NCBI GenBank assembly: GCA_028868995.1
Contig: JAGWTH010000024.1
Location: 1 to 58,068, forward strand
DNA: 58,068 nucleotides
Origin: Burkholderiales bacterium
Lineage (GTDB): Bacteria; Pseudomonadota; Gammaproteobacteria; Burkholderiales; Burkholderiaceae_C
Direction of reading: 5' to 3'
The position numbers and the translations under genes were made by a program. Every line of letters starts with the position of its first letter. Positions within the stretch are counted from its first letter, which is position 1. Below the pieces are notes generated by a model. The model saw only the letters and a program-made list of their open reading frames with translations, was not told where the DNA came from and ran no database searches. This document shows positions 1 to 58,068 of the stretch, one piece after another.

Positions 1-119
1 GATTTCGAATCCCACCCCGGGCAGCAGCCGCTTTCCTGTTGCGCGCCAACTACTTAGCACGCTGGCCCGGATTCATTCCGGACACCAGTGCGCGCAGGCG
101 GGGATCCAAGGCTTCCCCG

Positions 120-179
120 GCTGCGCGCGCCGCGCGCAGCTTCAACGCTTTGGATTCCCGCCTTCGCGGGAATGACGGG
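120..179. repeat. Dispersed intergenic repeat, copy 1 (palindrome plus ATTCCC-N8-GGGAAT hairpin)
   Basis: A perfect 10-1-10 palindrome (GCTGCGCGCG / CGCGCGCAGC, 120-140) is followed by TTCAACGCTTTGGATTCCCG and then its hairpin partner CGCGGGAATGACG. A second copy with the same layout lies at 40782-40844. The ATTCCC-N8-GGGAAT core has the form of the dRS3-type repeats known from Neisseria and is common between genes in betaproteobacteria. Bases 1-119 hold no convincing gene. The element lies downstream of yqeY and could act as a transcription stop there, although no T-run is seen. Confidence 0.75.
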
Positions 180-226
180 AATGGCGCGGGAAGGGCGGAC
201 AGACGCGGCGGCGTCGAAAGGCAGGG

Positions 227-676
227 TCAGCCCGCCAGCGCCGCCTTCACCGCGGCCGACACGAGCCCCATGTCCGCCTTGCCGGCCAGGCGCTGCTTGA
301 CCGCGCCCATCACCTTGCCCATGTCGCCGGGGCCCTTGGCGCCCAGTTCGGCCACGATCGCCTTCACCTCCGCGGCGATTTCCTCGGCCGACAGGCGCGC
401 CGGCAGGTAGGCCTGCAGCACCACCACCTCGGCCTGTTCCTTGTCGGCCAGGTCCTGGCGGCCGGCCTTCTGGAAGGCCTCGATGCTGTCCTTGCGCTGC
501 TTGAGCAGCTTGTCGACGATGCCGACCACGCCCGGGTCGTCCAGCTCGATGCGCTCGTCCACCTCCTTCTGCTTGATGGCGGCGGTGAGCATGCGGATGG
601 CGCCCAGGCGCTCGCTGTCCTTGGCGCGCATGGCGGCCTTCATGTCTTCGGTGATGCGTTCCTTGAGCGTGGGCAT
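227..676 (-). CDS. yqeY: GatB/YqeY domain-containing protein
   Basis: A 149-residue protein of the YqeY family, which resembles the C-terminal tail domain of the GatB/GatE tRNA-amidotransferase subunits. The start MPTLKERITEDMKAAMRAKD and the segment around residues 70-110 (KQRKDSIEAFQKAGR, then LPARLS) are typical of the family, and the length is usual. It sits 80 bp downstream of rpsU on the same strand, a common arrangement in Burkholderiales where dnaG often follows. A terminator hairpin separates the two genes, so expression is partly independent. The exact biochemical role of stand-alone YqeY is unsettled; a tRNA-linked function is inferred from the fold only. Confidence 0.9.
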   Translation of the reverse strand: MPTLKERITEDMKAAMRAKDSERLGAIRMLTAAIKQKEVDERIELDDPGVVGIVDKLLKQRKDSIEAFQKAGRQDLADKEQAEVVVLQAYLPARLSAEEIAAEVKAIVAELGAKGPGDMGKVMGAVKQRLAGKADMGLVSAAVKAALAG

Positions 677-699
677 GGTCGGATTCCTGGGGGGGGATG

Positions 700-733
700 A
701 AAAAAGCCCGCGCGGGCGTCCCCGGGCGGGCTT
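700..733 (-). terminator. Rho-independent terminator after rpsU
   Basis: Read on the minus strand, a GC-rich hairpin with arms AAGCCCGC and GCGGGCTT ends in six T residues (complement of A700-705). It lies between the rpsU stop and the yqeY start, so it should end or attenuate rpsU transcripts before yqeY. Confidence 0.85.
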
Positions 734-756
734 CCTGAGAGGCTTGCAGCCGGGGC

Positions 757-969
757 TCAGTAGAGCTTCTTCGGCAGCTGCATGGAGCGCACGCGCTTGA
801 AGTGGCGCTTCACGGCGGCGGCCTTCTTGCGCTTGCGCTCGGCGGTGGGCTTCTCGTAGAACTCGCGGGCGCGCAGCTCGGTCAGCAGGCCCAGCTTCTC
901 GATGGTGCGCTTGAAGCGGCGCAGCGCCACGTCAAACGGCTCGTTTTCCTTGACACGAATGGTCGTCAT
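757..969 (-). CDS. rpsU: 30S ribosomal protein S21
   Basis: A 70-residue basic protein starting [20 protein letters not shown] and ending in [17 protein letters not shown], full length for bS21. It belongs to the small ribosomal subunit near the anti-Shine-Dalgarno region of 16S rRNA. A longer open frame extends upstream, but homology begins at this ATG. A TATAAT box lies about 130 bp upstream and a terminator follows directly, so it is probably mainly a monocistronic unit with some read-through into yqeY. Confidence 0.96.
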
Positions 970-1097
970 GACTTCCTGAATATTCAGTGTGGCGGATGAA
1001 GATCGAGGACATCCGCCGGGGGTCCCCACCTCATCCGGAGGATGACTCCTCGGACTTGTTCGATCAGGCCGGTGGGGGTTTGCCAGCAAAGCCCGAG

Positions 1098-1125
1098 ATT
1101 ATAGCCGCGCGGCAAAAGCCGGCAA
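1098..1125 (-). promoter_or_regulatory. Probable sigma-70 promoter of rpsU
   Basis: On the minus strand a perfect -10 box TATAAT (1103-1098) is preceded by TTGCCG (1125-1120) with a 16-bp spacer. The implied transcript has a leader of roughly 120 nt before the rpsU ATG. The -35 box sits inside the terminator-like hairpin of the upstream flavoprotein gene. Confidence 0.65.
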
Positions 1126-1137
1126 CCGGGGGCTTTT
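1114..1137 (-). terminator. Terminator-like hairpin after the flavoprotein gene
   Basis: Directly after the stop of the flavoprotein gene the minus strand reads AAAAGCC, about 10 nt, then GGCTTTT. This is a short stem whose 3' side ends in T residues. It overlaps the putative -35 box of rpsU. Confidence 0.6.
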
Positions 1138-2376
1138 CTAGCCCATCCGTGCCGCGGCCAGGGCCCGGGCGCAGGCATGGCCGCTGGCCCAGGCCCACTG
1201 GAAGTTGTAACCGCCCAGCCAGCCGGTCACGTCCACCACCTCGCCGATGAAATAAAGCCCCGGCTGGGTGGATTCCAGGGTCTGGGAGGACAGCGCCCGG
1301 GTGTCCACCCCGCCGGCCGTCACCTCCGCCTTGCGGTAGCCCTCGGTGCCGGTGGGCACCAGCTCCCAGGCCGCCAAGCGCTGGGCGAGCTGCTGCAGGG
1401 CCTTGTCGCCCGCCTCGTTGACCGGGCGCTGCCAGGCGGGGTCCTGCTGCACCCAGGCGTCGGCCAGCCGCGCCGGCACCCACTGGGCCAGCTCGTTGGC
1501 GATGAGCTTGCGCGATCTCGCCTTGGCCGCCAGCAGGCCGGCGGCCAGGTCCTCGCCTGGGGCCAGATCGATGCGGATAGGCGCGGCCACGCGCCAGTAG
1601 CTGGAGATCTGCAGGACGGCCGGGCCGCTCAGGCCCCGGTGGGTGAACAGCAGGTCCTCGTCGAAGGCCACGCGCTCCTTCTTCTGCCCGGTCTCGATGC
1701 GCACCGGCAGGGCCAGGCCGGCCAGCTGGGCGAAGGGCGCCCAGGCCGCGCCGTCGAAGGTGAGCGGCACCAGGGCCGGACGAGGTTCCACCACCCGCAG
1801 CCCGAACTGCCGGGCGATGCGGTGGCCGAAGTCGGTGGCGCCGATCTGGGGGATGGACAGGCCGCCGGTGGCGATCACCACGGCCGGGGCGTGCACGGTG
1901 CCGCGGCTGGTCTGCACCGCGTAGCCGTCGCTGCCGCGCGTGATGGCGGAGACGGAGCAGGGCTGCCAGTGGGTGACGCCGCCGGCCGCGCATTCGGCCA
2001 GCAGCATGCGGATGAAATCCTCCGCCGACCGGTCGCCGAACAGCTGGCCCTTGTGCTTCTCGTGGAAGGGGATGCCGTGCCGGCGCACCAGGGCGATGAA
2101 GTCCTCCGGCGTGTAGCGCGCCAGCGCCGAGCGGCAGAAGTTCGGATTCTCGCCCAGGAAGTGCTTGTGCGGCTGGCGCGGGTCGAGCTCGCGGTTGGTG
2201 AAGTTGCAGCGGCCGCCGCCGGAGATGCGGATCTTCTCCGCGACCTTGGGCGCGTGGTCCACGAGCAGCACCTTCACCCCGAGCTGCCCGGCCACGCCGG
2301 CGCAGAACAGGCCGGCGGCGCCGGCGCCGATCACGATGGCGTCGAAGAAGGTGTCGGGGGAGGGCGCGCCGGGCAT
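1138..2376 (-). CDS. HI0933/BaiN-family NAD(P)/FAD-dependent oxidoreductase
   Basis: A 412-residue flavoprotein. The N-terminal dinucleotide-binding motif is clear (AIVIGAGAAGLFCAG, about residues 14-28), followed by a family signature around residue 53 (ISGGGRCNFTN). The C-terminal part contains TAGGVDTRALSSQTLES and WLGGYNFQWAWASGHAC, both typical of the HI0933/YhiN-like group. These proteins are predicted FAD-dependent reductases; a bile-acid 4,5-dehydro reductase (BaiN) is one characterised relative, but the substrate here is unknown. It lies 86 bp downstream of cobA on the same strand. A longer overlapping frame on this strand is a shadow. Confidence 0.88.
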   Translation of the reverse strand: MPGAPSPDTFFDAIVIGAGAAGLFCAGVAGQLGVKVLLVDHAPKVAEKIRISGGGRCNFTNRELDPRQPHKHFLGENPNFCRSALARYTPEDFIALVRRHGIPFHEKHKGQLFGDRSAEDFIRMLLAECAAGGVTHWQPCSVSAITRGSDGYAVQTSRGTVHAPAVVIATGGLSIPQIGATDFGHRIARQFGLRVVEPRPALVPLTFDGAAWAPFAQLAGLALPVRIETGQKKERVAFDEDLLFTHRGLSGPAVLQISSYWRVAAPIRIDLAPGEDLAAGLLAAKARSRKLIANELAQWVPARLADAWVQQDPAWQRPVNEAGDKALQQLAQRLAAWELVPTGTEGYRKAEVTAGGVDTRALSSQTLESTQPGLYFIGEVVDVTGWLGGYNFQWAWASGHACARALAAARMG

Positions 2377-2439
2377 GGTCGCGCATTATCCGCACGCCCG
2401 TGCCTCGTCATGCCCGCCTGCGCAGGAAGGACGAGGGGG

Positions 2440-2454
2440 CCGTCGGAACGACGG
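2440..2454 (-). terminator. Hairpin after cobA (possible end of nitrate operon)
   Basis: A perfect stem CCGTCG-GAA-CGACGG lies 8 bp past the cobA stop. There is no T-run, so it could be a weak or Rho-assisted stop or a 3'-end stabiliser. A degenerate copy of the CCCGCCTGCGC repeat follows at about 2412-2426. Confidence 0.4.
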
Positions 2455-2462
2455 AGGGGGCC

Positions 2463-3230
2463 TCAGGCGGCGCGGACTTGCGGCACCGCGCCGGCTGCCG
2501 CGGCCACGCCGCGCACGACGTCGCCCACCACGATGACCGACGGGCTCGCCAGCGACTCCCGCTCGATGGTCGCCGTCAGCTGGCCCAGCGTCGTCACCGC
2601 CTGCCGCTGGTCCGGCAGCGAGGCGCGCTGGACGATGGCCACCGGCGTGTCGGCCGGCAGGCCCGCGAGCAGGTCCTGCTCGATGCGCGCGGCGCTGCTC
2701 ACGCCCATGTAGATCACCAGCGTGAGGCGGGCCTGGCGGGCCGTCGAGGCCAGCGTCTTCCAGTCCGGGGCGTCGGCCTCCGTGCGGGCGTGGCCGGTGA
2801 CGAACAGCACGCCCTGCGCGTGCTCGCGGTGCGTGAGCGGCACGCCCAGCGAAGTCGCCGCGGCCAGGCCCGAGGTGATGCCGTTGACGATCTCCACGGT
2901 CACGCCGGCAGCGCGCAGGTGCTCCACCTCCTCGCCGCCGCGGCCGAAGATGAAGGGGTCGCCGCCCTTCAGCCGCACCACCTGCTCGCCCTCGCGCGCG
3001 GCCATCAGCATCAGCCGCTCGATGAAGGCCTGCGGCGTGCTCTTGCAGCCGCCGCGCTTGCCGACGTGGATGATGCGCGCGCCCGGCGCGGCGTGCGCCA
3101 CGACCTCCGGGCTGACGAGGTCGTCCACCAGCAGCACGGTGGCGGCCCGGATGGCCTTGAGCGCCTTGAGGGTCAGCAGCTCCGGGTCGCCGGGGCCCGC
3201 GCCGACCAGGGTGACTTTGCCGGTGTTCAT
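2463..3230 (-). CDS. cobA: Uroporphyrinogen-III C-methyltransferase (SUMT)
   Basis: A 255-residue stand-alone SUMT. It transfers two methyl groups from S-adenosylmethionine to uroporphyrinogen III, giving precorrin-2 on the way to siroheme. Family motifs are present: VGAGPGDPELLTLKA (residues 10-24), VDDLVSPEV (about 35-43) and KGGDPFIFGRGGEE. The CysG oxidase/ferrochelatase domains are absent and must be encoded elsewhere. Siroheme is the cofactor of NirB, which explains its place at the end of the nitrate assimilation operon. Its ATG overlaps the ybiB stop by 4 bp (ATGA), so the two are probably translationally coupled. Confidence 0.93.
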   Translation of the reverse strand: MNTGKVTLVGAGPGDPELLTLKALKAIRAATVLLVDDLVSPEVVAHAAPGARIIHVGKRGGCKSTPQAFIERLMLMAAREGEQVVRLKGGDPFIFGRGGEEVEHLRAAGVTVEIVNGITSGLAAATSLGVPLTHREHAQGVLFVTGHARTEADAPDWKTLASTARQARLTLVIYMGVSSAARIEQDLLAGLPADTPVAIVQRASLPDQRQAVTTLGQLTATIERESLASPSVIVVGDVVRGVAAAAGAVPQVRAA

Positions 3231-4132
3231 GCGGTCGAGAGGTGCAAGATGTGTTCCACCTGCAGTGCGAGTGAATCGGGCGTGGGCTTGCGGCCCGACA
3301 GGACGTCCCGGATGTAGGCGGCCGTGGTGTCCGGGTCCACCGCTGCGGGCAGATCCGGCAGCTGCGCGAGGCTGCCCTTGCGACCCTCCTGCAGCGTCAG
3401 GCGTTCGCCGCGCACGAAGCCGTCCATCTGCGGCAGGCGGCGCGCGTCGGCCACCACCTCACCCTCGGTGCCGCGCAGCAGCAGGGCCGTGGCGTGCATG
3501 CGCTCGAACACGGCGGCCATGGAGACCGCGTATTCCGGATGGGTGTAGCTGCTCACGATCACGGCGGGGCCTTCGCAGGGATTCATCAGCTTGACCAGGC
3601 TGTGCGCGCTGTTGCGCAGGCCGATCACCCGGCGGGCGTCGAGCAGGCGCTTGAGGCCCGGGCACAGCACCTCGGTGGGCACGAAGGCGACCTGGCCGTC
3701 GGCCAGCACCGGGGGCGTTTCGCTCGCCTGCACGTCCAGGGCCTGCAGCACGTCGCGCACGAACACGCGGCTGGATTCGGTGGCGGTGCCGTGGATCAGC
3801 ACCGGCAGGCCGCGCCGGGCCACCAGGCCGGCCAGCAGCGGGGTCAGCACGGGCAGGCGGCGCGCGCCGTTGTAGCTGGGCAGGACGACCACCGGCTTGC
3901 CGCTGGCCGACTTCACCTTGCGCAGGCGGGCATCGGTCGCATCGAGGAAGCCGCACATCTCCTCGGGCGTCTCGCCCTTCACCCGCATCGCGATGCAGAA
4001 GGCGCCGACCTCCAGGTCGCTCACCTGGCCGTCCAGGAGCTGGCCGAACAGGTCCGCCGCTTGCTCGCGCGACAGCGCTCGCGCGCCCTGCTTGCCGCGG
4101 CCGATTTCCTTGAGGTACTGGCTGATGCCCAC
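3227..4132 (-). CDS. ybiB: YbiB-type DNA-binding protein (TrpD2 family)
   Basis: A 301-residue homologue of anthranilate phosphoribosyltransferase fold proteins of the YbiB/TrpD2 group. The N-terminal helical domain (about residues 1-70) includes LSREQAADLFGQLLDGQVSD and the signature GAFCIAMRVKGETPEEM. The central part carries LPSYNGARRLPVLTPLLAGL. E. coli YbiB binds nucleic acids rather than making tryptophan precursors and is LexA-regulated. Here it sits between nasA (54-bp gap) and cobA (4-bp overlap), an arrangement I associate with nitrate clusters of Burkholderiales. Its job there is not known. It is not a biosynthetic TrpD by context. Confidence 0.85.
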   Translation of the reverse strand: MGISQYLKEIGRGKQGARALSREQAADLFGQLLDGQVSDLEVGAFCIAMRVKGETPEEMCGFLDATDARLRKVKSASGKPVVVLPSYNGARRLPVLTPLLAGLVARRGLPVLIHGTATESSRVFVRDVLQALDVQASETPPVLADGQVAFVPTEVLCPGLKRLLDARRVIGLRNSAHSLVKLMNPCEGPAVIVSSYTHPEYAVSMAAVFERMHATALLLRGTEGEVVADARRLPQMDGFVRGERLTLQEGRKGSLAQLPDLPAAVDPDTTAAYIRDVLSGRKPTPDSLALQVEHILHLSTA

Positions 4133-4186
4133 GGGGGGATTGTTCCAGAGGAATGATGACGTTTGGCTATATGGTGAATGGCGCCG

Positions 4187-6994
4187 CTAAGCCGCCCGCG
4201 CCCACGGCGCCACCGAGCGCACCATCCGCTTCAGCTCCGGCACGCACGACCCGCAATTCGTCCCGCAGCGCAGCCGCCCCTGCAGCGATGCCAGCCGCTC
4301 CTCGGGCGAGCCGGCGCAGCCCGCGAGATGCCCCTCGATCGCCGCTTCTTCCACGCCGAAGCAGCTGCACACCTGCCGGCCCTGGCGCGGCACCCCGAGC
4401 GGCGCCTGGGGGCCCGGCGCCAGCAGCAGCCGGCCATAGGCCTGCGCCGGCAGCTGCTGCTGCAGCAGCGACTTCAGCCAGGCCTCGGCGCTCGTGTCGC
4501 CCGCGAGCAGCAGGGCGTCCAGCAGCAGGTCCCCGCCCGCGCGGCGCACCCGCACGCGGCGGCGCTGGCCCCGGCGGGGATCGGCGTAGCGCAGCGTGTC
4601 GGCGCCGTCCAGGCCCAGCAGCGACTCGATCCGATGCAGCACCGCCTCGGGCGGCGCCTCGCAGGCCGCCGCCCGAAACAGCACGCCGTGGCGATCGGCG
4701 GCCGCGGCCTGTTCCAGCGGCGCATGCCCGGAGAACGGTACGCAGGAGGCGAAGGGAAACTGTGCCATCAGGGGCCTCAGCTGCTCGCGCACGCGCAGGG
4801 CCTCGTCGGCCGGCAGCCAGCCCGCGGCCAGCAGCGTCCAGGGCAGTTCGGCCGGCAGGATCTTCACGGCCGCGTGCTTCAGTTCCGGCTGTCTGGCCAC
4901 CGGGCAGGACGCCGAGGTGGTGAGCGCGTTCACGCCCGCGAGGCGCTCGCCCGTGCTGGAGACGCCGCCCAGGAACTCCGGTCCCCAGTGCATGGCGATG
5001 AAGGCCTGGCGGAGGCCCAGCTCGCTGGCGGCCTGCACCGGCAGCACGATGGAGCCGCGGCGGGAGGTCACGTGCACCAGGTCGCCTTCCTTCAGTCGGC
5101 GCCGAACCAGGTCCTGCGGGTGCAGCTGCACCACCGGCTCGGGCACGTGGCCGAACAGGCGGCCCAGGGTGCCGGTGCGGCTCATGCCGTGCCACTGGTC
5201 GCGCAGCCGGCCGGTGGTGAGCGAGAAGGGGTAGCGCGCATCGCGCGGTTCGGCCACCGGCCGCCAGGCGACCGCGGCGAAGCGCGCCTTGCCGTCGGGG
5301 GTGGGAAAGACGCCGTCCTCGTACAGGCGCGCGCGGCCCCGCGCCGCGCCCTCCGGGAAGGGCCACTGCTGCGGCGCGTGCTCCACCAGCGCATAGGACA
5401 GGCCGGTGATGTCCAGGTCGCGGCCGCGGGTCGATTCACGGTGCTCGCACCAGATGGATTCGGGGGTCGCGTAGGGGAAGAGGTTGGGGGAGGGCACGGG
5501 GCGGGGCAGCCGCCCCTCCAGCCGCCGCGCGAAATCCACCGCGATCTCCCAGTCGTGCCTTGCGCTGCCCGGCGCCGCGATCGCGGGGCGCACGCGGCTG
5601 ATGCGCCGTTCGCTGTTGGTGACCGTGCCGTCCTTCTCGCCCCAGGTGGTGGCCGGCAGCAGCAGGTCGGCCCAGGCGCAGGTCTCGGTGGTGGCGAAGG
5701 CTTCCTGCACGACGATGAATTCCGCTCGCTGCAGCGCCCGCTTCACGGTGGCCTGGTCCGGCATCGACTGCGCCGGGTTCGTGCACGCGATCCAGAGGGC
5801 CCGGATCTCGCCGTCGGCGGCGGCCTGGAACATCTCCACCGCGGTCTTGCCGGGCTTCTCGGGCACCGAAGGCACACCCCACAGCGCCGCCACCTCCGCC
5901 CGGTGCGCGGGGTCGGCCAGGTCGCGGTGCGCCGGCAGCAGGTTGGCCAGGCCTCCCACCTCGCGCCCGCCCATCGCGTTGGGCTGGCCCGTGAGCGAGA
6001 ACGGCCCGGCGCCCGGGCGGCCGATGTGCCCGGTGGCCAGGTGCAGGTTGATCAGCGCAGCGTTCTTGTCGGTGCCGGCGGCGGACTGGTTCAGCCCCTG
6101 GCAATACAGGCTCAAGGTCGCCCCGGAGGTGGCGAACCAGCGGGCGGCGGTCAGCAGGTCCTCGGCCGGGATGCCGCAGGTCTGCGCCACCCGCTCGGGC
6201 GTGCAGTCGCGCACCAGGGCCTTCAGCTCCTCGAAGCCGCTCGTGTGCGCCGCGATGTAGTCGGGTCGGGTCCAGCCTTCCCACAACATGAGGTGCAGCA
6301 GGCCGTGGAACAGCATCACGTCGGTGCCGGGCTGGATCGGCAGGAACAGGTCGGCGATCCCGGCGGTGTCGGTGCGGCGCGGGTCGCACACGATGACCTT
6401 CATCGGCGGCCGGCGCGCCCGGGCCTCCTCGATGCGGCGGAACAGCACCGGGTGGGCGAAGGCGGTGTTGCTGCCCACGATGAACAGGCAGTCCGCGTGG
6501 TCCACGTCCTCGTAGCAGGACGGAGGCGCATCGGCGCCCAGGGTGCGCTTGTAGCCCGCCACCGCGCTGCTCATGCACAGGCGCGAATTGGTGTCGACGT
6601 TGTTGCTGCCGATGAGGCCCTTGGCCAGCTTGTTGAAGACGTAGTAGTCCTCGGTGAGCAGCTGGCCCGAGATGTAGAAGCCCACGGCGTCGGGGCCGTG
6701 GGCGCGGACCACGCCGGCGAAGCGGTCGGCGGCGAGATCCAGGGCGGCGTCCCAGCCCACCCGCAACGGCGGCTCGCCGCGCCGCTCGCGCAGCATGGGG
6801 TGCAGCAGCCTGGCCTGCCGCGTCACGGCCTGCGAGGCAGTGAGGTGCAGCGTCGAGCCCTTGCTGCACAGCCGCCCGAAGTTGGCCGGATGGTCCGGGT
6901 CGCCGCGCACGCCGGTGATGCGATCGCCTTCGGAGGCGATCAGGACGCCGCAACCCACCCCGCAATAAGGGCAGGTGGACTTCGTCTCCGTCAC
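4187..6994 (-). CDS. nasA: Assimilatory nitrate reductase catalytic subunit
   Basis: A 935-residue cytoplasmic molybdoenzyme that reduces nitrate to nitrite. The N-terminus has a [4Fe-4S] motif with Cys8, Cys11, Cys15 and Cys43. The middle is a molybdopterin oxidoreductase domain with bis-MGD signatures (VDTNSRLCMSSAVAGYKRTL; ALWIACTNPAQSMPD). A C-terminal molydopterin-binding domain contains TGRLRDQWHGMSRTG. The last about 60 residues form a BFD-like [2Fe-2S] domain (QVCSCFGV, CGTNCGSC), as in Klebsiella NasA, which accepts electrons from a reductase partner. There is no Tat signal, consistent with assimilation. Its ATG overlaps the nirD stop by 4 bp. The electron-donor subunit (NasC-like) is not seen in the window. 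Confidence 0.95.
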   Translation of the reverse strand: MTETKSTCPYCGVGCGVLIASEGDRITGVRGDPDHPANFGRLCSKGSTLHLTASQAVTRQARLLHPMLRERRGEPPLRVGWDAALDLAADRFAGVVRAHGPDAVGFYISGQLLTEDYYVFNKLAKGLIGSNNVDTNSRLCMSSAVAGYKRTLGADAPPSCYEDVDHADCLFIVGSNTAFAHPVLFRRIEEARARRPPMKVIVCDPRRTDTAGIADLFLPIQPGTDVMLFHGLLHLMLWEGWTRPDYIAAHTSGFEELKALVRDCTPERVAQTCGIPAEDLLTAARWFATSGATLSLYCQGLNQSAAGTDKNAALINLHLATGHIGRPGAGPFSLTGQPNAMGGREVGGLANLLPAHRDLADPAHRAEVAALWGVPSVPEKPGKTAVEMFQAAADGEIRALWIACTNPAQSMPDQATVKRALQRAEFIVVQEAFATTETCAWADLLLPATTWGEKDGTVTNSERRISRVRPAIAAPGSARHDWEIAVDFARRLEGRLPRPVPSPNLFPYATPESIWCEHRESTRGRDLDITGLSYALVEHAPQQWPFPEGAARGRARLYEDGVFPTPDGKARFAAVAWRPVAEPRDARYPFSLTTGRLRDQWHGMSRTGTLGRLFGHVPEPVVQLHPQDLVRRRLKEGDLVHVTSRRGSIVLPVQAASELGLRQAFIAMHWGPEFLGGVSSTGERLAGVNALTTSASCPVARQPELKHAAVKILPAELPWTLLAAGWLPADEALRVREQLRPLMAQFPFASCVPFSGHAPLEQAAAADRHGVLFRAAACEAPPEAVLHRIESLLGLDGADTLRYADPRRGQRRRVRVRRAGGDLLLDALLLAGDTSAEAWLKSLLQQQLPAQAYGRLLLAPGPQAPLGVPRQGRQVCSCFGVEEAAIEGHLAGCAGSPEERLASLQGRLRCGTNCGSCVPELKRMVRSVAPWARAA

Positions 6995-7365
6995 CGGCAG
7001 GGCCCCGCCTTCGGCGGCGCGGCATCGATCGCCAGCGTGGCCAGTTCCACCGGGTCCAGCAGCACCTCGCCGCCCTCGACGCGGCAGGAGAAGCGCTGGG
7101 TGCAGCCTTCGTCCGGCGCCTTGGCGCAGCCGTCATCCAGCCCGATCGTCCAGTTGTGCAGCGGGCAGGCCACGCTGGTGCCGAACACGATGCCCTGCGA
7201 CAGCGGGCCGCCCTTGTGCGGGCAGCGGTCCAGCAGCGCGAACACCTGGTCCTCGCCGTTGCGGAACACCGCCACGTCCATGCCGCGCGGGCGCGCCACC
7301 CGCCGTGAACCCAGCACCGGGATGTCTTCCACCCGGCAGATCACCTGCCAGTCGTTCGCCTTCAT
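6991..7365 (-). CDS. nirD: Nitrite reductase [NAD(P)H] small subunit
   Basis: A 124-residue Rieske-fold small subunit of the NADH-dependent nitrite reductase. The Rieske ligands are actually present (Cys48, His50, Cys67, His70 in CPHKGGPL and CPLHNW), unlike E. coli NirD where the cluster ligands are lost. It therefore probably carries a [2Fe-2S] centre. The start is the ATG at 7365, which overlaps the nirB stop (ATGA); a much longer frame upstream is a shadow of nirB. It is coupled on both sides, to nirB and nasA. Confidence 0.93.
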   Translation of the reverse strand: MKANDWQVICRVEDIPVLGSRRVARPRGMDVAVFRNGEDQVFALLDRCPHKGGPLSQGIVFGTSVACPLHNWTIGLDDGCAKAPDEGCTQRFSCRVEGGEVLLDPVELATLAIDAAPPKAGPCR

Positions 7366-9809
7366 GCCGGTTGCCCTTCCTTGTTCAGCTTCTCGAACTG
7401 GCGCGTGTCGACCTGCGCCTTGTCGTGCTCGAACCAGGGGTCGGGCTCGCCGTCCAGGGCGAACTGCAGCCGCTCCCACAGCGCCTGGCGGCCTTCGTGG
7501 TCGTCCAGGATCTTCTTCTTCACGTAGTCCAGGCCGACCCGGTTCACGTAGTGCACCGTGCGTTCCAGGTACCAGCCTTCCTCGCGATACAGCTGCAGGA
7601 AGGCGCCGCTGTATTCCAGCACCTCCTCCTTGCTCTTCACCTTGCAGAGGAACTGGCCGGCCTCGGTCTTGATGCCGCCGTTGCCGGCCACGTAGATCTC
7701 CCAGCCGGAGTCCACGCCGATCACGCCGACGTCCTTGATGCCGCTCTCGGCGCAGTTGCGCGGGCAGCCCGAGACGGCCAGCTTGACCTTGTGCGGCGCG
7801 TACATGCGCCACAGGGCGCGTTCCAGGTCCTTGCCCATCTGCGTGCTGTCCTGGGTGCCGAAGCGGCACCATTCGCTGCCCACGCAGGTCTTCACCGTGC
7901 GCAGGGCCTTGGCGTAGGCATGGCCGGACGGCATGCCGATGTCCTTCCAGACGTTCTGCAGGTCCTCCTTCTTCACGCCCAGCAGGTCGATGCGCTGGCC
8001 GCCGGTGACCTTGACCGTCGGGATCCGGTACTTGTCGACCACGTCGGCGATGCGGCGCAGCTCGGACGCCGTGGTCTCGCCGCCCCACATGCGCGGGATC
8101 ACCGAATAGGTGCCGTCCTTCTGGATGTTGGCGTGGCTGCGCTCGTTGATGTAGCGCGACTGCGGATCGTCCCTGGCTTCCTTGGGCCAGGTGGAGATCA
8201 GGTAGTAGTTGAGCGCCGGCCGGCAGGTCGAGCAGCCGTTCGGGGTGCGCCACTCCAGGAACTTCATGGTGTCGGGGAGGGTGAGCAGCCGGTTGGCGCG
8301 GATCGCGTCGCGTACCTCCTGGTGGCTGTGGTCGGTGCAGCCGCACACCGCCTTCTTCTTCGGCGCCGCGGAGTAGTCGCCGCCGGCGGTGAACATGAGG
8401 ATCTGCTCGACCAGGCCCGTGCAGGAGCCGCAGGAGCCGCTGGCCTTGGTGTGCTTGCGAACCTCGTCCAGCGTGAACAGGCCCTTCTCCTTGATCGCCT
8501 TGCAGATGGCGCCCTTGCTCACGCCGTTGCAGCCGCAGACCTCATCGGCGTCGGCCATGGCGGCCGCCCGGTTCTGGCCCTGGTGGCCGGCGTCGCCCAG
8601 GTTGGATTCGCCGAACATCAGCCGGTCGCGGATATCGCCGATGGCGCGTCCCTCGCGCAGCAGCTTGAAGTACCAGCTGCCGTCGACCGTGTCGCCGTAC
8701 AGGCAGGCCCCCACCAGCTTGTCTTCCTTGATCACCAGCTTCTTGTAGACGCCGCCGAAGGGATCGCTCATGACGATTTCCTCGGTCCCGTCGCCGCCCA
8801 TGAATTCGCCGGCGGAAAACAGGTCGATGCCGGTGACCTTGAGCTTGGTGGAAGTGAGCGAGCCCGTGTAGCGGCCGATGCCGAACTGGGCCAGGTGGTT
8901 GGCCGCGACCTTGGCCTGCTCGAACAGCGGCGCCACCAGGCCGTAGGCGATGCCCCGGTGGGCCGCGCATTCGCCGACCGCGTAGATGCGGGCGTCGGTG
9001 ACGGTCTGCATCGTGTCGGTCACCACGATGCCGCGGTTGCAGTGCAGGCGCGCGCTCTCGGCCAGCTGGGTGTTGGGGCGGATGCCCACGGCCATCACCA
9101 CCAGGTCGGCCTCGACCTCGCTGCCGTCCTTGAATTTCACGGACGTGACGCGGCCGTCGGGGCCGGCCACCAGCTCCTGGGTCTGGGCGCCGATCAGGAA
9201 CTTCAGGCCGCGCTCCTCCAGCGACTCCTGCAGCAGCTTGCCCGCCACGTCGTCGAGCTGGCGTTCCATCAGCCAGGGCATGACGTGCACCACGGTGACG
9301 TCCATGCCGCGCTTCATGAGGCCGTTGGCCGCCTCCAGCCCGAGCAGGCCGCCGCCGATGACGACCGCCTTGCGGTACTTCTGCGCGGCCTCGATCATCG
9401 CGTTCGTGTCGGCGATGTCGCGGTAGGCGATCACGCCGGGCAGCTCGCGGCCCGGCACCGGCAGCAGGAAGGGGTTGGAGCCCGTGGCCAGCAGCAGGCG
9501 GTCGTAGGCCTCCTCGGTGCCGTCGTCGGCGCGGACCACCCGCTTCACGCGGTCGACCTCCACCACCTTCCGGCCCGCGTGCAGGCGGATGCCGTTGTCC
9601 CGGTACCAGTCCCAGGAGTTGAGGACGATCTCGTCCAGCGTCTGCTCGCCGGCCAGCACCGGCGACAGCAGGATGCGGTTGTAGTTGGGATGCGGCTCGG
9701 CGCCGAAGACCGCGATCTCGTGGAGATCCGGCGCGATCTTCAGCAGCTCCTCCAGCGTGCGGACACCGGCCATGCCGTTGCCGACCATCACCAGCTTCGT
9801 CTTCTTCAT
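7362..9809 (-). CDS. nirB: Nitrite reductase [NAD(P)H] large subunit
   Basis: An 815-residue siroheme enzyme reducing nitrite to ammonium with NADH. It has an N-terminal FAD/NAD-binding part (VGNGMAGVRTLEELL at residues 9-23; VIGGGLLGLEAANGL near 150). A BFD-like [2Fe-2S] domain follows (VCGCNGV, ASGSCGSCTGLVEQ). The C-terminal sulfite/nitrite reductase domain has the siroheme/[4Fe-4S] ligands TCVGSEWCRFG and SGCPRNCAESG. Length is normal for the family. The start is the ATG at 9809, 17 bp after nrtD; the open frame continues upstream into nrtD only as a shadow. Cytoplasmic, operating with NirD and dependent on the CobA siroheme branch. Confidence 0.95.
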   Translation of the reverse strand: MKKTKLVMVGNGMAGVRTLEELLKIAPDLHEIAVFGAEPHPNYNRILLSPVLAGEQTLDEIVLNSWDWYRDNGIRLHAGRKVVEVDRVKRVVRADDGTEEAYDRLLLATGSNPFLLPVPGRELPGVIAYRDIADTNAMIEAAQKYRKAVVIGGGLLGLEAANGLMKRGMDVTVVHVMPWLMERQLDDVAGKLLQESLEERGLKFLIGAQTQELVAGPDGRVTSVKFKDGSEVEADLVVMAVGIRPNTQLAESARLHCNRGIVVTDTMQTVTDARIYAVGECAAHRGIAYGLVAPLFEQAKVAANHLAQFGIGRYTGSLTSTKLKVTGIDLFSAGEFMGGDGTEEIVMSDPFGGVYKKLVIKEDKLVGACLYGDTVDGSWYFKLLREGRAIGDIRDRLMFGESNLGDAGHQGQNRAAAMADADEVCGCNGVSKGAICKAIKEKGLFTLDEVRKHTKASGSCGSCTGLVEQILMFTAGGDYSAAPKKKAVCGCTDHSHQEVRDAIRANRLLTLPDTMKFLEWRTPNGCSTCRPALNYYLISTWPKEARDDPQSRYINERSHANIQKDGTYSVIPRMWGGETTASELRRIADVVDKYRIPTVKVTGGQRIDLLGVKKEDLQNVWKDIGMPSGHAYAKALRTVKTCVGSEWCRFGTQDSTQMGKDLERALWRMYAPHKVKLAVSGCPRNCAESGIKDVGVIGVDSGWEIYVAGNGGIKTEAGQFLCKVKSKEEVLEYSGAFLQLYREEGWYLERTVHYVNRVGLDYVKKKILDDHEGRQALWERLQFALDGEPDPWFEHDKAQVDTRQFEKLNKEGQPA

Positions 9810-9826
9810 GCCTGTCTCCGGGGCCT

Positions 9827-10672
9827 TCAGGCCGCGACCTGTTCCCGTCGGCCGAAGCCGCCAGCCCTGCGCGGGGCGATCGGCTCCACCTTGCGCTGCT
9901 TCTCGTACAGGAAGGTGAGGATCTCCTGGCGGCAGTGGTTGTAGGCCTTGTCCTCGGCCAGCGCGATGCGGTTGCGCGGCCGCGCCAGGGGCACGTCCAT
10001 CACCTGGCCGATGGTGGCGGCCGGCCCGTTGGTCATCATCACCACGCGGTCGGACATCAGCACCGCCTCGTCCACGTCGTGGGTGATCATCATCACGGTG
10101 TTGCCCAGCTCGGACTGGATGCGAAGGACTTCGTCCTGCAGGTGGGCACGGGTCAGCGCGTCCAGCGCGCCAAAGGGCTCGTCGAGCAGCAGCACCTTGG
10201 GCTCCATGGCCAGCGCCCGGGCGATGCCCACGCGCTGCTTCATGCCGCCGGAGATCTGCGAGGGCAGGCGGTCCAGCGCGTGCGACATGTTGACCATGGC
10301 CAGGTTGTGCAGGATCCACTCCCGGCGCTCGGCGGCGGAGCGGGTGGCGCGGAAGATCTTGTCGACCGCGAGCTCCACGTTCTGGTAGACGGTGAGCCAC
10401 GGCAGCAGCGAGTGGTTCTGGAACACCACCGCGCGGTCCGGCCCGGGGGCGTTCACCTCGCGGCCGTCGACGATCACGCCGCCCGAGCTGGCCTCGAGCA
10501 GGCCCGCCACGATGTTCAGCATCGTGGACTTGCCGCAGCCGGAGTGGCCGATCAGCGAGATGAACTCGCCGCGCCGCACGTCGAGGTCGATGCCCCTCAG
10601 CACCGGGTTGCCGCCGTTGGGGCCGGGGAAGGTCATGTCGACGCGGGACAAGGAAAGATAGGCATTGCTCAC
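9827..10672 (-). CDS. nrtD: Nitrate ABC transporter ATP-binding protein
   Basis: A 281-residue ATPase subunit of the NrtABD nitrate importer. It has the Walker A motif GHSGCGKST (residues 42-50), a Q-loop in VVFQNHSLLPWLTVYQNV, the signature ISGGMKQRVGIARAL, and Walker B LLLDEPFGALD. The sequence is of the NrtD/TauB/SsuB class, which is close to other anion importers, so the nitrate assignment rests on the operon. It lies between nrtB and nirB. The C-terminal tail (about 15 residues, Arg-rich) has no extra domain; the NrtA-like fusion of cyanobacterial NrtC is absent. Confidence 0.92.
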   Translation of the reverse strand: MSNAYLSLSRVDMTFPGPNGGNPVLRGIDLDVRRGEFISLIGHSGCGKSTMLNIVAGLLEASSGGVIVDGREVNAPGPDRAVVFQNHSLLPWLTVYQNVELAVDKIFRATRSAAERREWILHNLAMVNMSHALDRLPSQISGGMKQRVGIARALAMEPKVLLLDEPFGALDALTRAHLQDEVLRIQSELGNTVMMITHDVDEAVLMSDRVVMMTNGPAATIGQVMDVPLARPRNRIALAEDKAYNHCRQEILTFLYEKQRKVEPIAPRRAGGFGRREQVAA

Positions 10673-10708
10673 GAAGTTCTCCGTTCGGGGGCCACCGCGG
10701 AACCGGCC

Positions 10709-10771
10709 TTGCCGGGCCGCTGGTGGCGCCCCCTTGAGGGGGAGGCGCCGCAGGCGCTTCGGGGGTGGGCC
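10709..10771. repeat. GC-rich intergenic repeat inside the nrtB-nrtD gap
   Basis: The 100-bp gap between nrtB and nrtD carries nested inverted repeats: GGCGCC, CCCCTTGAGGGGG, then GGCGCC and AGGCGCTTCGGGGG. Similar CCCCTTGAGGGGG-GGCGC-type blocks are recalled as dispersed intergenic repeats of Comamonadaceae. It would form a stable hairpin in the operon mRNA. No T-run follows, so read-through into nrtD is expected. Confidence 0.6.
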
Positions 10772-10772
10772 A

Positions 10773-11630
10773 TCAGCCGGCGGACGTGTTTCGGGTGACC
10801 TTGCGGCCGATGAAGGCGACGATGCGGTCCAGGGCGAAGCCCACCAGGCCGACGTACACGAGCGCCAGGATGATGTCGCTCAGCCGCGAGGAGTTCCACG
10901 CGTCCCAGATGAAGAAGCCGATGCCCACGCCGCCGATCAGCATCTCGGCGGCGATGATCGCCAGCCAGGACAGGCCCACGCCGATGCGCAGCCCCGAGAA
11001 GATGAAGGGCGCGGCGGCCGGCAGCATGATCCTGCCGAAGTACTCGAGGCCGCTGAGGCGGATCACCTTCGCGACGTTGCGGTAGTCCTCTGGGATGTTG
11101 CGGATGCCGATCGAGGTGTTGATGATTATCGGCCAGATCGAGGTGATGAAGATGACGAAGATCGCCGACGGGTGGCCGTCGCGGAAGCCGGCCAGCGAGA
11201 TCGGCAGCCAGGCCAGCGGCGGCACGGTGCGCAGCACCTGGAACAGCGGGTCCAGCCCGCGCAGCGCCCAGGTGGATTGACCCACCAGCACCCCGAGGCC
11301 GACGCCCGCCACCACCGCCAGCGAATAGCCCCAGGCCACGCGCTGGAGGCTGGCGAGCAACTGCCAGGCGATGCCCACGTCGTTGCCGCCGTGGTCGTAC
11401 CAGGGATGGACGATCAGCTCCCAGGTGTCCTGCACCACCTTGCTGGGCGAGGGCAGGGCGGCGCCCGGGCGCGAGCCCAGCGCCTGCCAGACCAGCACCA
11501 GCAGGCCGATGACCACCAGCGGCGGCAGCACGTGGGTGAGGAACCCGCGGGCGGCGGCCTGCGCCCCGGCCCGCAGGGCGCCGGGTGTCGCCGGCCGGGC
11601 CACGGGGATGGTTTCGAAGGGGAGGGTCAT
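10773..11630 (-). CDS. nrtB: Nitrate ABC transporter permease
   Basis: A 285-residue inner-membrane permease of the binding-protein-dependent type. After a short N-terminal cytoplasmic stretch come about six hydrophobic segments (for example HVLPPLVVIGLLVLVWQAL, residues 33-51). The EAA-type loop appears in the second half (KVIRLSGLEYFGRIMLPAAA). NrtB-family permeases pair with NrtA and NrtD. It lies 13 bp downstream of nrtA and 100 bp upstream of nrtD. Confidence 0.93.
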   Translation of the reverse strand: MTLPFETIPVARPATPGALRAGAQAAARGFLTHVLPPLVVIGLLVLVWQALGSRPGAALPSPSKVVQDTWELIVHPWYDHGGNDVGIAWQLLASLQRVAWGYSLAVVAGVGLGVLVGQSTWALRGLDPLFQVLRTVPPLAWLPISLAGFRDGHPSAIFVIFITSIWPIIINTSIGIRNIPEDYRNVAKVIRLSGLEYFGRIMLPAAAPFIFSGLRIGVGLSWLAIIAAEMLIGGVGIGFFIWDAWNSSRLSDIILALVYVGLVGFALDRIVAFIGRKVTRNTSAG

Positions 11631-11643
11631 GCGGCGGGCCTCC

Positions 11644-12948
11644 TCAGGCGGCGGACTTCAGGGCCTTGATCGCGAGCGAGTCGAGGTACTTCTTCGGGTT
11701 GGCCGGGTCGAACACCTTGCCATCGAAGAACTTCTCGATGCCGCGCGAGGTGGAGGCCGGGATGTCCGCGGCGGCGACGCCCAGTTCCTTGGCGGCGGCG
11801 CGCCAGAGGTCCTCGCGGTTCACCTTGGCGATCAGGGACTGGGTGTCCAGGCCGGGCGGCAGGTAGCCCCAGCGGATGTTCTCGGTGAGGAACCACAGGT
11901 CGTGGCTGCGGAAGGGGTAGCTGGCGTGGTCCTTCCAGTAGCGCATCTGGTAGGGGCTGTTCTGCACGACGCGCCCGGTGCCGTAGTCGAAGTTGCCCTG
12001 GATGCGGTCGACGATGTCCGCCACCGGGGCGCTGATCCAGCGGCGGCGCGAGCAGATCTCGGCGACCTCGGCCCGGTTCTTCGGGTCCTCGCACCACATC
12101 TGCGCCTCCATCACCGCCTTCAGCAGCGCCTTGGTCGCGTTCGGATGGGCCTGCACATAGTCGGCACGCAGGGCGAAGGCCTTCTCCGGGTGGTTCATCC
12201 ACAGCTCGCTGGTGGTGAGCGCCGTGTAGCCGATCTTCTGATGGATCAGCTGCAGGTTCCAGGGCTCGCACACGCAGAACGTGTCCATGCTGCCCACCTT
12301 CATGTTGGCCACCATCTGCGCCGGCGGCACCACGATGGTGTTGATGTCCCGGTTGGGGTCCACGCCGCCGGCGGCCATCCAGTAGCGGATCCACAGGTCG
12401 TGGGTGCCGCCGGGGAAGGTCATGGCGGCGTTGACCGGCTTGCCGGTGCGCACCCGCTTGTCCAGCAGCGCCTTGCGAAAGGCCCTGGTGTCCACGCCGA
12501 CCTTCAGGTCCTTGTATTCGTCGGACACCGAGATGCCCTGGCCGCCCAGGTTCAGGCGGGCCAGGATGTTCATGGGCACCGGCACGTTGTTGGGCGTGAC
12601 CGCGCCGGTGGTGATCAGGTAGGGCATGGGCGTGAGGATGTGGCCGCCGTCGATGCCGTTGTTCTTCGAGCCGAGCACGAGGTTGTCGCGCGTGGTGCCC
12701 CAGGAGGACTGCTTGAGCACTTCCACCTCGGTCATGCCGTGCTTCCTGAAGAAGCCCTTCTCGTCGGCCACGAACAGCGGCGCGGCGTCGGTCAGCGCGA
12801 TGAACCCCAGCTTGGCCGCCTTGGTCTCCAGCGCCGTGCCCTGGGCCATGACGATGCCCGGGAAGGCGCCCGCGAGGCCGGCGCCGCCGAGGGCGGCCGC
12901 GCCCCGCAGGACGGATCGGCGGGTGACCGGGGAGGTGTTGTCTTGCAT
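11644..12948 (-). CDS. nrtA: Nitrate ABC transporter substrate-binding protein
   Basis: A 434-residue nitrate-binding protein of the NrtA/CmpA family. The N-terminus has a twin-arginine export signal (TRRSVLRGAAAL, residues 9-20, then a hydrophobic stretch ending near AQG), so it is probably exported folded to the periplasm. The mature part begins KLGFIALTDAAPLFVADEKG, typical of the family. It is the first gene of the nrtABD-nirBD-nasA-ybiB-cobA run and follows a 130-nt regulatory leader. CmpA (bicarbonate) is the main alternative, made unlikely by the reductase neighbours. A GAGCT/AGGAG-type ribosome site precedes the ATG. Confidence 0.94.
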   Translation of the reverse strand: MQDNTSPVTRRSVLRGAAALGGAGLAGAFPGIVMAQGTALETKAAKLGFIALTDAAPLFVADEKGFFRKHGMTEVEVLKQSSWGTTRDNLVLGSKNNGIDGGHILTPMPYLITTGAVTPNNVPVPMNILARLNLGGQGISVSDEYKDLKVGVDTRAFRKALLDKRVRTGKPVNAAMTFPGGTHDLWIRYWMAAGGVDPNRDINTIVVPPAQMVANMKVGSMDTFCVCEPWNLQLIHQKIGYTALTTSELWMNHPEKAFALRADYVQAHPNATKALLKAVMEAQMWCEDPKNRAEVAEICSRRRWISAPVADIVDRIQGNFDYGTGRVVQNSPYQMRYWKDHASYPFRSHDLWFLTENIRWGYLPPGLDTQSLIAKVNREDLWRAAAKELGVAAADIPASTSRGIEKFFDGKVFDPANPKKYLDSLAIKALKSAA

Positions 12949-12974
12949 CGTGAAGCTCCTGGTTGCGAAAAGCC

Positions 12975-13033
12975 AAAAGGAAAACGGCGTCCATCGCGCT
13001 GCAGGCTCAGGGCCTGCAGGGATGGACGCCGTT
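12975..13033 (-). terminator. Leader terminator (attenuator) upstream of nrtA
   Basis: On the minus strand a 13-bp perfect stem (AACGGCGTCCATC pairing with GATGGACGCCGTT) encloses an inner CTGCAGG/CCTGCAG hairpin and is followed by TTCCTTTT. It is a strong intrinsic terminator placed 27 nt before the nrtA ATG, so it must be overcome for the operon to be expressed. Its 5' arm shares bases with the second hexaloop hairpin described separately. Confidence 0.88.
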
Positions 13034-13071
13034 GTCCTGGTGTCGGGTGGATCGCGCGCCGCCGTTGGCGC
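13024..13071 (-). promoter_or_regulatory. Tandem hexaloop hairpins, ANTAR antiterminator target
   Basis: Two hairpins share the identical loop AACGGC: GCGCC-AACGGC-GGCGC (13071-13056) and GGAC-AACGGC-GTCC (13037-13024). ANTAR proteins are known to bind paired hairpins with six-base loops bearing A at position 1 and G at position 4; both loops meet this. The second hairpin uses the same bases as the terminator's 5' arm, so binding would prevent terminator formation. This is the layout of the Klebsiella nasF leader controlled by NasR. Confidence 0.8.
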
Positions 13072-13088
13072 CCGTTCGCGATCAGCCT

Positions 13089-13104
13089 TGCAGGAGTCGT
13101 GCCA
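13089..13104 (-). promoter_or_regulatory. Sigma-54 promoter of the nitrate operon
   Basis: The minus strand reads TGGCACGACTCCTGCA: GG and GC dinucleotides with the invariant 10-bp separation, matching TGGCACG-N4-TTGCW at all but one position. Transcription should start near 13078, giving a leader of about 130 nt before nrtA. This fits nitrogen-limitation control by RpoN and NtrC. Confidence 0.8.
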
Positions 13105-13132
13105 GCGTTTTCAGGGGGGTTCGGCGGTCGTG

Positions 13133-13162
13133 TGCACCGGCTTTGTGCACTGCAACAGTGCG
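13133..13162. promoter_or_regulatory. Two overlapping NtrC-like binding sites
   Basis: TGCACC-GGCTT-TGTGCA (13133-13149) matches the NtrC consensus TGCACC-N5-GGTGCA with one change. TGCACT-GCAAC-AGTGCG (13146-13162) is a second, weaker copy sharing TGCA. Their centres lie roughly 63 and 76 bp upstream of the predicted sigma-54 start. They begin just 8 bp from the nasR stop codon. Confidence 0.7.
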
Positions 13163-13169
13163 CATGCCC

Positions 13170-14387
13170 TCAGCGCGGGCCGCCCGGCAGCACGTCGGCG
13201 AGCGAAAGCACCGCTTCGGCGACGTCGGCCAGCCGCCGCTTCTGCTGCATCGCCATCTGGCGCAGCGCCTTGTAGGCCTCGTCCTCGCTCATCTGCCGGT
13301 GCGCCATCAGCAGGCCCTTGGCGCGCTCGACCAGCTTGCGTTCGTGCAGCGAGGCGCGCACCGCGTCGAGCTCGTCGCTCATGGCCTGCAGGCGCAGGGA
13401 CTGCTCCTGCACCAGCGCCAGCACCGAGCGCTCCAGCTGCGGCCCCAGGGGCGCGGCGTCGGGCTGGGCTGCCTCCCGCGCCAGCGACCCCAGCAGGGCC
13501 CGCTGGTCCTGCAGCTCACCGAGGGCCTGGGCGATGCGGTGCTCGCACAGCTGGCGCAGGTGCAGGGCCAGCTGGTCTTCCACCGTGCGCATCGCGTCGA
13601 TGCGGCGGGTGGCCCATTCGTACCAGAGGGGACTCAGGTCGCTGTCCAGGGGGCCGGGCCGGGAGGCGCAGCCGATGCGTCGCAGCCGCTCCACCTCCGC
13701 GGTCACGACCGGGTCGCGGCCGGCCTCGTCGGCGCGCTGCAGCTCGGCACCGGCGAAGTCGTGGAACACCCGCAGGCAAGCTTCCTGCGCTTCGATCAGG
13801 TGGCGCCACTGCTGCTGGCCGGCCACGTCGATGGAACCGGCGGCGAACAAGCTGCCGCCCAGCGCGCGCTCCTGGCCGGCGAATTCCTTGCCCTGCAGGA
13901 AGTGGAACATCGCCACCAGGGCGCGCGACACCTCGGGGTCGGTGGCGCTGTCGGCCGCCTCGAACACCACCGCGAGCAGGGCCGCGACCAGCCGGCTGTA
14001 ACCCGCGGTCGCGTCCCGGGCCGACACCGCCTGCGCGGCGACGCGCTGGCGCAGCGCGGGCAGTCCCTCCAGGGCGTGCAGCGCCACGGCGACGCGGCTG
14101 AACAGGCGCGCGCCGTTGCGCGGCCGGCCGCCGTCGGTGTCCAGGTGCTCCAGCAGCGCGCGCACCGCGCGTTGCGCCTCGTCGGAATCGGCCAGCTGGC
14201 GCAGGCGCTCCGGTCCGAGGCGCTGGCCCTGCGAACCGAGAAAGACGTTGGACAGGCCGCGCTCGCGCTGCAGCGCGTGGACGAAGCGGCCGATGGCGCC
14301 GACCAGCTCGCCGGTGCGGGCGAGCTCCTCGAGCTCGGCGATCTCGCATTGGCGGGCGGCCAGCAGGAAGGTGGATCCGGACTTCAC
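13170..14387 (-). CDS. nasR: Nitrate/nitrite-sensing antiterminator (NIT + ANTAR domains)
   Basis: A 405-residue regulator. The N-terminal about 300 residues form a NIT nitrate/nitrite-sensing helical domain ([20 protein letters not shown], then [16 protein letters not shown]). The last about 60 residues form an ANTAR RNA-binding domain ([20 protein letters not shown], then [11 protein letters not shown]). It should release transcription termination in the nrtA leader, which begins just beyond its stop. The start chosen is the GTG at 14387 ([15 protein letters not shown]); no in-frame ATG lies near and no clear ribosome site is visible, so the start is uncertain. The open frame continues upstream only as antisense of tsaD. 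Divergent from tsaD with a 63-bp gap. Confidence 0.9.
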
Positions 14388-14450
14388 CGCGGGGTCGGAG
14401 CAACAAGCGTGCCGCGGCGGGGGAAAAGAGGGCGCCGGTACACTCGCACC

Positions 14451-15488
14451 ATGATCGTTCTGGGCATCGAGTCGTCCTGCGACGAGACCGGCGTGGCGCT
14501 GGTCGAGACCGCCGGGACGCGGGTCCCGGCGCTGCGCGCGCACGCGCTGCACAGCCAGGTCGACATGCACCAGGCCTACGGCGGCGTGGTGCCCGAGCTG
14601 GCGAGCCGGGACCACATCCGCCGCGTGCTGCCGCTGGCCCGGCAGGTGCTGGGGCAGGCGGGCTGCGCGCTGTCCGAGGTGGACGTGGTCGCCTACACGC
14701 GCGGCCCGGGACTGGCCGGCGCGCTGCTGGTGGGCGCCGGCGTCGCCTGCGCGCTGGGCGCGGCGCTCGACCGCCCGGTGCTGGGCGTGCACCACCTCGA
14801 GGGCCACCTGCTGTCGCCCTTCCTGAGCCGCGATCCGCCGGAGTTCCCCTTCATCGCGCTGCTGGTGTCCGGCGGGCACACGCAGCTGATGCAGGTGGAG
14901 GGGGTGGGGCGCTATGCGCTGCTGGGCGAGACCATCGACGACGCAGCGGGGGAGGCCTTCGACAAGTCGGCCAAGCTGCTGGGCCTGGGCTATCCGGGCG
15001 GGCCGGCGCTGTCGCGGCTGGCCCAGCAGGGCGACCCGGCGGCGTTCAAGCTGCCGCGACCGCTGCTGCACAGCGGCGACCTCGACTTCTCCTTTGCCGG
15101 CCTGAAGACGGCCGTGCTGACGCAGGTGCGCAAGCTCGGCGACGAGCTCGACCGGCGCAAGGCTGACCTGGCGGCCTCGACCGAGGCGGCCATCGTCGAG
15201 GTCCTGGTGAAGAAGTCGCTGGCCGCGCTCGATGCCAGCGGCCTGCGGCGCATCGTGGTGGCCGGCGGTGTCGGCGCCAACCGCCTGCTGCGGGCCCAGC
15301 TCGATGCGGCCTGCGCCCGGCGCGGCGTGCGCGTCCACTATCCGGAGCTGGACCTGTGCACCGACAACGGCGCCATGATTGCCCTGGCCGCGGCCATGCG
15401 CCTGCAGGCCGGCGTGCAGGCGGCGAGCGCGGACTACGCCTTCGACGTCAGGCCGCGCTGGCCGCTGGCGAGCCTGACCGAAGGCTGA
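14451..15488 (+). CDS. tsaD: tRNA N6-adenosine threonylcarbamoyltransferase
   Basis: A 345-residue TsaD, which with TsaB/TsaE transfers threonylcarbamoyl to A37 of ANN-decoding tRNAs in the cytoplasm. It begins [19 protein letters not shown] and carries the metal-binding HHLEGH motif (His115 and His119), SGGHTQLM and the C-terminal [10 protein letters not shown]. Full length for the family. It is divergent from nasR and functionally unrelated to it. A methyltransferase gene follows after 68 bp. Confidence 0.97.
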
Positions 15489-15556
15489 TTGAGGGCTGCG
15501 CCCGAAAGGGTTTCCCCGCAAGCGCGGCGCAAGGGTCGCATGCCTAAGATCAAGGC

Positions 15557-16201
15557 ATGAACCTCCCCGGCACCACCACGCAAGGCTTCGATGACCCGGC
15601 GGGCACCTGGAACCGCCGCTTCTCGCAACCGGGCTACCTGTTCGGCACCGAGCCGAACGGCTGGCTGCGCGACCACTCCAGCGTCTGGCAGGCGGGGCAG
15701 CGGGTGCTGTGCGTGGCCGACGGCGAGGGCCGCAACAGCGTCTGGCTGGCCGACCGCGGCCTCACGGTCGACGCGTTCGACATCTCCGAGGTCGCCGTGC
15801 ACAAGGCGCGGGAATTCGCGCGCATCACGGGCGCCAAGGTGAACTTCGCGGTGGCCGACATCGCGCAGCTGCACTGGCCGCAGAGCCTGTACGACGGCGT
15901 GGCGGCGATCTTCATCCAGTTCGCCGACCCGCAGCTGCGCGCGCGCATCTTCGAAGGCATGGTGCGCTGCCTCAAGCCGGGCGGCATCCTGCTGCTGCAG
16001 GGCTACACGCCCAGGCAGCTGGATTACCGCACGGGCGGCCCGCCCGTCGCATCGCACATGTACACGCCGCAGCTGCTGCGCGAGGCTTTCGCCGGCCTGG
16101 AGGTCCTGGAGCTGCGCGAGTACGAGGCGGACCTCGCCGAGGGCACCGGGCACAACGGCCATTCGGCGCTGATCGGCATGGTGGCGCGCAAGCCGGCCTG
16201 A
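15557..16201 (+). CDS. Class I SAM-dependent methyltransferase
   Basis: A 214-residue Rossmann-fold methyltransferase. Motif I is RVLCVADGEGRNSVWLA (about residues 50-66), followed by the acidic strand end VDAFDIS. Motif II is near DGVAAIFIQFADPQLRA and motif III near LKPGGILLLQGYTPRQLDY. It resembles TehB/thiopurine-type small-molecule methyltransferases found in Burkholderiales; the substrate is unknown. Convergent with the Hsp20 gene, 6 bp apart. Confidence 0.88.
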   Translation: MNLPGTTTQGFDDPAGTWNRRFSQPGYLFGTEPNGWLRDHSSVWQAGQRVLCVADGEGRNSVWLADRGLTVDAFDISEVAVHKAREFARITGAKVNFAVADIAQLHWPQSLYDGVAAIFIQFADPQLRARIFEGMVRCLKPGGILLLQGYTPRQLDYRTGGPPVASHMYTPQLLREAFAGLEVLELREYEADLAEGTGHNGHSALIGMVARKPA

Positions 16202-16207
16202 ACGGGC

Positions 16208-16579
16208 TTACCTGACCTCGATCTGGCGGGCCGTCACCACCGGCTTCTTCTTCACCAGCGTGAGCGTCAGCACGCCGTTTTCCAGCTTCGCGCTGGTGGC
16301 CTCGGCATTGATCTCGGCCGGCAGCTCGTAGGCGGCGCGGTACTGGCGCGGCGCGTCCTGCACCGTCTGCACGCGCACGACGCTGCCGTCCACGTCGATC
16401 GACAGCTGCTCGCGCGAAACGCCGGGCACGTCCAGGCTCAGCGTCCAGGCGTCGTCGTTCTGGTCGACCTTCACGCCGGCGGCGCCGGTGAAGGAGTCGT
16501 TCAGGAAGCGCTCGAAGGCGCGGTCGAACGAGCGGGCGGGCGCATAGGCGCGGGCGCGGAGGGCGGGTGCGAAGAACAT
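16208..16579 (-). CDS. Hsp20/alpha-crystallin family small heat-shock protein
   Basis: A 123-residue small heat-shock protein and holdase chaperone. The alpha-crystallin domain spans about residues 37-118 (WTLSLDVPGVSREQLSIDVD, ELPAEINAEATSAKLENGVL, LTLVKKK). The start at 16579 (MFFAPALRARAYAPARSFDR) matches family N-termini; the frame extends further upstream without homology. Upstream on the minus strand CCCTTGAA (16718-16711) resembles a sigma-32 -35 box, but no good -10 was found. Divergent from the binding-protein gene. Confidence 0.9.
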   Translation of the reverse strand: MFFAPALRARAYAPARSFDRAFERFLNDSFTGAAGVKVDQNDDAWTLSLDVPGVSREQLSIDVDGSVVRVQTVQDAPRQYRAAYELPAEINAEATSAKLENGVLTLTLVKKKPVVTARQIEVR

Positions 16580-16728
16580 GTCGGCTCCTGTGGCTGCAAT
16601 CTGGTGGATTCGGGCGGGGTGCGGGCAAAGACCCATGGCTGCTTCCCCTACACTGCGCGGCTTTCGCAACGATCGCCGCCTGTTGCCCATCTGCGCGCCG
16701 GGCGGCGCATTTCAAGGGATCCATCCGC

Positions 16729-18000
16729 ATGAAGATTTCGCGTCGCGCGATCTTGAAATCGCTGGCCGCGACGGCATTTGCCCCCGCGCTCGCATCCGCC
16801 CAGGCTGCCGGGGCGCCCATCAAGCTGGCCCTCATCGAGGGCTTCTCGGGCGGCAACGCCAACGGCGGCGAGGCCGTCTACCGCAACCTGGTGTGGGCCG
16901 TGGAGCGCGTGAACCAGCGCGGCGGCGTGCGCACCCGCGACGGCCTGCGGCCGCTGGAGCTGGACCGCTACGACAGCAAGGGCCAGACCGAGGAGGCGCT
17001 GTCGGCGCTGCGCTCGGCCATCGACGGCGGCGCTCGCATCGTGCTGCAGGGCAATTCCTCCGCGGTGGCGGCGGCGCTGATCGAGGCCATCGAGAAGCAC
17101 AACGAGCGCCAGCCGGACCGGCGAGTCGTGTTCCTCAACTACGCCGCCGTCGACCCCGCTCTGACCAACGAGAAGTGCAGCTTCTGGCACTTCCGCTTCG
17201 ACGCCCATGCGGACATGCGCATGGCCGCGCTGATGTCGGTGCTCAAGGACGACGCGAGCGTGAAGTCGGCCTACCTGATCAATCCCGACTACAGCTTCGG
17301 CCAGGCGGTCGAGCGCGAGGCGAAGCGGCAGCTGGCGCTGCAGCGGCCGGACGTGAAGGTCGTCGGCGACGAGCTGCACCCGCTGCTGCGGATCAAGGAC
17401 TTCGCGCCCTACGCGGCCAAGATCAAGGCGAGCGGGGCCGACGCCGTGATCACCGGCAACTTCAGCAACGACCTCACCCTGCTGGTGAAGGCGGCGCGCG
17501 AGGCGGGCTTCGAGGGCCGCTTCTACACCTTCTACGGCAATGCGCTGGGCGCGCCCGCGGCCATGGGCGACGCCGGCATCGGCAAGGTGCTCGCGGTGGC
17601 CGAATGGATGCCCAACGTGCCCGCGAAGCCCAGCGAGGCCTTCTACCGGGCCTTCCGCCGGCGCTATCCGAAGCCGGCGGACGACTACGTGCACATGCGC
17701 ATGCAGCTGATGATCGAGGCGCTGGCGCAGGCGATCGGCCAGGCCGGCACGACCGACGCCGTGCCGCTGGCGCGGGCCCTGGAGAAGGCGGACGTGCGCT
17801 TTGCCGGCTGGGAAGGCCGCATGCGCGCCGCGGATCACCAGTTCCAGCAGCCGCTGGTGGTGGGCGTCATGGACCGCCAGGGCACGCCGGGCGTGCCCTT
17901 CGACGTGGAGGGCTCGGGCTACGGCTTCCGCGTGATCCGGCAGTTCGCCCCGAAACAGGTGGAAATGCCCACCAGCTGCCAGATGGTTCGGCCCTCCTGA
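16729..18000 (+). CDS. Periplasmic branched-chain-amino-acid-type ABC substrate-binding protein
   Basis: A 423-residue LivJ-like type I periplasmic binding protein. It has a twin-arginine-like signal (SRRAILKSLAATAFAPALA, residues 4-22, cut near AQA). The mature part begins IKLALIEGFSGGNANGGEAV and includes YLINPDYSFGQAVEREAK. No permease or ATPase genes lie nearby, so it is an orphan whose ligand cannot be named. AAGGG upstream serves as a distant ribosome site. A 13-bp gap separates it from the aminotransferase gene, and co-transcription is likely. Confidence 0.85.
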   Translation: MKISRRAILKSLAATAFAPALASAQAAGAPIKLALIEGFSGGNANGGEAVYRNLVWAVERVNQRGGVRTRDGLRPLELDRYDSKGQTEEALSALRSAIDGGARIVLQGNSSAVAAALIEAIEKHNERQPDRRVVFLNYAAVDPALTNEKCSFWHFRFDAHADMRMAALMSVLKDDASVKSAYLINPDYSFGQAVEREAKRQLALQRPDVKVVGDELHPLLRIKDFAPYAAKIKASGADAVITGNFSNDLTLLVKAAREAGFEGRFYTFYGNALGAPAAMGDAGIGKVLAVAEWMPNVPAKPSEAFYRAFRRRYPKPADDYVHMRMQLMIEALAQAIGQAGTTDAVPLARALEKADVRFAGWEGRMRAADHQFQQPLVVGVMDRQGTPGVPFDVEGSGYGFRVIRQFAPKQVEMPTSCQMVRPS

Positions 18001-18013
18001 GATACTCCGGGTC

Positions 18014-19168
18014 ATGAGACAGACCGTCCTCGACCTCGAGGAATCCAAGATCCGTGAAGTCGCCAACGCCGGCATGGGGCGCGGCGACGTGCTGGCCTTC
18101 TGGTTCGGCGAGAGCGACGAGCCCACGCCGGAGTTCATCCGCGAGGCGGCGATCGCCTCGCTGCGCGCCGGCGAGACCTTCTATGCCCACAACCTGGGCC
18201 TGCCCGAGCTGCGCGAGGCCATCGCGGCCTACGCCTCGCGGCTGCACGGCAGGATCGGCCCGGAGCGCATCGCCGTCACCTCCGGCGGCGTCAACGCCCT
18301 GATGCTGGCCTGCCAGGCGGTGGTGGACGCGGGCGACGAGGTGGTGGCGGTCACCCCCGTGTGGCCCAACCTGACGGCGCAGGCGCTGATCATGGGGGCG
18401 AACCTCCAGCGGGTCTCGCTGAGCCCGAAGGACGGCGCCTGGACCCTGGACCTGCAGCGGCTGCTGGACGCCATCACCCCGGCCACGCGCCTGCTGATCG
18501 TCAACGCGCCGAACAACCCCACGGGCTGGACCCTCACGCGCGAGGAGCAGCGGGCGATCCTGGAGCACTGCCGCAGGACGGGCACCTGGATCCTGGCCGA
18601 CGAGGTGTACGAACGTCTGTACTACGAACCCACGCCCAACGGCTGCGCGCCGAGCTTCCTGGACGTGGCCGAGGCGGATGACCGGCTGATCGTGGCCCAC
18701 AGCTTCTCCAAGAGCTTCCTCATGACCGGCTGGCGCCTGGGCTGGCTGGTGATGCCGCCGGCCATGACCCATGCCATGGGCAAGCTGATCGAGTTCAACA
18801 CCTCCTGCGCCAGCGTGTTCACCCAGCGCGCGGCGGTGGAGGCGATGCGCCGCACCGACGAGGTCACGCCCCGGGTGGTGGCCCACCTGAAGACCTGCCG
18901 CGACACCCTGGTGCCGCTGCTGCAGGCCCTTCCCCGGGTGGAGCTCACCCCGGCCAAGGGAGGCATGTACGCCTTCTTCCGGCTCGACGGCTTCGACGAC
19001 TCGCTGGCGCTGGCCAAGCGGCTGGTGGCCGAGGCCGGGATCGGCTTGGCGCCGGGCAACGCCTTCGCGCCGGAGGCCCAGGGCTGGCTGCGCTGGTGCT
19101 TCGCCAGCAAGGACGTCGCCCGGCTGCGCCAGGGGGTGGACCGGCTGGCGACCTGGCTGGCGAGGTGA
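18014..19168 (+). CDS. Pyridoxal-phosphate-dependent class I/II aminotransferase
   Basis: A 384-residue fold-type I aminotransferase. The PLP lysine is Lys233 in [15 protein letters not shown], with NAPNNPTGW (about residues 163-171) and [10 protein letters not shown] as further family motifs. It belongs to the aspartate-aminotransferase-like subgroup Ib; substrate specificity cannot be read from sequence. It follows the binding-protein gene by 13 bp, which hints at an amino-acid-related unit but does not prove it. Two overlapping hairpins follow the stop. Confidence 0.9.
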
Positions 19169-19217
19169 CGTCCTCCCCCCGCCTGCGCGGGGAGGACGGG
19201 CGGCTTCCCCGCCCGTC
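19169..19217 (+). terminator. Two overlapping hairpins after the aminotransferase gene
   Basis: CGTCCTCCCC pairs with GGGGAGGACG (19169-19198). GACGGGCGG pairs with CCGCCCGTC (19195-19217). The stems share GACG, so only one can form fully at a time. No T-run follows. The second stem ends 3 bp before the rpsO -10 box. Confidence 0.5.
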
Positions 19218-19220
19218 GGC

Positions 19221-19226
19221 TATAAT
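19221..19226 (+). promoter_or_regulatory. Probable -10 box of the rpsO promoter
   Basis: A perfect TATAAT lies 84 bp upstream of the rpsO ATG. No clear -35 hexamer is seen at the expected distance (GGGCGG is present), so the promoter is judged on the -10 and position alone. Confidence 0.55.
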
Positions 19227-19254
19227 CCCCCGGTTCTGCATTCCGCAGAGCGCA

Positions 19255-19283
19255 CGTGGGGCCGCAGTTCCGGCAGCCCCACG
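19255..19283 (+). promoter_or_regulatory. Hairpin in the rpsO 5' leader
   Basis: CGTGGGGC pairs with GCCCCACG around a 13-nt loop, ending 27 nt before the rpsO start. S15 is known in several bacteria to repress its own mRNA through structured leaders. Whether this stem is such a site is inference. Confidence 0.45.
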
Positions 19284-19310
19284 CAAGTCAACAAGTTCCA
19301 AGGACATCCC

Positions 19311-19574
19311 ATGACCGCCATCAACAAGGCCGAGATCGTGGCCGCCCACGCCCGTGGCGCCGCCGACACCGGCAGCCCCGAAGTGCAGGTCGCGCTGCTG
19401 ACCGCCCGCATCAACGAGCTCACGCCGCACTTCAAGACCCACGCCAAGGACCACCACGGCCGCCGCGGCCTGCTGCGCCTGGTGAACCGCCGCAAGAGCC
19501 TGCTCGCGTACCTGAAGGACAAGGACGCCGAGCGCTACACGGCCCTGATCAGCAAGCTGGGCCTGCGCAAGTAA
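19311..19574 (+). CDS. rpsO: 30S ribosomal protein S15
   Basis: An 87-residue S15. It binds the central domain of 16S rRNA as a primary assembly protein. It has the family core [20 protein letters not shown] and [19 protein letters not shown], and full length. It sits upstream of pnp, the classic rpsO-pnp order, with an intrinsic terminator between, so pnp depends on read-through or its own promoter. Confidence 0.97.
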
Positions 19575-19594
19575 GCAGAGCCCCGCGCCCATGA

Positions 19595-19633
19595 ACGCCT
19601 GAGACGGTTCCCGGACTGGCTCAGGCGTTTTTT
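19595..19633 (+). terminator. Rho-independent terminator between rpsO and pnp
   Basis: ACGCCTGAG and CTCAGGCGT form a 9-bp stem with a 16-nt loop, followed by a run of six T residues (19628-19633). It lies 20 bp after the rpsO stop. Confidence 0.9.
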
Positions 19634-19667
19634 GCTTCGGAGCGCGCAGAACGGATACGCGCTGTGT

Positions 19668-19708
19668 CATTCCTGGGGGGCTTGGGCCTCCCGAGCCCCG
19701 CAGGAATG
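19668..19708 (+). promoter_or_regulatory. Long hairpin in the pnp 5' leader
   Basis: CATTCCTG pairs with CAGGAATG and GGGGCTTGGG with CCCGAGCCCC, giving a stem of about 18 bp (one extra base on one side) with a CCT-type loop. It ends 58 nt before the pnp ATG. In E. coli the pnp leader stem is cut by RNase III and PNPase then represses its own mRNA; a comparable role here is inference. The arms also resemble a degenerate ATTCCC/GGGAAT repeat. Confidence 0.6.
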
Positions 19709-19766
19709 GCATCGTGTCCGCGAAGGGCGCCCCGTCCACCCGAGAAGAGAGAAAAGAGGACACGCC

Positions 19767-22046
<2,280 letters not shown>

Positions 22047-22121
22047 GGAAGGCTCCAGGTCGGGCGCCCGGCGCCCGGCGTGGACATCCCGCTCCATTCC
22101 CGAAGCTGAACGCCCCAAGCC

Positions 22122-23117
22122 ATGAAAGCCATCGAGATCACGCAATACGGCGCGCCGGAAGTCCTGCGCGCAGGCCAGCGCCCCGATCCCGTCGCGGGTG
22201 CGGGCGAGGTGCTGATCCGCGTCACCGCCAGCGGCGTCAACCGCCCGGACGTGCTCCAGCGCACCGGCAACTACCCGGTGCCGCCCGGCGCATCGGACAT
22301 CCCCGGCCTGGAAGTGGCGGGCACCATCGTGGGCGGCGACGCCGCCGCGATGGCCGCCGCCGGCTTCCAGGTGGGTGACCGGGTCTGCGCGCTGGTGGCC
22401 GGCGGCGGCTACGCCGAGCTGTGCGTGGCGCCGGTCGGCCAGTGCCTGCCCGTGCCCCGGGGCCTCACCGACGTGGAGGCCGCCTCGCTGCCCGAGACCT
22501 TCTTCACCGTCTGGAGCAACGTCTTCGACCGCGGCCGCCTGCAGCCCGGGGAGTCCTTCCTGGTGCAGGGCGGCACCAGCGGCATCGGCGTGACCGCGAT
22601 CCAGATGGCCCGGGCCATGGGCGCGGGGAAGGTGCTCGCCACCGCCGGCTCCGACGACAAGTGCCAGGCCTGTGTGCGGCTCGGCGCCGACGCAGCCATC
22701 AACTACAAGACCCAGGATTTCGCGGAAGAGGCGAAGAAGCTCACCGACGGCCGCGGCGTGGACGTGATCCTCGACATGGTCGCCGGCAGCTACGTCGACC
22801 GCGAGGTCAAGTGCGTCAACGAGGACGGCCGCATCGTGATCATCGCGGTGCAGGGGGGCACCAGGAGCGAGTTCAACTCGGGGCTCGTGCTGCGCCGTCG
22901 CATCACGATCACCGGCTCGACGCTGCGCCCGCGACCGGTCGCCTTCAAGGCGGCCATCGCGGCGGCGCTGAGGAAGAACGTCTGGCCGCTGATCGAGGCG
23001 AAGAAGATCGCGCCCGTGATCTTCCGGACCTTCCCGGCGGCGGACGCGGCGCAGGCGCACGCCCTGATGGAATCCAACCAGCACGTCGGCAAGATCGTCC
23101 TGACCTGGCAAGCATGA
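22122..23117 (+). CDS. NAD(P)H-quinone oxidoreductase (zinc-free MDR family, PIG3-like)
   Basis: A 331-residue medium-chain dehydrogenase/reductase. It has an N-terminal GroES-like domain ([20 protein letters not shown]) and a Rossmann domain with [19 protein letters not shown] near residues 145-165. The structural zinc Cys cluster is absent, as in quinone oxidoreductases of the PIG3/TIGR02824 type. The likely reaction is NADPH-dependent reduction of quinones; the physiological substrate is unknown. Its TGA overlaps the tpiA ATG (ATGA), so the two are coupled. It follows pnp by 75 bp. Confidence 0.9.
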
Positions 23118-23866
23118 CGCAGAAGAGAAAGCTGATCGCCGGCAACTGGAAGATGAACGGCGCCCTTCAGGCCAACGACGCGCTGGTGCGCGCGGTGGTG
23201 GCGGGGATGCAGGATGCGGCCTGCGAGGTCGCGGTCTGCGTCCCGGCGCCCTACCTGGCGCAGGTGCAGATGCTCAAGTCCGGCTCGAAGCTGGAACTGG
23301 GCGCGCAGGACGTCTCGCAGCACGCGAGCGGCGCCTACACCGGCGAGGTGTCGGCACCCATGCTGCGCGAGTTCGGCGTGCGCTACGCGATCGTCGGCCA
23401 TTCGGAGCGGCGCCAGTACCACGGCGAGACCGACGCCCTGGTGGCCGAGAAGGCCCGGGCGGCGCTGGCCCACGGCATCACGCCCATCGCCTGCGTGGGC
23501 GAGACGCTGGCCGAGCGCGAGGCCGGCCAGACCGAGGAAGTGGTCAAGCGCCAGCTGGCCGCCGTCATCCACGTCAACGGCCATTGCATCAGCGAGATCG
23601 TGGTCGCGTACGAGCCGGTCTGGGCGATCGGCACGGGCCGCACCGCGACGCCGGAGCAGGCCCAGCAGGTGCACGCGCTGCTGCGCAAGCAGCTCGCTGC
23701 CGCCACGGCCCAGGCCGACCGCGTGCGCATCCTCCACGGCGGCAGCATGAACGCCGCCAATGCGGCCAGCCTGCTGGCCCAGCCCGACATCGACGGCGGC
23801 CTGATCGGCGGCGCGTCGCTGAAGGCCCCCGATTTCCTGCAGATCATCGCCGCCGGCAGCCGGTGA
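23114..23866 (+). CDS. tpiA: Triosephosphate isomerase
   Basis: A 250-residue TIM-barrel enzyme interconverting dihydroxyacetone phosphate and glyceraldehyde 3-phosphate. Catalytic residues are in place: Lys13 (GNWKMNG), His96 (VGHSERR) and Glu167 ([11 protein letters not shown]). The flexible phosphate loop is TGRTATPEQ. The start overlaps the preceding quinone oxidoreductase stop by 4 bp. It lies 36 bp upstream of secG, the usual tpiA-secG order in betaproteobacteria. Confidence 0.97.
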
Positions 23867-23902
23867 AGGCGCCGCGGCCCACAAGAAAACTGGAGTGATT
23901 GA

Positions 23903-24331
23903 ATGAACGTTCTGTTGACCATCGTGCTCGCCGTCCAGATCCTGGCGGCCCTCGGCATGATCGTCCTCATCCTTCTGCAGCACGGCAAGGGCGCGGACAT
24001 GGGCGCGGCCTTCGGCAGCGGCGCCTCCGGCAGCCTGTTCGGCGCCACCGGCAGCGCGAACTTCCTGTCCCGCACCACGGCCGTCCTGGCGGCGCTGTTC
24101 TTCGCCTGCACGCTGGCCCTGGCCTACTTCAGCCACAGCGTGAAGCCCACCGGCGGCAGCAGCGTGCTGGAAGGCGCCGCGCCCGCGGCCCCCGCGTCCG
24201 CTCCCGCGAGCGCGACCACCGCCAGCCAGATCCCGTCGGCCGTGCCGGCACCGCAAGGCGCCCCCAGCGCGCCGGCCGCACCCGCCGCGGCCACGCCGGC
24301 TTCCGGCGCCGCGCAGATCCCCACGAAGTGA
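23903..24331 (+). CDS. secG: Preprotein translocase subunit SecG
   Basis: A 142-residue SecG, a small accessory subunit of the SecYEG channel in the inner membrane. It has two membrane segments (LLTIVLAVQILAALGMIVLI and TAVLAALFFACTLALAYFS). Between them lies the conserved loop LLQHGKGADMGAAFGSGASG. The C-terminal about 60 residues are Ala/Pro-rich, longer than in E. coli but usual in Burkholderiales. A TGGAGTGATT ribosome site precedes the ATG. Confidence 0.95.
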   Translation: MNVLLTIVLAVQILAALGMIVLILLQHGKGADMGAAFGSGASGSLFGATGSANFLSRTTAVLAALFFACTLALAYFSHSVKPTGGSSVLEGAAPAAPASAPASATTASQIPSAVPAPQGAPSAPAAPAAATPASGAAQIPTK

Positions 24332-24470
24332 TCCGGATCTCCTGACGGGGACCTTGCTGCACTGCGGTGAGGGCCTTGTTTCGGAGTACACTCCGTGGTT
24401 GTCCGGATGGGCATGCGCTGCGACTCACCGCAGCGCCTCCCTCGCAGCCTGTCCGGGCGCGTTCCCGATT

Positions 24471-24555
24471 GCCGACGTGGTGAAATTGGTAGACACGCTA
24501 TCTTGAGGGGGTAGTGGCGAAAGCTGTGCGAGTTCGAGTCTCGCCGTCGGCACCA
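24471..24555 (+). tRNA. tRNA-Leu (anticodon GAG)
   Basis: An 85-nt tRNA with encoded CCA. The acceptor stem is GCCGACG/CGTCGGC with discriminator A. The D arm contains TGGTAGACACG. The anticodon stem CTATC/GGTAG holds the loop TTGAGGG, giving anticodon GAG for CUC/CUU codons. A variable arm of class II type (TGGCGAAAGCTG) and the T loop TTCGAGT follow. It lies between secG and nuoA with no terminator after it, so read-through into nuo is possible. Confidence 0.96.
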
Positions 24556-24611
24556 AACAAGAAGCTCGCCGGGCGTGGCGCCGGTGGGCAAACAAGCCGA
24601 ACGCAGCCCAG

Positions 24612-24983
24612 ATGAACCTCGACCAGTACCTCCCTGTCCTCCTGTTCATCCTCGTCGGCGTCGGCGTCGGCGTGGCGCCCCAGCTGCTCGGCTGGGGTAT
24701 CGCCAAGGGCATCGGCGTGCAGAAGCCCGACGCCGCCAAGAACTCCCCCTACGAATGCGGCTTCGAGGCCTTCGAGGACGCGCGCATGAAGTTCGACGTG
24801 CGCTACTACCTGGTCGCGATCCTGTTCATCCTGTTCGACCTGGAGATCGCCTTCCTCTTCCCCTGGGCGGTGGCGCTCAAGGAGATCGGCCCGGTGGGCT
24901 TCTGGTCCATGATGGTCTTCCTGGCCATCCTGGTCGTCGGCTTCGTCTACGAATGGAAGAAGGGCGCGCTGGACTGGGAGTGA
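24612..24983 (+). CDS. nuoA: NADH-quinone oxidoreductase subunit A
   Basis: A 123-residue membrane subunit of complex I with three hydrophobic segments. The family signature [20 protein letters not shown] lies near residues 44-63, followed by [20 protein letters not shown]. It opens the 14-gene nuo operon and begins 56 bp after the tRNA-Leu gene. Confidence 0.96.
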
Positions 24984-25018
24984 TCCGCGCGTCCCGACAG
25001 CTCCAAGAAAGTTCCGAG

Positions 25019-25498
25019 ATGGCAAACCAAGGGATTCTTGAAAAAGGTGTCGTGACCACGACCGTGGACACGGTCATCAACTGGGCCAAGACCGGCTCGC
25101 TGTGGCCCATGACCTTCGGGCTCGCCTGCTGCGCCGTGGAGATGATGCACGCGGGCGCCGCCCGCTACGACATCGACCGCTTCGGCATGCTGTTCCGCCC
25201 GAGCCCGCGCCAGTCCGACCTGATGATCGTGGCCGGCACGCTGTGCAACAAGATGGCCCCGGCCCTGCGCAAGGTGTACGACCAGATGGCCGAGCCGCGC
25301 TGGGTGCTGTCGATGGGCTCGTGCGCCAACGGCGGCGGCTATTACCACTACAGCTATTCGGTGGTGCGCGGCTGCGACCGCATCGTGCCGGTGGACGTGT
25401 ACGTCCCCGGCTGCCCGCCCACCGCCGAGGCGCTGCTGTACGGGATCATCCAGCTGCAGCAGAAGATCCGCCGCACCCAGACGATCGCGAGGGCCTGA
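25019..25498 (+). CDS. nuoB: NADH-quinone oxidoreductase subunit B
   Basis: A 159-residue connecting subunit carrying the N2 [4Fe-4S] cluster that passes electrons to quinone. The ligand motifs are [21 protein letters not shown] and [11 protein letters not shown]. The start is the ATG at 25019; the longer frame upstream is a shadow of nuoA. The gene follows nuoA by 35 bp and precedes nuoC by 2 bp. Confidence 0.97.
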
Positions 25499-25500
25499 GC

Positions 25501-26121
25501 ATGGACCAGAACCCCTCGGCGGTCGCCCCCGCTCCCGAAGCCGTGCGCGACGCCGTCGCCGCGGCGCTGGGCGACAAGGTGAAGAGCATCGCCCTGAAGC
25601 ACGGCGAGGTGACGGTCGTCGTCGCGGCGCCGGACTACCTCGCCGCCGCCCGCATCCTGCGCGACGCGCCCGGCTGCCGCTTCGAGCAGCTGATCGACCT
25701 GTGCGGCGTCGACTACGCCGACTACGGCATGGGCGACTGGGACGGCCCGCGCTACGCCGTGGTGTCCCACCTGCTGTCGGTGAGCCTCAACCAGCGCGTG
25801 CGCCTGCGCGTGTTCTGCCCGGACGACGACCTGCCGGAGGTGGACTCGGTCAACGAGGTCTGGAACGCCGCCAACTGGTTCGAGCGCGAGGCCTTCGACC
25901 TGTACGGCATCGTGTTCCTGGGCCACGCCGACCTGCGCCGCATCCTCACCGACTACGGCTTCATCGGCCACCCCTTCCGCAAGGACTTCCCGGTCTCCGG
26001 CGAGGTGGAGATGATCTTCGACGCCGAGAAGAAGCGCGTGGTCTACCAGCCGGTGTCGATCGAGCCGCGCGAGATCACCCCGCGGATCATCCGCGAGGAG
26101 AACTACGGGGGCCTGCAGTAA
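25501..26121 (+). CDS. nuoC: NADH-quinone oxidoreductase subunit C
   Basis: A 206-residue peripheral-arm subunit (30-kDa family). The signature [20 protein letters not shown] is near residues 128-147, followed by GHPFRKDFP. It is a separate gene, not fused to nuoD as in E. coli. nuoD starts 3 bp after its stop. Confidence 0.97.
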
Positions 26122-26124
26122 GCC

Positions 26125-27378
26125 ATGGCAGAGATCAAGAACTACACGTTGAACTTCGGCCCGCAGCACCCGGCCGCGCACGGCGTGCTGCGCCTGGTGC
26201 TGGAACTGGACGGCGAGGTGATCCAGCGCGCCGACCCGCACATCGGCCTGCTGCACCGCGCGACCGAGAAGCTCGCCGAGACGCGCACCTACCTCCAGGC
26301 GCTGCCCTACATGGACCGCCTGGACTACGTCTCGATGATGTGCAACGAGCACGCCTACTGCCTGGCGGTGGAGCGGCTCCTGGGCATCGAGGTGCCGATC
26401 CGTGCGCAGTACATCCGCGTCATGTTCGCCGAGCTCACGCGGCTGCTGAACCACCTGCTGTGGCTCGGCGCGCACGGTCTGGACTGCGGCGCGATGAACA
26501 TGCTGATCTACTGCTTCCGCGAGCGGGAGGACATCTTCGACATGTACGAGGCGGTCTCCGGCGCGCGCATGCACGCGGCCTACTTCCGCCCGGGCGGCGT
26601 CTACCGCGACCTGCCGGAATCGATGCCGCAGTACAAGGCGAGCAAGATCCGCAACCAGCGCGAGATCGAGCGCATGAACGAGGACCGGCAGGGCTCCCTG
26701 CTGGATTTCATCGATTCGTTCACGAAGCGCTTCCCCGGCTACGTCGACGAGTACGAGACGCTGCTGACGGACAACCGGATCTGGAAGCAGCGCACCGTGG
26801 GCATCGGCGTGGTGACGCCCGAGCGCGCGCTGAACATGGGCTTCACCGGCCCCATGCTGCGCGGCTCCGGCATCGCCTGGGACCTGCGCAAGAAGCAGCC
26901 CTACGACGTCTACGACCGCATGGACTTCGACATCCCGGTGGGCAAGACCGGCGACTGCTACGACCGCTACCTGGTGCGCGTGCAGGAGATGCGCGAGTCC
27001 AACCGGATCATCCAGCAGTGCGTGGCCTGGCTGCGCGCGAATCCCGGCCCCGTCATCACCGACAACCACAAGGTGGCGCCGCCGGACCGCGAGAGCATGA
27101 AGGCCAACATGGAGGAGCTGATCCACCACTTCAAGCTCTTCTCGGAAGGCATGCGCGTGCCCGAGGGCGAGGCCTACGCCGCGGTGGAGCACCCCAAGGG
27201 CGAGTTCGGCATCTACATCGTCAGCGACGGCGCCAACAAGCCCTACCGCCTGAAGATCCGCCCGCCGGGCTTCCCGCACCTGGCCGCGATGGACGAGATG
27301 TCCCGCGGCCACATGATCGCCGATGCGGTGGCGATCATCGGGACCATGGACATCGTGTTCGGGGAGATCGATCGATGA
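26125..27378 (+). CDS. nuoD: NADH-quinone oxidoreductase subunit D
   Basis: A 417-residue 49-kDa subunit forming part of the quinone-binding pocket with NuoB. It opens with [20 protein letters not shown] and contains [14 protein letters not shown] and the conserved end DIVFGEIDR. It is distantly related to the large subunit of NiFe hydrogenases. The stop overlaps the nuoE ATG. Confidence 0.97.
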
Positions 27379-27860
27379 TCAGCGACAGCACCCGCACCCG
27401 CTTCGACCGCGAAGTGGCGAAGTACCCGGCCGACCAGAAGCAGTCGGCCGTGATGGCCTGCCTGGCCATCGTGCAGCAGGAGCAGGGCTTCATCAGCCAG
27501 GAGAGCGAGCACGCCATCGCCGACTACCTGGGCATGCCCGAGATCGCCGTGCGCGAGGTCACGACGTTCTACAACATGTACAACCAGCGCAAGGTCGGCA
27601 AGTTCAAGCTGAACGTCTGCACCAACCTGCCTTGCCAGCTGCGCGACGGCCAGAAGGCCTTGCAGCACCTGGAGCGCAAGCTGGGCATCGCCATGGGCGA
27701 GACCACGCCCGACGGCCTGTTCACCCTGCAGCAGAGCGAGTGCCTGGGCGCCTGCGCCGACTCGCCGGTGATGCTGGTCAACGACCGCACGATGTGCAGC
27801 TTCATGAGCAACGACAAGCTCGACCAGCTGATCGACGGCCTGAAGGGGGCGCAAGGATGA
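27375..27860 (+). CDS. nuoE: NADH-quinone oxidoreductase subunit E
   Basis: A 161-residue 24-kDa subunit with a thioredoxin-like fold binding the N1a [2Fe-2S] cluster. The ligands are in [11 protein letters not shown] and CLGACADSP. The N-terminal helical part includes [12 protein letters not shown]. It overlaps nuoD and nuoF by 4 bp each, implying translational coupling and fixed stoichiometry. Confidence 0.96.
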
Positions 27861-29188
27861 ACGCGTCCCAAGTGCTCGCGCAGTTCCAGGCCACGGGCGT
27901 CCAGACCTGCTTCCACGACCGCCACATCGCCCCGCAGATCTACGCGGGCCTGGATGGCACCAACTGGCGCCTGAAGGACTACGAGGCGCGCGACGGCTAC
28001 CGGGCGCTGCGCAAGATCCTCTCCGAGTGCCTGACCCAGGACCAGGTGATCGCCACCGTCAAGGAAAGCGCGCTGCGCGGCCGCGGCGGCGCCGGCTTCC
28101 CCACGGGCCTGAAGTGGAGCTTCATGCCCCGCCAGTTCCCCGGCCAGAAGTACCTGGTCTGCAATTCCGACGAGGGTGAGCCCGGGACCTGCAAGGACCG
28201 CGACATCCTGATGTACAACCCCCACATCGTGATCGAGGGGATGATCATCGCGGCCTACGCGATGGGCATCACCGTGGGGTACAACTACATCCACGGCGAG
28301 ATCTTCCAGGTCTACGAGCGCTTCGAGGAGGCACTGGAAGAGGCGCGCGCCGCCGGCTACCTGGGCAACAACATCCTCGGCTCGAACTTCTCGTTCCAGC
28401 TGCACGCCCACCACGGCTTCGGCGCCTACATCTGCGGCGAGGAGACGGCGCTGCTGGAGTCGCTGGAGGGCAAGAAGGGCCAGCCGCGCTTCAAGCCGCC
28501 GTTCCCGGCGAGCTTCGGCCTGTACGGCAAGCCCACCACCATCAACAACACCGAGACCTTCGCGGCGGTGCCCTGGATCATCCGCAACGGCGGCCAGGCC
28601 TACCTCGAGTGCGGCAAGCCGAACAACGGCGGCACCAAGATCTTCTCGGTCTCCGGCGACGTCGAGCTGCCGGGCAACTACGAGGTCCCGCTGGGCACGC
28701 CGTTCGCCAAGCTGCTGGAGCTCGCCGGCGGCGTGAAGGGCGGCCGCCAGCTCAAGGCGGTGATCCCGGGCGGCTCCTCCGCCCCCGTGCTGCCGGCGGC
28801 CACCATGATGGACTGCACGATGGACTACGACTCCATCGCCAAGGCCGGCTCCATGCTGGGCTCGGGCGCCGTCATCGTGATGGACGAGACGCGCGACATG
28901 GTGGAGAGCCTGCTGCGCCTGTCCTACTTCTACATGCACGAGTCCTGCGGCCAGTGCACGCCCTGCCGCGAGGGCACGGGCTGGATGTGGCGCGTGATCG
29001 AGCGCATCCACGACGGAACCGGCCGCCCGGGCGACCTCGACCTGCTGAACTCCGTGGCCGACAACATCATGGGCCGCACGATCTGCGCGCTGGGCGACGC
29101 CGCCGCCATGCCGGTGCGCGCGATGCTCAAGCACTTCCGGCACGAGTTCGAGGCCAAGATTCAAAGCGCGGAGCGCGTGACCCAATGA
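27857..29188 (+). CDS. nuoF: NADH-quinone oxidoreductase subunit F
   Basis: A 443-residue 51-kDa subunit that oxidises NADH with FMN. The FMN/NADH region has [19 protein letters not shown] near residues 72-90. The N3 [4Fe-4S] cluster ligands lie in [12 protein letters not shown] and a further Cys about 40 residues on (TICALGD). The upstream frame is a shadow of nuoE; the ATG at 27857 overlaps its stop. Confidence 0.97.
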
Positions 29189-31311
29189 TTGAGATCACCC
29201 TCGACGGCCAGAAGGTGGAGGTTGCCGAAGGCAGCATGGTGATGCATGCGGCCGAGAAGGCCGGCACTTACATCCCCCACTTCTGCTACCACAAGAAGCT
29301 CTCCATCGCGGCCAACTGCCGCATGTGCCTGGTGGACGTGGAGAAGGCGCCCAAGCCCATGCCGGCCTGCGCCACGCCCGTGACCAACGGCATGATCGTG
29401 CGCACCAAGAGCGACAAGGCGCTCAAGGCGCAGCAGTCGGTGATGGAGTTCCTGCTGATCAACCATCCGCTGGACTGCCCGATCTGCGACCAGGGCGGCG
29501 AATGCCAGCTGCAGGACCTGGCCGTGGGCTACGGCCCCGGCGCCTCGCGCTACCAGGAGGAAAAGCGCGTGGTGTTCCACAAGGACGTGGGACCGCTGAT
29601 CTCCATGGAGGAGATGAGCCGCTGCATCCACTGCACCCGCTGCGTGCGCTTCGGCCAGGAGATCGCCGGCGTCATGGAGCTGGGCATGGTCAACCGCGGC
29701 GAGCACAGCGAGATCACCACGGTGCTGGGCGACACGGTCGACTCCGAGGTCTCCGGCAACATGATCGACCTGTGCCCGGTCGGCGCGCTCACCAGCAAGC
29801 CGTTCCGCTACAGCGCCCGGCCCTGGGAGCTGTCGCGCCGCCGCTCGGTGAGCCCGCACGACTCCACCGGCGCCAACCTGGTGGTCCAGGTCAAGAACAA
29901 CAAGGTGATGCGCGTTCTCCCGTTCGAGAACAACGACGTCAATGAGTGCTGGCTGGCCGACCGCGACCGCTTCTCCTACGAGGCCCTGAATTCCTCCGAG
30001 CGCCTCACCACGCCCATGCTGAAGCAGGGCGGCGAGTGGAAGCCGGTGGACTGGCAGACCGCGCTGGAGTACGTCGCGCGCGGCGTCGGTGACGTCCAGT
30101 CGCAGCACGGGGCGCAGGCCATCGGCGCCCTGGTCAGCCCGCACAGCACCGTGGAGGAGCTGTTCCTGGCACAGAAGCTGGTGCGCGCGCTGGGCAGCGA
30201 GAACATCGACCACCGCCTGCGCCACGCCGAATTCGCGCCCGCCGAAGGCGTGCGCTGGCTGGGCACCTCCATCGCCTCGCTGTCCACGCTGCAGCGCGCG
30301 CTGGTGGTCGGCTCCAACCTGCGCAAGGACCACCCGCTGTTCGCGCTGCGCGTGCGCGCGGCGGTGCGCGCCGGCGCGCAGGTGAGCGTCGTCCACGACC
30401 GCGACAACGACTGGGCGATGAACATCGCCGCCAAGGCGATCGTGCCGGCCGGCCAATGGGTGCAGGCGCTGGCCGACGTGGCTGCCGCCATCGCCGCCGA
30501 GAAGGGCGGCCAGGCCCCGCTGCCCGGCAACGCCACGCCGGCGGCGAAGGCGATCGCCGCCTCGCTGCTGGCCGGCGAGCGCAAGGCGATCCTCCTGGGC
30601 AACGCCGCGGCCCATCACCCGAACGCCAGCTCGCTGCTGGCCCTGGCGAACTGGATCGGCGCCCAGGCCGGCGCCACCGTGGGCTACCTGACCGAGGCGG
30701 CCAACACCGTCGGCGCCCAGCTGGTCGAGGCGATGCCGGGAGAGGGCGGCCTGAACGCGGGCCAGATGCTCGCGGGCGGCCTGAAGGCGCTGTTCCTGCT
30801 GAACACCGAACCCGAGTTCGATTCCGCCGCCGGCGCTGCCGCGCGCAAGCTGGGGCAGGGCGGCGGCATGGTCGTGACCCTGAGCCCGTTCCAGGCCAAC
30901 CTGGACATCAGCGATGTGCTGCTGCCCATCGCGCCCTGGACCGAGACCCCGGGCACCTTCGTCAACGCCGAAGGCCGCGTGCAGTCCTTCCACGCCGTGG
31001 TCAAGCCGCTGGGCGAGACCCGCCCGGGCTGGAAGGTGCTGCGCGTGCTGGGCAACATGCTGGGCCTGCCGGGCTTCGATTACGAGTCCGCCGGCGAGGT
31101 GCTGGCCGCCGCGCGCGGTTCCGCCGACGCGCCGCAGGCCATGGTGCAGGGCGACCTGCTGTCCAACCGGTGCGGCAAGGCGCCGGCACCGGGCGACGCG
31201 AGTGCTCGCCCGGCCAGCGCCGCGATCTACCAGCTCGATGGCATCGTGCGCCGCGCGGCCTCGCTGCAGATGACCGCCGACGCCCGCGCGGCCCAGGAGG
31301 TGACGGCATGA
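29185..31311 (+). CDS. nuoG: NADH-quinone oxidoreductase subunit G
   Basis: A 708-residue 75-kDa subunit with the chain of iron-sulfur clusters. The [2Fe-2S] ligands lie in [14 protein letters not shown] and MPACATPV. The [4Fe-4S] ligands lie in [18 protein letters not shown] and in [13 protein letters not shown] molybdopterin-oxidoreductase-like but cofactor-free domain fills the C-terminal half. It is shorter than E. coli NuoG, usual for betaproteobacteria. Overlaps nuoF and nuoH by 4 bp. Confidence 0.96.
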
Positions 31312-32390
31312 TCGACGCCCTCTACGGTTTCGGCAACGGCCTGGTCGCCGCCTCCTGGTGGACGCAGGCCGGCTGGCCCATCGTCTGGAACCTGATCAAG
31401 ATCGTGGTGCTGGTGCTGCCGCTGTTCGGCGCGGTGGCCTACCTGACGCTCTGGGAACGCAAGGGCATCGGCTTCACCCAGCTGCGCCCGGGGCCCAACC
31501 GCATCGGCCCCTTCGGCCTGCTGACCCCCATCGCGGACGCCCTGAAGCTGCTGACCAAGGAGATCATCCTCCCGACCGCGGCGAACAAGGGCCTGTTCTA
31601 CCTGGGCCCGATCATGGCCATCATGCCGGCGCTGGCCGCCTGGGTGGTGATCCCCTTCGGGCCCGAGGTGGCGCTGTCCAACATCAACGCCGGCCTGCTG
31701 TTCCTGATGGCGATCACCTCGCTGGAGGTGTACGGCATCATCATCGCCGGCTGGGCGTCGAACTCGAAGTACGCGTTCCTGGGCGCGCTGCGCGCCTCGG
31801 CGCAGATGGTGAGCTACGAGATCGCGATGGGCTTCTGCCTGGTGGTCGTGCTGATGGTCTCGGGCAGCCTGAACCTGACCGACATCGTGCTGCAGCAGGG
31901 CAAGGGCTGGTTCGCCGACCGCAACCTGAACTTCCTGTCCTGGAACTGGCTGCCGCTGCTGCCGATCTTCTTCGTCTACTTCATCTCCGGCCTGGCCGAG
32001 ACCAATCGCCACCCGTTCGACGTGGTGGAAGGCGAATCGGAGATCGTGGCCGGCCACATGATCGAGTACTCGGGCATGTCCTTCGCCATGTTTTTCCTGG
32101 CGGAGTACGCGAACATGTGGCTCGTGTCGATCCTCGCGGTCGTCATGTTCCTGGGCGGCTGGCTGCCGCCGATCGACGCGCCGCTGCTGAACCTGATCCC
32201 GGGCTGGATCTGGCTGGGAGCCAAGACCTTCGTGATGGTCACGATGTTCCTGTGGATCCGCTCGACGTTCCCGCGTTACCGCTACGACCAGATCATGCGC
32301 CTGGGCTGGAAGATCTTCATTCCGGTGACCCTGGTGTGGCTGGTCGTCGTCGGCGCGTGGATGCAGACCCCGTACAACATCTTCAAGTAA
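31308..32390 (+). CDS. nuoH: NADH-quinone oxidoreductase subunit H
   Basis: A 360-residue membrane subunit with about eight segments that couples the quinone site to the proton pumps. Signatures are [20 protein letters not shown] (about residues 50-69) and [20 protein letters not shown]. The start at 31308 overlaps the nuoG stop. Confidence 0.97.
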
Positions 32391-32400
32391 GCGAGCAGCC

Positions 32401-32922
32401 ATGGCCACCGCTTCCCTGGCACCGACCAAGTCCGCCTTCTCCCTGGGCGACTTCCTCCGCAGCTTCATGCTCGTGGAGCTGTTCAAGGGCCTGCGCGTCA
32501 CGGGCAAGTACTTCTTCGCCCGCAAGATCACCGTGCAGTTCCCGGAGGAGAAGACGCCGCTCAGCCCGCGCTTCCGCGGCCTGCACGCGCTGCGCCGCTA
32601 CGACAACGGCGAGGAGCGCTGCATCGCCTGCAAGCTGTGCGAGGCCGTCTGCCCGGCGCTGGCGATCACCATCGAGAGCGAGCAGCGCGCCGACAACACG
32701 CGCCGCACCACCCGTTACGACATCGACCTGACCAAGTGCATCTTCTGCGGCTTCTGCGAGGAAAGCTGCCCGGTCGACTCGATCGTCGAGACCCACATCC
32801 TCGAATACCACGGCGAGAAGCGCGGCGACCTGTACTTCACCAAGGACATGCTGCTGGCCGTGGGCGATCGCTACGAGGCCGAGATCGCGGCCAACAAGGC
32901 GGCCGACGCCAGGTACCGCTGA
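32401..32922 (+). CDS. nuoI: NADH-quinone oxidoreductase subunit I
   Basis: A 173-residue TYKY-type subunit with two [4Fe-4S] clusters (N6a, N6b). Their ligands are in [18 protein letters not shown] and [19 protein letters not shown]. It bridges NuoG and NuoB in the peripheral arm. Ten bp after nuoH. Confidence 0.97.
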
Positions 32923-32946
32923 GCCCGGGAACAAGAAAGAAACTCC

Positions 32947-33600
32947 ATGGACGTCCGGACCGGTCTCTTCTACCTCTTCTCGCTGGTGCTGCTGTTCGCG
33001 GCCTTCCGCGTGATCACGGCGCGCAACCCGGTGTATGCGGCGCTGTTCCTGGTGCTCACCTTCTTCCAGGCCGCCGGCATCTGGCTGCTGCTGAAGGCGG
33101 AGTTCCTCGCCATTTCCCTGGTGCTGGTCTACGTCGGCGCGGTGATGGTGCTGTTCCTGTTCGTCGTGATGATGCTGGACATCGACGTCGACGCGCTGAA
33201 GGTCGGCTTCTGGAAGCACTTCCCGCTGGCCGCCACCATCGGCGCGCTGATCGCGCTGGAGATGGCCGCGGTGCTGATGGGCGGCTTCCGCCCGGCGGAG
33301 GAACCGCGCGCGCTGCCGGCCGTGGCCGCCGCCGCGCAGGCAGGCGTCCAGTTCTCCAACACCAAGGAACTGGGCAAGCTGCTCTACTCCGACTTCGTGT
33401 TCCCGCTGGAGATCGCCGCGGTGATCCTGGTGGTGGCGATCGTCGCGGCCATCGCGCTGACGCTGCGCCAGCGCAAGGACAGCAAGCACATCGACCCGTC
33501 GCTGCAGGTGCGCGTCAAGGCGCGCGACCGCCTGCAGATCGTGAAGCTGCCGCCGGCCCGCCCGGCGCAGGCCCCCGCCGCCGAGGAGAACCAGGCATGA
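32947..33600 (+). CDS. nuoJ: NADH-quinone oxidoreductase subunit J
   Basis: A 217-residue membrane subunit with five predicted segments. The conserved stretch is [24 protein letters not shown] (residues about 43-62, here [20 protein letters not shown]), followed by [14 protein letters not shown]. The C-terminal about 40 residues are hydrophilic and basic. Overlaps nuoK by 4 bp. Confidence 0.95.
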
Positions 33601-33905
33601 CGCTGACGCTCGGACACTTCCTGACCCTGGGCGCGATCCTGTTCGCGCTGTCGGTGGTCGGCATCTTCCTGAACCGCCGCAACCTGATCGTGCTGCTCAT
33701 GGCCATCGAGCTGATGCTGCTGGCGGTCAACATGAACTTCGTGGCGTTCTCCTACTACCTGGGCGACATGCACGGCCAGGTGTTCGTGTTCTTCATCCTG
33801 ACGGTCGCCGCGGCGGAGTCGGCGATCGGCCTGGCGATCCTCGTGCTCCTGTTCCGCAACAAGCAGAACATCAACGTCGAAGAACTGAACGCGCTGCGGG
33901 GCTGA
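33597..33905 (+). CDS. nuoK: NADH-quinone oxidoreductase subunit K
   Basis: A 102-residue, three-segment membrane subunit related to MrpC. Conserved acidic residues lie in the second and third segments ([32 protein letters not shown]). The start is the ATG at 33597 overlapping the nuoJ stop; the longer frame upstream is a shadow. Confidence 0.96.
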
Positions 33906-33924
33906 CCCGCAAGCGGAAGAAACG

Positions 33925-35982
33925 ATGGCTACAACCCTCAACGCAGCTACGCTGCTCGCCGTCCCGCTCGCGCCGCTCGCCGGCGCGGCGATCGCGGGCA
34001 TCTTCGGCACCTCGCTCGGCGGCAACCTGATCGGGCGGCGCCTGTCGCACACGGTGACCATCCTGGGCGTGTTCATCGCCTTCGTGCTCTCGGCCCTGAC
34101 GCTCAAGAGCGTCGCCGTCGACGGCGCCCGCTTCAACCAGACGATCTACGAGTGGATGGTGGTGGGCAGCCTGAAGATGGAGGTCGGCTTCCTCGTCGAC
34201 GGCCTCACCGCGATGATGATGTGCGTGGTGACCTTCGTGTCGCTGATGGTGCACATCTACACCGTCGGCTACATGGAGGAGGACGAGGGCTACGACCGCT
34301 TCTTCGCCTACATCTCGCTCTTCACCTTCTCCATGCTGATGCTGGTGATGAGCAACAACTTCCTCCAGCTGTTCTTCGGCTGGGAGGCGGTGGGCCTGGT
34401 GTCCTACCTGCTGATCGGCTTCTGGTTCACCCGGCCGACCGCCATCTTCGCCAACCTGAAGGCCTTCCTGGTCAACCGCGTCGGCGACTTCGGCTTCATC
34501 CTGGGCATCGGACTGATCGCCGCCTACGCCGGCACGCTAAATTACGGCGAGACCTTCGCCAAGGCCGGCGAGCTCAGCGGCCTGCCCTTCGGCCTGGGCA
34601 CCGACTGGCGCCTGATCACCGTGATCTGCATCTGCCTGTTCGTCGGCGCCATGGGCAAGAGCGCGCAGTTCCCGCTGCACGTGTGGCTGCCCGACTCGAT
34701 GGAAGGCCCGACCCCGATCTCCGCGCTGATCCACGCCGCCACCATGGTGACGGCCGGCATCTTCATGGTCGCGCGCATGTCGCCGCTGTACGAGCTGTCG
34801 GACACCGCGCTGTCCTTCATCCTGGTGATCGGCGCCATCACGGCCCTGTTCATGGGCTTCCTGGGGATCATCCAGAACGACATCAAGCGGGTGGTGGCGT
34901 ACTCCACGCTGTCGCAGCTGGGGTACATGACCGTGGCCCTGGGCGCCTCCGCCTACGGCGTGGCGGTGTTCCACCTGATGACGCACGCCTTCTTCAAGGC
35001 GCTGCTGTTCCTGGCGGCCGGCTCGGTGATCATGGGCATGCACCACAACCAGGACATCCGCTGGATGGGCGGCGTGCGCAAGTACATGCCCGTCACCTGG
35101 ATCACCTCGCTGCTGGGGTCGCTGGCCCTGATCGGCACGCCGCTGTTCGCCGGCTTCTACTCCAAGGATTCGATCATCGAGGCGGTGCACCTGTCGCACC
35201 TGCCGGGTTCCGGTTTCGCCTACTTCGCGGTGGTCGCGAGCGTGTTCGTCACGGCCCTCTACTCCTTCCGGCTGTACTTCCTGGTCTTCCACGGCAAGGA
35301 GCGCTACGACCAGGCCCCGGCCCACGAGCACGAGGCCGACGAGGAGCCCGACCCGCACCACCACCACGACGAGCATGCGAAGCCGCACGAGTCCCCCTGG
35401 GTCGTGACCGTGCCGCTGATCCTGCTGGCCATCCCCTCGGTGGTGATCGGCTACCTGACCATCCAGCCGATGCTGTACGGCGACTTCCTCAAGGACGCGA
35501 TCTTCGTGAACGCCGAGCGCCACCCGGCGCTGGAGGAGATGGGCAAGGAATTCCACGGGCCCCTGGCCATGGCGCTGCACGGCTTCACCGCGCTGCCGTT
35601 CTGGCTGGCCCTGGCCGGCGTGGCGCTCGCCTGGTACCTGTACATGAAGAACACGGCGCTGCCGGCGCGCATCCAGCGGATGTTCCAGCCGGTCTACACG
35701 CTGCTGGAGAACAAGTACTACATGGACTGGATCAACGAGAACCTGATCGCCCCGGCGGCGCGCGCCGTCGGCCGCGGCCTGTGGAAGGGCGGCGACCAGG
35801 GCGTGATCGAGGGCGTGTTCGTCAACGGCAGCGCGCGCGTGGTCGGCTGGTTCGCCGGCGTGGTGCGCTGGGTGCAGTCCGGCTACATCTACCACTACGC
35901 GTTCGCGATGCTGGTGGGCGTCGTGGTGCTGATGTCGTACTTCGTCAGCTGGCCGATGATCTCCGACTGGCTGAAGAAGTAG
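33925..35982 (+). CDS. nuoL: NADH-quinone oxidoreductase subunit L
   Basis: A 685-residue antiporter-like proton-pumping subunit with many membrane segments and the long lateral helix. Family core motifs include NNFLQLFFGWEAVGLVSYLL, FPLHVWLPDSMEGPTPISAL and MVTAGIFMVARMSPLY. Around residues 465-490 a hydrophilic loop is His/Glu/Asp-rich (AHEHEADEEPDPHHHHDEH), probably on the cytoplasmic side. Ordinary otherwise and full length. Confidence 0.97.
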   Translation: MATTLNAATLLAVPLAPLAGAAIAGIFGTSLGGNLIGRRLSHTVTILGVFIAFVLSALTLKSVAVDGARFNQTIYEWMVVGSLKMEVGFLVDGLTAMMMCVVTFVSLMVHIYTVGYMEEDEGYDRFFAYISLFTFSMLMLVMSNNFLQLFFGWEAVGLVSYLLIGFWFTRPTAIFANLKAFLVNRVGDFGFILGIGLIAAYAGTLNYGETFAKAGELSGLPFGLGTDWRLITVICICLFVGAMGKSAQFPLHVWLPDSMEGPTPISALIHAATMVTAGIFMVARMSPLYELSDTALSFILVIGAITALFMGFLGIIQNDIKRVVAYSTLSQLGYMTVALGASAYGVAVFHLMTHAFFKALLFLAAGSVIMGMHHNQDIRWMGGVRKYMPVTWITSLLGSLALIGTPLFAGFYSKDSIIEAVHLSHLPGSGFAYFAVVASVFVTALYSFRLYFLVFHGKERYDQAPAHEHEADEEPDPHHHHDEHAKPHESPWVVTVPLILLAIPSVVIGYLTIQPMLYGDFLKDAIFVNAERHPALEEMGKEFHGPLAMALHGFTALPFWLALAGVALAWYLYMKNTALPARIQRMFQPVYTLLENKYYMDWINENLIAPAARAVGRGLWKGGDQGVIEGVFVNGSARVVGWFAGVVRWVQSGYIYHYAFAMLVGVVVLMSYFVSWPMISDWLKK

Positions 35983-35995
35983 GGGAACAAGAACA

Positions 35996-37474
35996 ATGAA
36001 GATGGGACTCCTCTCTCTCGCGATCTGGCTGCCGATCGCTTTCGGGGCGCTGCTGCTGGCGCTGGGCCGCGACGACCAGGCCCGCACGGTGCGCTGGATC
36101 GCCCTGGTCGGCGCGCTGGCCGGCTTCCTGGTCACGCTGCCCCTGTACGGGCGGTTCGACACCTCCACGGCCTCCATGCAGTTCGTGGAGAACGTGCCCT
36201 GGATCGCGCGCTTCAACGTCAACTACCACCTCGGCGTCGACGGCATCTCGCTGTGGTTCGTGCTGCTGACAGCCTTCATCACGCTGATCGTGGTGATCTC
36301 CGCCTGGCAGGTGATCACCGAGCGCGTGAACCAGTACATGGGCGCCTTCCTGATCCTGTCGGGGCTCATGATCGGCGTGTTCTGCGCGCTCGACGGCATC
36401 CTGTTCTACGTGTTCTTCGAGGCCACGCTGATCCCGATGTACCTGATCATCGGCATCTGGGGCGGCCCGAACCGGATCTACGCGGCCTTCAAGTTCTTCC
36501 TGTACACGCTGCTCGGCTCGCTGCTGATGCTGGTGGCGCTGATCTACCTGTACAACAAGTCGGGCGGCAGCTTCGACATCCTGACCTGGCACAAGCTGCC
36601 GCTGCCGGCGCTGGCGCAGACGCTGCTGTTCTTCGCCTTCTTCGCCGCCTTTGCGGTGAAGGTGCCGATGTGGCCGGTGCACACCTGGCTGCCGGACGTG
36701 CACGTGGAGGCGCCCACCGGCGGCTCCGCGGTGCTGGCGGCGATCATGCTGAAGCTGGGCGCCTACGGCTTCCTGCGCTTCTCGATGCCGATCGCCCCCG
36801 ACGCCGCGCGCGAGTGGGCCTGGCTGATCATCGCGCTGTCGCTGATCGCGGTGATCTACGTCGGCCTGGTGGCGATGGTGCAGCAGGACATGAAGAAGCT
36901 GGTGGCCTATTCGTCGGTCGCCCACATGGGCTTCGTGACCCTGGGCTTCTTCCTCTTCAACGACCTGGGCGTGGCTGGCGGCATCGTGCAGATGATCGCC
37001 CACGGCTTCGTCTCGGGCGCCATGTTCCTGTGCATCGGCGTGCTGTACGACCGCGTGCACTCGCGCCAGATCGCCGACTACGGCGGCGTGGTCAACACCA
37101 TGCCGAGCTTCGCGGCCTTCGGCATCCTGTTCGCCATGGCCAACTGCGGCCTGCCGGGCACCGCCGGCTTCGTGGGCGAATGGATGGTCATCCTGGCGGC
37201 GGTCAAGTCCAACTTCTGGCTGGGCCTGGGCGCGGCCTCCGCGCTGATCTTCGGCGCCGCCTACACCCTGTGGATGGTCAAGCGGGTCTACCTGGGCGCG
37301 GTGGCCAACGAGCACGTCAAGGCGCTCACCGACATCAACGCCCGCGAGTTCCTGATGCTGGCGCTGCTGGCGATCGCGGTGCTGTACATGGGCATCCACC
37401 CCAAGCCTTTCACCGACGTGATGAACGCCTCGGTGGCGAACTTCCTGCAGCAGGTCGCCGCCTCCAAGCTGTGA
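35996..37474 (+). CDS. nuoM: NADH-quinone oxidoreductase subunit M
   Basis: A 492-residue antiporter-like subunit. Motifs include [40 protein letters not shown] (with the conserved Glu of the pumping channel) and [20 protein letters not shown]. It starts 13 bp after nuoL and is full length. Confidence 0.97.
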
Positions 37475-37496
37475 CGCCGCCAGGGAACAGAGAACC

Positions 37497-38990
37497 ATGA
37501 TGGACAACACGAGTCTCGCCGTCGTCGCCCCGGAGATCGCGCTCCTGGCGATGGCCTGCGTCATCGCCCTGGTGGACCTGGGCGTCAGGAGCCGCCTGCG
37601 CAACCTGACCTACGCGCTTTCGATGCTCACGCTCGCGGCGATCGCCTGGTACACCGGCGACCTGGCCGCCACGGGCGACACCGCCTACGGCTTCGGCCGC
37701 ATGGTGGTGAGCGACGCCATGGGCAACTGGCTGAAGTGCTTCTCCAGCATCGCCATGATGGTGTGCCTGGTCTACGGCCGGCCCTACGCGGGCGACCGCG
37801 ACATGCTGCGCGGCGGCGAGCTGTTCACCCTGGCGCTGTTCGCGCTGCTGGGCATCTTCGTGATGATCGGCGGCAACAACTTCCTGGTGCTGTACCTGGG
37901 CCTGGAACTGCTCACGCTTTCCAGCTACGCGCTGGTGGCGCTGCGCCGCGACCACACCGTGGCCACCGAGGCCGCCATGAAGTACTTCATCCTGGGCGCC
38001 ATGGCCTCGGGCTTCCTCCTGTACGGCCTGTCCATGATCTACGGCGCCACCGGCTCGCTGGATGTCGGCACCGTGTTCAAGATCGTCGGCTCCGGCCAGG
38101 TGAAGCACCAGGTGCTCGTGTTCGGCCTGGTGTTCATCGTCGCCGGCCTGGCCTTCAAGCTGGGCGCAGCGCCCTTCCACATGTGGATCCCGGACGTCTA
38201 CCAGGGCGCCCCGACCGCGGTCACGCTGATGATCGGCTCCGCCCCCGAGCTGGCCGCCTTCGCCATCGCCATCCGGCTGCTGGTGGAAGGCCTGCTGCCG
38301 CTGGCGATCGACTGGCAGCAGATGCTGGTGGTGCTGGCCGTGGCCTCGCTGTTCATCGGCAACCTGGCCGCCATCGCGCAGACCAACCTCAAGCGCATGC
38401 TGGCCTATTCGACCATCGGCCAGATGGGCTTCGTGCTGCTGGGCCTGGTGTCGGGCGTGGTCGACGGCGTCGCGACGCCCGAGCACATGCGCACCGCCTA
38501 CAGCTCCGCGATGTTCTACATCGTGACCTACGTGCTGACCACGCTGGCGAGCTTCGGCGTGATCCTGCTGCTGGCGCGCGAGGGCTTCGAGAGCGAGGAG
38601 ATCTCCGACCTCGCCGGCTTGAACCAGCGCAGCCCGCTGTACGCGGCGATCATGTCGATCTGCCTGTTCTCGCTGGCCGGCGTGCCGCCGCTGGTGGGCT
38701 TCTACGCCAAGCTGGCGGTGCTGCAGGCCCTGCTGATCTCCGGCAGCGCGCTGTCCATCGGGCTGGCGGTGTTCGCGGTCATGATGTCGCTGGTCGCGGC
38801 CTTCTACTACATCCGCGTGGTCAAGGTGATGTACTTCGATTCGCCGCTGACCGCCACCACCGTCTCGGCCCCGGCCGACGTGCGCGTGGTGCTGAGCCTC
38901 AACGGCGCGCTGGTGCTGCTGCTGGGCATCCTGCCCGGCGGCCTGATGACGCTGTGCTCGCAGGCCATCCTGAAGATGCTCGGTACCTGA
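37497..38990 (+). CDS. nuoN: NADH-quinone oxidoreductase subunit N
   Basis: A 497-residue antiporter-like subunit closing the canonical nuo set. Motifs include [40 protein letters not shown] and [20 protein letters not shown]. Two adjacent ATG codons (37497 and 37500) could serve as start; the first is given. A DUF2818 gene follows after 15 bp. Confidence 0.96.
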
Positions 38991-39005
38991 AGGCGAAGAC
39001 GAGAC

Positions 39006-39311
39006 GTGACGCAAACAGGTTCGATCTGGCTGGTCCTGGTGCTGGCCTTCTGCGCCGCCAACCTGCCTTTCCTCACCGAACGCCTGTTCGGCGTGGTGGC
39101 GCTCGCGCGGGGCAAGAACCTCGCCATGCGCCTGGGCGAGCTGGTGGTGCTGTACTTCGTGGTGGGCGGCGTGGGCCTGTTCCTGGAACAGCGCGCCGGC
39201 CAGATCTCGCCGCAGGGCTGGGAGTTCTACGCCGTCACCGGCGCGCTGTTCCTCACCTTCGCCTTCCCCGGCTTCGTGTGGCGCTACCTGTATAAGCCGC
39301 GGCAGCACTGA
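39006..39311 (+). CDS. DUF2818 family membrane protein
   Basis: A 101-residue protein with a GTG start and about three hydrophobic segments (SIWLVLVLAFCAANLPFLTE; GELVVLYFVVGGVGLFLEQ; ALFLTFAFPGFVWRYLY). It belongs to DUF2818, found directly after nuoN in Burkholderiales. The position suggests an accessory role in complex I assembly or stability, but this is inference from context. A NUDIX gene starts 4 bp after its stop. Confidence 0.85.
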   Translation: MTQTGSIWLVLVLAFCAANLPFLTERLFGVVALARGKNLAMRLGELVVLYFVVGGVGLFLEQRAGQISPQGWEFYAVTGALFLTFAFPGFVWRYLYKPRQH

Positions 39312-39315
39312 GGCC

Positions 39316-39903
39316 ATGGCCGACGACCGCCACCTGACCGAGCAGACCACGGCCCGCGAGGAACTGCTGCGGGGCCATTTCCTGCACGTCGTGCGCGACA
39401 CGGTGCGCCTGCCCGATGGCGGCTCGGCCAGCCGCGAGTACGTGCTGCATCCGGGGGCCGTGGCGGTCGTTCCCCTGCTGGACGACGGCCGCATCGTGCT
39501 GGAGCGCCAGTACCGCCACCCGATGCGGCAGGTGATGATCGAGCTGCCGGCCGGCAAGATGGACGAGGGCGAAGGCGCCCTGGCCTGCGGCCGGCGCGAG
39601 CTGCTGGAGGAGACCGGCTACGTGGCCCGCGAATGGGCCTACGCGTTCACCCTGTACCCGACGGTCGCCTACTCCGACGAGGCGATCCAGGTCTGGTTCG
39701 CCCGCGGCCTGGAACACCGCGGCGCGCAACTGGACCACGGCGAGTTCCTGGAGGTGTTCACGGCCACCCCGGCGGAGTTCCTCAACTGGTGCCGCACCGG
39801 CCGCATCACGGACTCCAAGACCCTGGCGGCGGCGCTCTGGATCCAGAACGTGCTCGCCGGGACTTGGAAACTGGACTGGCAGACGCCATCTGGGGCGGCA
39901 TGA
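39316..39903 (+). CDS. NUDIX hydrolase (ADP-ribose pyrophosphatase type)
   Basis: A 195-residue NUDIX enzyme. The Nudix box G-x5-E-x7-REL-x-EE-x-G is intact at residues 80-101 (GKMDEGEGALACGR then RELLEETG). It is preceded by IVLERQYRHPMRQVMIELPA, the arrangement typical of ADP-ribose pyrophosphatases (NudF-like). It probably hydrolyses ADP-ribose or similar dinucleotides, which fits a neighbour of NADH dehydrogenase. The stop overlaps the DUF1178 start by 4 bp. Confidence 0.9.
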   Translation: MADDRHLTEQTTAREELLRGHFLHVVRDTVRLPDGGSASREYVLHPGAVAVVPLLDDGRIVLERQYRHPMRQVMIELPAGKMDEGEGALACGRRELLEETGYVAREWAYAFTLYPTVAYSDEAIQVWFARGLEHRGAQLDHGEFLEVFTATPAEFLNWCRTGRITDSKTLAAALWIQNVLAGTWKLDWQTPSGAA

Positions 39904-40349
39904 AGGTCCTCAACCTCCAGTGCCGCCACGCCCACGGCTTCGAGGGCTGGTTCGCCTCCGAAGACGACTTCCAGGACCAGCTCGCGCGCGGGCTGGTCGA
40001 GTGCCCGATGTGCGGCGACACCCAGGTCGCCAAGCTGCCCAGCGCGCCGCGCCTGAACCTCGGCGCCGCCGAGCCGTCCCAGCCCGCCGCGCCGAAGCAG
40101 GAAGTCATGTCGGCGCCCAACGCGCAACTGCAGGCCGCCTGGATGCAGCTGGTGCAGCAGGTGATGGCCCACACCGAGGACGTCGGCGAACGCTTCGCCG
40201 AGGAGGCCCGCAAGATCCACTACGGCGAATCCGAGGAACGCGGCATCCGCGGCCAGGCGACGAAGGAAGAGACCGAGGCGCTGCTGGAGGAGGGCATCGG
40301 CGTGCTGCCGCTGCCCATCCCCAAGGGACTCAAGGGGCCGCTGCAGTAG
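39900..40349 (+). CDS. DUF1178 family protein
   Basis: A 149-residue protein of DUF1178. It begins MKVLNLQCRHAHGFEGWFAS and has a zinc-ribbon-like pair of cysteines (ECPMCGDTQVAKLPSAP, about residues 36-52) plus Cys8/His9. The C-terminal half is helical and acidic and ends LPLPIPKGLKGPLQ. Function is unknown. The ATG at 39900 overlaps the NUDIX stop, so it is the last gene of the nuo-linked run. Confidence 0.87.
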   Translation: MKVLNLQCRHAHGFEGWFASEDDFQDQLARGLVECPMCGDTQVAKLPSAPRLNLGAAEPSQPAAPKQEVMSAPNAQLQAAWMQLVQQVMAHTEDVGERFAEEARKIHYGESEERGIRGQATKEETEALLEEGIGVLPLPIPKGLKGPLQ

Positions 40350-40469
40350 GCTCCCGTCTTCGCCGAGGAGGCGGGAATCGAGGGCTTTCGACGCGCTGCG
40401 CGCGCTCCCGCTTCGAGCGGCGTGACGCAGGGCACGCTCTGCCTTGACCCGATGCGCCACCGCTCTGAA

Positions 40470-40760
40470 GCTGGCAAGCCGCGTGCGGGCGGGCCGGATC
40501 GCGCATAAAGGCATGGCGCCTGCGCTGGCCGGGCGGGCGGCCCAGCGCGGCTACGAGAGGGAGCGCAGCGACCGTATCGAGTCGCGCGTACCGTCTGACT
40601 CGGGAGACTGTCCGAGTCTGGAGTTTGCCTGCGTGCAGGCAAACTCCAGGCGAGTTGTCGAGCGGGGGCCGCCCGCCCGGTCAGCGCAGGTCTGCCGGCG
40701 CGCTTGCGCGCCGGACGCCATGCCAGCGCGGTCCGGCCCGCCCGCACGCGGCTTGCCAGC
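40470..40760. repeat. Long nested inverted-repeat element
   Basis: The outer ends are GCTGGCAAGCCGCGTGCGGG (40470-40489) and its exact complement at 40741-40760. The arms (40470-40544 and 40666-40760) stay complementary for about 75 bp with a few changes. The right arm carries an extra 25-bp GC hairpin (CCGGCGCGC-TT-GCGCGCCGG). The centre holds GACTCGG/CCGAGTC (40597-40618) and a 15-bp stem CTGGAGTTTGCCTGC/GCAGGCAAACTCCAG with a 2-nt loop (40618-40649). It may be a MITE-like or REPIN-like dispersed repeat. Confidence 0.8.
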
Positions 40761-40781
40761 CGCCCTGCTGCTCGCAGCGGC

Positions 40782-40844
40782 AAGCGGCGCAATGCGCCGC
40801 TTGATTCAACGCCTTGGATTCCCGCCTGCGCGGGAATGACGAAG
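40782..40844. repeat. Dispersed intergenic repeat, copy 2 (palindrome plus ATTCCC-N8-GGGAAT hairpin)
   Basis: The palindrome AAGCGGCGCA-A-TGCGCCGCTT (40782-40802) is followed by GATTCAACGCCTTGGATTCC, CGCCTGCG and CGGGAATGACGAAG. It has the same layout as the element at 120-179, including the 10-1-10 palindrome length, although the palindrome sequence differs. Confidence 0.8.
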
Positions 40845-40888
40845 TAGAAGCGCGGGGATGACGAAGAAGGGGCGCGGGGATGACGAAG
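40828..40888. repeat. Three tandem copies of GCGCGGG(A/G)ATGACGAAG, 22-bp period
   Basis: The 17-mer occurs at 40828, 40850 and 40872 with exact 22-bp spacing; only the G/A at position 8 varies. The first copy is the right half of the ATTCCC-N8-GGGAAT repeat. The array ends 5 bp before the stop codon of the ABC exporter gene. Confidence 0.85.
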
Positions 40889-40893
40889 CGCGC

Positions 40894-42660
40894 TCAGGTC
40901 ATGAACTGCAGCGCCGCCAGCCGCGCGTACACGCCGCCCGCGGCCATCAGCTCCTCGTGCCGGCCCGTCTCCACGATCCGGCCGTGGTCCAGGACCACGA
41001 TGCGGTCGGCCTGCTGGATGGTCGCCAGGCGGTGCGCGATGACCAGCGTCGTGCGCCCGCGCATCGCCGTCTCCAGCGCCGCCTGCACCATCCGTTCGCT
41101 CTCCGCGTCGAGCGCGCTGGTGGCCTCGTCCAGCAGCAGCAGCGGCGGGTTCTTCAGCATGGCCCGTGCGATGGCGATGCGCTGGCGCTGGCCCCCCGAC
41201 AGGCGCACGCCGCGCTCGCCCAGGAAGGTGTCGTAGCCTTCGGGCAGGGCGCGGATGAAGTCGTCGGCGAAGGCGCCGCGCGCGGCCGCGCGCACCTCCT
41301 CCTCGCTCGCCCCGGGCCGGCCGTAGCGGATGTTCTCCAGCGCCGAGGCGGAGAAGATCACCGGCTCCTGCGGCACCAGGCCGATGCGCGCGCGCAGGTC
41401 CTGCAGGCGCAGCGCCTGCACCGGCACGCCGTCGATGGCGATGCGGCCTTCCTGCGGGTCGTAGAAGCGCAGCAGCAGCTGGAACACGGTCGTCTTCCCC
41501 GCCCCGCTGGGGCCCACCAGGGCCACGGTCTCCCCGGGCGCCACGGCCAGGTCGAAGCCGGCCAGGGAGGCGATGCCGGGTCGCGAAGGGTAGTGGAAGA
41601 GCACGCCTTCGATCCGCACGCTGCTGCCCGCGCCCGGGGCAGGCAGCTCGACCGGGATCGACGGCGAGCTCACCGGCGAGCGCGCGGCCAGCAGCTCCAT
41701 CAGCCGCTCGGTGGCGCCGGCGGCCCGCAGCACGTCGCCGTAGACCTCGCCCAGCACCGCCACCGCGCCGGCGAAGATGGCCACGTACAGCGCGGCCTGT
41801 CCCAGCTGGCCGGCGGAGAGGGTGCCCCGCAGCACGGCCTGCGTGCCTTCGTACAGGCCCCAGAGCATGAGGCCCGCGTTGGCGATGATCACGAAGGCCA
41901 CCAGGGCGGCGCGGGCGCGGGTGCGGCGCACGCCGGTGCGGAAGGCGCCCTCGGTGGCGCCGCGGAAGCGCCCGGCCTCCCACGCTTCCGCGGCGTAGCT
42001 TTGCACCACGGGGATGGCATTGAGGACCTCGGCGGCGATCGCGCTGGAGTCCGCCACCCGGTCCTGGCTGGCGCGCGACAGGCGCCGCACGCGCCGGCCG
42101 AAGGCCATGGCGGGCAGCACGACGAGGATCACCACCAGCAACACTTGTGTCATCACGTAAGGATGTGTGACCACCAGCATGGCGAGCGCCCCAAGGCCCA
42201 TCACCAGGTTGCGCAGGCCCAGCGACAGGGAGGACCCGACCACGGTCTGCACCAGCGTGGTGTCGGTGGTCAGGCGTGACAGCACCTCCCCGGTCTGCGT
42301 GCTCTCGAAGAACGCCGGGCTCTGCTCGAGCACGTGGGCGTACACCGCGTTGCGCAGATCGGCCGTCACCCGCTCGCCCAGCCAGCTCACGAGGTAGTAA
42401 CGGCTGGCGGAGAAGAGGCCCAGCGCCACGGCGACGCCGAAGAGCAGCAGGAAGTGCCCGCGCAGCGCCAGCACTCGGTCGCCCGGGCCGGCGGCCAGGC
42501 CGCGGTCGATCATCGTGCGCAGGGCCACCGGGAACACCAGCGTGGCCGCCGCGGCGAGGAGCAGGAACACCAGGGCCAGGGCGATGCGCCACCGGTAGGG
42601 ACGCAGGAAGGGCAGCAGGCCGGTGAGCGACTGGGGCGTGCGGGAGGGCGCGGAAGGCAT
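40894..42660 (-). CDS. ABC transporter, fused permease and ATP-binding protein (MsbA/MDR type)
   Basis: A 588-residue half-transporter exporter. Six membrane segments occupy about residues 1-310 ([20 protein letters not shown] at the first). The ATPase domain has Walker [11 protein letters not shown]-loop [10 protein letters not shown], signature [15 protein letters not shown] and Walker [12 protein letters not shown]. The start [20 protein letters not shown] is chosen because the frame beyond 42660 is antisense to the next gene. It is of the MsbA/BmrA/lipid-or-drug export class and should work as a homodimer; substrate unknown. Divergent from the hypothetical gene with a 114-bp gap. Confidence 0.9.
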
Positions 42661-42774
42661 CGGCGCAGTGTAGGGGCGCGACAGCGCGCAGCCCTGCGAA
42701 TCGCTTGGAACTGGCTGACGCGACCGGTTGCGCCGACCCCTGCCGGGAGTAAAGTAAAGCAAACGCTGTACCCC

Positions 42775-43359
42775 ATGGCTTTCCCTTCCCCCAAGAAACC
42801 TCCGGCCCGCCAAGGCGGCGATCTCGATCGCCCCTGGCAAGCGGGCGATCCCATCCCGGCGCCCGAGGCCATCCACAGCGACGGCGAATCCGCCTGGGCG
42901 CTGTGGAACGAAGTCAAGCAGCAGCACGAACGGCGCTTCGCCGATACCGCGCCCATGACCCGCCCGCCCGGCATGGGCGCGGACGAGGCCGCATGGGCGG
43001 CCACCCAGCCCGCCGGCGCGGCGCTGCGGCAGACCGCGGGGTCGCCGCGCGAGGAGAAGCCGCTGTTCACGCTCGAAAGCGCCATGCTCGTGGCCCGGCG
43101 CAACAACCGCGTGTGCCCGCGGCCCGGGCGCTGGGACGAGTTCACCCGGCTGCTGCCCGAGCGCAAGACGCTGCGTGGCAGCCAGCAGGCGCCGGTGCCG
43201 CCCACCGGCGCCGCCTGGGGCGTCACGCCGGCGCTCACCAAGAGGCTCGTGTTCCGCGAGCAGATCGAATGGGCCGAGCGCCAGGGCGTGCTCGAGGCCG
43301 TCATGGCCTTCATGCAGACGATGTCGGAGGAAGACTGGCTGCATATGGGGGACGACTAG
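42775..43359 (+). CDS. Conserved hypothetical protein
   Basis: A 194-residue soluble protein with no signal peptide, membrane segment or catalytic motif I recognise. The N-terminal half is Pro/Ala-rich and probably disordered (FPSPKKPPARQGGDLDRPW). The C-terminal half is folded-looking (LFTLESAMLVARRNNRVCPR; ALTKRLVFREQIEWAERQG; AVMAFMQTMSEEDWLHMGDD). Such proteins seem restricted to Burkholderiales. The start is the ATG at 42775; a longer frame upstream is antisense to the exporter gene. AGTAAAGTAAAGC lies upstream but no classic ribosome site. Function unknown. Confidence 0.7.
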   Translation: MAFPSPKKPPARQGGDLDRPWQAGDPIPAPEAIHSDGESAWALWNEVKQQHERRFADTAPMTRPPGMGADEAAWAATQPAGAALRQTAGSPREEKPLFTLESAMLVARRNNRVCPRPGRWDEFTRLLPERKTLRGSQQAPVPPTGAAWGVTPALTKRLVFREQIEWAERQGVLEAVMAFMQTMSEEDWLHMGDD

Positions 43360-43393
43360 GCGCCCTCCGCCGGCTCGCCTCAGCATCCCGCGC

Positions 43394-43729
43394 ATGAGCG
43401 ACAAGCTTCCGGGTTTCCCTTCCGACGCCGAACTGCAGCAGGCGCTGGAGCAGTTCCGTTCGCAGTTCACCGAAGCCCTGCCGGGCCGCATGGCGGAACT
43501 GCACAAGTGCCTGCAGGCTTGCCGCGAGGCGCCGGGCGACGGGCAGCGCCTGCGCGAGCTTCATCGCGTGCTGCACCGCCTGGCGGGGGCCGCCGGCACT
43601 TTCGGCCGGCCCTACCTGGGCGCGGCCTGCCGCGCCATCGAGGCGCAGGTCGAGTCGCTGATGGACCGCGCGGGGTGCACGCGGGAGGACCTCGACGCGA
43701 TCGCCGAGGCGATCGACCAACTGCCCTGA
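43394..43729 (+). CDS. Hpt domain phosphotransfer protein
   Basis: A 111-residue stand-alone histidine phosphotransfer protein. The phospho-accepting residue is probably His61 in VLHRLAGAAGTFGRP, corresponding to the H-x-L-x-G-x-x-x-x-x-G motif. The rest is a helical bundle (ALEQFRSQFTEALPGRMAEL). Convergent with a single-domain receiver gene 5 bp away, which is the obvious partner. No hybrid kinase is encoded in the window. The start at 43394 avoids the shadow frame upstream. Confidence 0.85.
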   Translation: MSDKLPGFPSDAELQQALEQFRSQFTEALPGRMAELHKCLQACREAPGDGQRLRELHRVLHRLAGAAGTFGRPYLGAACRAIEAQVESLMDRAGCTREDLDAIAEAIDQLP

Positions 43730-43739
43730 GGGCCTCAGG
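43725..43739. terminator. Palindrome containing both convergent stop codons
   Basis: CCTGAGG-G-CCTCAGG is a perfect 7-1-7 palindrome. The TGA of the Hpt gene (43727-43729) and the TGA of the receiver gene (43737-43735, minus strand) occupy symmetric positions in it. It could form a hairpin at both mRNA 3' ends; no T-runs follow. Confidence 0.5.
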
Positions 43740-44121
43740 CCGGCGCCAGCAGCGGCTTCAGCCGCGCGACGAGTTCGGCGGGGTCGAAGGGCTTCTGCAC
43801 GAAATCATCGGCGCCGGCGGCCAGGGCCCGGTCCATCAGGCCCTGCTCGCTCTTGCCGGTGAGCATGATCACCGGCACGCCGTTCCACCGGGGCAGGCTG
43901 CGCAGGCGCGCCAGCAGCGTGAGCCCGTCGTGCACCGGCAGGACCATGTCCAGCAGCACCAGGCGGGCGACCTCGCCGGACTCGATCGCGGCCAGGGCCT
44001 GCGCGCCGTCGCCGGCGGCGAGCACGCGGCAGCCCAGGCGCTCCAGCAGGAAGCGCAGCAGGAGGGCGATCGCTTCGTCGTCCTCGACCAGGAGCACGGC
44101 GGGCTGTGCGGTATCGTTCAT
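43735..44121 (-). CDS. Single-domain response regulator (CheY-like receiver)
   Basis: A 128-residue receiver domain with no output domain. The acidic pocket is Glu13-Asp14-Asp15 (LVEDDE), the phosphorylation site Asp58 (VLLDMVLP), Thr88 (MLTGKS) and Lys110 (VQKPFDP). It probably exchanges phosphate with the convergent Hpt protein in a phosphorelay whose kinase is elsewhere. Divergent from the CoA-transferase gene. Confidence 0.9.
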   Translation of the reverse strand: MNDTAQPAVLLVEDDEAIALLLRFLLERLGCRVLAAGDGAQALAAIESGEVARLVLLDMVLPVHDGLTLLARLRSLPRWNGVPVIMLTGKSEQGLMDRALAAGADDFVQKPFDPAELVARLKPLLAPA

Positions 44122-44201
44122 GGCGCGGCCTCCATGTTGGCACGGATCGGGGCGGGCAAGCCCCCGTGGACGCCGCCGTCCGTCACGCAGAGACTCCTCC
44201 C

Positions 44202-45407
44202 ATGGAAAGCACGACCCCCTCCGGCCCCCTGGCGGGCCTGAAAGTGGTGGAGATGGGCCAGCTGATCGCCGGTCCCTTCGCCGCCAAGACCCTCGCCGAC
44301 TTCGGCGCCGACGTCGTCAAGATCGAGCCGCCCGGCGCCGGCGACCCGCTGCGCAACTGGCGCCTGCTGAAGAACGGCACCTCCGTGTGGTGGCAGGTGC
44401 AGTCGCGCAACAAGCGATCCCTGGCGCTGGACCTGCGCAACCCCGAGGCCCAGGACATCGTGCGCCGGCTCGCCGCCGAGGCCGACGTGCTGATCGAGAA
44501 CTTCCGCCCCGGCGCGCTGGAGGGCTGGGGGCTGGATCCGCAGAAGCTGCTGGAGGCGAACCCGCGCCTGGTGGTGCTGCGCGTGAGCGGCTACGGCCAG
44601 ACCGGCCCCTACCGCGACCGCCCGGGCTTCGGCGTGGTGGGCGAGGCCATGGGCGGCCTGCGCCACCTGACCGCCGAGCCCGGCCGGGTGCCGGTGCGCG
44701 TGGGGGTGAGCATCGGCGACACGCTGGCGGCGCTGCATGGCGTGATCGGCGTGCTGATGGCCCTGCACGAGCGCCAGCGCTCCGGCCGCGGCCAGGTCGT
44801 CGACGTGGCGCTGTACGAGGCGGTCTTCAACTGCATGGAAAGCCTGCTGCCCGAGTACAGCGCCTTCGGCGCCGTGCGCGGACCGGGCGGCAGCGCCCTG
44901 CCGGGCATCGCGCCGAGCAACGCCTACCCCTGCGCCGACGGCGGCTACGCGCTGATCGCGGGCAACGGCGACAGCATCTACAAGCGGCTGATGGCGGCGA
45001 TCGGGCGCGAGGACCTGGGCCAGGACCCGGGGCTCGCCGACAACGCGGGCCGCGTGCAGCGGGTCGACGAGATCGACGCCGCGATCGGCGCCTGGACGAA
45101 GCAGCGCAGCGTCAAGGAGGTGCTCGAGGTGCTCGATGCCGCGGCCGTGCCGGCCGGGCGCATCTACACCGTGGCCGACATCGCCGCCGACCCGCACTAT
45201 GCGGCGCGCGGCATGCTGCAGCAGATCCACCTGGACGGCGGGGACGCGCTCACGGTGCCGGGCATCGTCCCCAAGCTCTCGCGCACCCCGGGCGGGCAGC
45301 ACCGCAACGCACCCGGGCTGGGCCAGGACACCGACGCCGTGCTGCGCGAGGTGGGCCTGAGCGAGGCGCAGATCGCGGCGCTGAAGAGCCGCGGCGTGGT
45401 GCAGTGA
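44202..45407 (+). CDS. CaiB/BaiF family (class III) CoA-transferase
   Basis: A 401-residue class III CoA-transferase. The N-terminus GPLAGLKVVEMGQLIAGPFA and LADFGADVVKIEPP are typical, and the catalytic Asp is Asp173 in SIGDTLAALHGVIG. It includes NKRSLALDLRNPEAQ and ADVLIENFRPGALEGWG. These enzymes move CoA between carboxylic acids (for example formyl-, succinyl- or carnitinyl-CoA); the substrate here cannot be told. The start ATG at 44202 fits family length. Convergent with kdpE, 10 bp apart. Confidence 0.92.
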   Translation: MESTTPSGPLAGLKVVEMGQLIAGPFAAKTLADFGADVVKIEPPGAGDPLRNWRLLKNGTSVWWQVQSRNKRSLALDLRNPEAQDIVRRLAAEADVLIENFRPGALEGWGLDPQKLLEANPRLVVLRVSGYGQTGPYRDRPGFGVVGEAMGGLRHLTAEPGRVPVRVGVSIGDTLAALHGVIGVLMALHERQRSGRGQVVDVALYEAVFNCMESLLPEYSAFGAVRGPGGSALPGIAPSNAYPCADGGYALIAGNGDSIYKRLMAAIGREDLGQDPGLADNAGRVQRVDEIDAAIGAWTKQRSVKEVLEVLDAAAVPAGRIYTVADIAADPHYAARGMLQQIHLDGGDALTVPGIVPKLSRTPGGQHRNAPGLGQDTDAVLREVGLSEAQIAALKSRGVVQ

Positions 45408-45417
45408 GCGTGGAGCT

Positions 45418-46116
<699 letters not shown>

Positions 46117-46120
46117 GGGG

Positions 46121-48814
46121 TCAGTCGGGCGCGGCCGGTGGCGGCCGGCGTGGCAGGCGGAAGCTGAATTCTGCGCCGCCGCCCGGCGCATCCGCCGCCT
46201 GGATGCTGCCGCGGTGCGCGTCGACCACGGCCTTGCAGATCGCCAGGCCCAGGCCCACGCCCGGCGTCGAGGACTCCGCCTCGCCGCGGGTGAACTTCTC
46301 GAACAGCACCTCCTCGCGCCCGCGCACGGCGGCGGGCAGGCCGGGGCCGTGGTCGCGGACCGTGACCACCAGCGCCAGCGGCTCGGCGCGCGCGCTCACC
46401 TCGATCGGCGGCGCGCCGTACTTGGCCGCGTTCTCCAGCAGGTTCACCAGCACGCGCTCGATCAGCACCGCGTCGAATTCCACCAGGGGGAGGTCGGGCG
46501 GCAGTCGCACCTGCACCGCGCGGCCCGCCAGCTGCGACGCGGCGCCGCGCAGCGCGGAGCCCACCACCTCCTCCAGCGATTGCCAGTCCAGGCGCAGGTT
46601 GACGCTGCCGCTTTGCAGCCGCGCCATGTCCAGCAGGTTGTTCACCAGGTGCGCCAGGGCGCGCGCCTGCAGCGCGATGCTGGCCGCGGTCTCGGCCTGC
46701 GCCGGCGCCAGCTGCGCCTGGCGCAGCGACTCGGCCAGCCCGATCAGCGCCGTGAGCGGCGTGCGCACGTCGTGCGAGATCGCCGCCAGCAGCGCGTTGC
46801 GCAGCCGCTCGGACTCCATCTCCACCAGCGCCTTCTGCGCGATCTCCACGTAATGCACGCGTTCCAGGGCGATGGCGACCTGGCGGGCCAGCGTCTCCAG
46901 GTGGCGGCGCTGCTCGGGAATCACCAGCCAGCGCGGCTGGGCGGGGTGGAGCGCCAGCACGCCGCGCACCCGCATCGGCGCCTGCAGCGGCACGTAGTGC
47001 CAGGGCTGCGCGGACAGCGTCGAGGTCGCCAGGCCCGCGGGCTGGGCGTTGCGGAAGGCCCAGTCGGCCACGCTGCGGTCGAAGCCGGCCGGCGGGTGAG
47101 CGGGCAGAACCAGTTCGTCGCGGGCATCGGTGGCGACCACCACGGCCTCGCCGCCGAAATGGCCGCGTACGGCCGCCTCGCCCAGCTCCACCACCTGTTC
47201 CACCAGCAGCGCGCCCGACAGGTCGCGCGTGAGCTCGAACAGCGACTGCGCGCGCCGCTCGCGGCTGGCGGAGATGCGCGCCTGGAATCGCAGGCCCGCG
47301 GTGAGCTGGCCCGTGAGCAGGCCCACCGCCAGCATCACCGAGAAGGTCACCAGGTATTGCACGTCGCTGACCGCGAACGACATGCGCGGCGGGACGAAGA
47401 AGAAGTCGAAGGCGGCGACGTTCAGGACGGCCGCCAGGGCGGCCGGCCCGCGGCCGAAGCGCATGGCCACGCCCACCGTGGCCAGCAGGAACAGCATCAC
47501 GATGTTGGCCAGGTCCAGCACCTGCCGCAGCGGCGTGGCGGCCAGGGTGATCGCCACGCTGGCGGCGGCGGCCCAGGCGTAGGGCGGCCAGCGCGTGGTC
47601 CAGCCTTCGTCCCCGTCGTCCTCGGCGGGCGCCTGCACCACGCGGGCCAGGCGCCGCACGGCCTCGCGCTGGCCGACTTCCACCAGGTCCAGGCCGGGGG
47701 CCAGCGTCGCCAGGCGCCGGGTCATGGAGGGGCGGGTGAGGCCGAAGGGCAGTCGCGCCTCGCGCGGGCGGCCCACCACGAGCGTCGCGCAATTGAGCTG
47801 CTGCGCGTGCGCGACCAGCTCGCTCGCGGCGTCGCCGCCCGCCAGGACCGACGTCTCGGCGCCCAGTTCCTCGGCCAGCTTCAGCACGGCCAGGATGCGG
47901 TCGCGCTCGGTCGCGGGAAGGCGCCGCAGGGCGGGGGTCTCCACGTAGGCGGCGAACCAGCGCACGCTGGTCTGGCCCGCCAGGCGGGCCGCGGCGCGCA
48001 CCGTCTGCTCGTCGCCCTCGCGCGGGCCGACGCACGCGAGGATGGCGCCGCCCGTGTTCCACACCGGGGCGATCGCCTCCTGCTCGCGGTAGTCGCGCAC
48101 GTCGTCCTCGACGTGTTCGGCGGTGCGGCGCAGGGCGATCTCGCGCAGCGCGATCAGGTTGCCCTTGCGGAAGAAGTTCTGTGCCGCGCGCTCGGCCTGC
48201 TGCGGCAGGTAGACCTTGCCGCCCTTCAGCCGCGCGATCAGTTCGTCGGGCGTGATGTCGACCAGCACCACCTCGTCGGCGCTGTCCAGGACGGTGTCCG
48301 GCACTGTCTCGTGCACCCGGACGCCGGTGATGGCGCCGACCGTGTCGTTCAGGCTCTCCAGGTGCTGCACGTTGAGCGCGGACCACACGTCGATGCCCGC
48401 GTCCAGCAGCTCCTGCACGTCCTGCCAGCGCTTCGGGTGGCGCGAGCCGGGCACGTTGGAGTGCGCCAGTTCGTCCACCAGCAGCACGTCCGGCTTGCGC
48501 GCCAGGGCGGCGTCGAGGTCGAATTCGCGCAGGATCCGGTCGCGGTAGGGGACCTCCTTCAGCGGCAGCCGCGGCAGCCCCTCGGTGAGCTGCGCCGTTT
48601 CGCTGCGGCCATGGGTCTCGACCAGGCCGATCACGACGTCGCGCCCGGCCTGGCGCTCGCGCCGGGCGGCGCCCAGCATCGCGTAGGTCTTCCCCACGCC
48701 CGCGCTGGCACCGAAGTAGATGCGCAGGCGCCCGCGCCGCGCCCGCTCCTCCTCCTCGCGCAGCTGCGCGAGCAGTTCGTCGGGGTCCGGCCGCTGGTCG
48801 GGGGCGAGCGCCAT
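46121..48814 (-). CDS. kdpD: Sensor histidine kinase KdpD
   Basis: An 897-residue membrane kinase/phosphatase sensing potassium. The N-terminal KdpD domain has a Walker A motif GASAGVGKT (residues 35-43) and an HVE-like GLVETHGR. A Usp-type domain follows (about 250-370), then the DUF4118 membrane region with four segments (about 400-500), a GAF-like region, a HisKA domain with His681 (ISHDVRTPL) and an ATPase domain (NLLENAAKYG, GPGLPAAVRG, GVGLGLAICKAVVDAH). Full length. 23 bp after kdpC. Confidence 0.96.
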   Translation of the reverse strand: MALAPDQRPDPDELLAQLREEEERARRGRLRIYFGASAGVGKTYAMLGAARRERQAGRDVVIGLVETHGRSETAQLTEGLPRLPLKEVPYRDRILREFDLDAALARKPDVLLVDELAHSNVPGSRHPKRWQDVQELLDAGIDVWSALNVQHLESLNDTVGAITGVRVHETVPDTVLDSADEVVLVDITPDELIARLKGGKVYLPQQAERAAQNFFRKGNLIALREIALRRTAEHVEDDVRDYREQEAIAPVWNTGGAILACVGPREGDEQTVRAAARLAGQTSVRWFAAYVETPALRRLPATERDRILAVLKLAEELGAETSVLAGGDAASELVAHAQQLNCATLVVGRPREARLPFGLTRPSMTRRLATLAPGLDLVEVGQREAVRRLARVVQAPAEDDGDEGWTTRWPPYAWAAAASVAITLAATPLRQVLDLANIVMLFLLATVGVAMRFGRGPAALAAVLNVAAFDFFFVPPRMSFAVSDVQYLVTFSVMLAVGLLTGQLTAGLRFQARISASRERRAQSLFELTRDLSGALLVEQVVELGEAAVRGHFGGEAVVVATDARDELVLPAHPPAGFDRSVADWAFRNAQPAGLATSTLSAQPWHYVPLQAPMRVRGVLALHPAQPRWLVIPEQRRHLETLARQVAIALERVHYVEIAQKALVEMESERLRNALLAAISHDVRTPLTALIGLAESLRQAQLAPAQAETAASIALQARALAHLVNNLLDMARLQSGSVNLRLDWQSLEEVVGSALRGAASQLAGRAVQVRLPPDLPLVEFDAVLIERVLVNLLENAAKYGAPPIEVSARAEPLALVVTVRDHGPGLPAAVRGREEVLFEKFTRGEAESSTPGVGLGLAICKAVVDAHRGSIQAADAPGGGAEFSFRLPRRPPPAAPD

Positions 48815-48837
48815 GCGTGGAGCCTAGCAGCTCGGGC

Positions 48838-49422
48838 TCAGCGCAGCGCGTCCAGCGCCAGGTTCAGCCGCAGCACGTTGACCACCGGCTCGCCGATCAG
48901 CGGCAGCCAGGGGCGTTCGATGGAGCGGTCCACCAGCGCCTCCACCTGGTCGGGCGGCAGCCCGCGGACGCGCGCGATGCGCGCCACCTGGTAGCGCGCG
49001 GCGGCGATGCTGATGTCCGGATCCAGGCCGCTGCCCGAGGCGGTGACCAGGTCCACCGGCACGGGCGCGGTGTTGCCCGGGTCGGCGGCCCGCAGCGCCG
49101 CGACGCGGCCCTTCACCGCGTCGGCCAGGGCCGGGTTCAGCGGACCGAGGTTGGAGCCGCCGGAATTGGCTGCGTTGTAAGGCATCGGCGAGGTGGCGGA
49201 GGGCCGACCCCAGAAATGCTTCGGGTCGCTGAACGCCTGGCCGATGAGGGCCGAGCCGACCGGCCTGCCGTCCTTCAGGACGAGGCCGCCGTCGGCCTGC
49301 CACGGGAACGCCGCCCGGGCGATCCCGGTGACGACGCCCGGGTACACGAGGCCGACGACGATCGTGAGCAGGCCGAACAGGACCAGCGTCGGGCGCAGGA
49401 TGGATTCCTTCTGCGTTTCCAT
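48838..49422 (-). CDS. kdpC: Potassium-transporting ATPase subunit C
   Basis: A 194-residue subunit with one N-terminal membrane segment ([20 protein letters not shown]). Family motifs are [30 protein letters not shown] and [20 protein letters not shown]. It assembles with KdpFAB in the inner membrane and supports ATP binding. The start at 49422 is 11 bp after the kdpB stop; a longer frame is a shadow of kdpB. Confidence 0.96.
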
Positions 49423-49433
49423 GGTGGGTTCCT

Positions 49434-51530
49434 TCAGGCCAGCCCGAACGCGGCCAGGATCATGTCGATCATCTTGATGCCCACGAAGGGCACGACGATG
49501 CCGCCCAGGCCGTAGATGGCCAGGTTGCGGCGCAGCAGGGCGGCGGCGCCGACAGCGCGGAAGCGCACGCCCTTCAGGGCCAGCGGGATCAGGAACACGA
49601 TGACCAGCGCGTTGAAGATCACCGCCGACAGGATGGCCGACGCGGGCGTGGCCAGGCGCATCACGTTCAGCGCCGCCAGCTGCGGGTAGGTGGTCGCGAA
49701 GATCGCCGGCAGGATGGCGAAGTACTTGGCCACGTCGTTGGCGATGGAGAAGGTGGTGAGCGAGCCGCGCGTCATCAGCAGCGCCTTGCCGGTCTCCACC
49801 ACCTCCAGCAGCTTGGTCGGGTCGGAGTCGAGGTCGACCATGTTGCCGGCCTCCTTGGCCGCCTGGGTGCCGCTGTTCATCGCCACGGCCACGTCCGCCT
49901 GCGCCAGCGCCGGCGCGTCGTTGGTGCCGTCGCCCGTCATGGCCACCAGCCGGCCCTCGGCCTGGTACTGGCGGATCATCCTCAGCTTGGCCTCGGGCGT
50001 GGCCTCGGCGAGGAAGTCGTCGACGCCGGCCTCGGCGGCGATCGCGGCGGCCGTGAGCTTGTTGTCGCCGGTGATCATGATCGTGCGGATGCCCATGCGC
50101 CGCAGCTCGGCGAAGCGTTCGCGAATGCCGGTCTTCACGATGTCCTTCAGCTCGATCACGCCCAGCACCTTGCCGGCCTCGCACACCACCAGCGGCGTGC
50201 TGCCGCGCCGCGCGACCTCGTCGGACGCGCGCGACACCTCCGCCGGCATGGCGCCTCCGAGGACCTGCACGTACTTGCGGATGGCGTCGGCCGCGCCCTT
50301 GCGCAGCGCCAGTTCGCCGCCGGAGGCCCGCGGCACGTCGGCGCCGCTCATGCGGTCCTGCGCGCTGAAGGGGATGAAGCGCGCGCCCGCGACCGGGCTG
50401 TCATCGACGCGCAGGCGCCGCGCCAGGTCCACGATCGAGCGGCCCTCGGGCGTCTCGTCGGCCAGCGAGGCGAGCAGGGCCACGCGCGCCAGCTGCTCCG
50501 GCGCCACGCCCGGGGCCGGGTAGAAGGCCGAGGCCTGGCGGTTGCCGTGCGTGATGGTGCCGGTCTTGTCCAGCAGCAGCACGTCGACGTCACCGGCGGC
50601 CTCGACCGCGCGGCCCGAGGTGGCGATCACGTTGGCCTGCATCATGCGGCTCATGCCGGCCACGCCCACGGCCGAAAGCAGTCCGCCGATGGTGGTGGGG
50701 ATCAGGCAGACCAGCAGCGAGATCAGCGCGGTGAGCGTGACCACCTTGCCCGCGCCCGAGACGTCCACGCTGTAGACGGAGTAGGGCAGCAGCGTGGCCG
50801 TGACCACCAGGAATACGATGGTCAGCGCGATCAGCAGGATGTGCAGCGCGACCTCGTTGGGCGTCTTCTGCCGCTTGGCGCTTTCGACCATGCCGATCAT
50901 GCGGTCCAGGAAGGACTCGCCCGGGTTGACGGTGATGCGCACCACCAGCCAGTCGGACAGCACCCGGGTGCCGCCCGTGACCGAGGAGAAGTCGCCGCCG
51001 GCCTCCCGCACCACGGGCGCGGATTCGCCCGTGATCGCGCTCTCGTCGACTGAGGCCACGCCCTCGATCACCTCGCCGTCCAGCGGGACGAAGTCGCCCG
51101 GCTCCACCAGCACGACGTCGCCCTTGCGCAGCTCCTCGCCCTTGCGCGGCAGCCACGCGGCCCCGTGGTAGCGGCCATCGCCACCGGGGACCTCGTAGCG
51201 CTTGGCCCAGACCTGCCTGCGCATGCCGCGCAGCGAGGCGGCCTGCGCCTTGCTGCGGCCCTCGGCGAGGGCCTCGGCGAAATTGGCGAACAGCACGGTG
51301 AACCACAGCCACAGGGCGATGGCGAAGATGAAGCCGGGGTGTGCCTCGCCGCCGCCCCGGATCGCGTGCAGCCACAGCAACGTGGTGACGATGCTGCCGA
51401 TGTACACGACGAACATCACGGGGTTGTGGAACTGCACGCGCGGGTTCAGCTTGGTGAAGGCCGCCGCCAGCGCCGGCTTCACCAGCGCCGGGTCGAGGAG
51501 GCGCAATTCCGGCTTGGGATGCTTGCTCAT
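49434..51530 (-). CDS. kdpB: Potassium-transporting ATPase ATP-binding subunit
   Basis: A 698-residue P-type ATPase subunit. The phosphorylated Asp321 lies in [14 protein letters not shown]. The actuator motif is [11 protein letters not shown], with hinge and P-domain motifs [20 protein letters not shown] and [18 protein letters not shown]. It energises potassium uptake through KdpA. It lies 16 bp after kdpA and is full length. Confidence 0.97.
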
Positions 51531-51546
51531 GGAACCTTCTCCCGGC

Positions 51547-53259
51547 TTACCTGCCGCCCCACAACATCAGGTGCTCCACCGCGGGGCCCAGGGCCAGGGC
51601 GGGGACGAAGTTCAGCAGGCCGACCAGCAGCACCGTGCCCACCAGCAGGGCGACGAACAGGGGGCCGTGCGTGGGCATGGTCCCGGCCGTCACGGGCAGG
51701 CGCTTCTTGGCCGCCAGCGCGCCGGCGATGGCGAGCACCGGCACGATCACGCCGAAGCGCCCCAGCCACACCGCGATGCCCAGCATCGTGTTGTAGAAGG
51801 GCGTGTTGGCGGACAGGCCGGCGAAGGCGCTGCCGTTGTTGTTGGCCGCCGAGGTGAAGGCGTACAGGATCTCGCTGAAGCCGTGCGCGCCCGGGTTGGC
51901 CACGCCCGCCTTGCCCGCGTCGGCGATCACCGCGATCGCCGTGCCGGCCAACGCCACGATGGGCGTGACCAGGATCGCCACCGAGGTGAGCTTCATCTCG
52001 TAGGCTTCGATCTTCTTGCCCAGGTATTCCGGCGTGCGGCCGATCATCAGTCCGGCGATGAACACCGCCAGGATCGCGAAGATCAGCATGCCGTACAGGC
52101 CCGAGCCGACGCCGCCGAACACCACCTCGCCCAGCTGCATCAGCACCAGCGGCACCATGCCGCCCAGCGGCGTGTAGGAGTCGTGCATGCCGTTGACGGC
52201 GCCGCAGGAGGCGGCGGTGGTGATCGCCGCGAACAGGCCGGAGGATTCGATGCCGAAGCGCGCCTCCTTGCCCTCCATGTTGCCGCCCGGCTGGTCCGCC
52301 GTCAGGCTCGTGTCGACGCCGAGCGCGGCCAGGTGCGGGTTGCCGGCCTGCTCCGCGGGAATGACCACCACGACCATCGCCACGAGCAGCACGGTCATGG
52401 CCGCCAGCACCGCCCAGCCTTGGCGGAGGTCGCCGACGCCGCGGCCGAAGGTGAAGCACAGGCCGGCCGGGATGATGAGGATGGCCAGCATCTGCACCAG
52501 GTTGGTCCAGGCGTTCGGGTTCTCGTAGGGATGCGCCGAGTTGGCGTTGAAGAAGCCGCCGCCGTTGGTGCCGACCATCTTGATCGCCTCCTGCGAGGCG
52601 ACGGGTCCCATGGCGAGGGTCTGGGGCCGGGCCTCCAGCGTCGTCAGCTCCTGGTAGGGCGAGACGTTCTGGATCGAACCCTGCGACACCTGGAACAGGG
52701 CGACGACGATGCACAGGGGCAGCAGCAGCCACAAGGTGCTGCGCACCAGGTCGGCCCAGAAGTTGCCGACGCCGGCGGCCGAGCGCTGCGCGAATCCGCG
52801 GATCAGGGCGAAGGCCACGGCGATGCCGGTGGCGGCGGAGAAGAAGTTCTGGGCCGCCAGCGCGATCATCTGCACCAGGTAGCCCAGGGTCGACTCGCCG
52901 CCGTAGCCCTGCCAGTTGGTGTTGGTGGCGAAGCTCAGGGCGGTGTTGAAGGACGAGTCCGGCGACACCGCGGCCATCTTCGCGGGGTTGAGCGGCAGCC
53001 ACTGCTGCAGCCGCTGCAGGCCGTAGACGAACAGTGCGCCCACCGCGTTGAAGGCGAGCAGCGCGAACGCGTAGCGCGTCCAGGGCATGGAGCGCTCGGG
53101 ATCGGTGCCGGCGAGGCTGTACAAAGGCGCCTCGATGCGCCGCATCCAGGCCGGCAGGCGGCCTTCCAGCAGGGCCGCCATCCAGCGGCCGACCGGCCAG
53201 GCCAGCAGCAGGACGAGGCCCAGGACCAGGGCCAGCAGGCCCCAGGCAGACGGTGTCAT
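51547..53259 (-). CDS. kdpA: Potassium-transporting ATPase potassium-binding subunit
   Basis: A 570-residue channel-like membrane subunit of the SKT family that selects potassium. Filter-type loops include [36 protein letters not shown] and [20 protein letters not shown]. It starts one base after the kdpF stop, so translation is probably coupled. Full length. Confidence 0.96.
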
Positions 53260-53260
53260 T

Positions 53261-53359
53261 TCAGAATTCCTCCGCGCGAATGAGCGCGTAGACGAGATAC
53301 GCCAGCAGCAGAAGGGCGCAGAATCCCGCCAGGCCGTAGAGCGCGACGGGGTCGATCAC
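53261..53359 (-). CDS. kdpF: Potassium-transporting ATPase subunit F
   Basis: A 32-residue single-segment membrane peptide ([20 protein letters not shown], then [12 protein letters not shown]). KdpF stabilises the KdpABC complex in E. coli. The GTG start at 53359 overlaps the stop of the preceding small ORF (GTGA), which supports both calls. The kdpA ATG follows one base after its stop. Confidence 0.85.
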
Positions 53360-53460
53360 GGCCGCCGCCCCGGTGCCGGCGCGAGGCGCTCGAGGCCCCG
53401 CACCAGCAGGACCATCAGGCCCCACAGGGCGGCGCCCAGCAACAGGAACACCAGATCCAT
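53356..53460 (-). CDS. Small membrane protein preceding kdpF
   Basis: A 34-residue ORF: MDLVFLLLGAALWGLMVLLV, then [14 protein letters not shown]. It is one membrane segment followed by a basic tail. A good AAGGAG ribosome site (53474-53469) lies 8 nt before this ATG; an alternative ATG at 53466 is only 2 nt away from it and less likely. The stop overlaps the kdpF GTG. I recall similar unnamed small ORFs before kdpF in other Burkholderiales, but cannot confirm it here. A role as an extra Kdp accessory peptide is inference. Confidence 0.65.
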   Translation of the reverse strand: MDLVFLLLGAALWGLMVLLVRGLERLAPAPGRRP

Positions 53461-53502
53461 GTCCATCACTCCTTGCGATCGAGAGGGTGGGAGTCTGGCC
53501 GG

Positions 53503-53558
53503 GAAGACGTAAAAACGCGGCAGCGAAGCGGGCCGGCGTCGTATAGAAGCCGTAAAAA
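53503..53558. promoter_or_regulatory. Direct TTTTTACGnCTTC repeats, candidate KdpE sites
   Basis: On the minus strand TTTTTACGGCTTC (53558-53546), extended by TATACG, and TTTTTACGTCTTC (53515-53503) form two copies 43 bp apart, about four helical turns. KdpE is known to bind T-rich TTTAYA-type direct repeats upstream of kdpFABC. They lie 43 and 86 bp before the first small ORF, and the far one is about 90 bp from the divergent kup start. Confidence 0.6.
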
Positions 53559-53648
53559 TGGCGGGTCCAGGATGCCCCGGACGGCTCGCCCGGTCCCACC
53601 CGTCAGGCTGGTGCCCGACAATGCCAGGTTCACTCACCCAGCGATCCG

Positions 53649-55547
53649 ATGACCTCCCCTACCGCCGCGGGCGCCGCTCCCTCCTCCCTGAAGCCGGCCC
53701 TGGCCCTGGCCGCCCTGGGCGTGGTCTACGGCGACATCGGCACCTCGCCGCTGTACGCCCTGCGCGAGTGCCTGAACCCGGAGCACGGCATCGCGCTCAC
53801 GCCCGATGCGGTGCTCGGCCTGATGTCGCTGATCTTCTGGGCGCTGACGCTGGTGGTGACGATCAAGTACGTGGTGTTCGTGCTGCGGGCCGACCACGAC
53901 GGCGAGGGCGGCATCCTGGCGCTGCAGGCGCTGGCGCGCCACGCGGCCGCGGACGGCACCTCGCCCGCCTGGATGCTGGGCGTGGTGGCCGCGATGGGCC
54001 TCACGGGCGCGGCCATGTTCTACGGCGACAGCATCATCACCCCGGCGATCTCGGTGCTGTCCGCGGTGGAGGGCCTGAACGTCGCCACGCCGGTGTTCGA
54101 GCCCTACGTGATTCCGCTGACGCTGGTGATCCTGGTCGCCCTGTTCATGGTGCAGCGCCTGGGCACGGGCGCCGTGGGGCAGGTGTTCGGTCCGGTCATG
54201 CTGCTGTGGTTCGCCACGCTGGCCGTGCTGGGCGTGCAGCACATCGCCGACCAGCCGCAGGTGCTGCAGGCGCTCAACCCCTGGTGGGCCGCCAGCTTCC
54301 TGGCGGCGCATCCGGCCAAGTCGGTGGTGGTGCTGGGCTCGGTGTTCCTCGCCGTCACCGGCGGCGAGGCGCTCTATGCGGACATGGGGCACTTCGGCGC
54401 GCGCGCGATCCGCCAGGCCTGGTTCTTCGTGGCGCTGCCCGCGCTGGTGCTGAACTACTTCGGCCAGGGCGCCCTGGTGCTCAAGGACCCGTCGGCGATC
54501 GACAACCCCTTCTACCGCCTGCTGCCCGCCTGGGGCGTGGTGCCCATGGTGGTGCTGGCGGCGGCGGCGACGGTGATCGCCTCGCAGGCGGTGATCTCCG
54601 GCGCCTTCTCGCTCACCGCGCAGGCGATCCGCCTGGGCTACCTGCCGCGCCTGCGCATCGTGCAGACCTCCGGCGAGGCCATCGGCCAGATCTACATGCC
54701 GGTGGTGAACTGGCTGCTGGTGCTGGGCGTGGTGGCGCTGGTCATCGGCTTCCGCAGCTCCAGCGCGCTGTCCTCGGCCTACGGCATCGCGGTGTCGGTG
54801 ACCATGGTCACCACGACCTTCCTGGCGACGCTGGTGGCGCGCCACCTGTGGCACTGGAACCGCTGGGCCGTGCTGGCCGGAGGCGCGGTGTTCCTGGGCA
54901 TCGACCTGCTGTTCCTGGTCGCCAACAGCCTCAAGATCGCCGACGGCGGCTGGCTGCCGCTGGCGGTGGCCGGCCTGGTCCTGGGGCTGTTCACCACCTG
55001 GGCCCGCGGCCGCCAACAGATGCGCGAGATGGCCGACGAGGACCGGGTGGAGCTCGCGCCCTTCATCGAGGCGCTGCTGCAGGACCCGCCGCACCGGGTG
55101 CGCGGCACCGCCGTGTTCCTCACCGCGGAGCCCGAGGTCGTGCCCCATGCGCTGCTGCACAACCTCAAGCACAACCAGGTGCTGCACCAGCGCGTCATCA
55201 TCCTGAAGGTGCAGGCGACCGATTCGCCGCGGGTGGACCCGGCGCACCGCGTCAGCGCCACCGAGCTGGCCGGCGGCTTCTGGCAGGTGACGGTGCGCCA
55301 CGGCTTCATGGAGGTGCCGGACGTGCCCGAGTTCATGAAGCTCCTGTCCTACCAGCGCGGCATCCCGATCGAGGCGATGACCACCTCCTACTTCGTCTCG
55401 CGCGAGACGGTGTCCACGGGCCGGCTGCCGGGCATGACCCGGCCGCGGCAGGCGATCTTCACCTGGCTGCACCGCAACTCCAGCCGTGCCTCCGACTATT
55501 TCCGCCTGCCGCCCAACCGCGTCGTGGAGTTCGGCCGCCGGGCCTGA
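53649..55547 (+). CDS. kup: Low-affinity potassium transporter Kup
   Basis: A 632-residue KUP/HAK/KT family potassium-proton symporter of the inner membrane. The signature ALGVVYGDIGTSPLYALREC lies near residues 21-40. About twelve membrane segments extend to roughly residue 450, and a C-terminal cytoplasmic domain follows (VPHALLHNLKHNQVLHQRVI; TTSYFVSRETV). It is divergent from the kdp operon, pairing constitutive and inducible potassium uptake at one locus. The ATG at 53649 gives the family N-terminus. Confidence 0.96.
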   Translation: MTSPTAAGAAPSSLKPALALAALGVVYGDIGTSPLYALRECLNPEHGIALTPDAVLGLMSLIFWALTLVVTIKYVVFVLRADHDGEGGILALQALARHAAADGTSPAWMLGVVAAMGLTGAAMFYGDSIITPAISVLSAVEGLNVATPVFEPYVIPLTLVILVALFMVQRLGTGAVGQVFGPVMLLWFATLAVLGVQHIADQPQVLQALNPWWAASFLAAHPAKSVVVLGSVFLAVTGGEALYADMGHFGARAIRQAWFFVALPALVLNYFGQGALVLKDPSAIDNPFYRLLPAWGVVPMVVLAAAATVIASQAVISGAFSLTAQAIRLGYLPRLRIVQTSGEAIGQIYMPVVNWLLVLGVVALVIGFRSSSALSSAYGIAVSVTMVTTTFLATLVARHLWHWNRWAVLAGGAVFLGIDLLFLVANSLKIADGGWLPLAVAGLVLGLFTTWARGRQQMREMADEDRVELAPFIEALLQDPPHRVRGTAVFLTAEPEVVPHALLHNLKHNQVLHQRVIILKVQATDSPRVDPAHRVSATELAGGFWQVTVRHGFMEVPDVPEFMKLLSYQRGIPIEAMTTSYFVSRETVSTGRLPGMTRPRQAIFTWLHRNSSRASDYFRLPPNRVVEFGRRA

Positions 55548-55597
55548 GCGCGGCCCGCGCTCCTACAATGGGCCCTCCGCCCGCAGGAGCAGCCGCG

Positions 55598-55831
55598 ATG
55601 GACGACAAGAGCATCCTGGACCATATCAGCGCCCTCATCGACGAGGAGCACGCGCTGCGCCGCGGCGCCGCCCTGGAGCCGGAGCACGCGGCGCGCCTCA
55701 AGCGCGTGGAAGACGAACTCGACCAGTGCTGGGACCTGCTGCGCCAGCGGCGCGCCCGCCGCGAGTTCGGCGAGGACCCGGCTGCGGCGCAGCCGCGCGA
55801 TACCGGCACCGTCGAGAACTACGAAGGCTGA
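55598..55831 (+). CDS. DUF2630 family protein
   Basis: A 77-residue helical, charged protein: MDDKSILDHISALIDEEHAL, then VEDELDQCWDLLRQRRARRE and the ending TGTVENYEG. This matches DUF2630, a short coiled family of unknown function. It starts 50 bp after kup on the same strand with a CAGGAG ribosome site, and may be co-transcribed. Confidence 0.88.
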   Translation: MDDKSILDHISALIDEEHALRRGAALEPEHAARLKRVEDELDQCWDLLRQRRARREFGEDPAAAQPRDTGTVENYEG

Positions 55832-55888
55832 GGCGCTCGAGCGCCTCCCCACGCCGGCACCAGCGCTGCCTCGGCCGGCTCACTTCCA

Positions 55889-55932
55889 GCTAAGAGAACG
55901 CTAAGCCGGCGCTAAACGGCGCTGCCTAGAGT
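55889..55932 (+). promoter_or_regulatory. Triple GCTAA(G/A) direct repeat with -10-like box
   Basis: GCTAAG-AGAAC-GCTAAG-CCGGC-GCTAAA gives three hexamers with an exact 11-bp period (55889-55916). TAGAGT (55927-55932), 10 bp later, could be the -10. Direct repeats of one helical turn next to a -10 without a -35 are typical of OmpR/PhoB-type activator sites, for example PmrA (CTTAAG-N5-CTTAAG). The target gene would be the DUF4148 gene. Confidence 0.6.
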
Positions 55933-56008
55933 GCATGCACGGCCGGCGCGCGAACGCGGCAGGCCGGGAAGAAAAGGCTTCGTCCTCCGACATCGAAAGG
56001 AATCCGTC

Positions 56009-56374
56009 ATGAACACCCGACTCGTGCTCTCGTCCCTCCTGCTCGCCGCCTTCGCCGGCAATGCCCTGGCGGACGACCCGACCGTCGTCAACGACCATTT
56101 CGTCCCCAGCAAGACCCGCGCCGAGGTGATGGCGGAACTGAAGGCCTTCCAGGCCTCCGGCCGCAACCCGTGGTCCATCGCCTACCAGCCGCTGAAGTAT
56201 TTCCACAGCCACACGACGCGCCAGGCGGTGGAGCAGCAGTACCTGGCCTCGCGCAACCAGGTCCAGGCCTTCGACGGCGAGGACAGCGGCTCCTTCTACC
56301 TGGCCCAGCACCCCGGTGCCACGGAGGCGACGCCCACCGTCGCGGCCGCGGCCATGCCCTTGAACGTCCAGTGA
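56009..56374 (+). CDS. DUF4148 domain-containing secreted protein
   Basis: A 121-residue protein with a Sec signal (NTRLVLSSLLLAAFAGNALA, cut near ALA-DD). The mature part has KTRAEVMAELKAFQASGRNP, which is the DUF4148 signature. The family is expanded in Burkholderiales and usually periplasmic; function unknown. AAAGGA lies 8 nt before the ATG. Its upstream region holds a triple direct repeat, so it is probably controlled by an OmpR-family regulator. Confidence 0.85.
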   Translation: MNTRLVLSSLLLAAFAGNALADDPTVVNDHFVPSKTRAEVMAELKAFQASGRNPWSIAYQPLKYFHSHTTRQAVEQQYLASRNQVQAFDGEDSGSFYLAQHPGATEATPTVAAAAMPLNVQ

Positions 56375-56469
56375 AGCCTGCGGCAGGGGACGGCCCGCGC
56401 CGTCCCCGGGCCCGGGTGGCCCGGCGGGGCATCGCATAATCCCGAGTGCACTCCGAACAAGGGACCGCC

Positions 56470-57909
56470 ATGACCTACCCGAACACGCAGCTCTTCATCA
56501 ACGGCCAGTGGCAGGACGCCGCCGACGGCCGCACCTTCCCCGTCTTCAACCCCGCCACCGGCCAGGAGATCGGCCGCGTCGCCCAGGCGAGCAAGGCCGA
56601 CCTGGACCTCGCGCTGGCCGCCGCGCAGAAGGGCTTCGAGACCTGGCGCGACATGGCGCCCGCCGAGCGCGCGAAGATCATGCGCAAGGCCGCCACGCTG
56701 ATCCGCGAGCGCGCGGGCGAGATCGCCCCGCTGATCACCCAGGAGCAGGGCAAGCCGCTGGCGGAAGCCAAGGGCGAGACGCTGGCCGCGGCCGACCTGA
56801 TCGACTGGTTCGCCGACGAGGGCCTGCGCGTGTACGGCCGGCTGGTGCCCTCGCGCGGCAAGCCGGAACTGCGGCAGATGGTGGTGAAGGACCCCGTGGG
56901 CCCGGTGGCCGCCTTCACGCCCTGGAACTTCCCGATCAACCAGGTGGTGCGCAAGGTCGGCCCCGCGCTGGCCGCCGGCTGCTCCATGCTGGTCAAGGCC
57001 GCCGAGGAGACGCCCGCGGGCCCCGCCGCCTTCATCAAGGCCTTCGCCGACGCCGGCATCCCGCCCGGCGTGCTGGGCCTGGTGTACGGCAACCCGGCCG
57101 AGGTCTCCGGCTACCTGATCCCGCATCCGGTGATCCGCAAGGTCACCTTCACCGGCTCCACGCCGGTGGGCAAGCAGCTGGCCGCGCTGGCCGGCCAGCA
57201 CATGAAGCGCGTGACCATGGAGCTGGGCGGCCACGCGCCGGTGATCGTGTGCGAGGACGCCGACGTCGCGCTGGCCGTCAAGACCGCCGGCGCCGCCAAG
57301 TTCCGCAACGCGGGCCAGGTCTGCATCTCGCCCACGCGCTTCCTGGTGCACGAAAGCGTGAAGGACGAGTTCGCCCAGGGGCTGGCGAAGTACGCGCAAG
57401 GCCTCAAGGTCGGCGACGGTCTGGCCGAGGGTACGCAGATGGGCCCGCTGGCCAACCCGCGCCGCGTCGCCGCCATGGCCGAGATCCACGAGGACGCGGT
57501 GAAGAAGGGTGCCACCGTGCTGGCGGGCGGCAAGCGCATCGGCGACGCCGGCAATTTCTGGGAGCCCACCGTGCTGGTGGACGTGCCGCTGGAAGCCAAG
57601 GTCTTCAACGACGAGCCCTTCGGCCCGGTCGCCGGCATCCGCAGTTTCCAGAAACTGGAAGAGGCGATCGCCGAGGCCAACCGCCTGTCCTACGGCCTGG
57701 CCGGCTACGCCTTCACGAAGTCGCTGAAGAACGCCGACCTGCTGACTCGCCGCGTGGAAGTCGGCATGCTGTGGATCAACATGCCGGCCATGCCCAGCGC
57801 CGAGATGCCCTTCGGCGGCATCAAGGAATCGGGCTACGGCTCCGAAGGCGGCCCGGAGTCGCTGGAGGCCTACCTGAACACGCGCTCGGTCGCCATCATG
57901 AACGCGTAA
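56470..57909 (+). CDS. gabD: NAD(P)-dependent succinate-semialdehyde-type aldehyde dehydrogenase
   Basis: A 479-residue aldehyde dehydrogenase. Catalytic Cys285 lies in [10 protein letters not shown] and the general base Glu251 in [11 protein letters not shown]; the PWNFP motif is [20 protein letters not shown]. The closest subgroup is NAD-dependent succinate-semialdehyde dehydrogenase, oxidising succinate semialdehyde to succinate in GABA breakdown; related enzymes act on alpha-ketoglutarate semialdehyde, so the symbol is tentative. The ATG at 56470 with AAGGGA upstream is preferred to a GTG at 56446. No gab partner genes are nearby. Confidence 0.85.
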
Positions 57910-57924
57910 GCCGCCTGCCCGTGA

Positions 57925-57958
57925 ATGAAGAGGGCCGCCCGCGGGCGGCCTTCTTCAT
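57925..57958 (+). terminator. Terminator-type palindrome after gabD
   Basis: A 17+17 bp palindrome without a loop spacer: ATGAAGAGGGCCGCCCG pairs with CGGGCGGCCTTCTTCAT, with one G-U wobble. It begins 16 bp past the gabD stop. It is immediately followed by the putative group II intron at 57959, so any T-run has been displaced or is absent. Confidence 0.7.
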
Positions 57959-58068
57959 GTGCGCCCAGCATGGGCGCGATCTTCGGGGTGCAAGTCCCCG
58001 GCCGAGCTGGCCACAGCGAGGCAAGTGAAACGCAACTGCGTGAGGGCGACCGAGCGTGGAGAGGAAGC
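57959..58068 (+). mobile_element. 5' end of a probable group II intron (truncated by the window edge)
   Basis: The sequence from 57959 starts GTGCG, matching the group II consensus GUGYG. It then shows the compact stem-loops of intron domain I: GCGCCCAGCATGGGCGC, GGGGTGCAAGTCCCC, and GCGTGAGGGCGACCGAGCG. Insertion directly behind a terminator hairpin is the known habit of group IIC introns. No reverse transcriptase is visible because only 110 bases are in the window. Confidence 0.7.

Follow-up and report, generated by a model that had tools for sequence, protein, structure and literature searches.

A predicted NasR-type ANTAR antitermination leader with a sigma54-type promoter precedes the nitrate-assimilation operon of a Ramlibacter-type genome

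The closest described system is the nasF leader of Klebsiella oxytoca, which is controlled by the NIT-ANTAR regulator NasR (PMC3369936, PMC7496416 and PMC5424462). In PMC7496416, NasR is described as selecting two hairpins with C:G loop closure, the SELEX consensus, and with A and G at loop positions 1 and 4 (i.e. A1 and G4), and nitrate raised nasF read-through from 5% to 52%. Both Ntr and NasR controls are described for Klebsiella in PMC5424462, where nasR is called mainly gammaproteobacterial and the hairpins of a nasA leader are proposed as a target of NasT. Terminators under EutV control in Enterococcus likewise combine P1 and P2 hairpins carrying A1 and G4 with an overlapping terminator (PMC3369931) but differ from the present locus in their signal (i.e. 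ethanolamine, through a phosphorelay) and in their genes. The locus analysed here lies in a stretch of 58,068 nt (hereafter the window) from a genome placed by its relatives as Ramlibacter-type, in which a predicted NasR-type ANTAR antitermination leader and a sigma54-type promoter very probably control the operon nrtABC-nirBD-nasA-ybiB-cobA. With K. oxytoca nasF, as described in the Klebsiella papers, this locus shares a NIT-ANTAR regulator, two C:G-closed hexaloop hairpins with A1 and G4, a second hairpin overlapping the terminator and a combination of general nitrogen control with nitrate. It differs from K. oxytoca in the Ramlibacter-type genome, in having nasR directly upstream and in the composition of the operon. 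Its interpretation as a predicted further example of the NasR-type ANTAR attenuators known from Klebsiella is well supported.

Read on the minus strand, the intergenic region from the stop of nasR (13170) to the start of nrtA (12948) contains the leader. Two hairpins with the identical hexaloop AACGGC had been proposed for this region and were found as P1 (13071-13056, minus strand; GCGCC[AACGGC]GGCGC; -8.6 kcal/mol) and P2, the antiterminator hairpin (13037-13024, minus strand; GGAC[AACGGC]GTCC; -4.0 kcal/mol). Both have the C:G closing pair, A1 and G4 of ANTAR target hexaloops. P2 is followed by a predicted intrinsic terminator stem-loop (13033-12983, minus strand; -40.4 kcal/mol) with an outer stem of 13 pairs (AACGGCGTCCATC/GATGGACGCCGTT), an inner stem of 8 pairs and a T-rich tail, TTTTCCTTTT (12984-12975, minus strand), whose T tract is interrupted. 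The proposed sharing of bases between the 13-pair stem and the second hairpin was also confirmed: the 5' arm of the terminator consists of the loop and 3' arm of P2, so that P2 and the terminator are mutually exclusive.

Folding of the minus-strand leader gave -70.1 kcal/mol for 142 nt as compared to a mean of -49.0 kcal/mol for shuffled sequences (z -6.2), and none of 200 shuffles folded as stably. The arrangement of two A1/G4 hexaloops and an overlapping terminator was absent from all 20000 dinucleotide-shuffled versions of the 130-nt leader and was present in one of 4458 sliding 130-nt windows across the 58 kb, that one being the leader itself (13088-12959). When prefixes of the growing transcript were folded, P1 and P2 were predicted for prefixes ending at 13018, 13008 and 12998, and the terminator was predicted instead for those ending at 12989 and 12983; in the prefix ending at 13024, directly after P2, P2 was not yet folded. 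A co-transcriptional race between the two structures would require an order of folding like the one modelled here. A covariance model built from 12 leaders of other genera, devoid of Ramlibacter sequences (i.e. R2), ranked the window leader first in the 3.76-Mb genome with 45.2 bits (E 1.6e-10), in line with the original prediction of an ANTAR-target leader. A model of 18 leaders (i.e. R1) gave it 68.0 bits, a score from a model that contains the window's own leader, and the E-values of both models are rough. Further targets in the same genome were considered and rejected, as the next matches scored just 22.4 bits with R1 and 22.1 bits with R2.

The neighbouring gene is, as proposed, that of a NIT-ANTAR nitrate-responsive antiterminator, nasR (13170-14387, minus strand). 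Its start codon is uncertain, the only in-frame start codon in 14420-14301 being the GTG at 14387. The product matched Pfam NIT (4.5e-53) and ANTAR (1.9e-18) and the K. oxytoca NasR structure 4akk (E 1.5e-50), and was the one ANTAR match in the genome. By our own reading of the numbering, the nitrate-pocket residues E175/R176 and residues R340, K341, K347 and R366 of Klebsiella NasR are kept. Klebsiella W362 is replaced by Tyr, which fits the account of NIT-ANTAR proteins in PMC7496416. Unlike Klebsiella NasR, the window protein lacks E191 and N373 of the NIT-ANTAR interface, which align with Ala and Lys (again by our reading of the numbering), and the NIT-ANTAR coupling may therefore differ. 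The nasR gene recurs in the family that includes Ramlibacter, which we take to be betaproteobacterial.

The association of the leader with such regulators was examined across 120 family genomes, each genus being represented once with a single exception. A leader (i.e. an R1 hit) was present in 42 of the 88 genomes with a NasR/ANTAR match, taken at E <=0.001 against either NasR or the ANTAR part of it (in G027 the match covers NIT only), and in none of the 32 genomes without one (Fisher 6e-8). For 38 of 46 family hits, a same-strand NasR/ANTAR match lay upstream at a distance of 44-491 nt; besides the window's own, 40 of the other 45 hits were read as regions of their own and a 41st lies inside L081. 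Strong NasR matches (E <=1e-40) occurred in 28 family genomes, with an adjoining leader in 21 and no leader hit beside nasR in the other seven (G018, G022, G033, G039, G078, G079 and G085). Among 60 genomes of the genus, a hit at E <=1e-6 was found in 27 of the 30 with NasR and was missing at this threshold from G123, G159 and G168; G160, with a NasR match of 112 residues, falls outside this count of 30. The best 30 of 46 genus hits were read.

In related genera the same dual-hairpin leader also stands behind ANTAR-only genes, judged to be NasT-like from short frames (cf. the NasT-controlled leaders of NasS-NasT systems, e.g. Paracoccus nasA), and in some loci it precedes nirB, away from nasR. 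NasS-NasT sensing involves two proteins, whereas the window has the one-component NasR. The P2 loop of NasT-type leaders is mostly AAAGGC, in contrast to AACGGC in the window. All 16 family loci with ANTAR-only genes had AAAGGC, as compared to AACGGC in 19 of the 20 with NasR. A P2-loop code for regulator type was nevertheless rejected, being broken by G071 (NasR with AAAGGC; one of those 20 loci), L194 (NasR with AAAGGC) and G130, where a genus leader hit (E <=1e-6) with AACGGC lies beside an ANTAR-only gene; the remaining match between loop and regulator may stem from kinship. Two further arrangements were observed around regulator genes. In L022 (minus strand, 1267-1314; genome G053), nasR is flanked on its other side by another dual-hairpin leader with a terminator, which is on the opposite strand. 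A few kb from nirB and on the opposite strand, several Ramlibacter genomes (G131:C1:584468-584722, G175:C1:548311-548544 and others) contain a second ANTAR-like gene whose match is weak.

Downstream of the leader, the eight genes originally listed were found in the expected order on the minus strand: nrtA (11644-12948; nitrate ABC transporter substrate-binding protein, NMT1_2, a name given from its family and position), nrtB (10773-11630; permease, TIGR01183), nrtC/D (9827-10672; ATP-binding protein, TIGR01184; nrtC hereafter), nirB (7362-9809; nitrite reductase large subunit, TIGR02374), nirD (6991-7365; nitrite reductase small subunit, TIGR02378, with a 4-nt overlap with nirB), nasA (4187-6994; assimilatory nitrate reductase-like molybdoenzyme, whose best NCBIfam matches fall below curated cut-offs), ybiB (3227-4132; NF006005) and cobA (2463-3230; uroporphyrinogen-III C-methyltransferase, with a 4-nt overlap with ybiB). 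As the successive intergenic gaps are 13, 100, 17, -4, -4, 54 and -4 nt, a single transcript from nrtA to cobA is plausible. A scan for further terminators in the operon was silent, which counts for little since the scan did not tolerate bulges and overlooked the main terminator. Of 46 oriented sites, 45 of them distinct (L006 and L088 are one genome), 42 had nrtA within 400 nt downstream. The original prediction had noted ybiB as a gene without an established nitrate link. Its position directly after nasA was, however, kept in all 16 NasR-linked family loci readable that far, a link of place only, and cobA came next in 14 of these; in the other two (L080 and L081) the stretch ends earlier. 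As compared to this, ybiB followed nasA in two of nine loci with ANTAR-only genes, a split that kinship could explain. A search for literature connecting ybiB with nitrate and cobA found nothing.

Covariation in related leaders was examined using two sets. In a structure-blind alignment of 18 leaders, four of the five P1 pairs exhibited two-sided change, with a covariation score of 0.306 as compared to 0.110 for shuffles and <=0.118 for slid controls, and the four pairs of P2 exhibited no variation. A wider set of 87 sites contained 84 with P1, P2 and an overlapping terminator, of which 80, including the window, were distinct. The chance-like L107, the second genome copies L002, L004-L007 and L088 and, from the genus set, the chance-like L146 were left out of the 80-leader and promoter counts. 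The 80-leader set also lacks L202 and L206, which look like chance matches among the 22 RF03032 loci read (see below); the P1 loop begins with G in L144 and L186, two of the 87 sites, which were set aside. Under a stricter test, seven of 46 rows (L081, L107, L111 and L114-L117) had no terminator; a looser test detected one in all of these except L107, which was not examined. Counted as cells, which are sequences and not evolutionary events, two-sided changes numbered 105 in P1 (shuffled mean 32, maximum 47), 5 in P2 (mean 0.16, maximum 3) and 40 in the terminator (mean 18, maximum 24); terminator arms were picked by at least 7/8 complementary letters and P1 loops by stem length, both of which favour pairing, and the shuffles do not correct for this selection.

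Compensatory change, whose absence would have counted against the proposed leader, was thus found for P1. The expectation of covarying stems held for P1 and the terminator. P2 is nearly invariant, with its 5 cells among 80 leaders; as its four pairs hardly vary, conservation of P2 could come from the terminator alone. At base 3 of the P2 loop, 47 of the 80 leaders had C and the other 33 had A. With its terminator partner this base formed C-G in 38 leaders and a pair with both members replaced in 33, and the two did not pair in nine. As base 3 has a partner only in the terminator fold, this joint change supports the second fold. The loop-closing pair of P1 was C:G in 77 and U:G in 3 of 80 relatives; the C:G closure of P2 (80/80) carries no information because it was a search criterion, as were A1 and G4 of the loops. 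Conservation falls on the features that NasR recognizes, and the linker and upper terminator stem are variable.

These patterns bear on whether the terminator merely closes the nasR transcription unit and insulates the operon from it, with nrtA using its own promoter and no antitermination involved. The immediate upstream position of nasR on the same strand agrees with such a role, and gene-end terminators between two genes are common. Only 26 nt, however, separate the end of the T tract from the start of nrtA, the only promoter match near the leader precedes the terminator, and P1 covaries strongly despite lying far from the terminator stem; the occurrence of the leader behind ANTAR-only genes, and before nirB away from nasR, also argues against simple transcript ending, which we regard as very improbable.

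The promoter is a predicted sigma54-type -24/-12 element, TGGCACG-N5-TGC (13104-13090, minus strand), with a predicted +1 near 13078. This element, which was no part of the original prediction, is the sole strict match in the 58-kb window. A sigma54-type match was present within 60 nt upstream of the leader hit for 28/28 genus and 37/38 family leaders (65/66 overall; 28/29 for the genus if L146, left out as chance-like and without a sigma54 match, is added), against an expectation of 0.004 per 60 nt in which the sites themselves are counted. Two predicted NtrC-like palindromes (i.e. putative enhancer sites), CGCACTGTTGCAGTGCA (13162-13146, minus strand) and TGCACAAAGCCGGTGCA (13149-13133, minus strand), were obtained as pattern matches upstream of the leader, where they are two of the three in the whole window. 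Such a site lay within 350 nt upstream of 22/28 genus and 12/38 family leaders, with 0.012 expected per 350 nt. Both the sigma54-type and the NtrC-like elements are matches to assumed consensus patterns, and rpoN is encoded in the genome. A longer lower stem for P1, GATCGC/GCGATC, was rejected: GATCGC (13083-13078) would begin upstream of the +1 that the promoter predicts near 13078, so that most of it would not be transcribed, and among 46 oriented leaders the window alone has GATCGC at this place.

The strength of the sigma54-type signature and the NtrC-like sites would also suit control at initiation only, through sigma54 with NtrC, in which case the hairpins would be a relic or repeats of a DNA operator. 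We consider this scarcely credible, as the covariation takes in G-U pairs and tracks pairing in two alternative folds, and the leader is associated with ANTAR genes. A predicted two-input gate, requiring nitrogen shortage AND nitrate as in Klebsiella, is likely.

The antitermination reading is supported by the covariation of P1 and the terminator and by the tie of the leader to ANTAR genes. The sequence itself shows both hairpins and the overlap of P2 with the terminator, as well as a promoter match and the order of the genes, and comparison with relatives shows the covariation and the link to ANTAR genes; from these we infer NasR binding, a nitrate response and an operon-wide effect. In the proposed mechanism, NtrC and sigma54 would start transcription under nitrogen shortage near 13078, a start that would place P1 approximately 7 nt from the 5' end of the RNA. 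P2 would form before the 3' arm of the terminator is made and would then be displaced by the terminator unless a NasR dimer is bound to both hairpins. NasR with nitrate or nitrite is predicted to bind both hairpins and so to prevent formation of the terminator, upon which transcription would likely continue into nrtABC-nirBD-nasA-ybiB-cobA. The operon would need both signals because initiation by NtrC/sigma54 would depend on nitrogen shortage.

Searches with Rfam at gathering cut-offs returned nothing but a tRNA across the window and no match on 20 related loci. Below the cut-off, a weak match of the leader to P11 (RF00625; 23.1 bits), together with a predicted product of approximately 100 nt starting at a sigma54-type promoter, raises the prospect that the terminated leader acts in trans as a small RNA under nitrogen shortage (cf. 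the Pseudomonas sRNA P11), with or without antitermination. This is unlikely: the match is far under the RF00625 gathering score of 70, and the NasR recognition features are what is conserved in a leader whose linker and upper terminator stem vary.

A second Rfam entry, the narK RNA (RF03032), aligned over P1 and the sigma54 element of the window with 33.2 bits (E 7.3e-5). The leader is under the gathering score of 43.2 and is not filed as a member despite having the same anatomy. The RF03032 consensus opens with the sigma54-like GGCaCAgcucUUGC, continues with P1 and ends in ACGACAAAGACGUCG, which corresponds to an unpaired P2; the model thus pairs P1 only and leaves the terminator outside, whereas the window leader has P1, P2 and the terminator. 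In the family, 15 of 120 genomes, including the window's, had an RF03032 match (E <=0.001); none was above the cut-off, and each closely follows a NasR/ANTAR match. Class-wide, a match was obtained in 16 of 369 genomes, and two of these were above the cut-off (L192:1500-1570 and L193:1500-1575). Both have the promoter, P1, P2 and the overlapping terminator, followed by a NarK-like transporter, which in L193 falls under the cut-off of the NarK model. The flanking ORFs of five class loci were tested: nitrate-type genes lay downstream in all five, and the upstream ORF encoded ANTAR in two (L192, receiver-ANTAR; L194, NIT-ANTAR) and not in L193, L196 or L197. Among the RF03032 loci read, a terminator was not found for L205 and a P1 with A1 was not found for L186. 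The narK RNA is, judging by this anatomy, likely to be an ANTAR leader of the kind in the window.

Additional leaders were examined upstream of nirB. In family loci with nirB more than 1 kb from nrtABC, a second dual-hairpin leader preceded nirB in seven of 14, as compared to none of 23 contiguous loci (Fisher 3e-4), in a classification made by hand that counts each genome once, takes the doubtful L089 as without a leader and includes L080 and L102 on model hits of 24.1 and 19.0 bits, respectively. These second leaders include L079:12743-12792, L080:7351-7397, L081:11133-11182, L108:7106-7168 and L102:4452-4501. For the genus, 30 nirB loci were read, of which 21 had no nrtC within 400 nt upstream. 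A leader was seen by eye in four of these (L148, L156, L164 and L166, two of which are from genomes already counted), a sigma54-type site alone in five and neither in 12, so that the split-operon pattern is weaker in the genus than in the family. The Ramlibacter leaders of L148, L156 and L164 (approximately 1350-1500, upstream of nirB) have P1 as GGGTGC-AAYGCY-GCACCC and P2 as GCGCAC-A..G..-GTGTGC, and no terminator was seen in them. In the predicted folds of these three, unlike L166, the 3' arm of P2 base-pairs in the direction of the ribosome-binding region (3/4), and a translational version of the leader, resting on three leaders, is possible. Taken together, a portable cassette of sigma54 promoter and ANTAR attenuator can be tentatively envisaged, a plausible scheme that we place somewhat short of probable: the narK RNA would be this cassette, either NasR or a NasT-like sensor would adjoin the same RNA, a copy would precede nirB in some split operons, and the output would have moved from terminator to ribosome-binding site in some Ramlibacter nirB copies.

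Several implications follow. A possible function is suggested for the Rfam narK RNA, for which our literature searches gave no text. The 80 distinct leaders provide a set in which the trade-off between terminator and antiterminator can be read through covariation. For the organism itself, a full nitrate-assimilation operon, including a siroheme-pathway gene and ybiB, would stand behind one predicted two-input gate, and YbiB becomes testable as a nitrate-linked protein.
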